Origin: Candidatus Bathyarchaeota archaeon
Lineage (GTDB): Archaea; Thermoproteota; Bathyarchaeia; Bathyarchaeales; Bathycorpusculaceae
Direction: 5' to 3'
Length of the DNA: 64,000 nucleotides
NCBI GenBank assembly: GCA_026014485.1
Contig: JAOZIE010000001.1
Coordinates: 3,336-67,335 of the forward strand
Of this stretch, positions 1 to 64,000 are shown piece after piece. The position numbers and the translations under genes are program-made. How positions within the stretch are numbered: the first letter of the stretch is position 1; each line of letters starts with the position of its first letter. The notes under the pieces are model-generated. The model ran no database searches. It saw only the letters and a program-made list of their open reading frames with translations, and was not told the origin of the DNA.

Positions 1-51
1 GGTGTCGGCCTTCGGAGCCGGAGATCGTGGGTTCAAATCCCACCGGACCCG
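1..51 (+). tRNA. tRNA-Arg(TCG), 3' part only (truncated by window start)
   Basis: Anticodon arm tcggc-cttcgga-gccgg (loop CTTCGGA, anticodon TCG), T arm gtggg-ttcaaat-cccac, acceptor 3' strand cggaccc plus discriminator g. Confidence 0.85.
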
Positions 52-347
52 CTTCAACTCCACTTCTTTGCAGCCTACAATTCCCCTTTTTTCTTTTTTG
101 CTCGATTGGATGTGTGTTGGTGTTTGTGCAATACATTTTTTTGTCTTTTCACGCCTGTTCTTCTATGCAGGTAACCCTGCAGCCATGTAGCATGGTTATT
201 CAAGCCGTTTTGCCATCAATCGATAGAGTGAACAATAAGCACAGTTACTTTTCAAACTAAAGTGGCTGATTGTTTTTTAATTAGAAAAGCTTTTAAGCAC
301 ATTTCTCGAAATAGAACATATCTCAAAATTAGGGAGAGAGATTTGAG

Positions 348-3300
348 ATGAAAAAAAGATATTTGGGCGCTATTTGTATCGCCTTACTTTTTTTTGCATA
401 TGCACTGCTTTTCGTTAATGCACCAGAACCCGGATACTCACACACCACATATATACAACAGTTTTCTGTGACCTTTGACGGAAAATGGACCACTGACGCA
501 GAATGGACCGACGCTGAGCAGACTGCCATTTCCGCAAATGCGGTTTTCAGAAGCAAGTATGATTTTGGCGGCTACCCCTCTGCTATCTACGAAAGCTTCA
601 TTATCGAATTTCTAAGTGATAACACAAACGATGTCAGTGATTATTGGCAAATTTGCTTAGACGGCGGCGAGGAAGGCCCAACGGGAGGATCAGCACCTCA
701 AACAGACGATATGAGAATTGACATTGTTGGACACACCACCGTAAACATCTTCCGTGGAGATGGAAGCAACTGGGTTGAAGCTACCGCTCCTTCAACACTC
801 TCATATGGGAATTCGATAACTGCAACTCCCATCTCGGGGACTCCCCACTGGGTCTTGGAAATTACTTTGGACAAGATGACGTGGGGATTGGGACCCGAAT
901 TTGCAGCCAGAATAGCCGCATATGACCCAGAGCTTGGGCTTCAAGCTTGGCCCCCGACTTCTGCTGATGTCCCCGATCAATGGGGCGCTGTCCCATACTC
1001 AATGGATGCAAAGGACATCACTGAGACCCCAACCCCTGCACCAAGCGGTTCAGTTACCCCTGCTCCAACTACCACGCCGACTCCTACACCTACTGCTTCT
1101 CCAACTGCGGTTCCTACTGACTCGCCAACTCCCGCTCCGACCGCTTCACCTACAGCTGTTCCCACTGCTTCACCTAGTCCTGCTCCAACCGCTACAGCTA
1201 CTCCAACTCCCACGGCGACACCTATGCCGACCCCTGTTCCAACAGTTGCTCCGAACCCTGAATATGGTGACATAATGCAGTATGAATGGCCTTATGGCGC
1301 GTATAATGAGTCTCGTTTGCTGTCTTATGATGGGCCTGCACCGAACAACCCTGAATTGCTGTGGACATTTACTGCGCCAATTCCTGCGAACCTGTCTTGG
1401 TGGCAAGCATACGGTTACTACCCCTCAAGTGCGGTGACAAGTTTCAGTGGAAAAACCTTTGTTTGCGGCAACAACGCGGTCTACGCACTTGATCCCTTCA
1501 GTGGCAAACTCATCTGGCAATCCAATGCAACTGGACTTCGCGGCTTCGTGCCAATGGGCGTTTGGAAACTTGATGATACATACATGTGTTTAGATACAGG
1601 CGGCGGAGTGTATTCAACAACCGGTGGCTTAGCATGTTACCGCATAGATAACGGTCAACTTGTCTGGAGTGTCGACATGGGAATTGTAGGACACGCTGGA
1701 GGCGAACTAAAGAATTACTGGCCAATGACGCAGTCTGTTGAGCTGAAAATGAAGTATGTACTCAATTATAACACCACTACCCTACTCAACAAAGTTGTTG
1801 CTTGGGACCTATCAGAAACTCCTGACCCCCCGCATATAGCATGGGAATACACAGTCAACGAACCATGTGAAATCCTGTGCTTTGGAGATGGCAAACTCTT
1901 CATAGGAACCTACACGTTCCACATATTTGCTTTAGATGGGAAAACTGGAGACCTATTGTGGACCGCAAACAAAGTGGGATTAGCAGGATACTCAGCTATC
2001 TACGCGAATGGGAAACTCTACCATGGTGACGCAAGCACAAGACTCACATGCTACGATGCAAACAACGGTACTGTGCTGTGGGACGCTGTTCAAACCGGAA
2101 GAGAATTCTTCTCGTATGGCGAGGCTTATGCATATGAAAGAATCTTTGCCAAGAACATAGGCGTTGAAGGCTTTCTAGGCTGTTGGGATGCAAATACTGG
2201 AGACCTGCTATGGAAGACTGCGCCTGCTGACTACTACATCGGATATCTGCTGCCCTGCGTGGGCGACGGAAAAATGTTCATTGTCAGAAGCGACGGCTCA
2301 ACCACTACGGGACGGGAACCAATGGAAGCGCATTTTGCGTGCCTTGATGCATTCACTGGTGAGGTCTTGTGGACTCTTCCATATCAATTCAACAGTCCAA
2401 CGCTTGGTTACGGAATGCTTTTCGGTATATCAGGCAGTACAGTGTACTGTTTTGGTGACTCTAAGAGACCTTGGTCGTACTTCCGTGGAAGCGTGGACAA
2501 TCCGGGTGTAGGCCAAACGGGCCCCACAGACATATCAAGTCCAAGGTGGACTTACCAAACAAACGATGCCGTTCAATCGTCACCGGCAATTGTGGACGAC
2601 AAAGTATACTTCGGCTCAAATGACAAGAACATCTATTGCGTTGATGCCTCTACCGGCAGCATGATTTGGAAGTACGAGACCCAGTATAAACAGAGGTCTT
2701 CTCCAGCAGTAGCGGATGGCAGAGTCTATACCGGAGTTGACGACGGCTACATATACTGTTTTAATGCTCAAACTGGCGAAGTCTTATGGAAGAAAGACAT
2801 CTACGCTGGAAATGTACCTCCTGTGCTGATTGAGGTTTCGTCATTCCAACCGCGTTCTTCACCAATCGTTTATGGCAACAGCCTATTTGTAGGCGCTTTA
2901 GACAACAATGTTTACTGCCTCAACACAGCTGATGGAAACATCAAATGGACGTATCCAACAGAAGACCCAATTTGTGGTTCCCCCGCATACTCTCAAGGCA
3001 GAGTCTTCATTGCATCTACAGACAGAAACATGTACGCGTTGGACGCAGATACCGGCAGCAAACTGTGGAACTGGACTACACCGAAAAAGACGACACAGCT
3101 GCATTTCGCTCCTACTCCAGTGGTGGCAGACGGAAAAGTCTTCTTTGGCGGCGGCGCTGCGTATGCGCAACCTATCATTTTCGTAGCCCTCAATGTAAAC
3201 GATGGCAGTGAAGCTTGGGTTGTTAACATGGATTCCAGTTCTAACACCCAACCGATTCAGGCTCCAACATACTATAAGGGTGTTCTATACACTTCAGAGC

Positions 3301-4202
3301 ATATGGGTGCAGCAGCCTTCAATGCTACCGATGGAGCCCGCCTCTGGTATCAGTGGCTTGGCTTCCAAGTGTTCGGTTCAGTGGCAGTTGCCGATGATTT
3401 ACAAGGTGATGCACTTGGGAATAGTGTTGGCGGAAAACTATACGTCGGATGTGATAGCTACAGCGTTACCTGCTTCAGACTAAACGGGTCAGTATTATCC
3501 TCGTACACAACCGAGGGGCAAGTTAGCTCTTCTCCTGCGCTCTACGATGGTAAACTCTACGTTGGTTCGGTTGACGGAAAACTATACTGCTTTGATGATT
3601 CACCAAGACCCGCCATGAGCCTTGACGCTTGGTCAGACAAAGGCGACGAAATGTGGAACAACGAAACCATAAACATCTTAGGCAAACTAAATCCGGGCAT
3701 TCCAAACGCACCTATAACAATCTGCTTAACAAAACCCGATTTAACTTCATTGAATGTTGCAGCAAATGCTGATGCACTCGGTACGTTCGAACTTGATTAT
3801 AGTCCAAAAGAGGCAGGCCAATGGGGCTGGGTGGCGTACTTTGAAGGCGAGATGAAACCAAGCATAATCTACGATGAAACCTACAGCGAATATAATTTGC
3901 TGAACGTAATTGAGGCGCCAGTCCAACCCACACCTGCTTCAACAGTCACGCCTGCTCCAACAGCAACCCCCGCCGTAACGCCTACTCCTACACTGAATCC
4001 AACCGTAACGCCTACGCCAGCCATGACTTCAACACCCGAACCCACTATGACCCCCACTCCAACTGTTACTGCAGAGCCAACAGCAACGCCCGCATCAACC
4101 CAAGGCGGATTAGCCCCCGTATACATCTACACTATAGTCGCTATAGTAGCTGCGATAGTGATTGTTATAGTCGCTTTCTTCTTCTCACGAAGGAGAAAGT
4201 AA
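348..4202 (+). CDS. Secreted/surface-anchored PQQ-type beta-propeller repeat protein with Thr/Pro-rich linkers and C-terminal TM anchor
   Basis: 1284 aa; N-terminal signal-like segment; repeated 'G.LYCFDA.TG..LW' PQQ blades; two (T/P/A)n linkers; C-terminal hydrophobic helix followed by SRRRK. Confidence 0.85.
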
Positions 4203-4316
4203 CCCCCTCATTTTTTGTAAAAAATCAGCCAAACCTGAGAAAAAAATCTAAACTCAAGCAAAAAACCCGACGGCGAACTTGAGTCAAAACGTCCCGCTAG
4301 CGAATCCGCTTCTTTT

Positions 4317-4589
4317 TTATGAATTTTTGGCGGTTGCGGCTTTCTGGTTGACTTTTATGGGTGTTGCATCCTTAGATGTTGATTTGCCACGGTTTCCATG
4401 TTGGTTTGACTGCAGAAAACGCCAATAGCGACCTCCCCCTATAGATTTCTGCCTCAAAACAATATCAACCGACAAATAGGTGCGTGATTTCCAGTTTTCT
4501 AAGCATTTCACGCGTCCATCTTCCCGTATTATCAATGATTTGTTAATGTCATCAAAAGAGAATTGTGTCTTGTTTGTTGCTTTGGGCAT
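4317..4589 (-). CDS. Hypothetical small basic protein
   Basis: 90-aa ORF in otherwise non-coding gap; no recognised family. Confidence 0.3.
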   Translation of the reverse strand: MPKATNKTQFSFDDINKSLIIREDGRVKCLENWKSRTYLSVDIVLRQKSIGGGRYWRFLQSNQHGNRGKSTSKDATPIKVNQKAATAKNS

Positions 4590-4631
4590 TTCTGAAGAGG
4601 GTTCTGAAAGTTCTTTTCGGTTTTCTAACGG

Positions 4632-5351
4632 TTAGAGGTTCTGAATGGCTGTTGGGAGTTCGTTTAGGTTTTTTATGGTTTGGTCGGGTTTATGGTTTTC
4701 TAGGTCCTTTTGGGGGCGTCTGTCGATGTAGATGGTTTTCATGCCGATTTTCTGTGGACCCATAACGTCTGCGTCTACAGTGTCGCCTACAAACACGGCT
4801 TCTGCAGGCGCAAGCTGCAGTTTATCCAGGGCGTATTTGTAGATGTCGGGGTTGGGTTTGCGCCTGTTCACCGCCGCCGAAACGATTATCACGTCGAAGT
4901 ATCCACTTAAGCTGTGCTGCTGCAGCAGTGTCTGGACGCATTCGGGTATGGCGAAGTTGGAAACCAAGCCGAGGCGGTATTTGCCGTGGAGTTGGCCCAG
5001 AGCATCTGTTGCCTGCGGGTCAAGGGTGACGTAGTTCATGAATTCCCTGCAGAAAGCGTCGGTTGCGCCCTGCACCAGACTGGACTGCGCTTCAGTGTGG
5101 TACCCTAGGATTTTGAGGGCGTTTTGTATACGCATATTGAAGTGGGGCTCCTCCATCTTTTGGTCTGCCTCGTCGTAGAGGGCATCACGTGCTTGGATGT
5201 AGGCATCCCTGAAAGCTGAAAACGAGATCTGAACGCCGTTCCGAGCCAGAAAGGCATGCATACTTTTGACTGCGGGGCTGTAGAATGCGTGCTGTTTCTC
5301 AATCATAACAAGCGTGTCGAACATATCAAAGAGGACGGCTTTAATTGACAT
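4632..5351 (-). CDS. HAD superfamily hydrolase
   Basis: N-terminal VLFDMFDTLV, 'LVSNFAIPE', 'KPNPDIYKYAL', 'FVGDTVDADVMGPQKIGMKTIYIDR' motifs. Confidence 0.9.
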   Translation of the reverse strand: MSIKAVLFDMFDTLVMIEKQHAFYSPAVKSMHAFLARNGVQISFSAFRDAYIQARDALYDEADQKMEEPHFNMRIQNALKILGYHTEAQSSLVQGATDAFCREFMNYVTLDPQATDALGQLHGKYRLGLVSNFAIPECVQTLLQQHSLSGYFDVIIVSAAVNRRKPNPDIYKYALDKLQLAPAEAVFVGDTVDADVMGPQKIGMKTIYIDRRPQKDLENHKPDQTIKNLNELPTAIQNL

Positions 5352-5505
5352 TTACGGTTTCCCTTTTAAGATTCAGACGCAAGAGTGCTTAAAACGGTTT
5401 TGCACAAAAATCCAGCTTCCACCCGTGTCTCCAAAACAAATTGGCAAGCGAAAAAGTCAAACCTGAAAAAACGCCAAAACACCATTTGCGTCAGTTCTGC
5501 GGGGT

Positions 5506-5628
5506 TCAGCCAGCTTGGATTTCCATGTAGCTCTTGACTTTCTCTTTAAGTCCAGGGTACTGGTCCAGCATGGCTTTCACGATTTGCCAGCGGAACTCTT
5601 CATTTACGAATTGAGTTTCCATTTTCAT
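5506..5628 (-). CDS. Small hypothetical protein (40 aa; MKMETQFVNEEFRWQIVKAMLDQYPGLKEKVKSYMEIQAG)
   Basis: Not in supplied ORF track; reverse strand shows GGGAGGAAC before ATG; ATGA overlap with upstream ORF 5625..5999. Confidence 0.5.
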   Translation of the reverse strand: MKMETQFVNEEFRWQIVKAMLDQYPGLKEKVKSYMEIQAG

Positions 5629-5999
5629 GTTCCTCCCTTCACGGAGTCCAGGTTAAAGGCAGCCTGCAGGCCCCGATGGTTCCTCTTGATGAGGCACCTG
5701 AGTTGTTCGTGCCGCGTCAAGTCTTCAACTTTCTGAGTGCTTTTCTGAGTGAGGTTGTAGACTTCTTTGTCGTTATTTTTGGTCTTAGCCAATATTTTTG
5801 TGGCCATCAGGAGCTTAAGGGGTTGGTTAAGCTGGTTGAAGTTGAGGTGGGCTTTGTGTATTATCTGTGTTTTCAATGCGTCTACTTTGGCTTTGTTTAT
5901 GATTTCAGCCGAGATGATTAGTTTGTTGCGTCGCGGGGGCTTTTCCATCTGTTTTGTGGTCATTGTGGTGCCTTCGCCAAGAGGGTTCTCTGGTATCAA
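5625..5999 (-). CDS. Hypothetical basic protein, coupled to downstream 40-aa ORF
   Basis: 124-aa ORF; stop overlaps next ATG (ATGA). Confidence 0.45.
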   Translation of the reverse strand: MIPENPLGEGTTMTTKQMEKPPRRNKLIISAEIINKAKVDALKTQIIHKAHLNFNQLNQPLKLLMATKILAKTKNNDKEVYNLTQKSTQKVEDLTRHEQLRCLIKRNHRGLQAAFNLDSVKGGT

Positions 6000-6135
6000 G
6001 TTTCTTGTGTCTTATTTTAATCCCTGCTCCCAGCCTCAGACTATATCGAAAACCAGAATATTCCTAGACCCAAGCAGGAGATAAAACGGAAAACCTTTTC
6101 TGAGTCATCGAGCAAAAACAATTGGAGAACGCCAA

Positions 6136-6633
6136 ATGCTCATCGGAATAATCGCAGACACCCACGACAACCTGCCCCTGGTCGAGAAGGCAGTTAGGCG
6201 GCTGAACAGCGAAAACGTCAAACTGGTTTTGCATGCGGGAGACTACACCTCGCCGTTCACGATACCCAAGTTCAAGGCGCTCAACTGCAACCTCGTCGGC
6301 GTATTCGGCAACAACGACGGCGACCACGAATTCCTCAAGAAACGGTTCAGCGAAAACCAAAACTGCACCATCCACGGCACATTTGCACAGGTAGATGCAG
6401 AAGGCTTCAAAATCGCCCTGATACACGGACACGAAACCGAACTGCTGAATGCACTGGTTAACTACGGCGGCTTTGACGCAGTGATAAGCGGACACACCCA
6501 CCTAAGCATAAACAAAACAAAGGACAAAACGTTGGTGATTAACCCCGGCGAAGCCTGTGGATACCTGTACGGGAAACCGACTTTGGCACTGCTGGATACG
6601 CAGAAACGGAAAGCAGAAATCGTCGAAATCTGA
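6136..6633 (+). CDS. YfcE/MJ0936-type metallophosphoesterase
   Basis: IIADTHDNL, HAGDYTS, GNNDGD, IHGHE, SGHTH motifs. Confidence 0.93.
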   Translation: MLIGIIADTHDNLPLVEKAVRRLNSENVKLVLHAGDYTSPFTIPKFKALNCNLVGVFGNNDGDHEFLKKRFSENQNCTIHGTFAQVDAEGFKIALIHGHETELLNALVNYGGFDAVISGHTHLSINKTKDKTLVINPGEACGYLYGKPTLALLDTQKRKAEIVEI

Positions 6634-6696
6634 GCGTAAGCACCCACACGAAAAAATTTTTTGCAGATTGCGTTTCTTTTTAGGTATAACTGCAGG

Positions 6697-7629
6697 TTAG
6701 TTGGGTTTGTTGTAGGGTTCTCTTAGCAGATTTGCCTGCATAAACAGTTCTTTGAGTTCTTCGTTGGTTGCTCCGTTTCTCAGGGGCGTTAGGATGTCGG
6801 TGAGGTTGTCGTTTCGCATTAGGCAGGGCTTGAGTTTGCCGTCGCTGGTCACCCGCATCCGCGTGCAGTGCATGCAGAAGTCGCTGTTCTCGGTCGGATG
6901 AACCACCTCCACAGTGACATCGGGCAGGTGATAGATGAGGCGGTTGTGCATGAGTCGCCGGGTCTCGATGCGCAAGGCTTTTTCGCGGAGGGTGGCTTCC
7001 TGTTCGATTAAGAAGCGGTGATGTTTCGAGTAGTATTCGCGGCTCACGTTTATGGGGTCTAACTCGATAAGCTGCAGAATCACGCCTATGTCCCGCGCGA
7101 AATCAATCATCTCAGAAACATCGGTGACGTTTACGCCCCGCAACACAACCATGTTCAGTTTAATCAGCGAAAAACCCGCCTCGATAGCCGCTTGGACTCC
7201 TGCCAAGGCGTTTTCGAGTTTGCCCCCAGTAAGCTTCTGGTAGGTTTCGGGATTCAACGTTGGCAAGCTGATGTTGACGCGTTTTAACCCCGCCGCACGC
7301 AGAGGTTTAGCTAACTCGTCTAGCATCAAGCCGTTGGTGGTCATCGAAAGGTCCCGCAGCCCTGGAATCGCTGCTATTGCCTGGACGAGCTCAACAACGT
7401 CTTGGCGCATTAACGGTTCGCCGCCTGTCAGCTTAATTCGTACGATGCCCAAGCTAACTGCGGTTTTGGCTATACGCACAATCTCGTCCAGAGTCATTTT
7501 TTCGGCGGAAACGTTGGCGCGGGCAACTTCGCCTTCGCGGTGGCAGTAAGTGCATGTTAAGTTGCAGCGCTGAGTAATTGAAATCCTCAAGTTCAGCAGG
7601 GGGCGTCCGCATTTATCCAATAAAGCCAT
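6697..7629 (-). CDS. moaA: GTP 3',8-cyclase (molybdopterin biosynthesis)
   Basis: Radical-SAM CTYCHRE motif (CxxxCxxC context 'RCNLTCTYC'), 'LTGGEPLMR', C-terminal cluster 'NSDFCMHCTRMRVTSDGKLKPCL'; next to moaB, moaC. Confidence 0.95.
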   Translation of the reverse strand: MALLDKCGRPLLNLRISITQRCNLTCTYCHREGEVARANVSAEKMTLDEIVRIAKTAVSLGIVRIKLTGGEPLMRQDVVELVQAIAAIPGLRDLSMTTNGLMLDELAKPLRAAGLKRVNISLPTLNPETYQKLTGGKLENALAGVQAAIEAGFSLIKLNMVVLRGVNVTDVSEMIDFARDIGVILQLIELDPINVSREYYSKHHRFLIEQEATLREKALRIETRRLMHNRLIYHLPDVTVEVVHPTENSDFCMHCTRMRVTSDGKLKPCLMRNDNLTDILTPLRNGATNEELKELFMQANLLREPYNKPN

Positions 7630-7631
7630 CG

Positions 7632-8162
7632 TTATTCCCGAGCATGCTTGACGATATGACCAGCCTCGGGAGATATAAGCAGTTCTACGGCTGTTTTGGC
7701 AGCGTCAGGGGAACCAGGGATGCAAAACAGCACTTTGCCAGCTACGACGCCGGCGACGGCGCGGGTGGTTATGGCGCCTGAACCCATTTTATCGTAGCTT
7801 ATGCGTCGGAAGAATTCGCCAAAGCCAGGCAGAGGCTTCTCAAAGAAAGACGAAACGGTCTCTATTGTTATGTCTGAATGTGTAATGCCTGTGCCGCCGC
7901 AGAAAATCGCCGCTTCAACCCCATCGTTGGCTAAAATGCTTTTGACGGCGTGCTCAATCATGGTTTTCTCGTCGGATACTACGCGTCTAAACAGCACTGT
8001 ATGCCCTGCCGCCTTCAGCAGCGTCTCGATGGTGTCTCCTGAAATGTCTGTTGATTCCTCGCCTCGCTGCATTGCAAGGTAGCGTGAGGTGCTGCAGATG
8101 AAAACAGCGAAAGTCACTTTCCGCGGCGCGTGTGCCTTGTGGGTTTTTGTGCTTTCACTCAA
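7632..8162 (-). CDS. moaB: Molybdenum cofactor biosynthesis protein B
   Basis: 'FCGGTGITHSDITIETV', 'FGEFFRRISYDKMGSGAITTRAVAGV', 'LFCIPGSPDAAKTAVELLI'. Confidence 0.93.
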   Translation of the reverse strand: MSESTKTHKAHAPRKVTFAVFICSTSRYLAMQRGEESTDISGDTIETLLKAAGHTVLFRRVVSDEKTMIEHAVKSILANDGVEAAIFCGGTGITHSDITIETVSSFFEKPLPGFGEFFRRISYDKMGSGAITTRAVAGVVAGKVLFCIPGSPDAAKTAVELLISPEAGHIVKHARE

Positions 8163-8165
8163 AGG

Positions 8166-8603
8166 CTACACCTGCTTGAACTTTTTTACTACGTGAATAT
8201 CCTCAATAGCTGTTGACGGGTACTGCCCCGCCTCGTCTTTCTCGTATTGCTTGGTCATGTCCCAGACTGTGAGCAGCGCAGCAGAAACCGCCGTTAAAGC
8301 CTCCATCTCCACACCTGTCTGCGCCAGGGTTTTAACCAGAGCGGTAACCTCAACAGCGGATTCGCCTGCGACTTTGGCTTCAACTTCCACCTTTGTTAGC
8401 GGTAGGGGGTGGCAAAGCGGAATGAGTTCGCTGCATTTCTTAGCCGCTAAAATCCCCGCTATCTTCGCCGTATACAACGGGTTGCCCTTAGCCGTTTTTC
8501 CCTGCTTGATGAGGGCTATGGTTTCGGGTTTAAGCTTGATTTTACCTGTTGCTGTGGCTTCCCGTAGCGTTTCGGGTTTAGCGGACACGTCAATCATGGT
8601 CAA
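8166..8603 (-). CDS. moaC: Cyclic pyranopterin monophosphate synthase
   Basis: 'MIDVSAKPETLREATATG', 'AAKKCSELIPLCHPLPLT', 'GVEMEALTAVSAALLTVWDMTK'. Confidence 0.95.
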   Translation of the reverse strand: MTMIDVSAKPETLREATATGKIKLKPETIALIKQGKTAKGNPLYTAKIAGILAAKKCSELIPLCHPLPLTKVEVEAKVAGESAVEVTALVKTLAQTGVEMEALTAVSAALLTVWDMTKQYEKDEAGQYPSTAIEDIHVVKKFKQV

Positions 8604-8630
8604 CTCTTTTTCCTCCGTGAATAAGTGTGA

Positions 8631-8909
8631 TTACGTGGTTTCTTTTTCCCAGGCTTCAATCAGTGCCTGCACCACTTTTGCCTTCGCTGAGGCTTGGTTG
8701 AACCTGTACAAGCGTATTCTGCCATATGTCCTTTGCTGCAGGACGCCTTCATCCTCCAGCACCTTTAGATGTTTGCTTGTAGTGGAGAAGTTCAAGTGTA
8801 TTCTACGGGCGACACCTGACACGTTCAGCTCACCCAGCCGCGCCACTAGCTTTAGTATCTTCATCCGCGGCTTCGAAGAAAAAACCTCTTCTAACTCCAT
8901 GCGCTTCAC
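8631..8909 (-). CDS. ArsR-type winged-helix transcriptional regulator
   Basis: 'SSKPRMKILKLVARLGELNVSGVARRIHLNFSTTSKHLKVLEDEGVLQQR' wHTH; overlaps the end of the Orc1/Cdc6 gene. Confidence 0.8.
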   Translation of the reverse strand: MKRMELEEVFSSKPRMKILKLVARLGELNVSGVARRIHLNFSTTSKHLKVLEDEGVLQQRTYGRIRLYRFNQASAKAKVVQALIEAWEKETT

Positions 8910-10090
8910 CGGGTCCCCTGTTCAATAACCAACCGCAGAGCCTTCGCCAGTTCTTCGGCGGACACAGCAGGCAAATAAATCAGCGTTGACCGCCCACGCG
9001 TGCCTTCGCTTGAAACCTCAGTTTTCAGGAAGCCCAACACGGAGAGCCCCTGCAGGTACTTCCAGAGCTGCGTGTGGCTGACGGGCTTCTCGTCGTACTC
9101 TTCGCAGGCAACTGCGTAAGCCTCCTCAATCTCTGACAGCGTAGCGTAAGCTTCGTTGGTCTCTAGGAAAACCTCTGCGGTTCCCAGCAGAAAAAGCTTC
9201 TCGTGTAGCCCAAGCTCCTCAATTTGGCTCTTCTGTAGTGTGGGAATTATGCTGGAGATGGCTTTGCGCACGCACTCAGGCGTAACCGCATCCAAGTCTT
9301 GGGCGTCAGCGTATTTCCCTGCGCGCCACAGCAACTCGATGCCGAAACGGGCGTTGCCGTTTTCATCCTGAGATAAATCCGCCGCGAAGCCAACAACCTC
9401 TTCGGGCACCGCGGAATCTTCAAACGCCAAAGCAGTACGTTCGCTTAAGATGTCGATGAGCTGCGCTTTTCCGTAACGTTCCAGCCGAACCACGTTGCGC
9501 TGAAGCGTGCTTTTGGCGCTGTCATCTAGGCGTTTGGTGGACTCCAAATTCCGCATGACGCACACCAGTGAGATGCGTTGAGGCTTGTTGGGTCTCAGCT
9601 CTTGCAGACGGGTCAGGTTATACACGGCATCGGAGCCCTCCGCTTCAATGAGGCTGTCGAACTCGTCCAAAGCCAGAACCATATAGGCGTTTTCCTCGTC
9701 CAGATGCTGCAACAGTGCCCTGAGGACTTCTTCGGCGCCGTAGCCTCGCTGCGGAAACGTAGGCTTCAGAACCGTCAGCGCATGCTGCAGGATAAGGAAC
9801 AGTTTGCCTCGGTACTCGCGGCAGTTAACGTGTACGTAGTGGAGGTTTATGCTGCGTTTGTGAGCTTCAATGGTGATGTCTTCTCCGAAACGCTGGCACA
9901 GCGCCGTTTTCCCTGTGCCTATGTCGCCTGTGACGATGACTCGCTGCGCCATCTTGTCAGGTATCCGCAGCAGGAAGCTAAAGAACTCCATAAGAAGGCG
10001 GTGTTCTTTTTCGCGGTGAGGCAGTCGACTGGGTACATAGTTTATGTCCAGTTTCGACTCATCTTTGAATACGCTGCTGTGGAACTTCAC
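8906..10090 (-). CDS. Orc1/Cdc6-family AAA+ ATPase
   Basis: 'VTGDIGTGKTALCQRF' Walker A, 'LALDEFDSL' Walker B, C-terminal winged-helix region with Orc1/Cdc6-like layout. Confidence 0.9.
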   Translation of the reverse strand: MKFHSSVFKDESKLDINYVPSRLPHREKEHRLLMEFFSFLLRIPDKMAQRVIVTGDIGTGKTALCQRFGEDITIEAHKRSINLHYVHVNCREYRGKLFLILQHALTVLKPTFPQRGYGAEEVLRALLQHLDEENAYMVLALDEFDSLIEAEGSDAVYNLTRLQELRPNKPQRISLVCVMRNLESTKRLDDSAKSTLQRNVVRLERYGKAQLIDILSERTALAFEDSAVPEEVVGFAADLSQDENGNARFGIELLWRAGKYADAQDLDAVTPECVRKAISSIIPTLQKSQIEELGLHEKLFLLGTAEVFLETNEAYATLSEIEEAYAVACEEYDEKPVSHTQLWKYLQGLSVLGFLKTEVSSEGTRGRSTLIYLPAVSAEELAKALRLVIEQGTR

Positions 10091-10204
10091 TCTTGAACCT
10101 CAATTAACTGTTTACGCAGTGAATCTAGTTTTGTTAGTTAATTAGCTTTTCAGAAGCAAAAACCTAATAAATACATCTTTGTACTCTCTATTTCCGACCC
10201 AACA

Positions 10205-10789
10205 ATGATACCAAAATACTTCTTCCTAACCAGAGGCGTAGGCAAACACAAAGAACAACTGCAATCCTTTGAGTTGGCGCTGCGAGACGCAGGCATACAG
10301 CACTGCAACTTAGTAGCCGTCTCAAGCATCGTACCCCCAGGATGCGAATTGCTTCCACGGGAAAAAGGCTTAAAGATGGTGAGCCCAGGAGAAATCACGT
10401 TTGTCGTCATCGCCCGAAACGCCACCAACGAACCCCACCGCTTAGTTGCTTCATCCATAGGCGTTGCGATTCCCTCAGGCAAAAACCAGTACGGTTACCT
10501 GTCGGAGCACCACAGCTTCGGGCAAAGCGACGAAACCGCAGGAGACTATTCTGAAGACTTAGCTGCAACCATGCTTGCCACAACCATGGGCATCCAATTT
10601 GACCCCGAAACAGCATGGGACGAAAGAAAACAACTTTTCAAAACCAGCGGCTTAATCATCAAAACAGCCAACATGACACAGACAGCAGTCGGCGACAAAA
10701 ACGGACTCTGGACAACAGCAATAGCAGCAGCAGTTTTCGTACCAGCAGAAAACGGCAAACCCCCAAAAACAACTAAAGCATCCAAATAA
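10205..10789 (+). CDS. Pyruvoyl-dependent arginine decarboxylase
   Basis: '[31 protein letters not shown]...[12 protein letters not shown]', self-cleavage region '[13 protein letters not shown]', '[28 protein letters not shown]'. Confidence 0.95.
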
Positions 10790-10868
10790 CCCTCTTTCTT
10801 CAAAACTCTTTTCTTTCTTAAAAAAAGACCAAAAAGGGAAAACAAAAAAGAGAACCTTTTTCTTCAGG

Positions 10869-11138
10869 TCAGGTTTTACGGGAATCCAAGATACCGCGGC
10901 ATATATCGGCATACTCGCAGTATTCTAAGCAGGCAGCGGTTTTATCGGGGCGCTTCCATTCCGCACCGCATTCCGTACAGGTGGTTTTGTCTTCGTCACT
11001 CCAGATTTCTAAGTCACTTCCGCAAACATGACATTTGATGTAGGAGGGCTTGGGCTGAAGCAAGTCGCGTAGCCCAGGGCACGTTTGCGGGTTCTTTTCC
11101 ACAGGCTTATCTTTAGAGCTCAACGAGTTCACCTCCAA
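10869..11138 (-). CDS. Zinc-ribbon protein, hypothetical
   Basis: CHVCGS...CTECGAEW double CxxC; overlaps 3' end of ferredoxin-like gene. Confidence 0.65.
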   Translation of the reverse strand: MEVNSLSSKDKPVEKNPQTCPGLRDLLQPKPSYIKCHVCGSDLEIWSDEDKTTCTECGAEWKRPDKTAACLEYCEYADICRGILDSRKT

Positions 11139-11766
11139 CCTTCACCTCGTACTCCTTCACGGGGATTTGCTTGCCCGAAGCCTCAAGAGCCCTGTCCAAG
11201 GCCCATTTCAAACCCGTGCAGCAGGGCACCTCCATGTGGGCAACCGTTATGGCAGCAACGTTGTTCTGCTTGAGGATTTCAGTTAGTTTCTGGGCGTATG
11301 CACGGGCATCATCAAACTTGGGGCAGCCAATGACCACCAGTTTTCCCTGAAGCAGGACGCTGTGGAAGTTTTTGATGGCAACTGGCGCGCAGTCAGCGGC
11401 AATTAGCAGCTCAGCATTTTCATAGAACGGTGCCTTCACGGGGATAAGGTTCAGTTTCACGGGCCACTGAGGCTTTGCGGGGGCAACTTGTGCTGTGGAG
11501 TCCACAGGCTTAACAGCAGCATTTTTGCTTTTGAGGTATTCATGGACCTCTTGTTCGTTGAAGGCTTCGGCTTCCCGCTCCGTTATCGTTATGGCTCCCT
11601 GTGGACATTCCCCCAAGCAGGCGCCTAAACCGTCGCAGTAAGTGTCCTTGATTATTTTGGCTTTTCCGTTCACAATTTGGAGGGCGCCTTCGACGCATTT
11701 GGGGATGCATTTTCCGCAGCCGTTGCATAGGGCTTCGTTGATGTTTACGATTTTTCTTTTTACCAT
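11113..11766 (-). CDS. 4Fe-4S ferredoxin-domain iron-sulfur protein
   Basis: CNGCGKCIPKC and CDGLGACLGECP cluster motifs, plus C-terminal domain with 'EVPCCTGL'. Confidence 0.88.
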   Translation of the reverse strand: MVKRKIVNINEALCNGCGKCIPKCVEGALQIVNGKAKIIKDTYCDGLGACLGECPQGAITITEREAEAFNEQEVHEYLKSKNAAVKPVDSTAQVAPAKPQWPVKLNLIPVKAPFYENAELLIAADCAPVAIKNFHSVLLQGKLVVIGCPKFDDARAYAQKLTEILKQNNVAAITVAHMEVPCCTGLKWALDRALEASGKQIPVKEYEVKVGGELVEL

Positions 11767-11767
11767 G

Positions 11768-12088
11768 CTATTTTTCTCCTGTGAGGCATTTTCCGCCTCG
11801 GGGACAGAACTTTTCGGCGTGGTTTTCGATGGCTTTGAAGATGGGGTCTATGGTTTCGTGGTTTATGGAGTAAACGTGTTTTTTGCCTTGGTTTTCGATG
11901 GATATGAAGTTGCAGGCGAGCAGCGGTTGTAGGTTATGGGATATCATGCTTTGTTCTTGTCCGAGGGCGGCGGCTATTTCGCCGACGCTCATGGGTTTGG
12001 TCATTAGCTGTTCGAGTGTGGCGAGCCGTGTGGGGTTTGCTAGGTTGCTGAAGAAGCGGTGGCATATGGTGGTTAATCCTTTTTTCAT
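11768..12088 (-). CDS. ArsR-family winged-helix regulator
   Basis: 'LANPTRLATLEQLMTKPMSVGEIAAALGQEQSMISHNLQPLLACNFI' wHTH; likely autoregulated, see palindromes upstream. Confidence 0.88.
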   Translation of the reverse strand: MKKGLTTICHRFFSNLANPTRLATLEQLMTKPMSVGEIAAALGQEQSMISHNLQPLLACNFISIENQGKKHVYSINHETIDPIFKAIENHAEKFCPRGGKCLTGEK

Positions 12089-12096
12089 GGTTTTAC

Positions 12097-12156
12097 GCCT
12101 TGATATAAACTATTCATATGAACACTACTTCATATGAAGTATTACTCATATAAACT
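12097..12156 (-). promoter_or_regulatory. Candidate ArsR operator/promoter: tandem TTCATATGAA palindromes
   Basis: TTCATATGAA at 12113-12122 and 12129-12138 (latter within ACTTCATATGAAGT), degenerate CTCATATAAA at 12145-12154; 16-bp spacing. Confidence 0.6.
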
Positions 12157-12232
12157 TGCTGGTCACCCACAAACACAAACCTCAGAAACAAATATTGCCC
12201 ACCAAAAACCCTCTAAAACCCAGTGAACCCCA

Positions 12233-12649
12233 ATGAAGTTCCAAGGCAGAACCACAACCGCCATCATACCCTACCCCGAAAACAAAATCCTCCTAATCAA
12301 ACGGTCCACACCGCCGTTCATCGGCTACTGGGCGCTACCAGGAGGCAGGGTTGACCCCGGCGAAACAGTCGAGCAAACCGTGGTACGCGAAGTCAAAGAG
12401 GAAACAGGACTTGACGCAGAAATAGTCCGTAAGGTAGGCGAGTACCATGAAAAGGGAAGCCAAGGCGGATACGAATATGATTACCATCCAGCGTGCTTTT
12501 TGGTGAAGCCTGTAGGCGGGGAGCTAAAAAGGCAGGAAACTGAAATCAAGGAAATCAAGCTTTTCAGGCTCACCGAGGTCCCCGAGGTTTTGGCGTTTGT
12601 GCACACCCAAATGATTAAAGATTACCGCGCAAGCACACCTCCTGAATAG
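12233..12649 (+). CDS. NUDIX hydrolase
   Basis: Nudix box '[26 protein letters not shown]'. Confidence 0.95.
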
Positions 12650-12761
12650 GCAAACCCACTATAGACCCATAAAAGTGCAAAAGAACTTTCGCTATCAAGC
12701 CGCACCCCTATCCTGATAAGAAGAAACGCTTCAACTCAAGACATGCAAAACCGTGATGCGG

Positions 12762-13139
12762 TTACTTCGCTTGGGGGTCCATCTGCATTATGCCGAATAT
12801 GTTGCCCTCAGGGTCTTTGCAGTAAGTCATGTAGCCAACGCCTGGAACAGCCATTTTCGGCATCAGAACCTCACCGCCTGTTTGCCTAATTCTCTTTGCA
12901 GCCTCGTCAATTGAGGGCACACTCACAGTGTTAATCGTTGTAGGATGAATGTTGTCTTTTGCGGCTATGGCGCCGTTTATCCCAGGCTCAGAGTCCTCCC
13001 CCGTCGTGACCAGCCAGTAATTCACGGGGCCACCCCATTTCTCTATTTTCCAGCCGAAAACCGTCTTGTAGAAAGCTACTGCACGCTCCATGTTGTCTGC
13101 GGGAATCTCAAAGTGTATAACTTTTGACACATGCTTCAC
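12762..13139 (-). CDS. VOC/glyoxalase-family protein
   Basis: 'HFEIPADNMERAVAFYKTVFGWKIEKW...YCKDPEGNIFGIMQMD'. Confidence 0.92.
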   Translation of the reverse strand: MKHVSKVIHFEIPADNMERAVAFYKTVFGWKIEKWGGPVNYWLVTTGEDSEPGINGAIAAKDNIHPTTINTVSVPSIDEAAKRIRQTGGEVLMPKMAVPGVGYMTYCKDPEGNIFGIMQMDPQAK

Positions 13140-13173
13140 TCCACATTAGTCAATATAGTAACAATCGGTAAAC

Positions 13174-13338
13174 TTATGTGTGTTTAAGTTCGTTGAACTG
13201 TCTCAGTTTTCGTGTTGCCTCTTTGAAAGCTTCGGATGGCGGCACGCCTTCGCTAAAGCAAAGACGGACGTAATCTAAAACAACCGTTTTCTCAAAGGAT
13301 ACAGCTTCCTCCACGGCTAAAGCACTTCTTCGAGGCAT
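13174..13338 (-). CDS. Small hypothetical protein (54 aa; MPRRSALAVEEAVSFEKTVVLDYVRLCFSEGVPPSEAFKEATRKLRQFNELKHT)
   Basis: Read on reverse strand; starts 2 nt after stop of ORF 13341..13583; absent from supplied ORF track. Confidence 0.45.
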   Translation of the reverse strand: MPRRSALAVEEAVSFEKTVVLDYVRLCFSEGVPPSEAFKEATRKLRQFNELKHT

Positions 13339-13340
13339 TT

Positions 13341-13583
13341 CTATTCATCTCCAACGGCGGATACCGCGGACTTGTTGGATAAGATACAGAGTTTCATCAG
13401 GTACTGCCGGTAATTCGCCATCTCTTTGTCGTGGGCTTCCCTACCCTTCACTGACCAATCATAGGACTTTAAAATTCCCGCTTTAGAATAATCTTCGGGG
13501 GTCAGACGCCTCGCAGGCTCCCTGTGGAACCTTTCTTCAAAACCTCCCTGCACAGTTACCGAGGGTGATATTTGCATTTTCAA
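13341..13583 (-). CDS. Small hypothetical protein
   Basis: 80-aa ORF directly upstream of the 54-aa ORF. Confidence 0.45.
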   Translation of the reverse strand: MKMQISPSVTVQGGFEERFHREPARRLTPEDYSKAGILKSYDWSVKGREAHDKEMANYRQYLMKLCILSNKSAVSAVGDE

Positions 13584-13815
13584 AAACTCCTCTACTTCTT
13601 GCTGGTTTATTGTTATAAATTAAAAAAATATTTAAAATGTTGTTGCTGTGCCTTACCAATCACAGAAAAAACTGTAGTACACATAGACAAACACAAACGC
13701 AGCAGCCAGAAAAAAGGCAAGAAGCAACCTGTTCAAACCCAAAACAAAGAAGCTTCGTTCAACCACACAAAAACCCAAATACCCAGAGCATTACCGCCTC
13801 AACAGACGGCTATCC

Positions 13816-14313
13816 CTAAGCTTTTTCGTCTTTAGCCTTGAATTTCTCTTCAATAAGTGCAAGAAGTTCCTCGGGCTTAACAGGTTTCACGAGGTAAGCG
13901 TCCGCGCCTTCATCAAGCGCCTTGACACCAGTCTCTAGCGAGGGGAACCCGGTTATCATGATTTTTATGGCGTCATGCATTGCTTGCGGCAGTTTTACGA
14001 GCAAGTCGGTTCCATCCATATCTGGGAGCCGAATATCAATCAACGCCAAATCGTAGGGGTGTATCAGAGTCTTTTCGATGGCTTCCTTACCTGTCTCCGC
14101 AACATCTATTTCATAACCGTTCTTCTGAAGGATACGTGTAAAAGTTCTGAGAATAGACTTGTCATCATCTATCACAATAACACGTTTCTTGACTTTTTCC
14201 AAAGCGCTTTCTTCCTTCTTAAGTTTCAGCCTTAACCGCGATGCCCCTATAAACTCAAACTCAGGTGTAGTAGTCATTCGACAGCAAAGAGTTAAAGTTT
14301 TCCCACGCCTCAA
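13816..14313 (-). CDS. Response-regulator receiver-domain protein (orphan; true start may be internal)
   Basis: 'KKRVIVIDDDKSILRTF...LALIDIRLPDMDGTDLL...IKIMITGFPS...DAYLVKPVKPEELLALI'. Confidence 0.9.
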   Translation of the reverse strand: MRRGKTLTLCCRMTTTPEFEFIGASRLRLKLKKEESALEKVKKRVIVIDDDKSILRTFTRILQKNGYEIDVAETGKEAIEKTLIHPYDLALIDIRLPDMDGTDLLVKLPQAMHDAIKIMITGFPSLETGVKALDEGADAYLVKPVKPEELLALIEEKFKAKDEKA

Positions 14314-14526
14314 CGGGGATACTCTAATTTCTCACAGTCACACTTATAAACAGTGCTGATTTTCCCCCCAAAACTTGGTGAGATTCATGCAAATTTAGCC
14401 TCAAACAGCATCCAATATACGGTATTTTGAGTAGTGCTTATATATCTAGAAAAACAGTATCGTATTGTATCACTAAGTTGTATCAGCCTTGTTATGAAAA
14501 CCCGTGTCTTAAGGGCAGGATGAAAA

Positions 14527-16197
14527 TTGAGTGAAAAGGATATTTTGAAATTTCTTCAAAACTTAGGTTTCTCCAAACGAGAAATCCAAGTTTACATGTT
14601 TCTCGCTAAGAGTGGCCCACAGTCAACCAGTTTCGTGGCGAAAAGACTGAAGATGGAACGGGTGCAAGCATATCGAACCTTCAAGAAACTACAGGAGAAA
14701 GGTTTCATAGAAGCTACGCTTGAACGACCCACACGATTCACAGTTGTCCCCTTTGTCTCCCTTTTGGAATCCTTCATCGAAACCAAAAAAACGGAAGTTG
14801 AAAACCTCAACAAACAGAAAGAAAGCCTTTTGACCTCCTGGCAGACGGTAAGCGCACCTGAATCAGAATACACCGTGGCAAAATTCAGCGTCATAAGCGG
14901 GAAAAAGAAAATCCACGCCAAAATGCTCAACATGATTGACGAAGCGCAAAAAGGTGTTAACGTTTTAACCACAGGGTTAGGCGTTATTCAGGAGGACATA
15001 GGCGGAGTTTTTGACACGGTCTTTGAGACATCCAAAAAACGGAGCATCAAAGTTAAAATCATAGCGGATATCTCAAGAGAGAACTTCCGAATAATGGAAC
15101 GGTTATGCAAAAGAATCACCATGGAAAACGTGAAGGCTGAAACCCGCCACTTAAACCTTAACGCGCACTATTTCCCTCGGTTCCTCATAAAAGACGGAGA
15201 AGAAGCCATCCTGTACACATCCAGCGGAGATGAAGCCTCTATCTTAAACATCGAAGACGAGGGGCTGTGGATAAACGACAAAATGTTCATCTCCATTCTG
15301 CAGGCCTTTTTCAGCCAGATGTGGCAGATCAGTGTGGAAGCAGAAAAGCGTATAGATGAACTCAGAACAGGCATACCCATCTGCGAAACCATAGTGATAA
15401 AGGATCCAGAGGGAGCTTGGCAAAAAGTGGGTAAAATGCTGGAGAACGCCAAGAAAGACGTAATTCTCATCACTTCATCCCAGAGCCTAAGCAAACTACT
15501 TGAAAAGGATCCTTTTGAGAAGTACCACAGGCAGGGGGTGCAATTCCGGCTTATGGCGCCTATCGACTTGGATAATCTTGAAACTGCAAAAAAGCTGTCA
15601 ACCAGCTACGAAGTCAAGCATGTTCCAATAAACTACATGACTATGATGTTAATCGATGACCTCAACCTGTTCATGTTCAAGTCAGCACCACTTAACGACG
15701 TGACCGACGAATCGTTCTTCTACCTGAATGACACGTTCTTCACCAACGATAAACGGTCAAGCGAACGCGTAAGCGAGATGCTCAACGACACTTGGAAACG
15801 AGGCATGGACCTCTCTGAAATCACCTCTCAAGCCGCAGGCTACAGGCTACCGACAATCACGGTTAAGACTACAGAGACTGTTTCCCAAACAGTAGCCACG
15901 ATGCTCAAAAATGACGTCAACGCGGTTCTCGTAACTAAAAACGGCACAACTGTGGGCATAATCGGCGAACGCGACCTCCTCAAAGAAATCGTGCAAAAAA
16001 AGAAAGACCCCGACAAAACCTTAACAGAAGACCTTGACTACACGCCCCTACTGACGTTAAGCAGGGGACAAACCATGACGGATGCCCTGAGAATTATTCG
16101 TGGAAGAGAAACAAAACGCATCGCCGTTGCAAAGGATGGGCAGCTAATGGGCATGTTGACACAGGAACTGGCAGCAAAAGCGTCCACGTCAAGCTAA
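14527..16197 (+). CDS. TrmB-family regulator with C-terminal CBS-domain pair (TTG start)
   Basis: N-terminal TrmB wHTH 'LGFSKREIQVYMFLAKSGPQSTSFVAKRLKMERVQAYRTFKKLQEKGFIEAT'; C-terminal CBS-like 'TVSQTVATMLKNDVNAVLVTKNGTTVGIIGERDLLKEI...TMTDALRIIRGRETKRIAVAKDGQLMGMLT'. Confidence 0.85.
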   Translation: MSEKDILKFLQNLGFSKREIQVYMFLAKSGPQSTSFVAKRLKMERVQAYRTFKKLQEKGFIEATLERPTRFTVVPFVSLLESFIETKKTEVENLNKQKESLLTSWQTVSAPESEYTVAKFSVISGKKKIHAKMLNMIDEAQKGVNVLTTGLGVIQEDIGGVFDTVFETSKKRSIKVKIIADISRENFRIMERLCKRITMENVKAETRHLNLNAHYFPRFLIKDGEEAILYTSSGDEASILNIEDEGLWINDKMFISILQAFFSQMWQISVEAEKRIDELRTGIPICETIVIKDPEGAWQKVGKMLENAKKDVILITSSQSLSKLLEKDPFEKYHRQGVQFRLMAPIDLDNLETAKKLSTSYEVKHVPINYMTMMLIDDLNLFMFKSAPLNDVTDESFFYLNDTFFTNDKRSSERVSEMLNDTWKRGMDLSEITSQAAGYRLPTITVKTTETVSQTVATMLKNDVNAVLVTKNGTTVGIIGERDLLKEIVQKKKDPDKTLTEDLDYTPLLTLSRGQTMTDALRIIRGRETKRIAVAKDGQLMGMLTQELAAKASTSS

Positions 16198-16320
16198 GCG
16201 GCAGTAGCCGCCAAACTAACCTCCTTTTGTCAGTTTTCGGTTTTTCAGTTGGGCAGTTTACCTGACTAGACGGGTAGGTTGAGGGCAAACCGTTATTAAT
16301 GGTCAAACGCAACAGCATAG

Positions 16321-17022
<702 letters not shown>

Positions 17023-17032
17023 AGGTGCCCGC

Positions 17033-17914
17033 GTGAAAGTCGAAGCTGAATGTTCCGCATGCTTGATTTCCAGAGGCTGCGCAGAAGTTTACATGGCTAC
17101 AACTAACCCAGCCCTGCGGTTTCGGTGTATGGCCGAGATTGTGAAACTCATTAACCGTGAATTCAAGCCCACCTCGAACTCTGCGGATTTAGGAACTAAA
17201 CGTGACAAGATAATCAGAGAACTCACAGGTAACCGTGACCCCTACCAGCGAACCAAGAAACTCAGCAACCAAAAAGCCAAAGAGCTTGTGCCCTACGTCC
17301 AAAAATTTGTGGATGAAGGCTACAGCCAGAAAGACCGCTTCAAAAAAGCCTGCTTGTGCGCCATCGTCGGAAACATCATGGAGTTTGACATTCCAGGACA
17401 TAACTTCACCCTGAAAGACCTGCGCAAAACAATCGGCAGGGCAGCCAAAGACCTTGTTATAGACGACATGGACAGCGCCTACGAGTTAGCCAAAAAAAAC
17501 GGCAAAATCCTGTTTCTGGCAGATAACGCAGGCGAAATCGTGTTTGACGCCATCCTCGTAGAGCAACTCAAAAACATGGGGTTACATGTAACCTATGTAG
17601 TCAAGGAGGCACCAGTGATAAACGATGCCACCATGGAAGATGTCGAATTCTGCGGAATGGATAACCTCGCCGACGAAGTCATGACTACAGGGGCAGACGC
17701 CGTTGGTTTGCAGCTAAAGCTGGTCAGCCCCGAGTTCCTCAAGGTATACGACAAAGCCAAACTGGTTTTCGCAAAAGGCATGGGCTACGCGGAGACCCTC
17801 ACCGAGTTCGAACTGAAAAAGCCGCATTTCCTCATGTTCAGGTCTAAATGCACGCCTGTGGCAAACTATTTCTGTGTCCCAAGACACAAAAATATTGCCA
17901 AGCTGATGCCCTGA
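17033..17914 (+). CDS. DUF89/ARMT1-like damage-control phosphatase family protein
   Basis: N-terminal 'ECSACLISRG', 'LFLADNAGEIVFDAILVEQL', 'VVKEAPVINDATMEDV', 'FAKGMGYAETL'; GTG start at 17033 preferred over 16982. Confidence 0.85.
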   Translation: MKVEAECSACLISRGCAEVYMATTNPALRFRCMAEIVKLINREFKPTSNSADLGTKRDKIIRELTGNRDPYQRTKKLSNQKAKELVPYVQKFVDEGYSQKDRFKKACLCAIVGNIMEFDIPGHNFTLKDLRKTIGRAAKDLVIDDMDSAYELAKKNGKILFLADNAGEIVFDAILVEQLKNMGLHVTYVVKEAPVINDATMEDVEFCGMDNLADEVMTTGADAVGLQLKLVSPEFLKVYDKAKLVFAKGMGYAETLTEFELKKPHFLMFRSKCTPVANYFCVPRHKNIAKLMP

Positions 17915-17916
17915 AA

Positions 17917-19998
17917 ATGAAGCCGCCCACATTAAAGCTGACCACAAAAGAAGTATCCGATTTTAACGAAGCCGCCCAGAAAGAGTGGCTGATAACCAAC
18001 GGGTTAGGCGGCTACGCATCCAGCACCATCTTAGGCGTTAATACACGCAAATACCACGGGCTGCTTGTTGCGGCTTTGAGTCCGCCTGGCGACCGCACCG
18101 TTTGCCTATCCAAACTCGATGAGGAACTCAACATAGACGGCAAAGTGTACCTACTTGGAACAAACGAGTTCAAAGACGCAGTTTTCCCCCGAGGCTACAT
18201 ACATCTGGAGGGCTTTTCGGTTTCGCCGTTTCCAACATACTTTTTCAACGCGCACAACATAGAGATTCAAAAAACCATTTTCATGCATCATGAACAAAAC
18301 GTGACCACAATTGTCTATAGGGTTCTGAACAGAAACACCTCTGAAGCCACGGTCAAACTGTTTCCCCTCACAACCTGCAGGCACCACCACGCCGTCATCG
18401 ACAAATCAAAGGGAAAAATGGAGTTTTCTCAAAGCTCAATCAGCGGGCGAGAAGTGCAGGTAACGTTCACAGAGCCGAAGGTTACGATTGCCCTGAAAGC
18501 AACAGGCGGCGCATTCGTGTCGAAGCCAAATTGGATAGAGCGGCTATTCTATCGGGAAGAGGCATCTCGGGGTGAGAGCAGCATAGATGACTGCTACCAA
18601 CCAGGCTACTTCCAACTTACAGTTCCACCAAATAGCCAAACAGAATTTGCCGTTTCCGCCGCGGCAGAAGCAGACAGCCAGAAAAGCATCCAAAACGCAA
18701 ATGCAGCAGGTGGCGTCATCAAAGAAGTTCTGGATTCGCTTCGGTGGGAACAGCAACGTTACGCCGTGTACTTGGATGCCTTCTACAATTCGCATCTAAA
18801 GGTGCCAGCTAACGAGTGGTTAAGCTGGATTCTTCTGGCTGCCGACTGCTTCACAGTGAAAGGCTTTGATGACGGCAGAAGCGTGGTTGCAGGCTACCAC
18901 TGGTTTGAGGCGTGGGGAAGAGACACATTCATTTCTCTGCCAGGTCTTTTGCTGGTGCCCCACAGGTTCAATGACGCCAGAAAAGTGCTTTTAGGTTTCA
19001 GCAAACTCTGCATGGGGGGGCTAATTCCGAATTTCCTCAGCGACTTGTCCATGACGCCAGCGTGCAACACTGTTGACGCATCATTATGGTACGTGAACGC
19101 AGTTTTGCAGTACCTTAAATACACGGGTGATTTTGAATTTGTCCGCAGCCATCTTTGGTGCAGCCTAAAGAGAATCGTGGAAAGCCACGTTGAAGGAACA
19201 CTGTTTGGGATACACGTTGACGGCGACGGCTTACTCGCTCATGGTCCCCAGTTAACGTGGATGGACGCTGAAGCAGACGGCAAACCTGTTACGCCCAGAG
19301 CTGGAAAAGCTGTGGAGATTCAGGCGCTGTGGTACAACACGCTGCGAACCATGCAGGCATTAGCCATGAAGTTTGGTGAGAAGACACTTGCCGAATCCTA
19401 CGCGGTCAGGGCAGAAAAGGCGAAAGCCAGCTTCAGGATAAAGTTCTGGAATGAGCAGAGAAACTGCCTTTTTGACGTTTTAGGAAAGCAAGGTGCGGAG
19501 GCATCTATTAGGCCAAACCAGATTATCGCTGTATCATTGGATTTCACCATGCTGGATGGTGCCAGAAACGTGCAAATCTTGGATTTGGTGGAAAAGGAGC
19601 TGTTGACGCCCTGCGGTTTGCGGACGCTTGAACGCGGCAACCCAAATTACAAAGGCACATATCAAGGTGACAGAATACGCAGAGACCAAGCCTACCACAA
19701 CGGCACGGTTTGGCCTTGGCTGCTGGGTCCATTCACAACGGCTTTTCTGAAGGCAAAAGGCGACACCACCGAAAACCGCATCTACGCCGCCAAAAACTTC
19801 ATCGAACCCCTCCTAACAAAGCAAATCGCGCAGGCTGGCTTGGGCACGGTTAACGAGGTCTTCGACGGAGACGCCCCCCATTCGCCCAGAGGCTGTATTG
19901 CTCAGGCGTGGAGCATAGCTGAGCCTTTGCGAGCTTACATAGAAGACATCCTTCAAGTGAAGCCGAAGCATGAAAAAGAAATCAGGTTCAGCTTGTGA
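17917..19998 (+). CDS. Amylo-alpha-1,6-glucosidase / glycogen debranching enzyme
   Basis: 'EWLITNGLGGYASSTILGVNTRKYHGLLVAAL', 'WFEAWGRDTFISLPGLLL', 'RDQAYHNGTVWPWLLGPF'. Confidence 0.93.
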   Translation: MKPPTLKLTTKEVSDFNEAAQKEWLITNGLGGYASSTILGVNTRKYHGLLVAALSPPGDRTVCLSKLDEELNIDGKVYLLGTNEFKDAVFPRGYIHLEGFSVSPFPTYFFNAHNIEIQKTIFMHHEQNVTTIVYRVLNRNTSEATVKLFPLTTCRHHHAVIDKSKGKMEFSQSSISGREVQVTFTEPKVTIALKATGGAFVSKPNWIERLFYREEASRGESSIDDCYQPGYFQLTVPPNSQTEFAVSAAAEADSQKSIQNANAAGGVIKEVLDSLRWEQQRYAVYLDAFYNSHLKVPANEWLSWILLAADCFTVKGFDDGRSVVAGYHWFEAWGRDTFISLPGLLLVPHRFNDARKVLLGFSKLCMGGLIPNFLSDLSMTPACNTVDASLWYVNAVLQYLKYTGDFEFVRSHLWCSLKRIVESHVEGTLFGIHVDGDGLLAHGPQLTWMDAEADGKPVTPRAGKAVEIQALWYNTLRTMQALAMKFGEKTLAESYAVRAEKAKASFRIKFWNEQRNCLFDVLGKQGAEASIRPNQIIAVSLDFTMLDGARNVQILDLVEKELLTPCGLRTLERGNPNYKGTYQGDRIRRDQAYHNGTVWPWLLGPFTTAFLKAKGDTTENRIYAAKNFIEPLLTKQIAQAGLGTVNEVFDGDAPHSPRGCIAQAWSIAEPLRAYIEDILQVKPKHEKEIRFSL

Positions 19999-20958
19999 TT
20001 AATCTGCCTTGGCATAGGCGTCAAACAACAACCTGAGTCCTTCCAGCATGTTGACGTGCGCCGTGAACCCTAATTCTTCTGCAGCCTTGGAGCCGTCGCC
20101 GTAGCTGAATCGAATGTCACCCACCCTTGAAGGACAATACTTGACATGCAAGTCTTTTCCCGTGACCGTACGCAGAGCGTCTACGAGACCATTAATGCTG
20201 GTGGGTACGCCAGTGCACACATTGAAAACTTTGGAACATAGATGCTTTGCCTCCAAAGCCAAGGTCAACGCCTTTGCGATGTCGCTTACGTGGATAAAAT
20301 CGCGGGTTTGCTCGCCATCGCCCTCCACCGTTAAAACTTGGTCGCTTGTAGCTTGACGCAGAAACTTTGTGATTACCCCGCTGTAGGGGCTGTTCTCGTT
20401 TTTTGGACCATAAACGTTAAAGAACCTCAACGCTGCCACGTCAACGCCGAAACTGCCCGCGAAGGCGCTACAGTAAGCCTCACAGGCAGCTTTAGAAGCC
20501 GCATAGGGAGAAATCGGCTGCAGAACCTCAGATTCTTTGACCGGCAAAGACTGCACATCCCCGTAGACCGCAGTAGAAGAGGCAAAAACGAATCGGGAAA
20601 CGCCGCATTTGACGGCTGCCTGCAGAACATTCAGGGTTCCTGTCACGTTGACTTCATGCGTCAAGGCAGGGTCTGCCACCGAAGCCGCCACATCAATTAA
20701 AGCAGCTAAATGCACAACCGCGTCTGCCCCGTCCATGGCTTCTTGGATGACGGCAGGGTCTCGTATGTCACCGCGGACAAACCTGAAATGGGGGTTTTCC
20801 CTGACGGCGTTAAGGTTCTCTTGTTTGCCCGAGCTTAAATTATCCAGCACAACCACCAAGTAGCCTTTCTCGAGAAGGAGGGAAACCAGATGTGAGCCTA
20901 TGAAACCTGCGCCGCCCGTGACGAGGATTTTCTTGTTAGGTTTTGACACATTAATCAC
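19999..20958 (-). CDS. NAD-dependent epimerase (UDP-glucose 4-epimerase-like SDR)
   Basis: 'ILVTGGAGFIGSHLV', 'YAASKAACEAYC', 'RFFNVYGP', 'RDFIHVSDIAKA'. Confidence 0.93.
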   Translation of the reverse strand: MINVSKPNKKILVTGGAGFIGSHLVSLLLEKGYLVVVLDNLSSGKQENLNAVRENPHFRFVRGDIRDPAVIQEAMDGADAVVHLAALIDVAASVADPALTHEVNVTGTLNVLQAAVKCGVSRFVFASSTAVYGDVQSLPVKESEVLQPISPYAASKAACEAYCSAFAGSFGVDVAALRFFNVYGPKNENSPYSGVITKFLRQATSDQVLTVEGDGEQTRDFIHVSDIAKALTLALEAKHLCSKVFNVCTGVPTSINGLVDALRTVTGKDLHVKYCPSRVGDIRFSYGDGSKAAEELGFTAHVNMLEGLRLLFDAYAKAD

Positions 20959-21109
20959 CTTTTAAAGTAGACAGTAAAGTATACTGTTCTGTTTGCTTCT
21001 TTTAAGGCTTGCACGAATAGACAACTTCAGATGGACACCTGAGAGCGGACATTCGCAGTTATTGAGATTACACAAAACTTTTCTATGGCTTCGAAACATT
21101 AATCGTTTC

Positions 21110-21985
21110 ATGCTTGATTCAAAGAAAAAGGTTTCCGTGATAATGCCTTTTTCAGAAACCACAGAACGACATACGGTTCAGTATTGGACCCGACACTTCA
21201 ATTCTTACCTAAAACCGCTTATAGAAGAAGTTGAAAGCGCAGAGGCCGTACGCTGTAACCCCTTAACCGACGAAACCGCCCAGCAAATAATACTGGACTT
21301 AGCAAAGACCGACATCGTGGTTGTGGACATAACAGACCAAGACCCCAGTGTTCTGTGGGAGCTCGGCGTTAGACAAAGCTTCAGGAACTCCACTGTAACC
21401 ATAGCCGAAACAGGAACCAAAGTGCCTTTCCAGTTTACCCAAAAAGGCATCCTGTTCTACAACGGCGACTACTTAGATAATCAGGCATTCCAAGAGAAGT
21501 TTAAGACGACTCTTGAAAACTGCATGATGTCACCAGATGAAAACGACAGCCCCGTTTTGGAGACCTTGGGGGGCAGAGGCACGCTTTACGGCATCATGCA
21601 TAAAGAAGAAAACGCCCGAAAAATAGCTGGTTTACAGTTGGAACTCAACGTTAACGATACGCTGCTTGGACAGATTTTTGAGAACTGTGTGAGGAACAAG
21701 GCGTTACGTGCAGCTAACAGGGCTGAAGCGAAGAAGATGACGACAACGCCGCTTAAAACCGCCGCCATCGAGTATTTGCTGATTAACCGCTACGTCGACA
21801 TGGACAAAACGTTCTATTCCACAGTTTACGCTTGCCACAACTTCATACAGGCAATAAACAGCCACCTAATCGAGTGGGAATCAACCAGCGCCGACAAAGA
21901 AGCAGAGGACTGGCTGTTAGCCAACAAGGAAGCTGTCTACAGGAACATGTCCAAACTAAAGGAGCTTCTGCAGCAAGCAAAATAA
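21110..21985 (+). CDS. Nucleoside 2-deoxyribosyltransferase-like / TIR-like N-terminal domain protein, uncharacterised
   Basis: 'VSVIMPFSETTERHTVQYW...LAKTDIVVVDITDQDPSVLWELGVRQSFRN' Rossmann-like signature; novel C-terminal helical half. Internal Met at 21110 is a better start than 20993. Confidence 0.6.
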   Translation: MLDSKKKVSVIMPFSETTERHTVQYWTRHFNSYLKPLIEEVESAEAVRCNPLTDETAQQIILDLAKTDIVVVDITDQDPSVLWELGVRQSFRNSTVTIAETGTKVPFQFTQKGILFYNGDYLDNQAFQEKFKTTLENCMMSPDENDSPVLETLGGRGTLYGIMHKEENARKIAGLQLELNVNDTLLGQIFENCVRNKALRAANRAEAKKMTTTPLKTAAIEYLLINRYVDMDKTFYSTVYACHNFIQAINSHLIEWESTSADKEAEDWLLANKEAVYRNMSKLKELLQQAK

Positions 21986-22028
21986 CTCGGACTGCAGCGG
22001 TCCCTTTCCCGAATCCTCCATTGGACAA

Positions 22029-22667
22029 TCATGTTGGTGGTGCAGGGTTAGCTTTCGATTGGAATTCCCTTAGAACCGCCACTGACGAAGAAACCGCTAT
22101 TATAATGAAGACAGAAACCACAACAGGAGTCAACCTTATTCCCCACGGAGTATAATTGAGCAGCATAAGAATTAGGGGGGCAACTACGATGCTTAGCCCT
22201 AAACTAAGCACGAACCGTTCAAGACCACCCAGGTAGTCCTCGCCGATTTTGAAGGGAATTTTTGAAGGATAAAGGGCTTTTACAATGGCATAGCCCAGCA
22301 GAAATAGAACCATGAAAACCCCCAAGGCGGAACGGAGGTAGGCGCTTGGGTAGGCGGCTTCGGGTATGACAAACGCGGATACTGCTGCTGCCAGCGCCAA
22401 CATGATGGTGACCCAGTACCAAGCTGCTTGCTTAGAGAAAAGATACGTTTGAAAGCTTCGGGGAGCGGGTTCCGCGGCTTTGACGAAGTAAAGGGTTCCT
22501 TGGCTTTCCATCTGTAACAGCAGGTGAGTTATTTCTTTTTTGGGCAGCGCTGTTTTTGTTTGGAGTAAAGCAACTAGTTTTTCGGTGGTTTCAGGCTTTT
22601 CCGTTGTTACCGTTTCAAGCACTATCTTTTGTATCTGGTCCCTGCTCAATCCCCGCTTGTTGTCCAA
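22029..22667 (-). CDS. Membrane protein with N-terminal HTH-like region and DUF1616-like membrane domain
   Basis: wHTH-like N-terminus 'EKLVALLQTKTALPKKEITHLLLQMESQGTLYFV', then 'LRSALGVFMVLFLLGYAIVKALYPSK...GGLERFVLSLGLSIVVAPL'. Confidence 0.7.
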   Translation of the reverse strand: MDNKRGLSRDQIQKIVLETVTTEKPETTEKLVALLQTKTALPKKEITHLLLQMESQGTLYFVKAAEPAPRSFQTYLFSKQAAWYWVTIMLALAAAVSAFVIPEAAYPSAYLRSALGVFMVLFLLGYAIVKALYPSKIPFKIGEDYLGGLERFVLSLGLSIVVAPLILMLLNYTPWGIRLTPVVVSVFIIIAVSSSVAVLREFQSKANPAPPT

Positions 22668-22691
22668 GCCGCCAATCTCCCGTTTACATCG

Positions 22692-22907
22692 TTAAATGTT
22701 AAACACGATGCTGATTACTCTAACTAAGACTATTATTAAGAATAGTGTCCCTACAACCCAAGTTACGTTACGCAGTTTCTTCCTGTTTATGGCAAGGTTT
22801 GTCAAGCCGTGGTATGGCGAGGTAAGTTCCAGCGTTATCAGAAAGACAATTGCGCCCAAAGCAAGAAGTAAAGCAACATCCATATACTCTAACGGTGGAA
22901 TCTGCAT
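22692..22907 (-). CDS. Small two-TM membrane protein, hypothetical
   Basis: 71 aa with two hydrophobic segments, in line with neighbouring genes. Confidence 0.55.
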   Translation of the reverse strand: MQIPPLEYMDVALLLALGAIVFLITLELTSPYHGLTNLAINRKKLRNVTWVVGTLFLIIVLVRVISIVFNI

Positions 22908-22968
22908 TCTTGCGCCATTTCCTTCTTAACTTTAAAGTAGGTTACTGATTTCAGCTTTTCTCTTCAGA

Positions 22969-24915
22969 TTATTCTTTTTGGGGTAGCGAAAACGCTTTTT
23001 CAGTAACCTTTGGCTTCGGTTGGCTGTCCTGAAAAGCATCCGCTGCAGCGTCACCCTTCTGGGCATCCATTGGAAATTCTATGCCGTCAAGGTCTTCAGC
23101 CCCATTTTGGAGCTTTTCAGAAGCCGTGGGTTCGGCAAAAAACGCTGGTTCTTCAGCGGGGGCGGGCGGGGGAGATTCTGTAGCAGGGGGAACCTCAAAC
23201 GCGGGTTCAGGTTTAGGTGCCTTTTTTTCTGCTTCAAGAACCTCAAGTACCCATGCAAACTCGTCGTTGTTATCAGCAGTGTCTGGGGTTTCAGCTGCTT
23301 TCGGTTCTTCCGCTAAAGGTTCTTCCACTAGAGGGTCTGGCTTAAGTTCTTGTGGCGCCTCAGTCTGGGTAGTTGAGTCCTCTGAAGATTCGGGTTCCTG
23401 TGGGGGAGCAGCGGGTTCCTCGGGTAAGGTTTCGGGTTCTTTCTGCGTTACCCAGGGACCTTCAAAGTCGTTTTCCATGACTTCGCTGGGCGCGGTAACT
23501 GGGGGCGAAGCGTTTGGCTGCTTGGGGCGAACCCAAACATTTTCTTCAATTAGGTCAGGGGCTTCATCTGGGGGCGATACCTCGGGGCTTGGGGTAAACT
23601 CAGAAAAAGCCGACCCTGCTTCTGGCGCTTCCTGAAGGGTTATTTTCAGTTCGGGGGGTTCAGGCAGAACTATGGGCGCCGCTGGTTCAAGGGGAACATG
23701 CTCGGGAGACTCTTCGGGGGCTTCTTGTAATTCAGGTTTCGCACCAACAAACAACGGAGACGGTTGCCCAAAGGTCATTAACGGAAATTTCACGTATTTC
23801 TGGATAGGCCAGAAGTTTGGGGGTTCAACGTATGGAGCCTCGGCGTGTTTTCCGAGGTGTTCTTCGTTTATGGTGATAACTGGAATGGGCGGTTCCTGAA
23901 CTATGGAAACCTCTGCCTTCGACTCTATAACGCCAGCGTCTTTCTCCTCTGCCTGTGGGTTAATGACAATTACGGGAACGTTAGGCGGCGGCGATTCTTC
24001 TCTGTCGGCTTCTTTCGTGGTTACGTTGCAGGTGACTTCAATGGGGATTTCAGGCGGTGTCGGCACAAACCCCTCGGGCGGCTTGAACCGTTCCGCGTCT
24101 TTACCAAAGATAATCGGCATCGCAGCCTCATCCAAAACCACCACTGGAGACTCAATTAGATACTCGATGCGCATGCCGTTAACAGATAGGTTTCGGGCTT
24201 CTCTGAGGATAATTACTGGTTCACCCGCCGCTTTAGCCAAAGCACAGGCTATGGCGCTGGAGAAGAGACAGCCGAGTTGGTTATGGGTCAGCATCTGGGC
24301 GTCTGTTTTCTGGCAGAGTTGACAGAATAAGGTACCGGTTGCTTCAACGACAACTATGTTGCCGATGACGTTAATTTCGAGGGCTTCAGCGGCTTCCAGA
24401 TTTGTAACCATCAGCTTGGGCAAAGCTTCCTGCAGGTAGGCAAGGTCAACTTTGGTGAAGGATACACCAAGCTCCCGTTCAAACATTCTACAAAGCTCTA
24501 AGCCGGGAGGTGAAAAGAAAACGCCGTTTTTCTGGTCGCAGTAAAGTTTCTCGTTGGTTTCCCCTGAGGTGGGCAAAGATGTTTTGGGGTGTTTGGGAAC
24601 AAAAACGAGGCTGCTTTCGATGTCTTTTAGGTTTTTTGGAGGCAGATAAACGCCTTTTGAGGTCAGTTTTAATTCTATCAGAACCCGCTCTATGTTGCTA
24701 AAGATGGAGTCTGCTGAAGCCGTGAACAGGGATAAAGGCACATGCTTTACGGGTTTAATGTAGAATAGGATTGCAGCCCAAAAGCCTATGGCTAAACCGA
24801 TGATAGCCAGAAAAGATGACCCGTAAAAGGCAGAAGCAACAACAAGAGCTACACCTAACGCAAGCAGAGCTAATGTTGCGACACGGACGAAACGTCCTTT
24901 CCCCAGCTTCTCCAT
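22969..24915 (-). CDS. Membrane protein with two N-terminal TM segments, globular domain and long Pro/Glu-rich disordered tail
   Basis: 648 aa; hydrophobic 'VATLALLALGVALVVASAFYG' and 'FLAIIGLAIGFWAAILFYI'; C-terminal ~330 aa dominated by P/E/A. Confidence 0.75.
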   Translation of the reverse strand: MEKLGKGRFVRVATLALLALGVALVVASAFYGSSFLAIIGLAIGFWAAILFYIKPVKHVPLSLFTASADSIFSNIERVLIELKLTSKGVYLPPKNLKDIESSLVFVPKHPKTSLPTSGETNEKLYCDQKNGVFFSPPGLELCRMFERELGVSFTKVDLAYLQEALPKLMVTNLEAAEALEINVIGNIVVVEATGTLFCQLCQKTDAQMLTHNQLGCLFSSAIACALAKAAGEPVIILREARNLSVNGMRIEYLIESPVVVLDEAAMPIIFGKDAERFKPPEGFVPTPPEIPIEVTCNVTTKEADREESPPPNVPVIVINPQAEEKDAGVIESKAEVSIVQEPPIPVITINEEHLGKHAEAPYVEPPNFWPIQKYVKFPLMTFGQPSPLFVGAKPELQEAPEESPEHVPLEPAAPIVLPEPPELKITLQEAPEAGSAFSEFTPSPEVSPPDEAPDLIEENVWVRPKQPNASPPVTAPSEVMENDFEGPWVTQKEPETLPEEPAAPPQEPESSEDSTTQTEAPQELKPDPLVEEPLAEEPKAAETPDTADNNDEFAWVLEVLEAEKKAPKPEPAFEVPPATESPPPAPAEEPAFFAEPTASEKLQNGAEDLDGIEFPMDAQKGDAAADAFQDSQPKPKVTEKAFSLPQKE

Positions 24916-25122
24916 TCAGAGCACCGATTTTTTAGGTCTTTTATTACGTCTCAAAGAGATAAGTTTATCCAATAAAAAAGAGAACAACCAATAATCAAAC
25001 TGCCTCGGAAACCACGTGGTGCTAAAACAATCAACGAAGTCAGAGTTTTTTATGTTCCTGTTTGTTGGTACACCTGAAATTATAAATAACCGAGTAAAGG
25101 ACATCTGCAAGGGGAAATCTGG

Positions 25123-25491
25123 ATGTCTTGGGGTAACTCAGTCATTCTTCAAGCACACGAGAAGATAGTAAACACATGGAAGGGAGTGTGGATAACCAAA
25201 GAAGAAACCCTTCCAGAGAAGAACACTGGGCAAAAAGTAAGAGAAGTACTGAAACAACGGAAAAAAGGGTACCTTGTCCTGACAAACCACAGAATCCTGT
25301 TCATTGACGAGGAACAAACTATGCTCTCAATGTCGTTGAAGGAATTCGCAGAAACATGGATGGAAAAAACACCGACAGAAATAGAATCCCCAAAGAAAAT
25401 GGAAACATACGTGTTTCAACTATCAAACGTTGGGAAAAAAGAGTTTGATAAATTCAGAGAACAAGTCATCTATTTTTCTCAAAAAGTCTAA
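25123..25491 (+). CDS. Hypothetical protein, possible PH-like fold
   Basis: 122 aa; 'RKKGYLVLTNHRILFIDEEQTM' resembles bacterial/archaeal PH-domain signature. Confidence 0.6.
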   Translation: MSWGNSVILQAHEKIVNTWKGVWITKEETLPEKNTGQKVREVLKQRKKGYLVLTNHRILFIDEEQTMLSMSLKEFAETWMEKTPTEIESPKKMETYVFQLSNVGKKEFDKFREQVIYFSQKV

Positions 25492-25529
25492 AACGCGACT
25501 AACCTATCTCTTTTTAGATTTAGAATCGG

Positions 25530-26576
25530 CTAAATGTCTCGTTCGACCATGTATTCTACTATTTGCCGTATGAACCGTTTGTCTTCAGAGTCTGGGGCTT
25601 CACTGTAAGCCACATCGAACTCCTTCAGCGCTTCTTCGGCTAACTGTAGAGCACTCTGGCGACCGTACTCGATGCTTCCGTATTGTGACATTAAACGATA
25701 AACCCAGTTGACTTGCTTTCGTTTACGCTGCTGCCGCGGAATTGCTAAAAAAGCCACCAGCTTTTCACGTTCAGATTTGCTGCAGCTATTCAGCAGATGG
25801 ATAAGCATCAGGGTTCGTTTTCCTTCCCAGATGTCGCCGCCGATTTCTTTTCCGTACTTTTGCTGTACCCCAATCAAGTTGAGTATGTCATCTTGGATTT
25901 GGAACGCGGCGCCCATGAAGTATCCAAAACGGTTAAACCGGTCAAGACCCGAAGAGCCGCCATTGCCGATTAAGCCGCCGATGCGGCAAGGGTGAATGCA
26001 GGTGTACCAGCAGGTTTTCTTTAGGGTCATGCGGAGGTAGTCTTCATCTTTTAGGCTGCAGATGTTGTCGCGTACCCAACCTAACTCCATAGCTTGACCT
26101 TCAACAGACTGCCGCGTCATGTGTTCAATTTCGGCGAGCACTTGCCAAGTCATTTTTGGACCGATAATGGAGAGATTCTGCTTTAGGGAGGTTATGGCAA
26201 GCAGGTTCATTGCGTCGCCAAGGTTTACCGCGAGAGGCACGCCGTGGGCAGAGTTCATGGTGGGTTTGCCTCGGCGAAATTCGCTCTCGTCCTCTACATC
26301 ATCGTGGACAAGGAATGCGTTGTGAAACAATTCGAGGGCAACTGCCGACTTGACAGCGCTGTAGGTGCTTCCGCCGAAAGCTCGGCAGGTGGCTATGCAT
26401 AAACCGGGTCTTAGTCCTTTGCCGCCTCTTTCGGGGTAGCAGGGAACAAGGTCGTAGAGGTATCTTCGGGGTTCTTTGGACTGTAAAAAAGGCTGCATGG
26501 CATGCAAGGTTAGCTCTTTGTAGCGGTTTAGAGTACTCTCTACTAGTTCAAACTTGTTCGCTTGCATTACCAGCAC
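25530..26576 (-). CDS. Polyprenyl (isoprenyl) diphosphate synthase
   Basis: 'LVHDDVEDESEFRRGKPTMN' first Asp-rich motif and 'GAAFQIQDDILNLIG' second motif. Confidence 0.93.
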   Translation of the reverse strand: MLVMQANKFELVESTLNRYKELTLHAMQPFLQSKEPRRYLYDLVPCYPERGGKGLRPGLCIATCRAFGGSTYSAVKSAVALELFHNAFLVHDDVEDESEFRRGKPTMNSAHGVPLAVNLGDAMNLLAITSLKQNLSIIGPKMTWQVLAEIEHMTRQSVEGQAMELGWVRDNICSLKDEDYLRMTLKKTCWYTCIHPCRIGGLIGNGGSSGLDRFNRFGYFMGAAFQIQDDILNLIGVQQKYGKEIGGDIWEGKRTLMLIHLLNSCSKSEREKLVAFLAIPRQQRKRKQVNWVYRLMSQYGSIEYGRQSALQLAEEALKEFDVAYSEAPDSEDKRFIRQIVEYMVERDI

Positions 26577-26590
26577 GTTTAGAAGCGGCT

Positions 26591-27316
26591 TTATTCAACC
26601 TTGAGCACTATTTCAGACCGAAGCTGGTTCATGTTGCCAGCTAGCACCAAACCCGTGTAGGTTCCAGGCTTAGTTTCTTTGGGAACCGCAACGACTACTG
26701 TGACTTTTTCGCTTTGGTGTGGACCTATCTTGAGCGCGGGGGGCATGAATTTGATGAGGCTTGAAGAAAGCCTTTCGCCCATGTCGCTGAGTAGGTCTGT
26801 GCTGTAGAGTTTGAACTCTTCAGTCTGCACGTTGCCGTTGTTCTCGAAGGATATTGGGATTTCTGCGAGCGCTCCAGCTTTCACTGACGGAGCGGTTATA
26901 ACGGATCTTTCTGCGGAGACTTGAGCTTGCGCGATTTTTGTGACTTTAGGTTCTTCCAACGGCGCAGTAATGGCGCTTGCAGTTTTGTCTGCTGATTGCA
27001 ACGCAAAACTGAACACATCAACGAAAATGTCCACTACTTCGTGGGCGTCACGTCGGAACCTTTGGACCAGCGCGTCGGGTTTTTCTGCGCTCACTTTCTC
27101 TCCAATCGGAGATTTTGACTGCATCTGTTTAGCGACCTGTATAACTGCAGATATTTCGGATTCCATAACTGATGCTGCTTTTTGAGCCACATTAGTAGTG
27201 GTTGCTGAAAAGTCTTTAGAGATACTTAAAAAGTCCCCATATAACTTTTGTGAAGTAGTTGACGTCTTGCCGTTAACTTGGTCTGTTTCTGCCTTCTCAA
27301 CTTTTTCGTTTGACAT
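26591..27316 (-). CDS. Hypothetical protein with C-terminal Ig-like/CARDB-type beta domain
   Basis: C-terminal 'SVKAGALAEIPISFENNGNVQTEEFKLYSTDL...KVTVVVAVPKETKPGTYTGLVLA'. Confidence 0.6.
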   Translation of the reverse strand: MSNEKVEKAETDQVNGKTSTTSQKLYGDFLSISKDFSATTTNVAQKAASVMESEISAVIQVAKQMQSKSPIGEKVSAEKPDALVQRFRRDAHEVVDIFVDVFSFALQSADKTASAITAPLEEPKVTKIAQAQVSAERSVITAPSVKAGALAEIPISFENNGNVQTEEFKLYSTDLLSDMGERLSSSLIKFMPPALKIGPHQSEKVTVVVAVPKETKPGTYTGLVLAGNMNQLRSEIVLKVE

Positions 27317-27402
27317 TGATTTCAGGCTTCCCCTCAGAACTCAACATACATTCCGTGAAATATATAATATTTACGGTGTAGCATCAAGCCAGATGTAAAT
27401 CT

Positions 27403-27813
27403 TTGCACAACTGCATAACTCGAACAAGAAACGATAAAAAGCACGTTTTTAAGCTAGCACTCAAAGGGTTAGAAGGGGCAACTGTTGTGATTGAAGTCAC
27501 AAATGAAAGTGCGTTAGCAAAGCAGCTTAAGGAAAAACCAGATGTAGTTGCACTGTTTTACTCTTCGTGGTGTCCCTTCTGCCGCAGTTTCCTTTCAACA
27601 TTTAACAAGTACGCCAAAAAGCAGGGTGACGCAGAGTTTATTCGAGTTAAAATCGAAGAGGACGAAAATCCGCTGTGGGAAAACTACCAGCTGGAAGCGG
27701 TGCCATCAGTTATCCGCTTCGCGATGGGGCAAGTTTCTAGAAGGCTGGATTGCAGGCAAGGCGTTGGGCTAAACGAACAAGAGTTCACCCAGTGGCTTGC
27801 AACAAAAAAATAG
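27403..27813 (+). CDS. Thioredoxin-family protein (start uncertain; GTG at 27487 possible)
   Basis: 'VVALFYSSWCPFCRSFLSTFNKYAKK...AVPSVIRF' thioredoxin fold with CPFC. Confidence 0.85.
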   Translation: MHNCITRTRNDKKHVFKLALKGLEGATVVIEVTNESALAKQLKEKPDVVALFYSSWCPFCRSFLSTFNKYAKKQGDAEFIRVKIEEDENPLWENYQLEAVPSVIRFAMGQVSRRLDCRQGVGLNEQEFTQWLATKK

Positions 27814-27961
27814 CTCTGGCGAACAACTTTGTGAGGTTCTGTTTCGCCGTTTGGTCTGCGTCGGATTATTTGGAAGCTTCAACAAAGCGGCATTTCGCAC
27901 TTGAGAAATATGAAAATAAAAGTGGAGCGGTTGTCTTTTTGGGTTTTGCGTTTCTTGGGGG

Positions 27962-28150
27962 TTATGGGGGAAGTCTGCTTGATTGCTCGCCGTGTATGCC
28001 CCAGTTTGTTTTCGGGACGTCGTGTATGATTACCTGAACTTGGTCTGCTGTGACGCCGATTTGCTCGAAAGCCCTGGTTATGCCTTTGATTAAGGTGGCT
28101 TTTTGTTCGTTTGTTTTTCCTGCCCAAGCTTCAACAATGACTACTGGCAT
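27962..28150 (-). CDS. 4-oxalocrotonate tautomerase family protein
   Basis: MPVVIVEAWAGKTNEQKATLIKGITRAFEQIGVTADQVQVIIHDVPKTNWGIHGEQSS, catalytic Pro after initiator Met. Confidence 0.9.
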   Translation of the reverse strand: MPVVIVEAWAGKTNEQKATLIKGITRAFEQIGVTADQVQVIIHDVPKTNWGIHGEQSSRLPP

Positions 28151-28313
28151 GGAAGCTTTTTCACCTCCGCTGTTCAAGCTGCGTTGTATTGTGGGTTGTC
28201 GGGGTTTTTACGTGTTGTGTTTCGCCTCTGGGAATATGTCGGAAACTGCAAGTTGACTCTTAAAGCTAAACGCGAAAGAAGAAGTCGTTGTGAGCTAAGG
28301 GAGAAAGCTTTGA

Positions 28314-28664
28314 ATGATGAGAATTAGAACGTACCCGACGATGATGCTTGCCTTGATGGGTTCCATGGACTGCTTAACCACGGTCATCGGCATACTGTAC
28401 TTTGGAGCAGTTGAGCTTAATCCGTTGATTTCTGGCGTAGTAAGCACCAATCTGCCAGCGTTTGTGGTTTTGAAGCTCACCACCACAGTGTTTGTCTGCC
28501 TAATTTTTGTTCAAGCAGAAAACATCCTGTTGAAGACCAAAGACAAAACAAGCAAGGCGTTCTCTTGGACACATAAGCTGCTTAAAGTGTCGTATGTGGG
28601 AGTTATCCTGTTCTTGGTTGTGGTGGTAGCCAACAACGTGCTGGTTTTGGCGAGGGCAATTTAG
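28314..28664 (+). CDS. DUF5658-like small membrane protein
   Basis: 'DCLTTVIGILYFGAVELNPLISGVVSTNLPAFVVLKLTTTVFV'. Confidence 0.65.
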   Translation: MMRIRTYPTMMLALMGSMDCLTTVIGILYFGAVELNPLISGVVSTNLPAFVVLKLTTTVFVCLIFVQAENILLKTKDKTSKAFSWTHKLLKVSYVGVILFLVVVVANNVLVLARAI

Positions 28665-28714
28665 CCGTTAGAGGCAGAACTGCTTTTAAAGACGCCAAGC
28701 GTAAAGGATGCGTA

Positions 28715-29098
28715 ATGCCAACGCATACACCAACACAAAGCGGCTTCAAAGTTGAAGTAGTTTCACTTATACTTGACAGGCAAACAGAGAAGGCGTTAGA
28801 GCTGCTTTCGGAAGCCTACAGCGTAGATGTCCCCAAGCTCAAGGTCGGGTTACCAAAGGGGCATGTTAGGAAAGCTTACGGAACCTACACCGCCAAAAAC
28901 CAGACAATAAGCGTTTTGAACAGCGACATCTTTGGCAACCCATTTGTAATTCTACACGAGTTTTATCATCATATACGCAGCCGAAACGTAGACAAACAGC
29001 ACAAGGGAACCGAGAAAAACGCGGATAAATTTGCTGTGGAATTTTTGCGGGAGTTCCAAGCGGCTGCTGCGAAGGCGGCTTTGGAAAAAGGTGCTTAA
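28715..29098 (+). CDS. Putative zinc metallopeptidase-like protein
   Basis: HEFYHH motif in 'FVILHEFYHHIRSRNVDKQHKGTEKNADKFAVEFLREF' (HExxH with downstream E..A..FA). Confidence 0.6.
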   Translation: MPTHTPTQSGFKVEVVSLILDRQTEKALELLSEAYSVDVPKLKVGLPKGHVRKAYGTYTAKNQTISVLNSDIFGNPFVILHEFYHHIRSRNVDKQHKGTEKNADKFAVEFLREFQAAAAKAALEKGA

Positions 29099-29511
29099 CG
29101 GTTTTCGCTGGTTTCGTTGGTTACCTGCAGGGGCAGTTTTTCCCCGTTTGAGTCGTATGCGGCAACGCACGTTTCTCCTGTGAAGGGGTAACCCACAATC
29201 ATCAGGATTCTGCCAAAAAAGTAGTTGAGGTCAACATGGCTTGGCGAGATGTTTCCAGAGGGGTGGCTGTGTACAGTGCCGATTAAGCTGAAATCGCCCG
29301 GAAGCAAGTACGGGTTGAAATGTGCGTATCCTTCGCCGTGGATGGTGAAGGGCGCCAAAACCAAGTCGGTGATGCGGATGACGCCTTTCTTTTTCTTGCC
29401 GCGAAGCATCAAAAAGCTTTCTCGTGGGTAAAGCTGCTTTGCACCCGCGAAAATGGCATCTAAGATTTCCCGCGGAATCTGCACCGTTGTGGCTTCTGGC
29501 ATAGCAACCAA
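29095..29511 (-). CDS. JAMM/MPN-domain metallopeptidase-like protein
   Basis: 'GTVHSHPSGNISPSHVDLNYF' (HxHx10D) and upstream Glu in 'YPRESFLML'. Confidence 0.85.
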   Translation of the reverse strand: MVAMPEATTVQIPREILDAIFAGAKQLYPRESFLMLRGKKKKGVIRITDLVLAPFTIHGEGYAHFNPYLLPGDFSLIGTVHSHPSGNISPSHVDLNYFFGRILMIVGYPFTGETCVAAYDSNGEKLPLQVTNETSENR

Positions 29512-29922
29512 AGAAGGCGTTTAGGTTATTTACTTTTACCATGACGGCTGGAGCTTTCCACTAGCCACCAAACCATCAGCGAGCCCTATGTGTGCAGGCA
29601 ACAATTACGCCACCAAACAGACCCGCCCCGTAGAAGATGCAAACTTGGGTTATTTTCTGTTTCTTGTCAATTGGCTGCCCCCCTCGTTTTTGGCAGGCTT
29701 TGCAGCGGGCTGCTTTTTTGATTTAGAACGCAAAACGGGTTTATTCCATGTCTAGAAAAGGGTGAAAAAGGCAAAATCTGGCTGAAAAAGGGTCAAACGA
29801 CAGCGACATATTCGCGTAGCCTCAACTCTGCCAAAGCCAAACGCCCCAGAACTACGCCTTTTCCGCGCGTGGATGTCGGTAAAGATTTTAAGCAGCGCAC
29901 CGTAGAAAAAGTGCAAACATGT

Positions 29923-30010
29923 GCCGAGGTGGCAGAGTGGTTAACGCGCGGGCCTTGAGAGCCCGTGGATCTTACGGTCCGCAGGGGTTCGAATCCCTTC
30001 CTCGGCGCCA
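29923..30010 (+). tRNA. tRNA-Ser(TGA) with long variable arm and encoded CCA
   Basis: Acceptor gccgagg/cctcggc, anticodon loop CTTGAGA, variable arm, T-arm agggg-ttcgaat-ccctt, 3' GCCA. Confidence 0.93.
29977..30009 (+). repeat. attL-like repeat (tRNA-Ser 3' end)
   Basis: gtccgcaggggttcgaatcccttcctcggcgcc. Confidence 0.8.
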
Positions 30011-30399
30011 AATTGTTCAAAGCAGCCCGAATTAAGCGCTGATTATCGTTACTGAATTCTGTAACGCCGTTACAGTTTTCCGTAATGCTCACCACTGCGC
30101 GCTATAGCAAAATAAGTTGCTCGTGCCAGATGTGCAGTGTTAGTTTTTATGCGATAACGCAACACACGACCGTAATCACACGCAGTCACTTTTATAAGCA
30201 AATTTGGAGGGACTCGAGCGTAAAAAGAGAATGAAGAAGCTATTAATAGGTTCAGTCGAGCACAGTAAGTGCAGACAAAAAGGGTACGACATTGTAACCT
30301 TAATTCGTCTCCATGTGGTTTCCAAGTTGAAAAGTAGGAAAAAGACCCTAAAGGGAGGGTAGCAGGGTAAAACGAAATTGGCGTTTTCTATTATTCTTA

Positions 30400-30855
30400 A
30401 TGATTTCGCATCATCCCCCAGAAAGATTACATCACACCCTTCGCATAAGTGTTAGGAGAAAAAGTATTTACCTTTGTTCAAGATGCACAGGTACAATTTT
30501 AGGAATAATAACGATTTTTGTAGCTAATGCCTTCGGGCTAAGACTACCAATAGAGTGGTATCTCCCGGTTATTTCCCTTTTACCATTGATGGCTACTGTT
30601 GATTGGTTTACGCAGAGCGCCAAATTAAGAGAAAGCAAAAACTCGCTACGAGTTAGTTCTGGATTCCTATTAGGCAACTCAGAAGCATTATTTTTGTTAT
30701 TGATAATTGATGGCTTTTTCTTGAAGTTTTTAATTGCTTTAGGAATAGCCGCAACGTACGCCTTTTCAATATACCTAATTGCAGCTAAAACCAAATGTTT
30801 AGATCCATACCTTAATGAAATAAATCAAATTCAGAACAATTCTGAGTCAAAATAA
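30400..30855 (+). CDS. DUF2085-like membrane protein
   Basis: 'SHHPPERLHHTLRISVRRKSIYLCSRCTGTILGI' signature plus TM segments. Confidence 0.75.
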   Translation: MISHHPPERLHHTLRISVRRKSIYLCSRCTGTILGIITIFVANAFGLRLPIEWYLPVISLLPLMATVDWFTQSAKLRESKNSLRVSSGFLLGNSEALFLLLIIDGFFLKFLIALGIAATYAFSIYLIAAKTKCLDPYLNEINQIQNNSESK

Positions 30856-31008
30856 TGAGTTTTGGATTACAGATCGCAAATAACAGGCGTTCGCAAAAAA
30901 ATCTCGCGGGCTATTGTTTAAAAGTTGCAAAGGGTTTGCCAAAGTAAATTCCATGCAAAAGCTTAAATCCTCATAGCCACAACTTTCAACCCAAGTTGGG
31001 ACTTAAAC

Positions 31009-31224
31009 ATGACACAAGTTGAAACAAGACAGTACAGCCTCGCTATCTTAATAATTTTGGTACTTTTCTGCTGGCCTGCAGCTATTCTATACTATTTCAC
31101 CAGACCGAAAATTATCACACAGCAAGGCGGACCTCAGTCCTATAGTAGAGTCTGCCCTCAATGCGGACGCATAATATCGGAAAACGTAAAATTTTGCCCA
31201 GGATGCGGCAAACAACTAAATTAA
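31009..31224 (+). CDS. Membrane protein with C-terminal zinc ribbon
   Basis: One TM and 'RVCPQCGRIISENVKFCPGCGKQL'. Confidence 0.75.
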   Translation: MTQVETRQYSLAILIILVLFCWPAAILYYFTRPKIITQQGGPQSYSRVCPQCGRIISENVKFCPGCGKQLN

Positions 31225-31391
31225 ATCAAAAATATTTTTTTTATTTCACACAGTTCTATGAATATTCAGCTTGCTCAAACTAACGTTAATGGCAAAGTTA
31301 GCTATCGAAAGAAGACACCCTTATCTGATCGAAGGGCATAAATAGGGTACAAAGGAAATATCGAGACTAACTAAACAGCAGGGCAAAAAAT

Positions 31392-32363
31392 ATGGCAAGC
31401 AATTCCCCCAACGTTAACACCCCATTTGTTGTTCTTCGCGGTGTGTCAAAAAACTATAACAACTTCAATGCTTTAAACAATGTTTCCTTCGAAATCAAAG
31501 AAGGCGAAATCTTCGGATACATCGGTCCAAATGGTGCCGGAAAAACCACAACTATGAAAATTTTAGTTGGTTTACTCAGCGATTTCCAAGGCGAAGTTTT
31601 CATAGGCGGTTACCAAGTTCCCACGCAGAAGGAGGAGATTCACAAGTTGCTAGGATACCTCCCACAGAACGTTGCCTTCCAAGAGTGGCGAACAGTCAAT
31701 CATGCGTTGAAAACATTAGGAAAACTTTCAGGTCTAAGCGACGTAGAAGTTGAAAATCGCATTCCCGAGATTTTGGACACGCTTTCTCTGGATGATGTTC
31801 GCTACAAGAAGATTTCACAGCTATCTGGAGGCATGATCCAGAAGGTTGGGTTAGCACAGGCGCTTCTTCATGACCCAAAACTATTGATTTTGGATGAGCC
31901 TTTGGGTGGACTTGATCCACTCAGCCGCCATCAGTTCAAGGAGATTGTTATAAAACTCGGAAAGCAAGGAACAACCATCCTTTTCTCCTCACATATACTT
32001 AGTGATGTTCAGGATGTTGCTGACCGAATAGGAATTATTAGTCACGGAAAAATCAAGCAGATTGGAACGTTAAATGATTTGAAATCTCAGGTGGGTACGC
32101 AGAAGAATGTTGAGGTGCGCCTGTCTTATGCCAGCGAAAAATGGCGGGAATTTAAGTCCATCAAGAACGTATATAAGGTTGAGCAGACTTCTCCCGGAAG
32201 AGTTTTGGTGAATTTTGAAGAAAGTGCTGACGAAGACCAAGTCGTCAACGACCTTGTCCAAAGCATAGCTAAACTTGGCATTCGAATAAAAGGAATAACG
32301 TTATTGTCGCCTTCGCTGGATGAAGTTTATCTCAACCACGTTCAGGAGGGTGAATCTACATGA
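31392..32363 (+). CDS. ABC transporter ATP-binding protein
   Basis: 'GYIGPNGAGKTTTMKILVG', 'QLSGGMIQKVGLAQAL', 'LLILDEPLGGLDP'. Confidence 0.95.
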   Translation: MASNSPNVNTPFVVLRGVSKNYNNFNALNNVSFEIKEGEIFGYIGPNGAGKTTTMKILVGLLSDFQGEVFIGGYQVPTQKEEIHKLLGYLPQNVAFQEWRTVNHALKTLGKLSGLSDVEVENRIPEILDTLSLDDVRYKKISQLSGGMIQKVGLAQALLHDPKLLILDEPLGGLDPLSRHQFKEIVIKLGKQGTTILFSSHILSDVQDVADRIGIISHGKIKQIGTLNDLKSQVGTQKNVEVRLSYASEKWREFKSIKNVYKVEQTSPGRVLVNFEESADEDQVVNDLVQSIAKLGIRIKGITLLSPSLDEVYLNHVQEGEST

Positions 32364-33025
32364 AACTGTCCCTGCTGTATATGGATGAGTTACGAGGATT
32401 CTACAAGTCTAAGGTTATGCTTTTCCTCTGGATAGGCTTGCCCATCATTGCCGTTTTGTTCCGCTTCGTCCAGTATGGAACTACGGGACAAACGATTTCC
32501 TTCACCGTCGTATCCGCGCTTGTAGTTTCCAGCCTTGCCGGAACGCTCGCCTCAGTTATGCTGTCGGTTTCCATAATTAATGAAAAGAACAGACATGTCT
32601 ACGAACTATTCCTCATCAGACCACTTAAGCGGCGAGCCATAATCTTGGCAAAGTTTCTATCGGTATACACATGTGTCGCTATAGCCAGTTTTATAGCAGT
32701 TTTTGTTGGCGTGGGAATTGACTACTTAACGACCGGTGTACTTTCAACCACAGTAATCAATAATCTTGGTCAGTCATTAACCATAAGCCTCTCCCTAGTG
32801 GCAATAGCATGCGCAGCAGGCGTTCTCATAGGTGTTGCCGCGTCTTCCGTTCTCGTTGGAGCTATACTGGTGATATACGGAGGAAACCAAATATCGGTCC
32901 TACCTTTGGTGCCCACACTACTTAACATATCTAACGCAGTACTATGCACAATTGGCTTAGCAACACTAACCACAACTCTACTCTTAGCAGTTGCTATAGG
33001 TCTGTTTGAAAGAAAACAATTCTGA
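32360..33025 (+). CDS. ABC transporter permease (ABC-2 type)
   Basis: Multiple TM segments; start overlaps ATPase stop (ATGA). Confidence 0.88.
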   Translation: MKLSLLYMDELRGFYKSKVMLFLWIGLPIIAVLFRFVQYGTTGQTISFTVVSALVVSSLAGTLASVMLSVSIINEKNRHVYELFLIRPLKRRAIILAKFLSVYTCVAIASFIAVFVGVGIDYLTTGVLSTTVINNLGQSLTISLSLVAIACAAGVLIGVAASSVLVGAILVIYGGNQISVLPLVPTLLNISNAVLCTIGLATLTTTLLLAVAIGLFERKQF

Positions 33026-33058
33026 GTGTTACTACTGCTCCATCACTAAACCAAAGAC

Positions 33059-33211
33059 ATGCACTACGTTATGCAACGCTTAGACCACAAAAATATCAAA
33101 AACACCGCACTATATGTGCAACTCGAAGAAGCACTGTTTCAAGGCGAGACAAGATATGTTTCAAAGGTTGCCAAGACTTCAGGAACGTTCAAATCAACGC
33201 CGCAGGTGAAG
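33059..33211 (+). pseudogene. Tyrosine recombinase (archaeal integrase) C-terminal remnant
   Basis: 'HYVMQRLDHKNIKNTALYVQLEEALFQGETRYVSKVAKT' matches the catalytic C-terminal block (LGHKNIKNTLxYTQL with nucleophilic Tyr) of archaeal integrases; in-frame stop just upstream and rest of gene absent. Confidence 0.7.
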
Positions 33212-33239
33212 ATTGGCAGCGTTTTACGGTATTGCTCCA

Positions 33240-33272
33240 GTCCGCAAGGGTTTGAATCCCTTCCTCGGCGCC
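33240..33272 (+). repeat. attR-like repeat (duplicated tRNA-Ser 3' end)
   Basis: gtccgcaagggtttgaatcccttcctcggcgcc, 2 mismatches to 29977-30009; the last 19 nt are identical. Confidence 0.8.
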
Positions 33273-33342
33273 TCCTTCTTTCCAAACAAGAATCAGTTGA
33301 AGTGCAAGTAGCATACTCAGGTTTCAACTGTTTAGCTTAAAA

Positions 33343-33759
33343 CTACAGACGTGCTTTGGGCTGTGGCCTTTGGGTGAGGACGGATACTTTGATTTGGTTT
33401 ATTTGTTCGTTTTGTCGTAGGTTGTCGACGAATTTTCTGATGAGTGCTGCTTGGCCTTTTAGGATTATGACTTCTAGGCAGAAGCCTTCGTGTACGTGTG
33501 CGTGTAGGAAAGTGGAGACTAGGCCTGCGTAGATGTGTTGGGCTTCTAGTAGGCGTCGGCGGTCGGCGTTTTCTCGGTAGATGATGGTTATGGTTGCGGC
33601 GGCTTCGCCTTGGAGTTCTTCGATTTTTAGGTCTTCAGTTAGGTATAGGCGTAGTGCTTGCCGTATGATTTCGGAGCGGCTCATGAAGCCTTTGTCTTTT
33701 ATTGTTGTGTCGACTTGTTTTAGTAGCATGTCGGGTATTGATAGGCTGATGATAGTCAT
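33343..33759 (-). CDS. NikR-like metal-responsive ribbon-helix-helix regulator
   Basis: RHH N-terminus 'IISLSIPDMLLKQVDTTIKDKGFMSRSEIIRQALRLYL', metal-site region 'FLHAHVHEGFCLEVIILKG'. Confidence 0.9.
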   Translation of the reverse strand: MTIISLSIPDMLLKQVDTTIKDKGFMSRSEIIRQALRLYLTEDLKIEELQGEAAATITIIYRENADRRRLLEAQHIYAGLVSTFLHAHVHEGFCLEVIILKGQAALIRKFVDNLRQNEQINQIKVSVLTQRPQPKARL

Positions 33760-33835
33760 GCTGGTTCACCTTTAAGGGATTAGGGCGGGGCAACTAATAT
33801 GTTTTATTAAGTTTCAGCCATATGCAATGTCCTTT

Positions 33836-33863
33836 TTATTAATGTAATCAAAATCCTTAATAA
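33836..33863. promoter_or_regulatory. Candidate NikR-like operator: TTATTAA-N14-TTAATAA
   Basis: Perfect 7-bp inverted half sites spanning 28 bp between the regulator and the metal ABC operon; another TTTTATTAA copy at 33802-33810. Confidence 0.45.
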
Positions 33864-33885
33864 GACAGAGGGGGAATGAACGATT

Positions 33886-34845
33886 ATGAATAGAAAACAA
33901 AAAACGCTAATCGCCACCACCATCATCGTAATCATAGCCATCGCCGCAGCATCAGCACTCCTCATTGCACCCCCCAAATCAGCCAACCTCAAAATCGTCG
34001 CCACCTTCTACCCCCTCGCCTTCCTAAGCCACGAAATAGGCGGAGACCACATCGAAGTAATCCAGCTAGTGCCAAACAACACCGAATTACACTCTTGGGA
34101 ACCCACCGCCTCCCACATAGTAGCCACCGAAGACGCGGACATAATAGTCTGCAACGGCGCAGGCGCAGACCACTGGATGGAAGAAGACATTTTGCCATCG
34201 CTTTCCAATTCAAAAACGCGAACAGTTGTAGTAACCACCAACGGCTTAAACCTCGTACTGAGCGACTCTGAGGAGCATGAGGAAGAAACCCACGAAGAAG
34301 AGCATGAACATGGCCTCTACGACCCGCACACTTGGCTAAGTCCCTACATGGTTAAGCTGCAAGCTGAAAAAATCTACAACGCCATCGTACAGGCTGACCC
34401 CGCCCACGAAAGCGACTACCAAGAAAGATGGCTGAACCTAAAAAGCACGCTGGAGCAGTTAGATGCCCAATACGCGGAGGGGCTTTCCACTAAACAGAAG
34501 GATGCAATTTTTGTTTCCCACGCAGCCTACGGTTACCTTGCAAGCAGATACGGATTTGAGCAGCACGGCGTGATAGGTTTAACGGCGGATGAGCAGCCAA
34601 GCGCCGCCACAATCGGCAACATCGTAAACCTGATGATTGAACATGAAACATACGTGGTCTACGTTGACCCCGTCTATTCAAGCCAATACGCGCAAACCCT
34701 CAAAAACGAGTTACAAACGCAAACTGGGCAGCAAGTTACAATTCTGGAACTGTATTTGATGCTGGGTCCAACAGGCGACAAAGACTATTTTGGACAGATG
34801 CAGACAAACTTAGCTAACTTAGAGACAGGACTGCAAGCTAAATAA
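33886..34845 (+). CDS. Metal ABC transporter substrate-binding protein (ZnuA-like)
   Basis: 'KIVATFYPLAFLSHEIGGDHIEVIQLVPNNTELHSWEPTASHI', His/Glu-rich loop 'EEHEEETHEEEHEHGLYDPHTWLSP'. Confidence 0.93.
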   Translation: MNRKQKTLIATTIIVIIAIAAASALLIAPPKSANLKIVATFYPLAFLSHEIGGDHIEVIQLVPNNTELHSWEPTASHIVATEDADIIVCNGAGADHWMEEDILPSLSNSKTRTVVVTTNGLNLVLSDSEEHEEETHEEEHEHGLYDPHTWLSPYMVKLQAEKIYNAIVQADPAHESDYQERWLNLKSTLEQLDAQYAEGLSTKQKDAIFVSHAAYGYLASRYGFEQHGVIGLTADEQPSAATIGNIVNLMIEHETYVVYVDPVYSSQYAQTLKNELQTQTGQQVTILELYLMLGPTGDKDYFGQMQTNLANLETGLQAK

Positions 34846-34878
34846 AGCAGCTATATAAACAAGGAACATGACCAATTA

Positions 34879-35688
34879 GTGACGGAAACAGGAACCATGC
34901 GCCCAACCAGCAGCCCCATTTTAGAAGCATTAAACGTTGAGGTATCTCGAAACAGCGACATAGTGATTGAAAATGCAAGTTTCTCAATAAACAGAGGCGA
35001 CTACGTGGGCATCGTTGGACCCAACGGCGGAGGCAAAACCACGCTTATACTGGCCCTCCTCAACTTTTTGCCCCACACCAAAGGCACTATCCGCTTATTC
35101 GGCTCAGACATCGACAAGTTCGCGTCATGGGAAAAAGTGGCATACATTTCTCAGCAGGCAACCAACTTTGAAAAGCATTTCCCGCTAACGGTAAGGGAGC
35201 TTGTTTCTTTGGGGTGCATACGGAAAGGAAACATCGGGCGAAGATTCGAATATGAAGATTGGGAAGCAGTTGATGAAAGCATAAGGTTCATGGGGTTAAC
35301 CGACGTCGCACACAGACGCATCGGACAGTTATCTGGAGGACAAAAGCAAAGGGTCTTTGTCGCCAAAGCCTTAGCAAGAAACCCCGAAATAATCTTTTTA
35401 GATGAGCCAGTGGTGGGGGTTGACTCCGCGACGCAAGAAAAATTCTACAAGAAACTCAGCGACCTCAACGCCGAAAAACAAACCACCATCCTAATGGTTA
35501 CACACGATTTAACCTCCGTGTTTTGCCGAATGTCCAAGGTGCTATGCGTCAACAAAAAAGTAGAAACAGCGCAGATAACACAGGAGCTTGACCCGAACAC
35601 ACTTCTGAAAAAAGCCTACGGCGAACACTTCCACTTCGTATTCCACAAACATGAATGCACAGGTGTCTTTGAACGTGACAGCCGTTAA
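34879..35688 (+). CDS. Metal ABC transporter ATP-binding protein (ZnuC-like)
   Basis: 'GIVGPNGGGKTTLILALLNF', 'QLSGGQKQRVFVAKAL', 'IIFLDEPVVGVD'. Confidence 0.93.
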   Translation: MTETGTMRPTSSPILEALNVEVSRNSDIVIENASFSINRGDYVGIVGPNGGGKTTLILALLNFLPHTKGTIRLFGSDIDKFASWEKVAYISQQATNFEKHFPLTVRELVSLGCIRKGNIGRRFEYEDWEAVDESIRFMGLTDVAHRRIGQLSGGQKQRVFVAKALARNPEIIFLDEPVVGVDSATQEKFYKKLSDLNAEKQTTILMVTHDLTSVFCRMSKVLCVNKKVETAQITQELDPNTLLKKAYGEHFHFVFHKHECTGVFERDSR

Positions 35689-36490
35689 CCTTCTGGACTT
35701 ATTTGGGTACCAGTTCTTTCAGAACGCCCTCATAGGCGGATGCATAGCCGCCGCAGCCTGCGCCACAGTGGGACTGTTCCTGATTCTGAAGAAGGAAGCC
35801 ATGATAGGCGACGGCTTGTCCCACACCGCGTTTGGAGGCATAGCATTAGGGCTCCTGCTGGGAATTAACCCTCTGTTTACTGCATTAGGCATTTCCATAT
35901 TGGCAGTCTTTGGAATTTCATACATGCGAAGAAAAGGGATAGCACCCTCAGACTCCGCCATAGCCGTCATGCTGGCATTAGGATTCTCCACAGGCCTAAT
36001 AGTGATTAGCATTGCGCAGGGATTCAACGTTGAACTCTTCAGCTACCTATTCGGCTCAATCTTAACAATTGACCTAAACGACCTGATTATGGTTACCCTG
36101 CTGGGACTCTCCACCCTACTGATTATCGGAACATTCCGCCGAGAAATCTTATCCATGGTTTTCGACGAAGACGACTCCCGAGTCATGGGCATACCCATCA
36201 AAACACTTTCAATCGCATTTGACTTGCTAGTCGCCATAACCATCGTCCTATCCATCAAAGTCATCGGAACAATTCTTGTTGTGGCGCTTCTTGTGATTCC
36301 AGGTCTTGCAGCCCTCAAACTTGAACTCTCATTCAAAAAAACCCTGCTCACAGCCATCGGATTGAGCATAGCAAGCACAGTTCTGGGCATAATGCTTTCA
36401 GGAGTCTTTGACATCGCAACAGGCGGATTAATCGTCTTCATATCAATCATATTCCTCATACTAACCTACGCCTACAAAAAAGTCGGCTAA
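35651..36490 (+). CDS. Metal ABC transporter permease (ZnuB-like)
   Basis: 'FFQNALIGGCIAAAACATVGLFLILKKEAMIGDGLSHTAFGGIALG' family signature. Confidence 0.93.
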   Translation: MNAQVSLNVTAVNLLDLFGYQFFQNALIGGCIAAAACATVGLFLILKKEAMIGDGLSHTAFGGIALGLLLGINPLFTALGISILAVFGISYMRRKGIAPSDSAIAVMLALGFSTGLIVISIAQGFNVELFSYLFGSILTIDLNDLIMVTLLGLSTLLIIGTFRREILSMVFDEDDSRVMGIPIKTLSIAFDLLVAITIVLSIKVIGTILVVALLVIPGLAALKLELSFKKTLLTAIGLSIASTVLGIMLSGVFDIATGGLIVFISIIFLILTYAYKKVG

Positions 36491-36530
36491 ACAAACCGTG
36501 GACAACAAAGCAGTTTTGTAAAAAGGGAGG

Positions 36531-37403
36531 TTAGCCGAGTTCAAAGGAGGTTACGCCAAAAATCTTCTCCAGCGGAAGACGGGGTTCCTGGTTTGTGTAC
36601 ATACGTACCGTGTGAAAAACAGGCTGCATCCCATGTTGTTGGGCAAGGCGGACCGCTGCCTCGTTAGGTTCAGGGACATCCAAAAACACTTCTTCACCCT
36701 GCTGCACTGTTGCCGTTAACTCTTCAAAAAGGGCTTCTGCAACGTCGGCGTCCTCAGCAAACAGCGGACCAATCTTGTGTCCTGACATGCATTTCCGAAT
36801 CACCCCATAGCCAGAGAGGCTGTTTGTCTGCTTTTCTCGAACCAAAAGGGCGGTGGCGTCTTTTTGGAAAAGCCAGTTCTCCAGAAAACTGGGGCGTGGT
36901 GCAGCAAAAAATCTTGAATCAAAAGCAGAAACCTCAACGAAATCCGCTCTACGTATCGGTAAACAGCAGCCGCGGGAGGATGTGCCGCCTGCTATGCCTG
37001 CGTATCGGGTGTTCTTGTGGGCAAATTTGAAGCCGCCCCGCTCGTACTTCTGCTGCATAGCCAACACGCCGTCTAAGCCAATGTTAATGTTGCCGTAGAG
37101 GTTGTTGACGAAATCTTGGAGCCTGAAGCCTAAGCCTTTGCCGCGGAACTGGGGCTTCACAATGAGAAAGCCTTCGAAGGCGAAGTCTTCTGAATACTTG
37201 ACGGCTGAAACGGTGCCTACGATTTCGCCTGCGACTTTGGCGGCAAAGAACCCTTTTGGGTCAGCGTGAAAGAAGCATTGGGCGTCGTGGATACCGGGGT
37301 TCCAGCCCTCTTTCTGCGCCCACTCCACGGCTACTTCAACTTCCTTCTCTGTCATGCGTTCGATGGATACGGATTCATCACTTGCGGGGGAGACAGGGTT
37401 CAT
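36531..37403 (-). CDS. GNAT-family N-acetyltransferase
   Basis: 'GFLIVKPQFRGKGLGFRLQDFV' acetyl-CoA loop; YitH/HolE-like C-terminal extension. Confidence 0.9.
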   Translation of the reverse strand: MNPVSPASDESVSIERMTEKEVEVAVEWAQKEGWNPGIHDAQCFFHADPKGFFAAKVAGEIVGTVSAVKYSEDFAFEGFLIVKPQFRGKGLGFRLQDFVNNLYGNINIGLDGVLAMQQKYERGGFKFAHKNTRYAGIAGGTSSRGCCLPIRRADFVEVSAFDSRFFAAPRPSFLENWLFQKDATALLVREKQTNSLSGYGVIRKCMSGHKIGPLFAEDADVAEALFEELTATVQQGEEVFLDVPEPNEAAVRLAQQHGMQPVFHTVRMYTNQEPRLPLEKIFGVTSFELG

Positions 37404-37493
37404 GCTACAGGCTACGCTTAACGTTAATAAAACGGTTTACCCAACTCTGCGGGCTCAGCTAAAAAGGAGAGTTTCTGAAAAGAAGAGAAAAAA

Positions 37494-39014
37494 CTAGGGA
37501 AGGAAGGGGAATTGTTCGACGACGCGCTGTATCGGGTCTAAGACGATGTTGGGGAACAAGCCCAGTATGATGATTGCGCCCACCAAGATGAAGACGGGGA
37601 TGAGCAGTTTTATGGGCTCTTTGATTTTGCGGTCGTCTGCGGGTTTCTTGGCGTACATGACGTTGACGAGGCGGAACAGGTAAGCCGTCTGCACTACGCT
37701 CATCAAGACGCCTATGACGGCTAGCCAAGCATAGTTGGCTTCTATAGCGGATGTGAAGACCAAGTATTTAGCCATGAAACCGCCCAGCGGAGGCACACCC
37801 GCAAAGGACAACGCCGCTATCAACAGTGCAAAGCTTGAAAGGGGCATTCGTCTGCCGATGCCTGCGAAGTCCTTCATGGTCTTGAAGCCGTAGTGGTTCA
37901 TTATGCCCACAACCATGAAGGCGAGCGCGGTGGTTATGCCGCCGATGAGGAAGAAGTACAAGTTACCCTGTAACCCAAGAGTAGCCACACCAACTACGCC
38001 GGGAACTATGCTGGTCATGGCGACGAGGTTGTAGCCTACGTCGGCGACGCAGATGTTTCCTATCAGCAGTTTGATGTTGTTTTGGATTAACGCGAACATG
38101 TTGCCGACAATCATGGTGAATGCCGCCATGAATGCAAGCATCAAGCGCCAGTCTAGAACTGCTGTGGGTGTTAGGATGAATATGAGGACGCGTATCAGCA
38201 CGTAGTAGCTTCCTTGGTCTACAAGTGCAGAAAGGAAAGCTGAAGAGGATGCAGGGGCTGCGTTGTATGCGTCGGGCAGCCAAAAGTGGAAAGGCACGAT
38301 GGCAGCTTCAATCGCGTAGCCCGCAGCTATAAAGATGAATGCAAGAACCAGCAGGGATTTGTCGCCTAACGCCATCAGGGCTTCTTTAACCGCCCAGAAA
38401 TTCAAGGTGCCAGTGATACCATAGACCAGTGACAAACCAAAAACGATGAAGGCGGAAGCGATGACAATCATGACGATATACTTGAGGGTGGCGTTGATGC
38501 TTTGACGGCTTTTCCGATAAAGCATGAGGAAACTAGAGCCTGCCGCTGCGGCTTCCCAGAAGATGAAAAGCGTCAGCAAGTCACCCGCGCATACTGCGCC
38601 GATGAGGGCGGCAACCAAGATGAGCATGATGGCAAAGTACCGTTCGGAGGGGCGTTCTGCAGGGTTAACGTATAGGACGCTGTAGAGGATGATGGCGGCG
38701 CTTACGGCAACCATGATTATAGTCATGTACACGGATATGGCGTCAATCATGAAGGTGCCAGAAACAGCGGAAGGCGCATCAGAGGTGGAACCCAAAGTGA
38801 TGTTAACAAAGGACTGTTCAATAGGAACTTGGTAGTACTGAATTGCCAAGTTCGCAACCCCGGCAAAGGCCACAGCGAAGACAAGAGCAAACCAGACAAG
38901 CGCCATCGCAGTTTTGTGGGTGGTTTTCCGGAAAAGCTTGAAAACAGGGATTGTTAAGAGTGCAAAAGCAACTAAGCTAGCAATGGGGAATACTACATCG
39001 AATACGCTTACCAT
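37494..39014 (-). CDS. Complex-I-like antiporter-type subunit N (energy-converting complex)
   Basis: Proton_antipo_M-type TM protein, 'FHFWLPDAYNAAPASSSAFLSALVDQGSYYVLIRVL'; last gene of the cluster. Confidence 0.88.
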   Translation of the reverse strand: MVSVFDVVFPIASLVAFALLTIPVFKLFRKTTHKTAMALVWFALVFAVAFAGVANLAIQYYQVPIEQSFVNITLGSTSDAPSAVSGTFMIDAISVYMTIIMVAVSAAIILYSVLYVNPAERPSERYFAIMLILVAALIGAVCAGDLLTLFIFWEAAAAGSSFLMLYRKSRQSINATLKYIVMIVIASAFIVFGLSLVYGITGTLNFWAVKEALMALGDKSLLVLAFIFIAAGYAIEAAIVPFHFWLPDAYNAAPASSSAFLSALVDQGSYYVLIRVLIFILTPTAVLDWRLMLAFMAAFTMIVGNMFALIQNNIKLLIGNICVADVGYNLVAMTSIVPGVVGVATLGLQGNLYFFLIGGITTALAFMVVGIMNHYGFKTMKDFAGIGRRMPLSSFALLIAALSFAGVPPLGGFMAKYLVFTSAIEANYAWLAVIGVLMSVVQTAYLFRLVNVMYAKKPADDRKIKEPIKLLIPVFILVGAIIILGLFPNIVLDPIQRVVEQFPFLP

Positions 39015-39027
39015 GATAGTTCCCGTC

Positions 39028-40677
39028 TTAGATTAAGGCTACAGCTTTAATCAGGTTTATAAAGAATGCGGGATAGGTTCCAAGAACCACAATGAAAACC
39101 ACCAAGATTGCCATAGCCAGTTTCATCGAATGAGGAACGTCCCAAATCTTCTTTTTCGGTTCTGGTTCTGATTCTTCGGCGCTTTCTGGTTTGGACTTTC
39201 CAAGGAAAACTTTGTTGACGAACCGCAACGAGTACGCAAGCGAAAGAACCGTCGCGATGAGCATGAAGACCGTTGGCAACGTGTAGAAACCGTCATGTTT
39301 GATTATCTCGAAGGCGCCCACGAAAATGAACAGTTCACTCCAGAAGCAGGCAAACGGCGGAGACCCCGCGATGCTTAAGGCAGCTATAACAGAGGATACG
39401 CCTGTGAAGGGCATTTTGCTGGCGAGTCCACCCATTTTGCGGATGTCCCGTTCCTCGGTTTGATGCATAACTGAACCTGCGGAAAGGAACAAGAGCCCCT
39501 TGCTGACTGCATGAGTAAGAATATGCAGCACCGTCCCCAACACTGCAACGCTAGCGGCAACGATGGCGGTTAAAGTTAAAGCTGCCTGAGCAGTGGCGAG
39601 TCCGCCTGCAGAAGCGGAAGACTGAGCTAAAGCCAACGCGATGGCGGAAGGGAACAGGGAAAGCCCAAACATGACGTAGCCCATGTGGGCGATGCTTGAG
39701 TAGGCAATTATCCGTTTGATGTCTGTTTCCACCAAGGCGATGAAGGCTCCGAAAAACGCGGAAATCACGCCGAAAATGGCTAAGCCATGAAGGAACGAAG
39801 TGGCAAAAGCGAGGTCATTCAAAGTGACCGCGGGAAGGACAGTGACTAAAGATAAACGCAGTATAGCATAGGCTCCTGCGCTGATGATTACACCGCTGAG
39901 CAGAGCGGACATGGTTGCGGGTGCTTCAGAGTGCGCGTCTGGCAACCACATGTGAACGGGAACCACCGCCATCTTGACGGCGAATCCTGCGGTTAACGCA
40001 AGCAGTATCCACTTGGCTATTTCGGAGTACGCAGGGTTGAGCAGAGCGGTTTGGGCGGCGAACATGTCGCTTTGTCCCGTGGTGATGTAGATGGCTCCGA
40101 TGCCTAAGAGAACAAAAACGGCACCTGCGTGGGTGAAAATGAAAAGTTTGAAGGCTGCCTTGTAGCTATCTCGATAGCCCCAGCCGCCGATGATAAAGTA
40201 CGCGGGAACAAGCATAAGCTCCCAGCAGAAATAGAAAAGCAAAAAGTTGGATGTGATGAAGACGCCGACTAAGCCCACAGAAAGCAGAGACAGCAGGCAG
40301 TAGTACACGGGGAGATTCTTCTTTCCATCCATGTATCGTATGCTGAAAAACGCGGCTGCAACAATAAGCACCAAAGTGATTATGGCGATAGACGCGCTTA
40401 TGCCATCAAGAAACAGGCTGAAATGTGAATTTAAAACTGAAATCCAAGTGTACGATTCCGTGTACACAGTGTTGTTTATGACCTCAGGGACGGCTGAAAG
40501 AACCAAGCCGATGTTAGCTAAAGCAACTAGACCAACCAAGGTTCCTGCGGCTTTAGAAGATTTCTTGCCAGCAAAATAAACGAAGGGCAAACTCAATATC
40601 GGAAGAAGAAACACCAGTAACAGGCTGAAAGCCATTTCGGTACACCTATAGCCTTCCCTATTTGCTTCATTCTGCAT
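39028..40677 (-). CDS. Complex-I-like antiporter-type subunit M (copy 2)
   Basis: 'FYFCWELMLVPAYFIIGGWGY', 'PVHMWLPDAHSEAPATMSALLSGVI', 'AYSSIAHMGYVMFG'. Confidence 0.92.
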   Translation of the reverse strand: MQNEANREGYRCTEMAFSLLLVFLLPILSLPFVYFAGKKSSKAAGTLVGLVALANIGLVLSAVPEVINNTVYTESYTWISVLNSHFSLFLDGISASIAIITLVLIVAAAFFSIRYMDGKKNLPVYYCLLSLLSVGLVGVFITSNFLLFYFCWELMLVPAYFIIGGWGYRDSYKAAFKLFIFTHAGAVFVLLGIGAIYITTGQSDMFAAQTALLNPAYSEIAKWILLALTAGFAVKMAVVPVHMWLPDAHSEAPATMSALLSGVIISAGAYAILRLSLVTVLPAVTLNDLAFATSFLHGLAIFGVISAFFGAFIALVETDIKRIIAYSSIAHMGYVMFGLSLFPSAIALALAQSSASAGGLATAQAALTLTAIVAASVAVLGTVLHILTHAVSKGLLFLSAGSVMHQTEERDIRKMGGLASKMPFTGVSSVIAALSIAGSPPFACFWSELFIFVGAFEIIKHDGFYTLPTVFMLIATVLSLAYSLRFVNKVFLGKSKPESAEESEPEPKKKIWDVPHSMKLAMAILVVFIVVLGTYPAFFINLIKAVALI

Positions 40678-40799
40678 ATAAATCTATCACAAAAAAAGGG
40701 GTAGCCATTGTTTCTTAAGCTAAAACAAAGGGCAGACAAATCTGCGAAAACAACAAATAAAAAATAAAAGAAAAAAGAGCGGAAAAAGCTCTGCGGGGG

Positions 40800-42332
40800 C
40801 TAAAAGAAGCCCGCTGCCGTGTTGATGAGGTCTGTGAAGAACGCGGGGTAGAATCCCACCACCACAACGAGCACAACCAGTATAATCATGGCAAGCTGCA
40901 TCGTACGGGGGACTTCAAATTTCTTCTTTGTTCCCTCCACAACTGCAGGTACCTTGGAGGGTCCAAGGAACACGTGTGTCGTGAACCGTAGGGCGTATGC
41001 AAGCGAGAACACGGTGGCGACCAGCATCAGCGCTGTCGGAATTATGAAGAACGAGGCGCCGTTCTGGATAACTTGGAATGCACCCATGAAGATGAAGAAT
41101 TCGCTTATGAAGCAAGCAAACGGCGGAGCACCCGCAAGACTCAAAGCGGCGATGGTAGACACTGTGCCTGTTACGGGCATTTTCCCTGCGAGTCCACCCA
41201 TCTCTTTGATGTTGCGGATTGCCAAGACCTGCATGACGGCACCTGCGCCGAGGAAGAATAAGCCTTTGCTCAAGCCGTGGGTGACTATGTGCAGGACAGT
41301 TCCAGTGAGGGCGGTGTTCTGCATGACTGAACCAGCCGTAGCTGTAGCCGCCAATGGAATAAGCGAGACGCCAAAGAGGATGTAGCCCATGTGGCTGATG
41401 CTTGAGTAAGCGATGACGCGTTTTATGTCGGTTTCTGCTAAAGCCACAAAGGAGCCAAAGAAGGCACTTATGACCCCGATTATCGCCAGAATTTGGATGA
41501 AGTAGGTTGCAAATTCCGTTCCTGCCACGGCGGGGAAAACTATACCCATAGAAACTCGTACTACAGCGTAAGCTCCCGCGCTGGTTAAGACTCCGCCTAA
41601 AAGCGCGGACATTGGAGCAGGCGCTTCTGCGTAAGTGTCGGGTAGCCACATGTGAACGGGGAAAACCGCCATTTTCACAGCAAACCCAGCGGTGACAGCA
41701 ATCAAGATCCATCTCACGATGCCAGGGTCGGCAGATAGGAGTTGCTGTGCTGCTACTGTGAAGTCCACGCTTTGGGTGGTCATGAAGATGGCGCCTATGC
41801 CCAGCAGCACAAAAACGGCGCCTGCATGGGTGAACACGAAGAACTTGAAGCTGGTTTTGTAGCTGTCTTTGTAGCCCCAGCCGCCGATGATAAAGTACGC
41901 GGGAACAAGCATAAGCTCCCAGCAGAAATAGAAGAACAGCAGGTTCGTTGTTATGAAGACGCCGACTAAGCCCACGAACAGCAGCGACAGAAGCGCGTAG
42001 TAGACGGGGAGGTTCTTTTTGCCTGCCATGTAGTTTATCGAGTATATGGCTGCGGCTAACATCAGGACCATGGTGATTATCGCCATTGAGATGCTGATGC
42101 CGTCAGCGGACAGCGTGAACTGAGAGTTCAGCATGGGTATCCAAGTGTAAGATTCCGTGACGCTGCCTTGGCTGAGAATCGTGGGCACCGTAGTCAAAAT
42201 TAAGCCCAACGTAACCAAGGCAATAAGAGCAAGCAGGATAGCCGCGAATTTCCCAGATTTTCTGCCTGCAAGGTAAATGAACGGAACCGCCAAGATAGGC
42301 AGAAGTAGTATTGTCAAAAGTAGGTACGTCAT
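40800..42332 (-). CDS. Complex-I-like antiporter-type subunit M (copy 1)
   Basis: 'FYFCWELMLVPAYFIIGGWGY', 'PVHMWLPDTYAEAPAPMSALLGGVL', 'AYSSISHMGYILFG'. Confidence 0.92.
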   Translation of the reverse strand: MTYLLLTILLLPILAVPFIYLAGRKSGKFAAILLALIALVTLGLILTTVPTILSQGSVTESYTWIPMLNSQFTLSADGISISMAIITMVLMLAAAIYSINYMAGKKNLPVYYALLSLLFVGLVGVFITTNLLFFYFCWELMLVPAYFIIGGWGYKDSYKTSFKFFVFTHAGAVFVLLGIGAIFMTTQSVDFTVAAQQLLSADPGIVRWILIAVTAGFAVKMAVFPVHMWLPDTYAEAPAPMSALLGGVLTSAGAYAVVRVSMGIVFPAVAGTEFATYFIQILAIIGVISAFFGSFVALAETDIKRVIAYSSISHMGYILFGVSLIPLAATATAGSVMQNTALTGTVLHIVTHGLSKGLFFLGAGAVMQVLAIRNIKEMGGLAGKMPVTGTVSTIAALSLAGAPPFACFISEFFIFMGAFQVIQNGASFFIIPTALMLVATVFSLAYALRFTTHVFLGPSKVPAVVEGTKKKFEVPRTMQLAMIILVVLVVVVGFYPAFFTDLINTAAGFF

Positions 42333-42333
42333 T

Positions 42334-44376
42334 TTAGAGACCCCTCACGCTGATTATTATCAATAGTACAAGCATTATGAAACCCACAATCGCCGCAGCC
42401 AGATAATGCTGCAGACTGTTAACTGGAGCTTTACGCGCCTTCGCTGAAGAACGCACTGTTCGACGAGCAATCAAATCCAGCAGCTTATCCGCCACGGTAT
42501 CGATTGTTTTCACTTTTGAAGCGCCATCCACGGAGCGACCGGCAATCACGATTAGCAGTTGGTCAGCAGCAACATCGAAATACTTGTGTACGCCTCCAGC
42601 GAAGCGGACCACGCTGTTAGCAAACACCACAGGGAAGATCTCCAGAACCACCAGTTCAAACGCCTTAACGCCTTTGGAGAACACCATGAAAGCTCTGGCG
42701 ACGCCTTTCTCGTAGAATTCATCAAAGAAGTAGCCGTGGCTCAACAACTTTGACAAGGGGTTCTTTTCGCTGCGGATAGCAGTCATGATGGAGGAATTCT
42801 TCCAGTAAGTAGCGTAAACAAGGAGCCCCACGGGTATGAGGATTAACGCGAAAACACCTGTCTCCAAGCTCAAAAAGGAGTCAAGCAAGCTCATTTCATG
42901 TGCTACGCCTAGAAAGCCGCCCAGCCAAGGCATAAGGAAACCCCAGACGAGGCAGGCTACTGCAAGGACAACGGCGGGGGCGAGCATGATTTTGGGGGCT
43001 TCGTGTAGCTGAAGTTTCTGGATGTGTTCGGATTCTTTGCCCAAGAAGATGAGCTTTATGAATCTTAAGCTGTAGGCGAAGGTCATAGCGGTTGCGGCGA
43101 AAATCAGGACAGTCAGCAAGATACCGCTGTGTTCAGCGATGCTTGTGATGACGGCGCCTTTGCTGAAGAACGCTGCAAACGGAGGCAAACCGCTAGTTGT
43201 AATTATCATAACCAGAGCCAAAATGAAGGTGACAGGCATAGCTTTCTTGAGTCCACCCATAAGCCGCATGTCACGGGTGCCCAACGCGTGTATAATGCCG
43301 CCTGCCAAGAGGAAGCCTAACCCTTCGAAGAAGGCGTGGCTCATCATGTGGAAGAGGCTTGCGAACCAGCCTATCGAGGAAGCTGCCTCTGCGCCTGTCG
43401 AGCCTAAAGCCGCCATCATGAAGCCCAACTGACTCACTGTCGAGTAAGCCAGCACTCCCTTGATGTCAGGTGTGGATAACGCGAGGGTAGCGCCTACGAG
43501 CGCGGTTAAGACTCCTATCCAAGCAACCGTCGGCAGCCAAAGAGGCTGAAGCGCAGCAGCCATCGGAGCCGCGATGAGTATGAACCTTGCGATTAAGTAG
43601 ATGCCTGCTTTTACCATTGTTGCAGCGTGCAAGAGGGCGCTGACGGAGGTTGGTGCTTCCATGGCGCTGTAGAGCCACGTGAACAACGGAAGCTGCGCGG
43701 ATTTAGCGATGGCACCACCTAAAACAAGGAAAGCAACCGCCACAATTGTCGGTGAAGAAAGCGCGCCTGCAGCGATGGCAGTCACCGTATCGTGGAAACT
43801 GAGCGTGCCAAGGCTTGCGTAGAGGATTCCTATGGCGCCCAGCAGCATAACGTCGCCGATGCGGGTCATGAGGAAAACTTTGTTGCCTGCCTTGACGGAT
43901 TCGGGGCGGTTATTCCAGAAGCTGATGAGGGCGTAGCTGCACATACCCACCATCTCCCAGAAGATGAACATCTGCAAGAAGTTGTCTGAGATAACTAAGC
44001 CAATCATGGAGCCGATGAAAACCAGCAGGAAGAAGTAGTATCGGTTCAGGTTCTCCTCGTGTTTCATGTAGCCCAGCGAGTAAATTGCAATTATCAAGCC
44101 AAAGAAGCCTATGAGGCAAGAGAACAAGACACTGAGAGGGTCAAGGAAGACACCCGCGCTTACGCTGCCTGGAATCCAGCTTACGGTAAGGTTTACTGTG
44201 GAACCAGAGGAGACTGCGGGTATAAGTGAAAACGCCAAGAACGCAGTCACCGAGCTTATGGCGACGACGAAGGCGTTTCTTGCTTTTGCGCTGAAGCGTC
44301 CAATTAAGGGAACGAAAAGGCAGGATACCAACGGAAGTATCCAGACAAGCCAAGAGGATATGTCAGAGAACTGCAT
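42334..44376 (-). CDS. Complex-I-like antiporter-type subunit L
   Basis: 'FIFWEMVGMCSYALISFWNNRPESVKAGNKVFLMTRIGDVMLL', 'LPLFTWLYSAMEAPTSVSALLHAATMVKAGIYLI'; long C-terminal extension ending in TM. Confidence 0.93.
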   Translation of the reverse strand: MQFSDISSWLVWILPLVSCLFVPLIGRFSAKARNAFVVAISSVTAFLAFSLIPAVSSGSTVNLTVSWIPGSVSAGVFLDPLSVLFSCLIGFFGLIIAIYSLGYMKHEENLNRYYFFLLVFIGSMIGLVISDNFLQMFIFWEMVGMCSYALISFWNNRPESVKAGNKVFLMTRIGDVMLLGAIGILYASLGTLSFHDTVTAIAAGALSSPTIVAVAFLVLGGAIAKSAQLPLFTWLYSAMEAPTSVSALLHAATMVKAGIYLIARFILIAAPMAAALQPLWLPTVAWIGVLTALVGATLALSTPDIKGVLAYSTVSQLGFMMAALGSTGAEAASSIGWFASLFHMMSHAFFEGLGFLLAGGIIHALGTRDMRLMGGLKKAMPVTFILALVMIITTSGLPPFAAFFSKGAVITSIAEHSGILLTVLIFAATAMTFAYSLRFIKLIFLGKESEHIQKLQLHEAPKIMLAPAVVLAVACLVWGFLMPWLGGFLGVAHEMSLLDSFLSLETGVFALILIPVGLLVYATYWKNSSIMTAIRSEKNPLSKLLSHGYFFDEFYEKGVARAFMVFSKGVKAFELVVLEIFPVVFANSVVRFAGGVHKYFDVAADQLLIVIAGRSVDGASKVKTIDTVADKLLDLIARRTVRSSAKARKAPVNSLQHYLAAAIVGFIMLVLLIIISVRGL

Positions 44377-44699
44377 TACTGTCCAACCTCGCTTTCTTCT
44401 TCAGATTCAATTTCTTCAGGTAACACTATTTTGCTTATGTCGCTTGTTCCATACTTCTTTGAAACAACTACCAGCAAAGCCAAAATGACTGCGCTGACGG
44501 CGGTGTCTGTGGAGAACGCCAAAATCAGGAAAGCCTGAGCCACACCTTTACTCATAGCTGAAGCAAGCATCACAAAGTTGAGGGTGGCGGCGGTAGCGAT
44601 TAACTCGATAGAGATGAAGATTTTGAGTAGGTCACGTTTTGTTAGCAAGCCGTATATGCCGATTGCTAGCATAACCAAAGATAAAATGACAAAGTCCAT
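44376..44699 (-). CDS. Complex-I-like subunit K
   Basis: 107 aa, 'GIYGLLTKRDLLKIFISIELIATAATLNFV...AFSTDTAVSAVILALLV'. Confidence 0.92.
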   Translation of the reverse strand: MDFVILSLVMLAIGIYGLLTKRDLLKIFISIELIATAATLNFVMLASAMSKGVAQAFLILAFSTDTAVSAVILALLVVVSKKYGTSDISKIVLPEEIESEEESEVGQ

Positions 44700-45193
44700 T
44701 ACTGTACACCTCTCCGCTTTTTGATTCTTTTTCGCTTATGCAACACGATGGTTATGCCTAAAGCCACAGTTAATATGACAAGACCCTGCAAAACAACGTC
44801 CACCGCACTAAAGTTCCACAGGGCATCTCCGAAACTGAAATCCGTAACCACCTCGTTTGGCGAGGAAATCGAGAAGAAAATTGCTGGCAAAGACAAAACA
44901 CCGCCTAAACCCGCAACTGCAAGCGTGGTTGAAGACTTCGTTTTAGTTTCAGGTCGTTCGCTAAGCATCTCGCCAGACAGAAAAAGCACCGCGATGGTTC
45001 CGATGCCTACAGCAAACTGGAAGATAGCCACGAAAGGCGCATCAGCCAAGGCATACAAAAACGCGGTTAAGAAAAACGTCGCCGCCAAGGCAGACACAGA
45101 GTAAACAGCTTCATCAAGGAAAATCGCTAGACAAGCCGAAATTAAAAGACCCACACTGACTATTTCAAGGACGCCGGGAATCATGCTATGCAC
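44699..45193 (-). CDS. Complex-I-like subunit J
   Basis: 'AVYSVSALAATFFLTAFLYALADAPFVAIFQFAVGIGTIAVLFL'; overlaps I and K genes. Confidence 0.85.
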   Translation of the reverse strand: MHSMIPGVLEIVSVGLLISACLAIFLDEAVYSVSALAATFFLTAFLYALADAPFVAIFQFAVGIGTIAVLFLSGEMLSERPETKTKSSTTLAVAGLGGVLSLPAIFFSISSPNEVVTDFSFGDALWNFSAVDVVLQGLVILTVALGITIVLHKRKRIKKRRGVQ

Positions 45194-45566
45194 CAGAGTT
45201 TTTTTGGGTTGTTGTAGGTTTCACAACCAAGGAGGATTTATCTGTTGTCGCTAACTCGAATATATCCGTGGCTTTAATGGCGTTTCTTGGGCAACTTTCC
45301 GCGCATTGATAGCAGAAGATGCAGCGGTCCAAATAGAACAGCGGACGCTTTTTCCCGTTCACCTCTACCATTTCTATGGCTTTGGCGGGGCAGTCTCTGC
45401 TGCATAAACCGCAGCTGACACAAAGGCCTATGTCAAAGACCTGTTGTCCTCTAAAGCCTTCAGCTGGAACGCATTTCACGAACGGATATTTGCCTGTGGC
45501 GGGCTTGGATATCATGTATGAAAGCACCCGCCTGAACATTGGAGAGATTCGAGGTTTCTTTACCAT
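45186..45566 (-). CDS. Complex-I/hydrogenase-like 2x[4Fe-4S] subunit I
   Basis: CVSCGLCSRDCP and CIFCYQCAESCP. Confidence 0.92.
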   Translation of the reverse strand: MVKKPRISPMFRRVLSYMISKPATGKYPFVKCVPAEGFRGQQVFDIGLCVSCGLCSRDCPAKAIEMVEVNGKKRPLFYLDRCIFCYQCAESCPRNAIKATDIFELATTDKSSLVVKPTTTQKNSGA

Positions 45567-45571
45567 GTATA

Positions 45572-46564
45572 TTACACCATTGGGTAAACCCAGTATGCTA
45601 AGCTTAATGTCAATATGAGCGACAGCACCGTGAGAGGCAGAATGAATTGCCAGTTAACTCGCACTACCTGATCGATGCGTAGCCTCGCAAATAGGACAGT
45701 TAAGTACTCGGAGAGTACGACTATAACTAACACTTTAAGCACAAACCATAAGGTACCCCATAACTCAGGCAGGAACCCGAAGGGCACAGGACCGTTCGCT
45801 CCGCCCAGAAACAGCACCGTAATTAAGGCTGCACCAAAAACGATTTGCACGTCCCGAGCAAGCTTGAGGAAAGCCAGTTTGCCGCCGCTGTACTCGGTTT
45901 CATGGCCTGCAACAACTTCGCTTTCTGCATGGGGAACATCAAACGGGTCTTTTTCCAATTCAGCCTGCATGGTAATTATGAAAAGAACAAACGCCCAAGG
46001 CGCCAAGATGGCAAAGGGCAACCATTGACTAGCAACTATGGTTGAGATGGTGAGACTTTTAGCGAGAAACGCAGGCACCAACGCCAGCAGAACCAACGGG
46101 ATATCGTAGCCCAAGAACTGAGTCATAACCCTAGCTGCGCCAATTGCGCTGTAGGGGTTGGTGCTAGACCATCCTGCCAAGAACAACATGAAGTTCGCAA
46201 CAGAAACCAAAGCCATGACGAAAATCAAGTCCCCAGCGAAACTTACTCCAGGTATTACGCTGGAGCCGTCTATGGGCAGAAACGCCATGGCAAAAACCAA
46301 GACAGACAACGCTAAGATTGGCGCGTACTTGTAGACGTTTCGTTTTGAGTCGCAGGGGGTAATTTCCTCTTTGGTAAGCATCTTTATGAAGTCAGCAATA
46401 GGCTGCAGGATACCATGAGGACCTGTAAAGGAGGGTCCCATACGGTTCTGCATGCGTGCTTCGACTTTGCGTTCCACCCAGTCGCAGAACATGGTGAACA
46501 GCAGTATGAAGGTAAATCCTGGGAAAACGAGCACACGGAAGATTAGCAGCGGATAGTCAATCAT
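45572..46564 (-). CDS. Complex-I-like membrane subunit H
   Basis: 'FCDWVERKVEARMQNRMGPSFTGPHGILQPIADFIKMLTKEEI', 'EKDPFDVPHAESEVVAGHETEYSGGKLA'. Confidence 0.95.
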   Translation of the reverse strand: MIDYPLLIFRVLVFPGFTFILLFTMFCDWVERKVEARMQNRMGPSFTGPHGILQPIADFIKMLTKEEITPCDSKRNVYKYAPILALSVLVFAMAFLPIDGSSVIPGVSFAGDLIFVMALVSVANFMLFLAGWSSTNPYSAIGAARVMTQFLGYDIPLVLLALVPAFLAKSLTISTIVASQWLPFAILAPWAFVLFIITMQAELEKDPFDVPHAESEVVAGHETEYSGGKLAFLKLARDVQIVFGAALITVLFLGGANGPVPFGFLPELWGTLWFVLKVLVIVVLSEYLTVLFARLRIDQVVRVNWQFILPLTVLSLILTLSLAYWVYPMV

Positions 46565-46576
46565 TCTTTTTCACCA

Positions 46577-48148
46577 TTACCTGTCTGTACATGAGAAACA
46601 TGGGTCTAAACTAACGAAGTTCGGGGGAACATCAGCTAAAGGTTCCCCAACCGCAGTGGTGAGGAATGCAGGTATGTTAGCAAATGTCGGAGTGCGAACT
46701 TTAACGCGGTCAGGGAAAGCAGTACCGTTACTTTTAACATAATAGAAGAGTTCGCCTCGGGGCGCTTCCACTCGGTTAACAACTTCGCCTGCAGGCACAA
46801 CCCTTGGCGCTCTAACCCTAAAGGGTCCTTCAGGCAAGTGATCCAAAGCGTATTCAATTATGTTTATGCTTTCTTCAACTTCATCCATGCGGACGTTCAT
46901 TCTTGCCCAAGTGTCACCTGCATCGTAGGTGATTACTTTGAAGGGAATCTCGCCGTACGCCTCGTAAGGCGCATCCTTACGCACATCAATATCTACACCT
47001 GAGCCGCGGGCTACTGGACCGACCACACCTAATTTAAGGGCGTTTTCCCGCTTCAGGGTTCCAACTTTCTGCATACGCAAACCAATTGTGGGTTCTTCGC
47101 GGTAAACTTTAACGTAGAAAGGCAGCCGTTTTTTGAGGCCAGAAAGCACTGCTTTGACTTTAGGGATGTCGGTTTCTTTGAGGTCACGTCGGACGCCACC
47201 CACGGTCATAGAGGAGGAAATTACGCGGTTGCCCGTAAGTATCTCGGTGATGTCCATTATGGGTTCGCGGTCACGCCAGAAGTACTGGAACAGGGTTTCG
47301 TAGCCGATTTCTAAACCCGCATGCCCCAAGGTTAGAAGATGACTGTGAAGCCTGTTGAGCTCCAAGATTATAGTGCGAAGGTACTTAGCGCGGGGAGGCA
47401 CTTCAAGCTTCAAAATTTTCTCAACGGATTCAACAAAAGCGCAAGCGTGGCAGCTGTTGCAAATTCCGCAGATTCGTTCAACCAAGTAAACATCTTGGAG
47501 GTAAGTGCGCGATTCTGATGCTTTTTCTATGCCCCTGTGCACGTAGCCTATACGTGGCCGAACCTCCCTCACTGTTTCGCCCTCGACCAAAACGACGAAT
47601 TTTTCAGGCTCCAAAAGGGCAGGGTGCTGCGGACCGATGACTATCTTGACAAGTTTACCGTCGTCAGATTTCTCTTCAGCAGCAGGAGGATCCAGCTTCA
47701 CTTCGCATGCGTTTACATCTTTCCTGAGGGGATACACGCCCTCGGGCCAAGTGTCAGGCAGCACAAAGTGACCTGAACTGGGGTTTCCTTCGAAAACTGC
47801 TCCAATCAGGTCTGTAACTTCTAGTTCGTGGAAGGCAGCACTGGGCGTGATGTCGTTGACGCTTGCCAAGGTAGGGTTCGCTTTTGGAACCTCAATTTGA
47901 ATAGTTAAAAGCGCGTTGCTGGTTCGAACGTGATAGTATACACCCAAGTTTTCCCCTAAGTCTATACCTGTTATTGAGACAACAGCAGTTTTCTCGTCGG
48001 CATCCACTAAAATTTGAAAGACATCGCGGTGGCTGCCAGATTTGGTTATAATCGCTGCAGTTCCAAGTGTGCCAGGCACTATTTGGACGGGTTTATTCTG
48101 CAGTTTATCTTCAAGAATCTTTAAAATATCTATACCATTACTCGGCAT
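46577..48148 (-). CDS. Fused C/D subunit with intact [NiFe]-hydrogenase large-subunit motifs (group 4-type)
   Basis: N-terminal NuoC-like domain; L1 'ERICGICNSCHACAF' (CxxCxxxH); L2 'DPCFSCTDR' followed directly by stop. Confidence 0.9.
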   Translation of the reverse strand: MPSNGIDILKILEDKLQNKPVQIVPGTLGTAAIITKSGSHRDVFQILVDADEKTAVVSITGIDLGENLGVYYHVRTSNALLTIQIEVPKANPTLASVNDITPSAAFHELEVTDLIGAVFEGNPSSGHFVLPDTWPEGVYPLRKDVNACEVKLDPPAAEEKSDDGKLVKIVIGPQHPALLEPEKFVVLVEGETVREVRPRIGYVHRGIEKASESRTYLQDVYLVERICGICNSCHACAFVESVEKILKLEVPPRAKYLRTIILELNRLHSHLLTLGHAGLEIGYETLFQYFWRDREPIMDITEILTGNRVISSSMTVGGVRRDLKETDIPKVKAVLSGLKKRLPFYVKVYREEPTIGLRMQKVGTLKRENALKLGVVGPVARGSGVDIDVRKDAPYEAYGEIPFKVITYDAGDTWARMNVRMDEVEESINIIEYALDHLPEGPFRVRAPRVVPAGEVVNRVEAPRGELFYYVKSNGTAFPDRVKVRTPTFANIPAFLTTAVGEPLADVPPNFVSLDPCFSCTDR

Positions 48149-48704
48149 CTTTTTTTACCTCCTCAGGTGCGTCGGGTGCTGTTTCCGCGGGTACTTCCGT
48201 GACCTCTTCAGCGGGAGCTTCCGTAGCGGCTTCCTCTTCAGAAGCTTTCGGGGGCGCGGGGGGCGCAGCCAACGCGTTTAGCAGCTTCACCACACCATCA
48301 ATTATGGCTTCGGGACGGGGGGGACAGCCAGGAATGTAAGCGTTAACAGGAAGAACTTTGTCTACGCCTCCCAATGTGCCGTAGGTTCCTTGGAAGACTC
48401 CGCCCGAGCAAGCACAGGCGCCTATGGCTACGACGAATTTAGGCTGGGGCATCTGGTCGTAGATGCGTTTAAGCCTGTCTGCGCACTGTTTAGTGACTGA
48501 ACCTGTAACCAGCAAGACATCAGCGTGTCGGGGTGAAGGTTCCAGTTTGATGCCGAAGCGTTCTACGTCGTATCTTGGGGTTAGCAACGCGACAACTTCA
48601 ATGTCGCATCCGTTGCATGCCCCTGAATTAAAGTGGATGACCCAGGGCGATTTTAATCGTGCCCACATTGCTAAGTTAGTCATATTCTTCTTTGCCTCCG
48701 TCAA
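48138..48704 (-). CDS. B subunit / [NiFe]-hydrogenase small-subunit type with acidic tail
   Basis: 'GACNGCDIEVVALLTPRYDVERFG' (CxxC rather than complex I CC), 'GACACSGGVF', 'YIPGCPPRPEAI'. Confidence 0.92.
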   Translation of the reverse strand: MTEAKKNMTNLAMWARLKSPWVIHFNSGACNGCDIEVVALLTPRYDVERFGIKLEPSPRHADVLLVTGSVTKQCADRLKRIYDQMPQPKFVVAIGACACSGGVFQGTYGTLGGVDKVLPVNAYIPGCPPRPEAIIDGVVKLLNALAAPPAPPKASEEEAATEAPAEEVTEVPAETAPDAPEEVKKDAE

Positions 48705-49014
48705 TTAAGAGTAAACCTGCTGCAAGCATAATGAACAAGTACAGCAGTATCAGGGGCACATTGACGCCTGCGCCCATGAAAGAAGCGAAGGCAAGCAGCA
48801 GAACGGAACTGTCTAACACTACAAAGTAGATGAGGTATCGGTAGAGGGAAACGTTGACTCTGAGTTTTGGGAAGGTTATGTTTTCTCCGCAGGCGTATGC
48901 TGAGCGCTCCGCGTCGCTTTGGGCTGGTTTGGGTGCTGCTCTGCGACCTAGAAGGTAGACGAGGGATGCAGCTGACGTTATTAGGACAAACGCGACGATT
49001 GATTCAATAATCAA
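48676..49014 (-). CDS. Complex-I-like subunit A
   Basis: 'ERSAYACGENITFPKLRVNVSLYRYLIYFVVLDSSVLLL', NuoA-like topology; overlaps B gene. Confidence 0.85.
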   Translation of the reverse strand: MIIESIVAFVLITSAASLVYLLGRRAAPKPAQSDAERSAYACGENITFPKLRVNVSLYRYLIYFVVLDSSVLLLAFASFMGAGVNVPLILLYLFIMLAAGLLLIDGGKEEYD

Positions 49015-49385
49015 CTGTTGTTTCCTCCCCAGAAGAGTTTTGCCTTTTGGACAAATTTACCACTTTTTCTGCTTATTGCTTTCGTTTGTTTATGCTGAGG
49101 GAACTCGTACTGAACATATTTAAGTCTTTCGCAGCAATAACCCTGCAAACGTTCAAGGAAGCTATCGAGAATTACTGCTAAACAATGTAGACCGAAAGAT
49201 TCGTTTGAATAGGCATTCCCAAACCTATTAAGCGCAACACATATTGTTCTGCTCATGGTGGTCCGAGCTTGACTTCATTAGATTGCCCTTGGCAGATTTA
49301 AAGTTTAGCCAAATACAGAGGAAAAAACTAAGATAGTTTTAAGAAAAAGAGGGGCTTCAGCCACGCAGAAAACAAAGCAGCAGGG

Positions 49386-49892
49386 CTACTCTGTTTCAGC
49401 TTCCGAACCGTGCCATCTCCGCTCAAGATACAAAATCAAGCTAAAGAGACCCCGGCTGAAAATTACCAAAATAAGCAACAAGAATTCATCCGTTGTCCGC
49501 ACAACCACGGTCTTTATGATTTCCGCGCCGATAAACAACTCCAAGCTAAGCGTCAAATACCCTGAAAGATACCGCGTCACACACGACGGTTTGTAGGGGC
49601 TTTTCAGTTTACACTGCAAAAACCTATAAGCCACAAGCGATGCACCAAACGCAATAACTGCCCCACCTAACAGATACAGGATATCTGCAGCAATGGTTAA
49701 CAGAACATAGATTACCTCATAGATTGCGCCACCGGGAGTATAGACGACATCCCCAGGAAGGAACAATGCCCCGAAGGTTGGGATGGTTAAGCTGAGATAA
49801 GTTCCGATGACCGACACAACTACCAACATAAGCAGTATTATGACGGTTAACCGGTCGTTTTCCCTTTCACGTGACAAAGTGCATTCAGTCAT
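49386..49892 (-). CDS. DUF1622-like membrane protein
   Basis: 'GGAVIAFGASLVAYRFL...SGYLTLSLELFIGAEIIKTVVVRT'. Confidence 0.75.
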   Translation of the reverse strand: MTECTLSRERENDRLTVIILLMLVVVSVIGTYLSLTIPTFGALFLPGDVVYTPGGAIYEVIYVLLTIAADILYLLGGAVIAFGASLVAYRFLQCKLKSPYKPSCVTRYLSGYLTLSLELFIGAEIIKTVVVRTTDEFLLLILVIFSRGLFSLILYLERRWHGSEAETE

Positions 49893-50300
49893 AAATTCAG
49901 TAACCGATTCTAGAGGGGAATAACAACCTTATAATATTTGTTCAAAACAGGGGCTTACAACAGAAGACGTGCAAGGCAGAAAACATAAACCAAATAAACT
50001 AAAATAGCGCTATATGCCCAAAAAATAGACACTTGAACAACTAATGGCGCAACAAACTCAGGGCAAAGATACCCCAAGCGTTTAACGCCAACAAAAAGAA
50101 ACATACATGCAAAAAGAGAAAACGCAGGGGGTTTTCACGTAGAGTTAGGGATGTTCCGACAGAATCGTGACGTTTCAGATGGCCACCAGGGAATGGGAAG
50201 GTTTAAATCGTGTGTGGTTTACTTTCAGAAGGACAGCTTTAAATCCTTAGGTTGTCCAAATTCACCTGTGAAACGGGCAGAAAATCAGGATTGAATCTGA

Positions 50301-50609
50301 ATGGTTAGAAAAGCACGAATACGGCTAACAAGCACCGATTACAGTAAACTTGAAGAGGTATGCGAAGAACTAAGAAGCATCGCCCAGAAAACAGGAGTCA
50401 AAATCAACGGGCCAGTACCCTTGCCCACTAAACGTCTCCGTGTGCCTGTACTGAAAGCTCCCTCAGGGGAAGGAACCGCCACATGGGACAGGTGGGAAAT
50501 GCGCATCCACAAACGGTTAATCGATATTGACAGCGAAGAACGCGTCATGAGGCGAATCATGCGTATCCGCGTTCCCGAAGAAGTGCATGTCACTATCGAA
50601 CTTATCTAA
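50301..50609 (+). CDS. rps10: 30S ribosomal protein S10 (uS10)
   Basis: '[46 protein letters not shown]...[12 protein letters not shown]'. Confidence 0.96.
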
Positions 50610-50705
50610 ATTTTTCCCCCTCAACTTTTGTAATCTCCTGTTTCTGAAGCTCTGAATTGAGTATTCTTTCTCTTTCAAGAACAAGTAAACCAGAATAGAT
50701 GCTTA

Positions 50706-51545
50706 CTAGAAAACGTAGGGTGTAGCCAACATGTAGGAGGGCACCGCTAAAGCGATGGCAGCAGCAAACAGCATCACCCAGATTTTTTTGTCCCAGTTGT
50801 AGATTTTGTAGCCATCAAGGATTCCGAAGGGGATAAGGTTAAAAATGGCTATAATCGCGTTGAACATCGCAAGCGAAATGAACAGCCACCACCACGGAAA
50901 CGCGAAAAGCGGGTTTAGAGCAAACGAAGCGCCCAGAAACGCCATGGAAAACACCAAGTTCGTAACGGGTCCCGCGATGGAGATTTTACCGATGTCAGCC
51001 ATTTTTGCAGGTCCAGAAATCATGACTGCACCTGGAGAAATCAGTTTGAAAGGCATAACAACGGATACCAAAGTTAAAACTGCGCCCCAAGTAGTTAAAC
51101 GAAACTCTGACCATAAACCTGCCCGCTGCGCCGTAACTTTATGTGCCATTTCATGCACAAAAAAGGAGGCAGTTAAGCCTAACGCGTAAAGTGTGGCTAT
51201 CGTCCAGGTCCATCCAAAGTAGGTCATGTATCCAGCGTAGAAGACGATAGAAAAACCGATACCTATCACCAGCAGGATAGCAACAGCAAGATGCTTGAGT
51301 TCGGTGGGGCTGATGTATATGCGCCCTTTTTTGTTGCGGGGTTGACCAAAACTTACGGAAAACTCATACGAGTTCTGCCTAGGAATGAAAGCTTCAGTGA
51401 CAACTTCTTGTCTTTGAGAGTGAGCAACTCCGATGCGGGGGCAATCGTGATTTTCCGGCAGCCTATGTTGACTGCAAAATTGTCCCCCGCAGTAGGGACA
51501 GTGAAACGGCATAAGGGTTTCTTGCCCACACTTGTGACAGTTCAT
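50706..51545 (-). CDS. AN1-type zinc finger fused to M50 site-2 protease
   Basis: N-terminal 'CHKCGQETLMPFHCPYCGGQFCSQHRLPENHDC'; 'FFVHEMAHKVTAQRAGL' HExxH and 'PFGILDGYKIYNWDKK'. Confidence 0.92.
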   Translation of the reverse strand: MNCHKCGQETLMPFHCPYCGGQFCSQHRLPENHDCPRIGVAHSQRQEVVTEAFIPRQNSYEFSVSFGQPRNKKGRIYISPTELKHLAVAILLVIGIGFSIVFYAGYMTYFGWTWTIATLYALGLTASFFVHEMAHKVTAQRAGLWSEFRLTTWGAVLTLVSVVMPFKLISPGAVMISGPAKMADIGKISIAGPVTNLVFSMAFLGASFALNPLFAFPWWWLFISLAMFNAIIAIFNLIPFGILDGYKIYNWDKKIWVMLFAAAIALAVPSYMLATPYVF

Positions 51546-51651
51546 TAGGATACTCGCTCGTTTTCCATGCTAAAAGCGTGCAAAGACGGTTTATATGTTT
51601 CCCCAAAAACCCGCCGAAGAATCGCCAAAAACACTGAAAAAGGCACAGTAG

Positions 51652-52557
51652 TTAGTCTGTGGGCTTCTTGTAAAACAGTAAGGGCAGACCTGCCAGCGGG
51701 AGAATCAGCAGCCAAAGGTCCACGTTATGCCCCAAAAACCAAGCATACCAGGGACTCCAGCCTCCGACGCTATCAAAGTATATCCACATCAGGTAGATTG
51801 CGTCAAAGTAGAGCCCGAACGCGGTTGCTACAGCCCCAATTTTTCGCATGTCCAGTTTTCTCCACGATTCAGTTCCAGCGGATTTCTTGGTGAAGTATGC
51901 AGCGTAAAGCGTGAGGATTAACAGCCCAACGGTGGTTAAAAGGAAGCTGAGCAAGTTCAAGGGCAAAATCACGTAATCGATACCTTCGGTGATTGTGATT
52001 GCTGTGTATAGCCAGTTGCCCAGGTAACTGATCCAGAAGACCAGCAGGTACGCGGTTGCGGAGATTAAGCCCCACGTAATTGCCTTGGAAGAGGGCTTAT
52101 TGGGGTTTAACGCTAAGAAGAATTTAACGAGCACCACGGGCATGAGTACACCTTCAACGATGCAGGGGATAAAGTTCACAACAAGGTTGCCCAGCAAAGG
52201 TCCGTATGCCGTGGAAAACGGGTTGTCGCCTACGCCCCAAAACGCCGAGGGAATAAAAGTCACCAAGTAGTAGGCTGCCTCAAACAGGATAATCCACCGC
52301 AGCGACATCAACGCCTCTGCTTTGCCCATGCTTCGGGTAAAGAAATACGAGGTGAGGGCTATCACTGCGGCAAAAGACGCTGCGGTGCGGAAGCCTAAAC
52401 CGACGGTGCCCAGGGTGTCAGTCACCATTATGAACCAAGGCTGGTTATTAGCGTGAATTACCCCGCTGACAAACTGGAAGAGCGTATAAGTGAACCAAGC
52501 AACAGAAACCAACAGAAGCCCAGTTTTCAGGGGCAGGTAAAAGTCGCGGTGCACCAT
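51652..52557 (-). CDS. Multi-TM membrane protein, hypothetical
   Basis: 301 aa with ~8 hydrophobic segments. Confidence 0.75.
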   Translation of the reverse strand: MVHRDFYLPLKTGLLLVSVAWFTYTLFQFVSGVIHANNQPWFIMVTDTLGTVGLGFRTAASFAAVIALTSYFFTRSMGKAEALMSLRWIILFEAAYYLVTFIPSAFWGVGDNPFSTAYGPLLGNLVVNFIPCIVEGVLMPVVLVKFFLALNPNKPSSKAITWGLISATAYLLVFWISYLGNWLYTAITITEGIDYVILPLNLLSFLLTTVGLLILTLYAAYFTKKSAGTESWRKLDMRKIGAVATAFGLYFDAIYLMWIYFDSVGGWSPWYAWFLGHNVDLWLLILPLAGLPLLFYKKPTD

Positions 52558-52666
52558 TCTTCAGCTCCTCAGGGAACTAATAAAAGGAGCACCTCATTTT
52601 TTATTTAAAACTTTGCATTATACACCGCGAATAATCTGCCAATAAGCGGTTGCGGGTTATGTGGGG

Positions 52667-53329
52667 TTAGTTCGGTTGGTCGGATTCTTCGTCGGTTTCT
52701 TCGTCCTGTGGCTCCGAAGATTCAGCGGCTGCCCTTTCCTCTTCGCTTCGCAGCAACAGGTCAATAAGCGCTTTCTCATCCACTTCCGCGCGGGTTCGCC
52801 AATCCAGGTAAAGCTGTTCGTTGTCATCCTGCTGTAGGTATCCGTACCTGACGTATCGGTCGATGTTTAAGCCTATCTTCCAGCCAGGAATTTTTTCACC
52901 CAAAAGTTCCTCTACATCTCTGCGTGCCGCTTGCCCCTTTTTGCTGATAATGTAGGATATGGTTATGGCTAAACCTGCAAGGTCGTCGATTCGCCACCCA
53001 ATCATTTTGGTTTCTTTAGGCTGCAGGTCACCGCGTAAAGTAACGTAAAACCGTGCTTTGTCCAGCTCGTCCAATGTGGGTTTCTCAGGAGCGTTCTCCT
53101 GCTGGAAGACCGTTTTCACCTGCAGATCCAGCGGCTTAAGGAAATCGTCCAGAACATCCAGCACTTTGGGGTAGTCAGAGCCAAGGGCTTTGTGAAGCTC
53201 CCAGCCTCTTACGCCTGGCTTCTGGTGCCTTCGGTAGAACAGTATGTGTGTTGCCCGCTTCATTTTGGCTGCGTATGTGCCTTTTCGTTTGCTACTCATT
53301 CTTTTTCGCCTCGCTTCCACTTCTGCCAA
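52667..53329 (-). CDS. Uncharacterised protein, candidate tandem winged-helix (KITE-like) partner of SMC-like ATPase
   Basis: Two wHTH-like segments ('GVRGWELHKALGSDYPKVLDVLDDFLKPLDLQ'; 'LAITISYIISKKGQAARRDVEELLGEKIPGWKIGLNIDRYVRYGYLQQD'); operon with 53296..54141 and 54144..56072. Confidence 0.7.
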   Translation of the reverse strand: MAEVEARRKRMSSKRKGTYAAKMKRATHILFYRRHQKPGVRGWELHKALGSDYPKVLDVLDDFLKPLDLQVKTVFQQENAPEKPTLDELDKARFYVTLRGDLQPKETKMIGWRIDDLAGLAITISYIISKKGQAARRDVEELLGEKIPGWKIGLNIDRYVRYGYLQQDDNEQLYLDWRTRAEVDEKALIDLLLRSEEERAAAESSEPQDEETDEESDQPN

Positions 53330-54141
53330 CTCTCAAACGAGAGCGTTATGGGTACGGAAACGGCTTGTCGGTGTAGCTTCGCTGAGGGTTCCTGTAGGGG
53401 CATGACAAAGATTTCTTCCTCCAACGGGATAACCTCCAGCGTGGCGTAGCCGTAGGTGACCAGAAAACTGGTTATATAGGCGCGGTGAACCGTCTCCTCG
53501 TATGTGTCGGCGCTTACCCAATCCATGTAATGCAGTTTGCCGTCTTTGCCTTCTGTTTGGGTTTTTGTTTGAAGCGCACTCCAGTAGCGTTCCAGCTCCG
53601 CCGAGAAAGCTTCATCCCGCAGGATGCTTTGGTCAGCGAGTTCCTCTCGGGTGGCGATTCCTATGGGGATTTCAGTAACTGCGGGCTGTTCCCATCTTTC
53701 CCTGAGCGGAACCAATGCGTCCCAGTACCGCAACGCGTCAGCTAAGCTTCTTAGCGTAATCTGTTCCTGCTCAACGATGGGGTGCCATGCCTGCAGGAAA
53801 ATCTGGGTTATTTCCCGCTTGTTTTTCTGCGTGATTTTTTCTTCCAGCAAAAACGGGTCGGTATAGAGGGAGGTGCTGCGTTGTTTTACCCATTCACTCT
53901 GCAGCTTAATCACTGACGCCAAGTGATGGATTGCCTCGGCGTCCAAGGTTAGTTCTTCAGGTTGGTCCCACGTTGGAAAGTACTCTTGGATTATGCGGAT
54001 TATTTCATCCACGTTCAGCAAAAACGGGTCTACAGTGTGCCCTTCGATGCCTTTCATCATGTCGATTACGCGTTCAAGCCTGTCTTTGCCAAGCTTTTTG
54101 GTTTCTTTGCGCGTCTGCCCCTTCGGATTCTGTGCCTGCAA
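53296..54141 (-). CDS. Uncharacterised protein, candidate kleisin-like/bridging partner of SMC-like ATPase
   Basis: 281 aa; 2 nt downstream of the SMC-like gene and overlapping the next gene; family not recognised. Confidence 0.65.
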   Translation of the reverse strand: MQAQNPKGQTRKETKKLGKDRLERVIDMMKGIEGHTVDPFLLNVDEIIRIIQEYFPTWDQPEELTLDAEAIHHLASVIKLQSEWVKQRSTSLYTDPFLLEEKITQKNKREITQIFLQAWHPIVEQEQITLRSLADALRYWDALVPLRERWEQPAVTEIPIGIATREELADQSILRDEAFSAELERYWSALQTKTQTEGKDGKLHYMDWVSADTYEETVHRAYITSFLVTYGYATLEVIPLEEEIFVMPLQEPSAKLHRQAVSVPITLSFESWQKWKRGEKE

Positions 54142-54143
54142 GA

Positions 54144-56072
54144 CTACTGGACCTCCCGAACTGCGGATTTGCCTTCTACGTTCTGCACTGCCACTATGTT
54201 GGCGTTTTCCTGTGCAAACGTGACTTGGCTGGGGGTAATTACGATGTATTGGGCGTTGGCGTCTTTTATGGTGGATATTAGGATTTTGGCAATCATCTCG
54301 CGGTTACGCGGGTCCATGTGGATGTCGTATTCGTCCACTGCGCGGAACGGTGAGCGCACATGCTGCTGCAATGCAAGAAGAAAGCTCATGGTTGCTGTGG
54401 TTCTTTCTCCGCCGCTCTGGGTGTAAGCGTCTAGCGCGACGGGTTTTCCGCCTTTGAAGCCCACTAGAATCTCTAAGCCCGCTGTCTCGATGTCCTGCGC
54501 ATTTGCCAAGCGGACTTCGCCTGCCGCGCGGGTCTGCGCCAGAATTCTTTGGTATTCGCGGTTGACGCGGTCAAGCAAAGCTTCCATGACGTTACGCCAA
54601 GACTGCATCCTGGCTGAAACCTCCTCCAAGGCTTTTTGGCGGTTCTCCGCTACAGTTTGCGCCTTCTCCTTTAGCTCCAAGAAGAGTTTACTGTAGGATT
54701 CGTACTGGCGCTCTATGTCTTCGGAGACGCCTGCAAGCGCGGCTAAGTGCCCGTCGGTGAGGCGAATTTCGTCTTGAAGGTCAGCTGCGTTTTTGGTGAC
54801 GGCGATTCGGGCGCCAGACAAAGACGCCTTGCCAACCGCCGCCTCTAAGGTTGCCTTCGCAATTTTTATTGAAGCCTCCGCTCGGCTCAACTCTTTAGTT
54901 GAGGTTTCCCTGCGGTACTGCAACAGCGCCAGCTTGATTTTGCAGTCTATTAGTTGACTTGTTATTTTGTCCGCTACGCCTTCAGCGTCTTGGGTTTTGG
55001 ATTCAACCGCCCGGATGGTCTCATGAATTTTCGTGAGTTGCCTGTGAGAGGCTTCTACACGTTCCTTGAGGCTCACAGCGCGCAGCATCTTAAGCTGACC
55101 AGCCGCTTGACTGCCCCGAACAGCCTCCTCTAACAGTTCAACTTCCTTAAGCAGTTGCTGAATGAAAGAAACAGTGGATTCCTCCGCAGCGACATCGTGT
55201 TCCAGCTTCACCCGTTCCTCAAAAAGCGTCCTGTTTTCCGCCTTCAGTTTCTCCTGCTGGCTGCTTTGCATTTGCACCTGCTCAGAGTTGTCTGCGGCTT
55301 CTTTTTCGATGCTATCTAGCGTTTCCTGCAGCTTTCGTTTGTTGGCTTCAAGCTCTTTGAGGGCGGTTTCTCTGCGTTCCACCTCTGCCCACGCCAGTTC
55401 ACGTTCCAGAAATCGCCGTTTGGTCTGCAGTTGCTTTTTCTCTTGGTATTTGTCGTATTGTTCCCGCCAGTATTTTAGCGTCTGCTCGGCTGATTCCAGC
55501 AGTTTACCCACGGATTCTGATTGGCTTAGAATGCGGGTTAACTTCTGCTGGGCTTGCACCACGTTTTCGCGAAAAGGCTCCAGCCCAACGGCTGCTTCAA
55601 CCATGCGCAACTTTTCGACTGTGCTGAGGACGCTGAACTGCTCCACCATGTTCTGGTGCATAATAATTAGCATGTTGTCGGGGTCCACGCCGAACCTGCC
55701 CAGCAGCCTTTGCACTTCCTGCTTGCTGGCGGCTTTGTTCTCCAGTTCAAACCAGTATTGCCCGTCGCGTCGGAGGCTGCGGGTGAGGAAAAGCTGGTCT
55801 TTGCTATATTTTGGAACGGGACGTTTGCCGTGCTGTCGGCTGTTGTCTAGAACTACGGTTACGCGTGCTTGGTCTTGTCCCCAGCGGATGAGGTTGCTGA
55901 GTTTCTTGCTGCGTTCCGTGTAGGTCTGCCCCAGAGCCACAGAAATCGCCAGCAGCAACGAGGATTTACCTGCGCCGTTGGGTCCCACAATTAGGTTTAC
56001 GCCTTGCCTGAAGGCTACCCTAGCGTACTCGTAGCTCATGAAATTCTCCAGAATGACTTCAGATATCAGCAT
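54144..56072 (-). CDS. Short SMC-like ATPase (SMC5-/coalescin-like)
   Basis: 'LIVGPNGAGKSSLLLAI' Walker A, coiled coil, 'YTQSGGERTTATMSFLLALQQHVRSPFRAVDEYDIHMDPRNREMIAKIL' signature/Walker B. Confidence 0.92.
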   Translation of the reverse strand: MLISEVILENFMSYEYARVAFRQGVNLIVGPNGAGKSSLLLAISVALGQTYTERSKKLSNLIRWGQDQARVTVVLDNSRQHGKRPVPKYSKDQLFLTRSLRRDGQYWFELENKAASKQEVQRLLGRFGVDPDNMLIIMHQNMVEQFSVLSTVEKLRMVEAAVGLEPFRENVVQAQQKLTRILSQSESVGKLLESAEQTLKYWREQYDKYQEKKQLQTKRRFLERELAWAEVERRETALKELEANKRKLQETLDSIEKEAADNSEQVQMQSSQQEKLKAENRTLFEERVKLEHDVAAEESTVSFIQQLLKEVELLEEAVRGSQAAGQLKMLRAVSLKERVEASHRQLTKIHETIRAVESKTQDAEGVADKITSQLIDCKIKLALLQYRRETSTKELSRAEASIKIAKATLEAAVGKASLSGARIAVTKNAADLQDEIRLTDGHLAALAGVSEDIERQYESYSKLFLELKEKAQTVAENRQKALEEVSARMQSWRNVMEALLDRVNREYQRILAQTRAAGEVRLANAQDIETAGLEILVGFKGGKPVALDAYTQSGGERTTATMSFLLALQQHVRSPFRAVDEYDIHMDPRNREMIAKILISTIKDANAQYIVITPSQVTFAQENANIVAVQNVEGKSAVREVQ

Positions 56073-56307
56073 TTCGATGTAATGCCTCGTTTAGGCTGCG
56101 GACTAATAGGTGAAAACTCTCGTATTAAAACAAATCTTCGAAAAAGACGCAAGGAATACATGGGCTATTTTGAATATTAAAGAGGCCATTCGGGGCTTTC
56201 AAGGTTTTCAGTGTGGGTTTAAAGCGTAAAAAGTTTGATTCTGAGACGAATAAAGTGCAAAATCATATAACAAAACTTATAGGAGATAGAATTGGCTGGT
56301 ACAGCAA

Positions 56308-56955
56308 ATGAAGAACTCAGTGAAGTGGTTTGGCGCCGCCGTATGTATAGTTGTTTTAGCGGCTAGTTTAACCGCTTTTTTCTTTGAAACTCAAAGTGTA
56401 GCTCCAAACACTACTCGGGTCGCCTGCGTTGGTGATAGTATTACTCGAGACACGGATTATCCTGATATTTTATCGACAATGCTTGGAGCTAACTATACAG
56501 TGGGAAATTTTGGGGTTGGTCGAACTACGGTCTCTCTTGACTTCAACAAACCTTACATGAATCAGCCCCTGTACCAAGAGGCACTGAGATTTAATCCTAA
56601 CATAGTGGTTATTATGCTGGGAACTAATGATGCTTACCTTAGTGAGCAGCAACGCAGCAACTTCATAAATGACTATAAGGTATTGATTGCCTCGTTCCAA
56701 TCGCTGTCAGCCCAACCTGAAATCTACATCGTTATTCCACCGCCAGCTTTCAATAACACCATGGGACTTCCGCCTACAATCTTAGACGATGAAGTAATAC
56801 CGCTAGTCAACCAAACTGCAGCCGAACTTGGACTACCAACAATTGACATATACACACCGCTACTTGGTAATCCCCAAGCCTTCAAAGACGGGGTGCACCC
56901 CAATACTGAAGGGTCACAAGTGGTAGCATCAGAAATCTATAAAGCCATAATCTAA
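56308..56955 (+). CDS. SGNH/GDSL hydrolase, secreted or membrane-anchored (copy 1)
   Basis: 'RVACVGDSITRDTDYP', 'NFGVGRTTV', 'VIMLGTNDAY', 'FKDGVHPN'. Confidence 0.93.
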   Translation: MKNSVKWFGAAVCIVVLAASLTAFFFETQSVAPNTTRVACVGDSITRDTDYPDILSTMLGANYTVGNFGVGRTTVSLDFNKPYMNQPLYQEALRFNPNIVVIMLGTNDAYLSEQQRSNFINDYKVLIASFQSLSAQPEIYIVIPPPAFNNTMGLPPTILDDEVIPLVNQTAAELGLPTIDIYTPLLGNPQAFKDGVHPNTEGSQVVASEIYKAII

Positions 56956-57107
56956 GCTGCATACGATAACTTTTTGAGCCCTATTCTTGCTTAATGAAGC
57001 TTAAATTGCCTAAATTTATAACGTTTTCCAAAAAATTCTATGTAAAACAACATATATTAAGCAAGAAACATATATTTTAAGTAAGGGAGGCAGGTCGGCG
57101 TTTTGGT

Positions 57108-58190
57108 TTGGAAAAACTCAACCAACGCAGAAGCCGCGCCCTTAACGTTGACTTAATCCGGACGATAGCCATAATAGGAGTCATTTTGGTACATGCGTCA
57201 GGTCGATGGACGGTTGATCCCCAGCGTTTCACTCAAATGACCCAAACAGAAACCGCCTGTTGGGGTGTAGTCTGCATCTATCAAAGTTTGGCAACCATCG
57301 GGGTTCCCTTGTTCGCAATGTTAACTGGCGCACTTCTGCTTCAACCGGGAAAGAAAGAAAGCATTCGCGCCTTCTTCAAGAAAAGATGGCTACGTGTAGG
57401 TCTACCTTTCATATTTTGGGGCGCCATCTATTTTATCTGGGATTTCACCGTAATAAAAATCCCCTTCTCGGTAGGCGCCATCATACAAGGCATACTAAAT
57501 GGCCCCTACACCCACTTTTGGTACGGCTACGTACTCGTGGGTTTGTACCTTATGACGCCGATACTACGCGTCCTCTTAGAGAAAGCCGACCAAACAATCA
57601 TGAAGTACTTTGTGGCAATATGGTTTCTGGGGGTAACCATTACGCCACTCATCGGAGTCTTGACGCCTTACACTTTAAGAGCAAGCCTTTTCACTCTGGA
57701 CCTGTTTGTCGGCTACTTCTTTTTAGGCACCTACCTCTTAACAGTCCAAATCCGTCGCCAAACCACACTGATGCTTATGATTCTCGGATTCGCCTTAACT
57801 GTAGCCTTGACTTACCTGCTGGCAGCCACCGTAGGAGGATCGAAGATGTATCTTTTTCAACAGTACTTCAGTCCGACTGTGATTCTGGCGTCAGCAATGG
57901 TTTTCCTGCTATTGGCAACTATCCAGCCGCCCTCAACAGGGAAAAAGCCCAACCGCTCCAGATCAAATAAACTATTAGGAGTGATTAGCGCAAACACGCT
58001 ATCGCTGTATCTTCTCCACGTGATGATCTTGGAGTCAATTCAAAACGGCTATTTCGGCTTCACCATTAACCGCAACATAATCAGCCCAACAATCAGTGTT
58101 CCAATAGAAACAGCAATAACCCTGTTTATTTCGCTTGGAATAATCCTGCTACTGAAAAAAGTGCCATACCTCCAAAAACTAATCGGATAA
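57108..58190 (+). CDS. Acyltransferase 3 family membrane protein (TTG start)
   Basis: 'RALNVDLIRTIAIIGVILVHASGRW', multiple TM segments. Confidence 0.9.
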   Translation: MEKLNQRRSRALNVDLIRTIAIIGVILVHASGRWTVDPQRFTQMTQTETACWGVVCIYQSLATIGVPLFAMLTGALLLQPGKKESIRAFFKKRWLRVGLPFIFWGAIYFIWDFTVIKIPFSVGAIIQGILNGPYTHFWYGYVLVGLYLMTPILRVLLEKADQTIMKYFVAIWFLGVTITPLIGVLTPYTLRASLFTLDLFVGYFFLGTYLLTVQIRRQTTLMLMILGFALTVALTYLLAATVGGSKMYLFQQYFSPTVILASAMVFLLLATIQPPSTGKKPNRSRSNKLLGVISANTLSLYLLHVMILESIQNGYFGFTINRNIISPTISVPIETAITLFISLGIILLLKKVPYLQKLIG

Positions 58191-58337
58191 AAACAAGCAA
58201 AAACTTGACGCATCGTCAAAATTAATTGTGCCTTTTAGTCTGAAGCATAAATGTTGTCGTAAATTCTTATATTCAACTTTAAGGTCAATTCATAATAGAG
58301 AAAGACGCTAAAACAGAATTAGCGGCACGAATGTCAG

Positions 58338-59006
58338 ATGGATAGAAAAAAATTTTTAACCAGTGTATTGGTCATTCTGTTAATGCTTTCGGGAACTGTG
58401 GCATTGATGGTTTTGTCCACCTGGAAGAGAAAACCTGCTTCAGAAACAATCCGCGTTGCCTGCGTTGGTGACAGTCTTACGCAGTCGACCGTTTATCCAT
58501 ATGAGCTAAGGAGACTGCTTGGCGCAAACTACACGGTCAGAAACTTTGGAGTTGGCTCTACAACGGTTCTTCTCAACACTGATACTGCATACATGAATAC
58601 AAGTATGTTCCAAAAAGCCTTGGAGTTCCAGCCGAACATAGTCATCATTATGCTGGGAACAAATGATGCTCAGCCAAACCTTGAAGTATTCAACGCAAGC
58701 TTCGTGGGGGACTACGTGAAGTTGGTGGCTGCGTTCCAAGAGCTCCTAAGTAATCCCAGAATATGGGCAGTTCTGCCACCGCCGATTTTCAGCAATCAAT
58801 CAGGCAAGATAGACCCCCAATACTTCGAGCTCACATTAATTCCAAACATAAAACAGGCTGCAAATGAAACAGATGTGCTGTTAATCGACGTCTATTCGGC
58901 TTTGACCAACTACTCCGAAGACTTCCCGGACGGAGTCCACCCCAATGATGCAGCCGCAAAGATCATCGCTAATACGATATATGAGACGTTAATCCTCAAT
59001 CTTTGA
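58338..59006 (+). CDS. SGNH/GDSL hydrolase, secreted or membrane-anchored (copy 2)
   Basis: 'RVACVGDSLTQSTVYP', 'NFGVGSTTVLL', 'IIMLGTNDAQ', 'FPDGVHPND'. Confidence 0.93.
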   Translation: MDRKKFLTSVLVILLMLSGTVALMVLSTWKRKPASETIRVACVGDSLTQSTVYPYELRRLLGANYTVRNFGVGSTTVLLNTDTAYMNTSMFQKALEFQPNIVIIMLGTNDAQPNLEVFNASFVGDYVKLVAAFQELLSNPRIWAVLPPPIFSNQSGKIDPQYFELTLIPNIKQAANETDVLLIDVYSALTNYSEDFPDGVHPNDAAAKIIANTIYETLILNL

Positions 59007-59140
59007 GGGGATATGCCGATGTGTGTCGTTTTAAACTGTAGTTTGTGAGAAGAGAAACAAGAAGTGCCTGTGTTAAGGCTGTTTGGCAACTTGTACAAAC
59101 TGGTTTGTGATACAAAGTTATATTAGTTACAGAGTAGTTT

Positions 59141-59785
59141 GTGTATTTGAGGTTCAAGTTGTTGAGTGACACCCCCAACCTAAAGGAAATCGAAAAAAAG
59201 GCATACATCTCATATCATCGGGACGGCTTGCTTGACATATTCGTCGGCGTATACATACTGGGATTCGGCTTAGGAATATTCATAAACATACTCTGGGAAT
59301 CCAGTTTCGGGTCAATAATGCCTGCCATCCTCATTGCGGTGATACTGCCCCTGTGGATTGCGGCGAAACGGAAAATCACGATGCCCAGAATCGGCTTTGT
59401 CAAATTCGGAGGGCAAGGCACAAACAGATTCATGGCAGTCTTACTGGGGTTTATGGTAGCAGGCATAGGCGTCATGTTCGTTTTCACACTCGCACTAACT
59501 CAAAGACCAGAATGGATAAACGTACTTTTCCAAAACGGGTTAATTGTCGTGGGCACCGCCAGCTTAGCTGTCTGCGTTCTATTTGGGTATTCGATGGGAC
59601 TCAAACGACTGTACGCTTACGGAGTGCTGAGCCTGGTTCTTTTCGTGATTGGACACTTTCTGGGAGTTTTCTTTGCATACATACTCTTGGCGCTGGGACT
59701 GGCAATAATTTCAAATGGCGCGTTTCTGCTGATGAAGTTCGTAAGAAAATATCCCCTGCAAGGTGGAAAAGCACTTGCCGACTAA
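59141..59785 (+). CDS. Multi-TM membrane protein, hypothetical (start probably at a TTG near 59162)
   Basis: ~6 hydrophobic segments; 3' end overlaps the regulator gene. Confidence 0.75.
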   Translation: MYLRFKLLSDTPNLKEIEKKAYISYHRDGLLDIFVGVYILGFGLGIFINILWESSFGSIMPAILIAVILPLWIAAKRKITMPRIGFVKFGGQGTNRFMAVLLGFMVAGIGVMFVFTLALTQRPEWINVLFQNGLIVVGTASLAVCVLFGYSMGLKRLYAYGVLSLVLFVIGHFLGVFFAYILLALGLAIISNGAFLLMKFVRKYPLQGGKALAD

Positions 59786-60086
59786 CAACCCAGGCATCCA
59801 AAACATTGACCGATTAATACATGAACCAGCCCGACTAACCATAATAGCACAGCTCTACGTCATCCAAAGCGCAGACTTCCTGTTTCTTCAGCACCAAACT
59901 CAGATGACACCAGGAAACCTTTCAGCTCACCTAAGTAAACTAGAAGAAGCAGGATACGTCGAGGTAATCAAGGAATTCATCGAAAGAAAACCCCACACCG
60001 CACTTGCCTTAACAAGCAAGGGGCGTGCCGCCTTCAAAGAGTACCTGCGAAACATAAAGCAGTTTGTTGAAAAGCTTCCCGAATAA
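59763..60086 (+). CDS. Winged-helix transcriptional regulator
   Basis: 'IHEPARLTIIAQLYVIQSADFLFLQHQTQMTPGNLSAHLSKLEEAGYVEVIKEF'. Confidence 0.9.
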   Translation: MEKHLPTNNPGIQNIDRLIHEPARLTIIAQLYVIQSADFLFLQHQTQMTPGNLSAHLSKLEEAGYVEVIKEFIERKPHTALALTSKGRAAFKEYLRNIKQFVEKLPE

Positions 60087-60134
60087 CCCTCATTTTCCCC
60101 ACTTTTCAAGTCGAAAGAGGGGAAGGTTCAGGTT

Positions 60135-61820
60135 TTATCGCAGGTATGCTTCTGTGATGTAGCGGCGCATCATGCGGTCTGTGTTGAAGTAGTACGCGAC
60201 TTTGCCTATGCTGCTCTTCATCATCGCTGTCCAAGCGTCCCGGTCATCGTAGAATTTGGGGGCAACAAGGTACCTGAGCTTGTTGAATAGGTCATCCAGC
60301 TCGCTTTTTCTACGTTCCTCTTCCGAGATTTCCTGTTCAGGAGACGGACCAATCGCCCAGCCAGTAATGCCTTCCATGCAGCCTTCAATCCACCAGCCAT
60401 CCAAGACGCTGAAGTTCAAGACTCCGTTGTGGGCAGCTTTCATGCCGCTGGTTCCCGACGCTTCCATGGGCGGCAGCGGAGTGTTCAGCCAGACATCAAC
60501 GCCTGAGGTGAGTTTGGCGGCTATCTGCATATCATAGTTTTCAAGGTAAACAACTTTCAGCTCGTCTCTGAGTTGCCGCTTATACCAGAAAATCTCCCGA
60601 ATCAAATCCTTACCGCCGATGTCTCGGGGGTGCGCTTTTCCCGCGAACACAAGCTGCAGCGGTCTAGCCTTGTTTATATCCCTGAGCTTTTTGAGGTCAG
60701 AAAAAATCAGTTTCGCCCGCTTATACCCTGTAGTTCGACGCGCAAAACCCAACGTTAAGGCGTCTTCGCTGAGTTTCTCGCCTGTTTTCTCTTCGATATA
60801 AGCTATAAGGTTCTTTTTGTTTTCCATGTGGGCTGCCCAGATGTCGCAGAGAGGAACCTTGGCGATTCTCACCAGCAGGTCAGGTTCGCTTGCCCAGCCT
60901 GGAATGTACTTGTCAAAGAGCTTATGGAAGCTTTGGCTGGTCCACGTATTGGAGTGCACGCCGTTTGTTATGGCGCGTATCGCGTAGTGGGGGAAAAGCT
61001 TTAGGGAAAGTTTCATGTGGGCTTTGGTTACGCCGTTTTGGAAGCCGCTCAGGTTCAAAGCCAGCAACGTCATGTTCAGTTTATCGTCGCCGCCTATCTC
61101 CCTTATGACTTGGGTGGGAAATTCGCTTCCAAGCACTTGCCGCACCAGTTCATAGGAAAACCTGTCAAACGCCGCTTCAACGGGCGTGTGCGTAGTGAAT
61201 ATGCAGTGCCGCCTAACGCGGTCGATGTCCATTTCGTATCTCTGCAGCAACTCCAGCGTCAACAGAGCAGAGTGCCCCTCATTCATGTGGTACTTGCTGA
61301 TGCGGTAACCCAGCGCCTCCAACATTCGGGTGCCGCCTATCCCCAGAACCGCCTCCTGCTTCAAACGGTATTGGTCGTCGCCTCCGTAGAGCGTGTCGGT
61401 TATTCTGCGGTCTTCAGCGGCGTTCCCCTCAACATCCGTATCAAGGAAAAGTATCGGAACCGTTCCGCCTATTGTGCTCTTGTAGTCGTAAATCCAAGCT
61501 TGAACCGTCACTTTTCCGCGTTCAATCTCGATTTCAACGGTTTTCGGAGCCAAATCCAGAAGTGCTTTGGGGTTCCATTCATCTGTTGACTCCGTTTGGT
61601 CACCTGAATCAGAAAGCTTCTGCTGGAGGTAGCCTTTCCTGCTGACAAGCGTCACGGCAACCATGGGCACAGATAAATCGGCGCTGGAGCGGATGGTGTC
61701 CCCTGCGAGCACGCCTAAACCGCCGCTGTATGTGGGAATGTCGTTTCTTATTCCGATTTCCATTGAGAAATACGCTATTTTGTAATCGTGCATAGGACTG
61801 CTAACCATTAAATCCACCAT
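60135..61820 (-). CDS. Alpha-glucan (glycogen) phosphorylase, short archaeal type
   Basis: '[34 protein letters not shown]', '[16 protein letters not shown]', '[19 protein letters not shown]', '[28 protein letters not shown]'. Confidence 0.95.
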
Positions 61821-62062
61821 GAAACCTTAATCAGATGTCATCTAAACCGATTGCCTGTTCGCTTCGAGAGAGACTTCAAACCGCCATAGCAGTTCTCAAA
61901 GCCGTATATAGACTTTTAAAACACCCAACAACACCTGTTCTCATCACTTTAAAACCTAAAGAGAACGGATGCCCCAATTAGATTCTTGTTTTTGGGCTGT
62001 TTTTTCTTCATGCACAAGTTTCTTAAGCCCCTGCAGGCAACAGTTAGTTGCAGTGACGGCTT

Positions 62063-62758
62063 ATGGTTGTCGCGGGAAAAATTTTCAAGTTAACCCAACT
62101 CATCTCGATGGCGGATGTCGCCTCCAAACTCAACGGTTTCCACGTCGAAGAGGACTTTGAGGAAGGCAACTACAAATTTAAACTAATAACTGAAGTTGTG
62201 GGCTTGGAGGCTAAACGGGATGTGCTTAGCGGAACCTACTCAAACGACACCATAACGCACGTTTTCCACCGAGGCACCATGGCGCAGCTGCCCCAAACCG
62301 TGGAGGCGACGTTTAGCTTCGCCAAAGCAGAGGACACAACTTTTTTGACGGTTGTGGAGAAGAAGCGAGTAGCCAACTTCATCGCCAACAAGCTCAGCCA
62401 AATCCTCTTCGAGAAAGCCGGCGCCATAACAGAAGCAAAAATCACTCCTGAAACGCTCAAGGCATTCCACGACAGAAACCCTGAAGAGACAAAAATCACG
62501 TTCTTTGACAACGTGGACATCCCCAACGTTGAGAAGCTGAGTCTCTATGGTCCAGACTTAAACAACACCTCACTGTTTGGGGACTATATGAAGCACGGTA
62601 ACCTCTGGTACGTCGTGGGACGCTCCAAAGAAACAGGCTACGTGGTGGGTATAACGCGAGATGCGTCGGTGACGATTTTCAATTTGACAGACAAAAGCAA
62701 GTATGTTCAATACGTAGCCAAAGAGATCTACCCCCTGATACGCTCAACCCCCAAATAA
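62063..62758 (+). CDS. Hypothetical protein
   Basis: 231 aa, compositionally normal; no recognised family. Confidence 0.7.
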   Translation: MVVAGKIFKLTQLISMADVASKLNGFHVEEDFEEGNYKFKLITEVVGLEAKRDVLSGTYSNDTITHVFHRGTMAQLPQTVEATFSFAKAEDTTFLTVVEKKRVANFIANKLSQILFEKAGAITEAKITPETLKAFHDRNPEETKITFFDNVDIPNVEKLSLYGPDLNNTSLFGDYMKHGNLWYVVGRSKETGYVVGITRDASVTIFNLTDKSKYVQYVAKEIYPLIRSTPK

Positions 62759-62821
62759 TCTTGCTATTGCTGACGGGTAAATTCTGATGCTGCATAATTT
62801 GAATCAAGCAGTTTTAATCCA

Positions 62822-64000
62822 CTATTTGACTTTTTCCAGCCGTAGCGTGTTTAGCAGCAGCAGCATGGTTACGCCGTCGTCGCCTGCGATGACCGTCGCC
62901 AGCAACCCAGTTACGCCGATTACGCCAAGGGCACCCAGAACGAGCTTAATTACCAGTGACGCCGCGATATTTTGTTTGGCGATGCCCATGGTTTTTTCGC
63001 TTAGACGGATAAGGTAGGGTATCTGCGCCAGTTCATCTTTCACCAGCACGATATCTGCGGATTCTAAGGCTACGTCTACGCCTGCGGCGCCCATGGCAAT
63101 GCCAACATCCGAGACTGCAAGTGAAGGCGCATCGTTCACGCCATCCCCCACCATAGCCACCAACCCCTGCGTGGCGGTCTTCTGCTTTAAGTCCTCAACT
63201 ATCCGCAGTTTATCCTCGGGGAACAGCCCCGCGTGCACCTCGTCTATCTGCAAGGTTTCGGCGGTTTCTTTGGCGATTTGGGCGCGGTCGCCAGTAAGCA
63301 TGACGGTTTTTATGCCTGCCCTCTTTAGGGAGTCAATTGCGTGCACTGCGTCTTCTCTGACTTCGTCTACAACGCAGACTGAGGCGAGTCCTTCTTTGCC
63401 TACGGAGATGCAAACTGCGGTGTGGGTGTCGCTTTCGCTGATTTGGTAGGCTTCTTTGCAGTTGCATCCGAACTCCCGCATTAACTCGGGGTTGCCCACC
63501 GCCACGAAGTTGCCGTCCACGTAGCCCACGATGCCTTTGCCGGGCACTTCGGTTACGTCAGTGACCGCAAATTTGCTTATGTCGATGCCTTTTTCGGCTG
63601 CTCGGCGCACGATGGCTTTCGCGACGGGGTGGTTGCTGTACTGGTCGATGGCGGCGGCAAACGCCAACGCTTCTTCCTGTGGGCGCTGAACTGACCGAAT
63701 TTCATGCACTGCAGGTCTGCCCAGCGTAAGCGTGCCTGTTTTGTCGAAAACCACCGTTTTTATGCAGGTGAGCTTTTCAACGAAGACGCCGCCTTTGATG
63801 ATGACTCCGCGTTTAGCTGCGATGGTTATCGCTACGAACACGGTTGCGGGAACTGAAATGATAAAGGCGCTGGGGCAGGAAACCACCAGCAGAATCAGCG
63901 AACGGTAAACCCAAGTTTCATAGCCTCCGCCGAAGAACTGTGGCAACACAGCGGCCACGAAAACCGCGGCAGCGATGACTATGGGAACGTAGATTTTGGC
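62822..64000 (-). CDS. Heavy-metal translocating P-type ATPase (5' part beyond window)
   Basis: 'SCPSAFIISVPATV', 'VFDKTGTLTLGRP', 'MLTGDRAQIAKETAE', 'MVGDGVNDAPSLAVSDVGIAMG'; frame is open to 64000. Confidence 0.95.
   Translation of the reverse strand, partial: AKIYVPIVIAAAVFVAAVLPQFFGGGYETWVYRSLILLVVSCPSAFIISVPATVFVAITIAAKRGVIIKGGVFVEKLTCIKTVVFDKTGTLTLGRPAVHEIRSVQRPQEEALAFAAAIDQYSNHPVAKAIVRRAAEKGIDISKFAVTDVTEVPGKGIVGYVDGNFVAVGNPELMREFGCNCKEAYQISESDTHTAVCISVGKEGLASVCVVDEVREDAVHAIDSLKRAGIKTVMLTGDRAQIAKETAETLQIDEVHAGLFPEDKLRIVEDLKQKTATQGLVAMVGDGVNDAPSLAVSDVGIAMGAAGVDVALESADIVLVKDELAQIPYLIRLSEKTMGIAKQNIAASLVIKLVLGALGVIGVTGLLATVIAGDDGVTMLLLLNTLRLEKVK

Follow-up and report, generated by a model that had tools for sequence, protein, structure and literature searches.

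A three-gene archaeal operon encoding a compact Smc5/6-like ATPase with kleisin and KITE partners

Described SMC complexes and the layout of the locus

The core of the eukaryotic Smc5/6 complex (Smc5-Smc6-Nse4-Nse1-Nse3) combines two SMC proteins and two tandem winged-helix KITE proteins with the kleisin Nse4. Equal subunit classes, encoded in the order SMC-kleisin-KITE, are found in Smc-ScpA-ScpB of bacteria and some archaea, and the KITE fold also occurs in MukBEF and in Wadjet (JetABC), which is likewise an SMC-kleisin-KITE complex (PMC10586767). According to published descriptions, a KITE subunit is generally missing from archaeal SMC complexes, and archaeal Smc-ScpA has been reported to be functional without one (PMC7055376). 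An archaeal "SMC5/6-related" clade of SMC proteins branches with eukaryotic SMC5 and SMC6 (Yoshinaga & Inagaki 2021, cited after PMC9389158); the passages of PMC9389158 that describe this clade mention neither partner genes nor a missing hinge. Coalescins or ASRPs, another group of compact archaeal SMC-like ATPases, are reported to lack conserved gene neighbors, and the vast majority of them carry a CxxC zinc hook (PMC9389158).

The window analyzed here is a stretch of 64,000 nucleotides from a Candidatus Bathyarchaeota genome. The trio of ORFs singled out by an earlier note on this DNA is present in the ORF list, on the minus strand:

54144..56072 (-), SMC ATPase, Smc5/6-like, without a canonical hinge; 642 aa, ATG start
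53296..54141 (-), gene 2, Nse4-like kleisin; 281 aa, TTG start
52667..53329 (-), gene 3, tandem winged-helix KITE; 220 aa as a TTG-started ORF

The tight coupling described in that note can be seen in the sequence, with a spacing of 2 nt between genes 1 and 2 followed by an overlap of 34 nt if gene 3 starts at the TTG. An internal ATG of gene 3 (53299..53297), sharing the sequence ATGA with the gene 2 stop codon (53298..53296) and reducing the overlap to 4 nt, suits the family alignment better than the listed TTG; the conserved start of the KITE gene is probably this ATG at 53299, and the gene would then extend over 52667..53299. The order of coordinates in the note had implied the opposite assignment of the two partners: the kleisin is encoded by gene 2 (53296..54141), the KITE by gene 3 (52667..53329). 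The operon has the gene order and subunit classes of Smc-ScpA-ScpB, from which it differs in that the latter has a full SMC with a hinge (1182 aa in this genome) and a kleisin and KITE of other branches.

The ATPase and its two partners

The following features were recognized in the ATPase:

55962..55985 (-), Walker A GPNGAGKS, residues 30-37 (sequence; invariant residues)
54402..54419 (-), ABC signature QSGGER, residues 552-557 (sequence; S553-R557 invariant)
54330..54347 (-), Walker B FRAVDE, residues 576-581, and after it the YDIHMDP D-loop (sequence)
54612..55565 (-), central coiled-coil hairpin, ca. residues 170-487, with no hinge domain or zinc hook recognized

All the motifs of a bipartite ABC ATPase head expected of SMC proteins were located, as had been claimed, including the Q-loop (MHQ) and the Walker B/D-loop segment (FRAVDEYDIHMDP). 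Among 43 divergent family members, G30, P31, N32, G33, G35, K36, and S37 of Walker A, the signature from S553 to R557, and R577, D580, E581, H585, and D587 of the Walker B/D-loop were invariant. The 642-aa protein matched Pfam SMC_N (2.7e-37), and its best PDB matches were Smc5 (1.1e-32) and Smc6. With a profile of the divergent members, the 10 best PDB sequences were all Smc5 or Smc6 (198 to 240 bits), above Pyrococcus SMC (183 bits) and condensin or cohesin (165 bits at most). As a control, the canonical SMC of the same genome matched Pyrococcus SMC with 350 bits and Smc5 with only 29.8 bits, and Smc6 was not among its PDB matches at an E value of ≤1e-5. The N-terminal half of the head was nearest to Smc6 and the C-terminal half to Smc5, the pattern expected for an undivided relative. 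A maximum likelihood tree of heads favored a grouping with Smc5/Smc6 with alternatives not rejected (AU, 0.27 and 0.15); the eukaryotic sample was small and its Smc5/Smc6 branches were very long, so that the placement is approximate. Judged from the sequence comparisons, the head is closer to Smc5/Smc6 than to SMC1-4 or prokaryotic SMC, in agreement with the SMC5-like head proposed earlier, and the protein probably belongs to the "SMC5/6-related" clade. Partners of this clade may be described by van Hooff et al. (2025, Cell Rep 44:115855).

The short coils without an obvious hinge that had been suspected also held up. The hairpin measured 237 to 359 aa across the 43 members (Gly+Pro content, 3.9%), Pfam SMC_hinge had no match in the window ATPase at an E value of ≤10 and did not appear in the Pfam families listed for those members, and none of the 43 had a CxxC zinc hook. 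By these searches, the middle of the ATPase is a coiled-coil hairpin only; the hinge dimerization domain that defines SMC proteins in the strict sense is not recognizable, and without it closure of the SMC into a ring cannot be taken for granted. Neither of the marks of Rad50, a zinc hook and an adjacent Mre11, was found.

The two partners could be divided into domains as follows:

53860..54123 (-), N-terminal helical domain of the kleisin, residues 7-94, in which the third helix is long (AF2 secondary structure)
53398..53616 (-), kleisin C-terminal winged helix, residues 176-248 (AF2, Foldseek, Nse4_C match)
53036..53293 (-), KITE winged helix 1, ca. residues 13-98 (AF2: H13-32 H42-49 H53-67 E69-74 E93-98)
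52718..52990 (-), KITE winged helix 2 and C-terminal helix, ca. residues 114-204 (AF2: H114-129 H136-146 H152-161 E165-167 E172-175 H185-204)

In the AF2 model and by Foldseek, gene 2 has the kleisin arrangement of an N-terminal helical domain, a linker, and a C-terminal winged helix; support for the first of these is weak (a profile search reached the ScpA N-domain, 6ivh, with an E value of 0.058). The C-terminal winged helix was modeled with a pLDDT of 90 to 96 across most of residues 176-248 and resembled the ScpA cWHD 4i99_C (Foldseek TMt, 0.75). The top Foldseek hits of the AF2 model were Nse4, with a low pTM for the whole-length model (0.41) and best E values of 1.4e-3 to 0.05. Pfam Nse4_C matched 59 of the 65 Bathyarchaeia members (best, 1.8e-6) and 31 of the 47 kleisins of a wider set (best, 5.6e-9); the window copy alone is subthreshold (16.4 versus a cut-off of 26), and the family member L125 clears the same cut-off (30.8). 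Against PDB, the kleisin profile found Nse4 (1.2e-5) and EID3 (4.8e-5), the matches to Nse4 being marginal with Bathyarchaeia-only profiles and clearer with phylum-wide ones. By profile and fold, gene 2 is an Nse4 relative, in which the N-terminal domain is expected to contact the SMC neck and the C-terminal winged helix the SMC head cap. ScpA was discarded as a model for gene 2, the ScpA family having no match in the genome.

For gene 3, the AF2 model (pLDDT, 77) has the tandem winged helices typical of KITE proteins, and all five Foldseek hits below 1e-3 were KITE complexes, including Nse1-Nse3-Nse4 (8.8e-5), MAGE-G1/NSE1, and MukEF. Fold and profiles resembled both Nse1 and Nse3: in the wider set, Pfam MAGE was found in 11 and SMC_Nse1 in 8 of the 47 members, with PaaX and HTH_27 among the weak matches. 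When 10 KITEs were scanned individually, none passed the MAGE or Nse1 cut-off, and a Bathyarchaeia-only profile gave nothing above noise in PDB, the phylum-wide profile being clearer. As modeled, gene 3 is a tandem winged-helix KITE with Nse1 and Nse3 as its closest folds, which agrees with the two winged helices noticed before. The Foldseek comparison that had been proposed for both partners returned kleisin and KITE chains as top matches, and the view of them as undescribed kinds of subunit has to be revised, their ancestry as relatives of Nse4 and Nse1/Nse3 being recognizable.

Distribution and linked genes

Of the 400 phylum genomes, 154 (ca. 40%) had all three genes and 164 had at least one of them, with a phi of 0.95 to 0.98. 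The trio was nearly always contiguous, and the order SMC-kleisin-KITE was kept across many families. In Bathyarchaeia, both partner genes accompanied the SMC gene in 78 of the 80 loci, nearly always directly after it, an arrangement far from chance that bears out the expected conservation of the neighborhood. Given that 11 near relatives in the same family have none of the three genes, the trio is dispensable. The genes are chromosomal; in the sets searched, the kleisin was absent from plasmids, the SMC from phages, and the KITE from viral contigs, and viral SMC matches were partial and distant only. The genome itself has a single copy each of the Smc5/6-like SMC, the kleisin, and the KITE, which makes homodimers of the SMC and of the KITE probable. 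Apart from the trio, there is a canonical SMC operon on contig 11 (SMC of 1182 aa with a hinge, an adjoining ScpA-like ORF, and ScpB) and, elsewhere, a genuine Rad50-Mre11 pair.

Two candidate leads emerged from gene linkage. One is an uncharacterized family, A7:

62063..62758 (+), A7 family protein, 231 aa, upstream of the SMC gene and divergent from it; candidate associated factor

This family (ca. 235 aa; own-genome match G000:C2:65392-66078, its ORF present in the window) lies ca. 6 kb from the SMC gene here and usually <0.6 kb elsewhere. Among 50 loci that were compared, 14 had it head to head with SMC at a distance of up to ca. 0.6 kb, and the two co-occurred in 134 genomes (phi, 0.80). 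It had no credible match in PDB or NCBIfam, nor in Pfam for the one member tested. The other is an Lhr-type helicase gene, which recurs in this position in many families, convergent and ≤0.5 kb downstream of the KITE gene in 18 of the 40 divergent loci. Several widespread "neighbor families" were set aside as they resembled reading frames antisense to the SMC and helicase genes. Neither a nuclease nor any other effector adjoined the trio among the window ORFs and conserved neighbors, and neither an Nse2 SUMO ligase nor a RING on Nse1 was noticed among the latter.

A putative Smc5/6-type complex and its alternatives

The searches by profile and by fold, together with the operon structure and the co-occurrence, all support the identity of the trio as an SMC5-like ATPase, a kleisin, and a KITE, and with it the gene set reading of the earlier note. 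In our judgment, the operon very probably encodes a simplified three-subunit complex of the Smc5/6 type, which would clamp DNA locally or translocate along it in short steps. Like the eukaryotic core, it has a head closest to Smc5 and Smc6, an Nse4-like kleisin, an Nse1/Nse3-like KITE, and no HAWK subunit that we could find. Unlike it, there is one SMC and one KITE gene, and hence neither a Smc5-Smc6 nor an Nse1-Nse3 heterodimer in this genome; the hinge is missing, the coil arms are much shorter, and no Nse2, Nse5, or Nse6 was found adjoining the trio. With MukBEF and Wadjet it shares the KITE fold (MukE was among the top Foldseek hits), and its head has no MukB-like similarity.

The same complex might instead organize or segregate chromosomes in the manner of condensin, which we regard as rather unlikely. 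Bacterial SMC-kleisin-KITE complexes (Smc-ScpAB, MukBEF) do act in chromosome folding, and the trio is chromosomal and widely retained; however, a canonical SMC, accompanied by ScpB and a ScpA-like neighbor, is already present in the cell, the trio is dispensable and linked to the Lhr-type helicase, and short hinge-less arms fit local clamping better than long-range folding. Defense against plasmids or viruses by a system resembling Wadjet (JetABCD) or Lamassu, in which the SMC complex would be the sensor, appears improbable. The subunit classes are those of Wadjet, and the ATPase alone is weakly similar to the LmuB, JetC, and MADS_3 models. Nevertheless, PADLOC gave no match for the kleisin or the KITE, the JetD TOPRIM nuclease of Wadjet is missing from the operon, as is any adjacent effector, the head resembles Smc5/6, and a stable operon with near-perfect co-occurrence over many families, missing from the plasmid, phage, and viral sets as detailed above, argues against it; defense was set aside on these grounds.

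An SMC-like repair ATPase of the RecF, RecN, or Rad50 type sharing an operon with two winged-helix DNA-binding regulators is very hard to sustain. The absent hinge and short coils are reminiscent of RecN/RecF, and archaeal transcription factors often contain winged helices (PaaX and HTH_27 were among the weak matches of the KITE), but both partners have kleisin or KITE chains, not transcription factors, as best fold matches, their most frequent Pfam matches are Nse4, MAGE/Nse3, and Nse1, and the head resembles neither Rad50 nor RecF. As for the "coalescin-like" label of the earlier note, similar size (ca. 600 to 690 aa) and archaeal distribution are outweighed by a score of 50.8 bits against the ASRP model cut-off of 300, the missing CxxC, and a conserved locus with kleisin and KITE partners; membership in this clade has next to no likelihood and was rejected on the score and the missing hook.

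For the preferred Smc5/6-type complex, which builds on the observed order of the genes, their assignment by family and by fold, their co-occurrence, the intact ATPase motifs, the single copies, and the lack of a recognizable hinge or zinc hook, we infer the following assembly, stoichiometry, and clamping. Two copies of the ATPase would pair via their heads. One kleisin would bridge them, contacting one neck through its N-terminal helical domain and the other head through its C-terminal winged helix, and a KITE homodimer would sit on the kleisin middle. On binding ATP, the complex would clamp a stretch of DNA between its KITE dimer and the engaged heads; hydrolysis would then let the DNA go. 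Arms of ca. 120 to 180 residues without a hinge would suit a local clamp or short-step translocator. Its substrates may be recombination or replication intermediates, handled alongside the canonical SMC operon and Rad50-Mre11; this repair role is suggested by analogy with Smc5/6 and by the helicase linkage.

The operon points to a widespread archaeal complex with a KITE, whose subunits are tied to Nse4 and Nse1/Nse3 by sequence and fold. If confirmed, it would offer a small three-gene system for testing how Smc5/6 works and whether the hinge is dispensable, and would indicate what eukaryotes inherited before the Smc5/Smc6 and Nse1/Nse3 duplications. More tentatively, this may be a living preduplication Smc5/6, in which a hinge-less homodimeric SMC is combined with a single Nse4 and a single ancestral Nse1/Nse3 KITE and has the A7 family protein (62063..62758) and the Lhr-type helicase as helpers. 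If so, a hinge would not be required for an SMC-kleisin-KITE machine, and the eukaryotic Smc5/6 complex would have an archaeal root.

The three-gene operon and its SMC ATPase

On the minus strand, the window carries three tightly coupled genes in the order SMC ATPase, gene 2, gene 3:

54144..56072, minus strand: SMC ATPase, 642 aa (ORF)
53296..54141, minus strand: gene 2, 281 aa, predicted Nse4-like kleisin (ORF)
52667..53329, minus strand: gene 3, 220 aa, predicted KITE subunit (ORF)

The ORF coordinates agree with the 2-nt gap and subsequent overlap described in the earlier note. Two nucleotides separate the SMC stop from the gene 2 start, and genes 2 and 3 overlap by 34 nt if gene 3 starts at the listed TTG; the conserved part of gene 3 fits a start at the ATG at 53299, giving an ATGA overlap with the stop of gene 2.

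All ABC ATPase motifs of the window SMC are intact, and the key residues are invariant across the family. Its best solved relatives by sequence were Smc5 (1e-32) and Smc6. With a profile of 43 SMC members from many families, yeast and human Smc5/Smc6 filled the top ten (240 to 198 bits), above Pyrococcus SMC (183 bits) and condensin and cohesin (≤165 bits). The ranking was reversed for the control, the genome's own canonical SMC (1182 aa), which scored 350 bits to Pyrococcus SMC and 29.8 bits to Smc5; Smc6 was absent from its matches listed at E≤1e-5. In line with the SMC5-type head proposed earlier, the C-terminal head is closest to Smc5; the N-terminal head is closest to Smc6. In a head tree rooted with the genome's own Rad50, grouping with Smc5/Smc6 was favored by 15 to 16 log units, but the AU test left the alternatives standing (p = 0.27 and 0.15), so that the phylogeny is only supportive.

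Judged by sequence, this Smc5/6-like SMC has no hinge domain, as the earlier note had suspected. Among the 43 members, the interval between the heads spans 237 to 359 residues (median, 280), with 3.9% Gly+Pro, no hinge-like stretch, and no CxxC hook. In the canonical SMC, the same interval has 850 residues and a center clearly rich in Gly/Pro and beta structure. Pfam reported no SMC_hinge match for the window SMC at E≤10, nor was SMC_hinge among the families shown for the other members; in a scan of 400 genomes sampled across the phylum, open frames around the listed matches to this SMC did not exceed 762 codons.

Kleisin and KITE partners

Gene 2 is, by sequence and model, an Nse4-like kleisin. 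Among members from Bathyarchaeia, 59/65 matched Nse4_C (best, 1.8e-6), as did 31/47 of a wider set (best, 5.6e-9); the next-ranking Pfam families had just 8 and 2 matching members. The window protein by itself lies below the cutoff (16.4 versus 26 bits), and the member at homologous locus L125 exceeds it (30.8). Against PDB, the phylum-wide profile retrieved Nse4 (1.2e-5), human EID3 (4.8e-5), and then the C- and N-domains of ScpA (0.04 to 0.06). AF2 modeled gene 2 (pLDDT, 78; pTM, 0.41) with a helical domain at the N terminus and, confidently, a winged helix at the C terminus; Nse4 led the Foldseek matches of this model, followed by ScpA and other kleisins.

Gene 3 is likewise assigned as a KITE from profiles and a predicted fold. 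The two winged-helix segments noticed earlier both appear in its AF2 model (pLDDT, 77), for which the five Foldseek matches below 1e-3 were chains of the Nse1-Nse3-Nse4 complex, MAGE-G1/NSE1, and MukEF, with ScpB and additional MukE further down. MAGE (Nse3; 11/47) and SMC_Nse1 (8/47) were the most frequent Pfam matches in the wider set (best E, 1.2e-4 each), and the top PDB match of the profile, the MAGE-domain chain of 7dg2, was weak (0.21).

A canonical SMC, a ScpA-like ORF, and ScpB form one operon on contig 11 of the same genome, which also encodes Rad50-Mre11; therefore, the window operon represents a second, separate SMC complex. The canonical operon (L161:3343-8193) again has the SMC-kleisin-KITE order, and the Pfam ScpA model had no match in the genome, including this ScpA-like ORF. 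On contig 2 (L164:1119-4426), Rad50 has a CPVC hook and adjoins an Mre11-like gene. A search of this genome gave a single SMC of the Smc5/6-like type, a single kleisin, and a single KITE, so that SMC and KITE are probably homodimers.

Conservation and linked genes

Each of the three genes occurred in 159 of the 400 genomes; 154 of the 164 genomes with any member had all three. Co-occurrence statistics over these genomes are inflated by relatedness, but all three were also jointly missing from 11 near relatives of the same family. The closest relatives of the window locus were nearly all Bathyarchaeota MAGs, and both partners accompanied the SMC gene in 78/80 best loci, nearly always immediately downstream. 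Across 40 loci, mostly of different families, the order was nearly always kept, the exceptions being L126 (SMC on the opposite strand), L134 (kleisin and KITE 1.9 kb apart; no SMC within the stretch), L140 and L159 (stretch without SMC), and L146 (SMC ca. 0.4 kb away). Insertions of ca. 1.9 kb (L134:6771-8669) and ca. 2.5 kb (L076:8043-10582) break otherwise contiguous operons. No kleisin was found on plasmids, no SMC on phages, and no KITE on viral contigs.

Two further genes neighbor the trio in many lineages:

62063..62758, plus strand: family A7 member, candidate linked gene (profile match and ORF)
L003:5105-5833; L131:3488-4165; L143:7002-7697: family A7 relatives, upstream of and divergent from SMC in many lineages
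L125:7373-10270; L130:7323-10241; L135:2547-5450; others: Lhr-type helicases, convergent with the KITE gene

Family A7 (ca. 235 aa), with no credible match in Pfam (one member tested), NCBIfam, or PDB, lies head-to-head with the SMC gene within ca. 0.6 kb in 14/50 loci and is present together with it in 134 genomes (phi, 0.80); in the window, ca. 6 kb of other genes intervene. These include, by eye, two similar SGNH/GDSL-like secreted proteins on either side of a membrane acyltransferase-like gene (56308-59006, plus strand). The window also carries a predicted membrane M50-type metalloprotease with a HEMAH motif and an N-terminal AN1-like zinc finger (50706-51545, minus strand; ORF, by eye) and, ca. 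2 kb from the operon, an S10-like ribosomal gene (50301-50609). Genes for RNA polymerase and for L30e-like and NusA-like proteins are found close to the operon in several Bathyarchaeia (L034:194-4806; also L001, L008, L023, and L025).

In 18/40 divergent loci, an Lhr-type helicase gene (DEAD, Helicase_C, DEAD_assoc, and WH_Lhr domains) and the KITE gene are arranged tail-to-tail on opposite strands, with their ends within 0.5 kb; the two Lhr genes of the window's genome are both away from the trio. Lhr helicases have roles in DNA repair and recombination, and this linkage is the main, indirect hint at the function of the trio.

Novelty and proposed working

By its title, van Hooff et al. 2025 reportedly traces SMC complexes from archaeal ancestors, and Nse4- or Nse1/3-like archaeal partners may already have been described there. 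An archaeal "SMC5/6-related" SMC clade is already known (PMC9389158, citing Yoshinaga & Inagaki 2021). Novelty would therefore lie in the variant found here, a predicted hinge-less Smc5/6-like complex with one SMC and one KITE. According to PMC7055376, a KITE is generally missing from archaeal SMC complexes; the window operon has a predicted KITE gene.

The analysis showed the parts, their folds and linkage, and an intact ATPase, and the trio very probably encodes an SMC-kleisin-KITE complex as such; a role in repair is held with much less confidence. The kleisin would bridge two SMC heads asymmetrically, the KITE dimer would rest on the kleisin, and ATP binding would clamp DNA as in Smc5/6. 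Given the short arms and the lack of a hinge, the complex would be expected to work on repair or replication intermediates, clamping DNA or translocating in short steps, and not to extrude loops over a long range.
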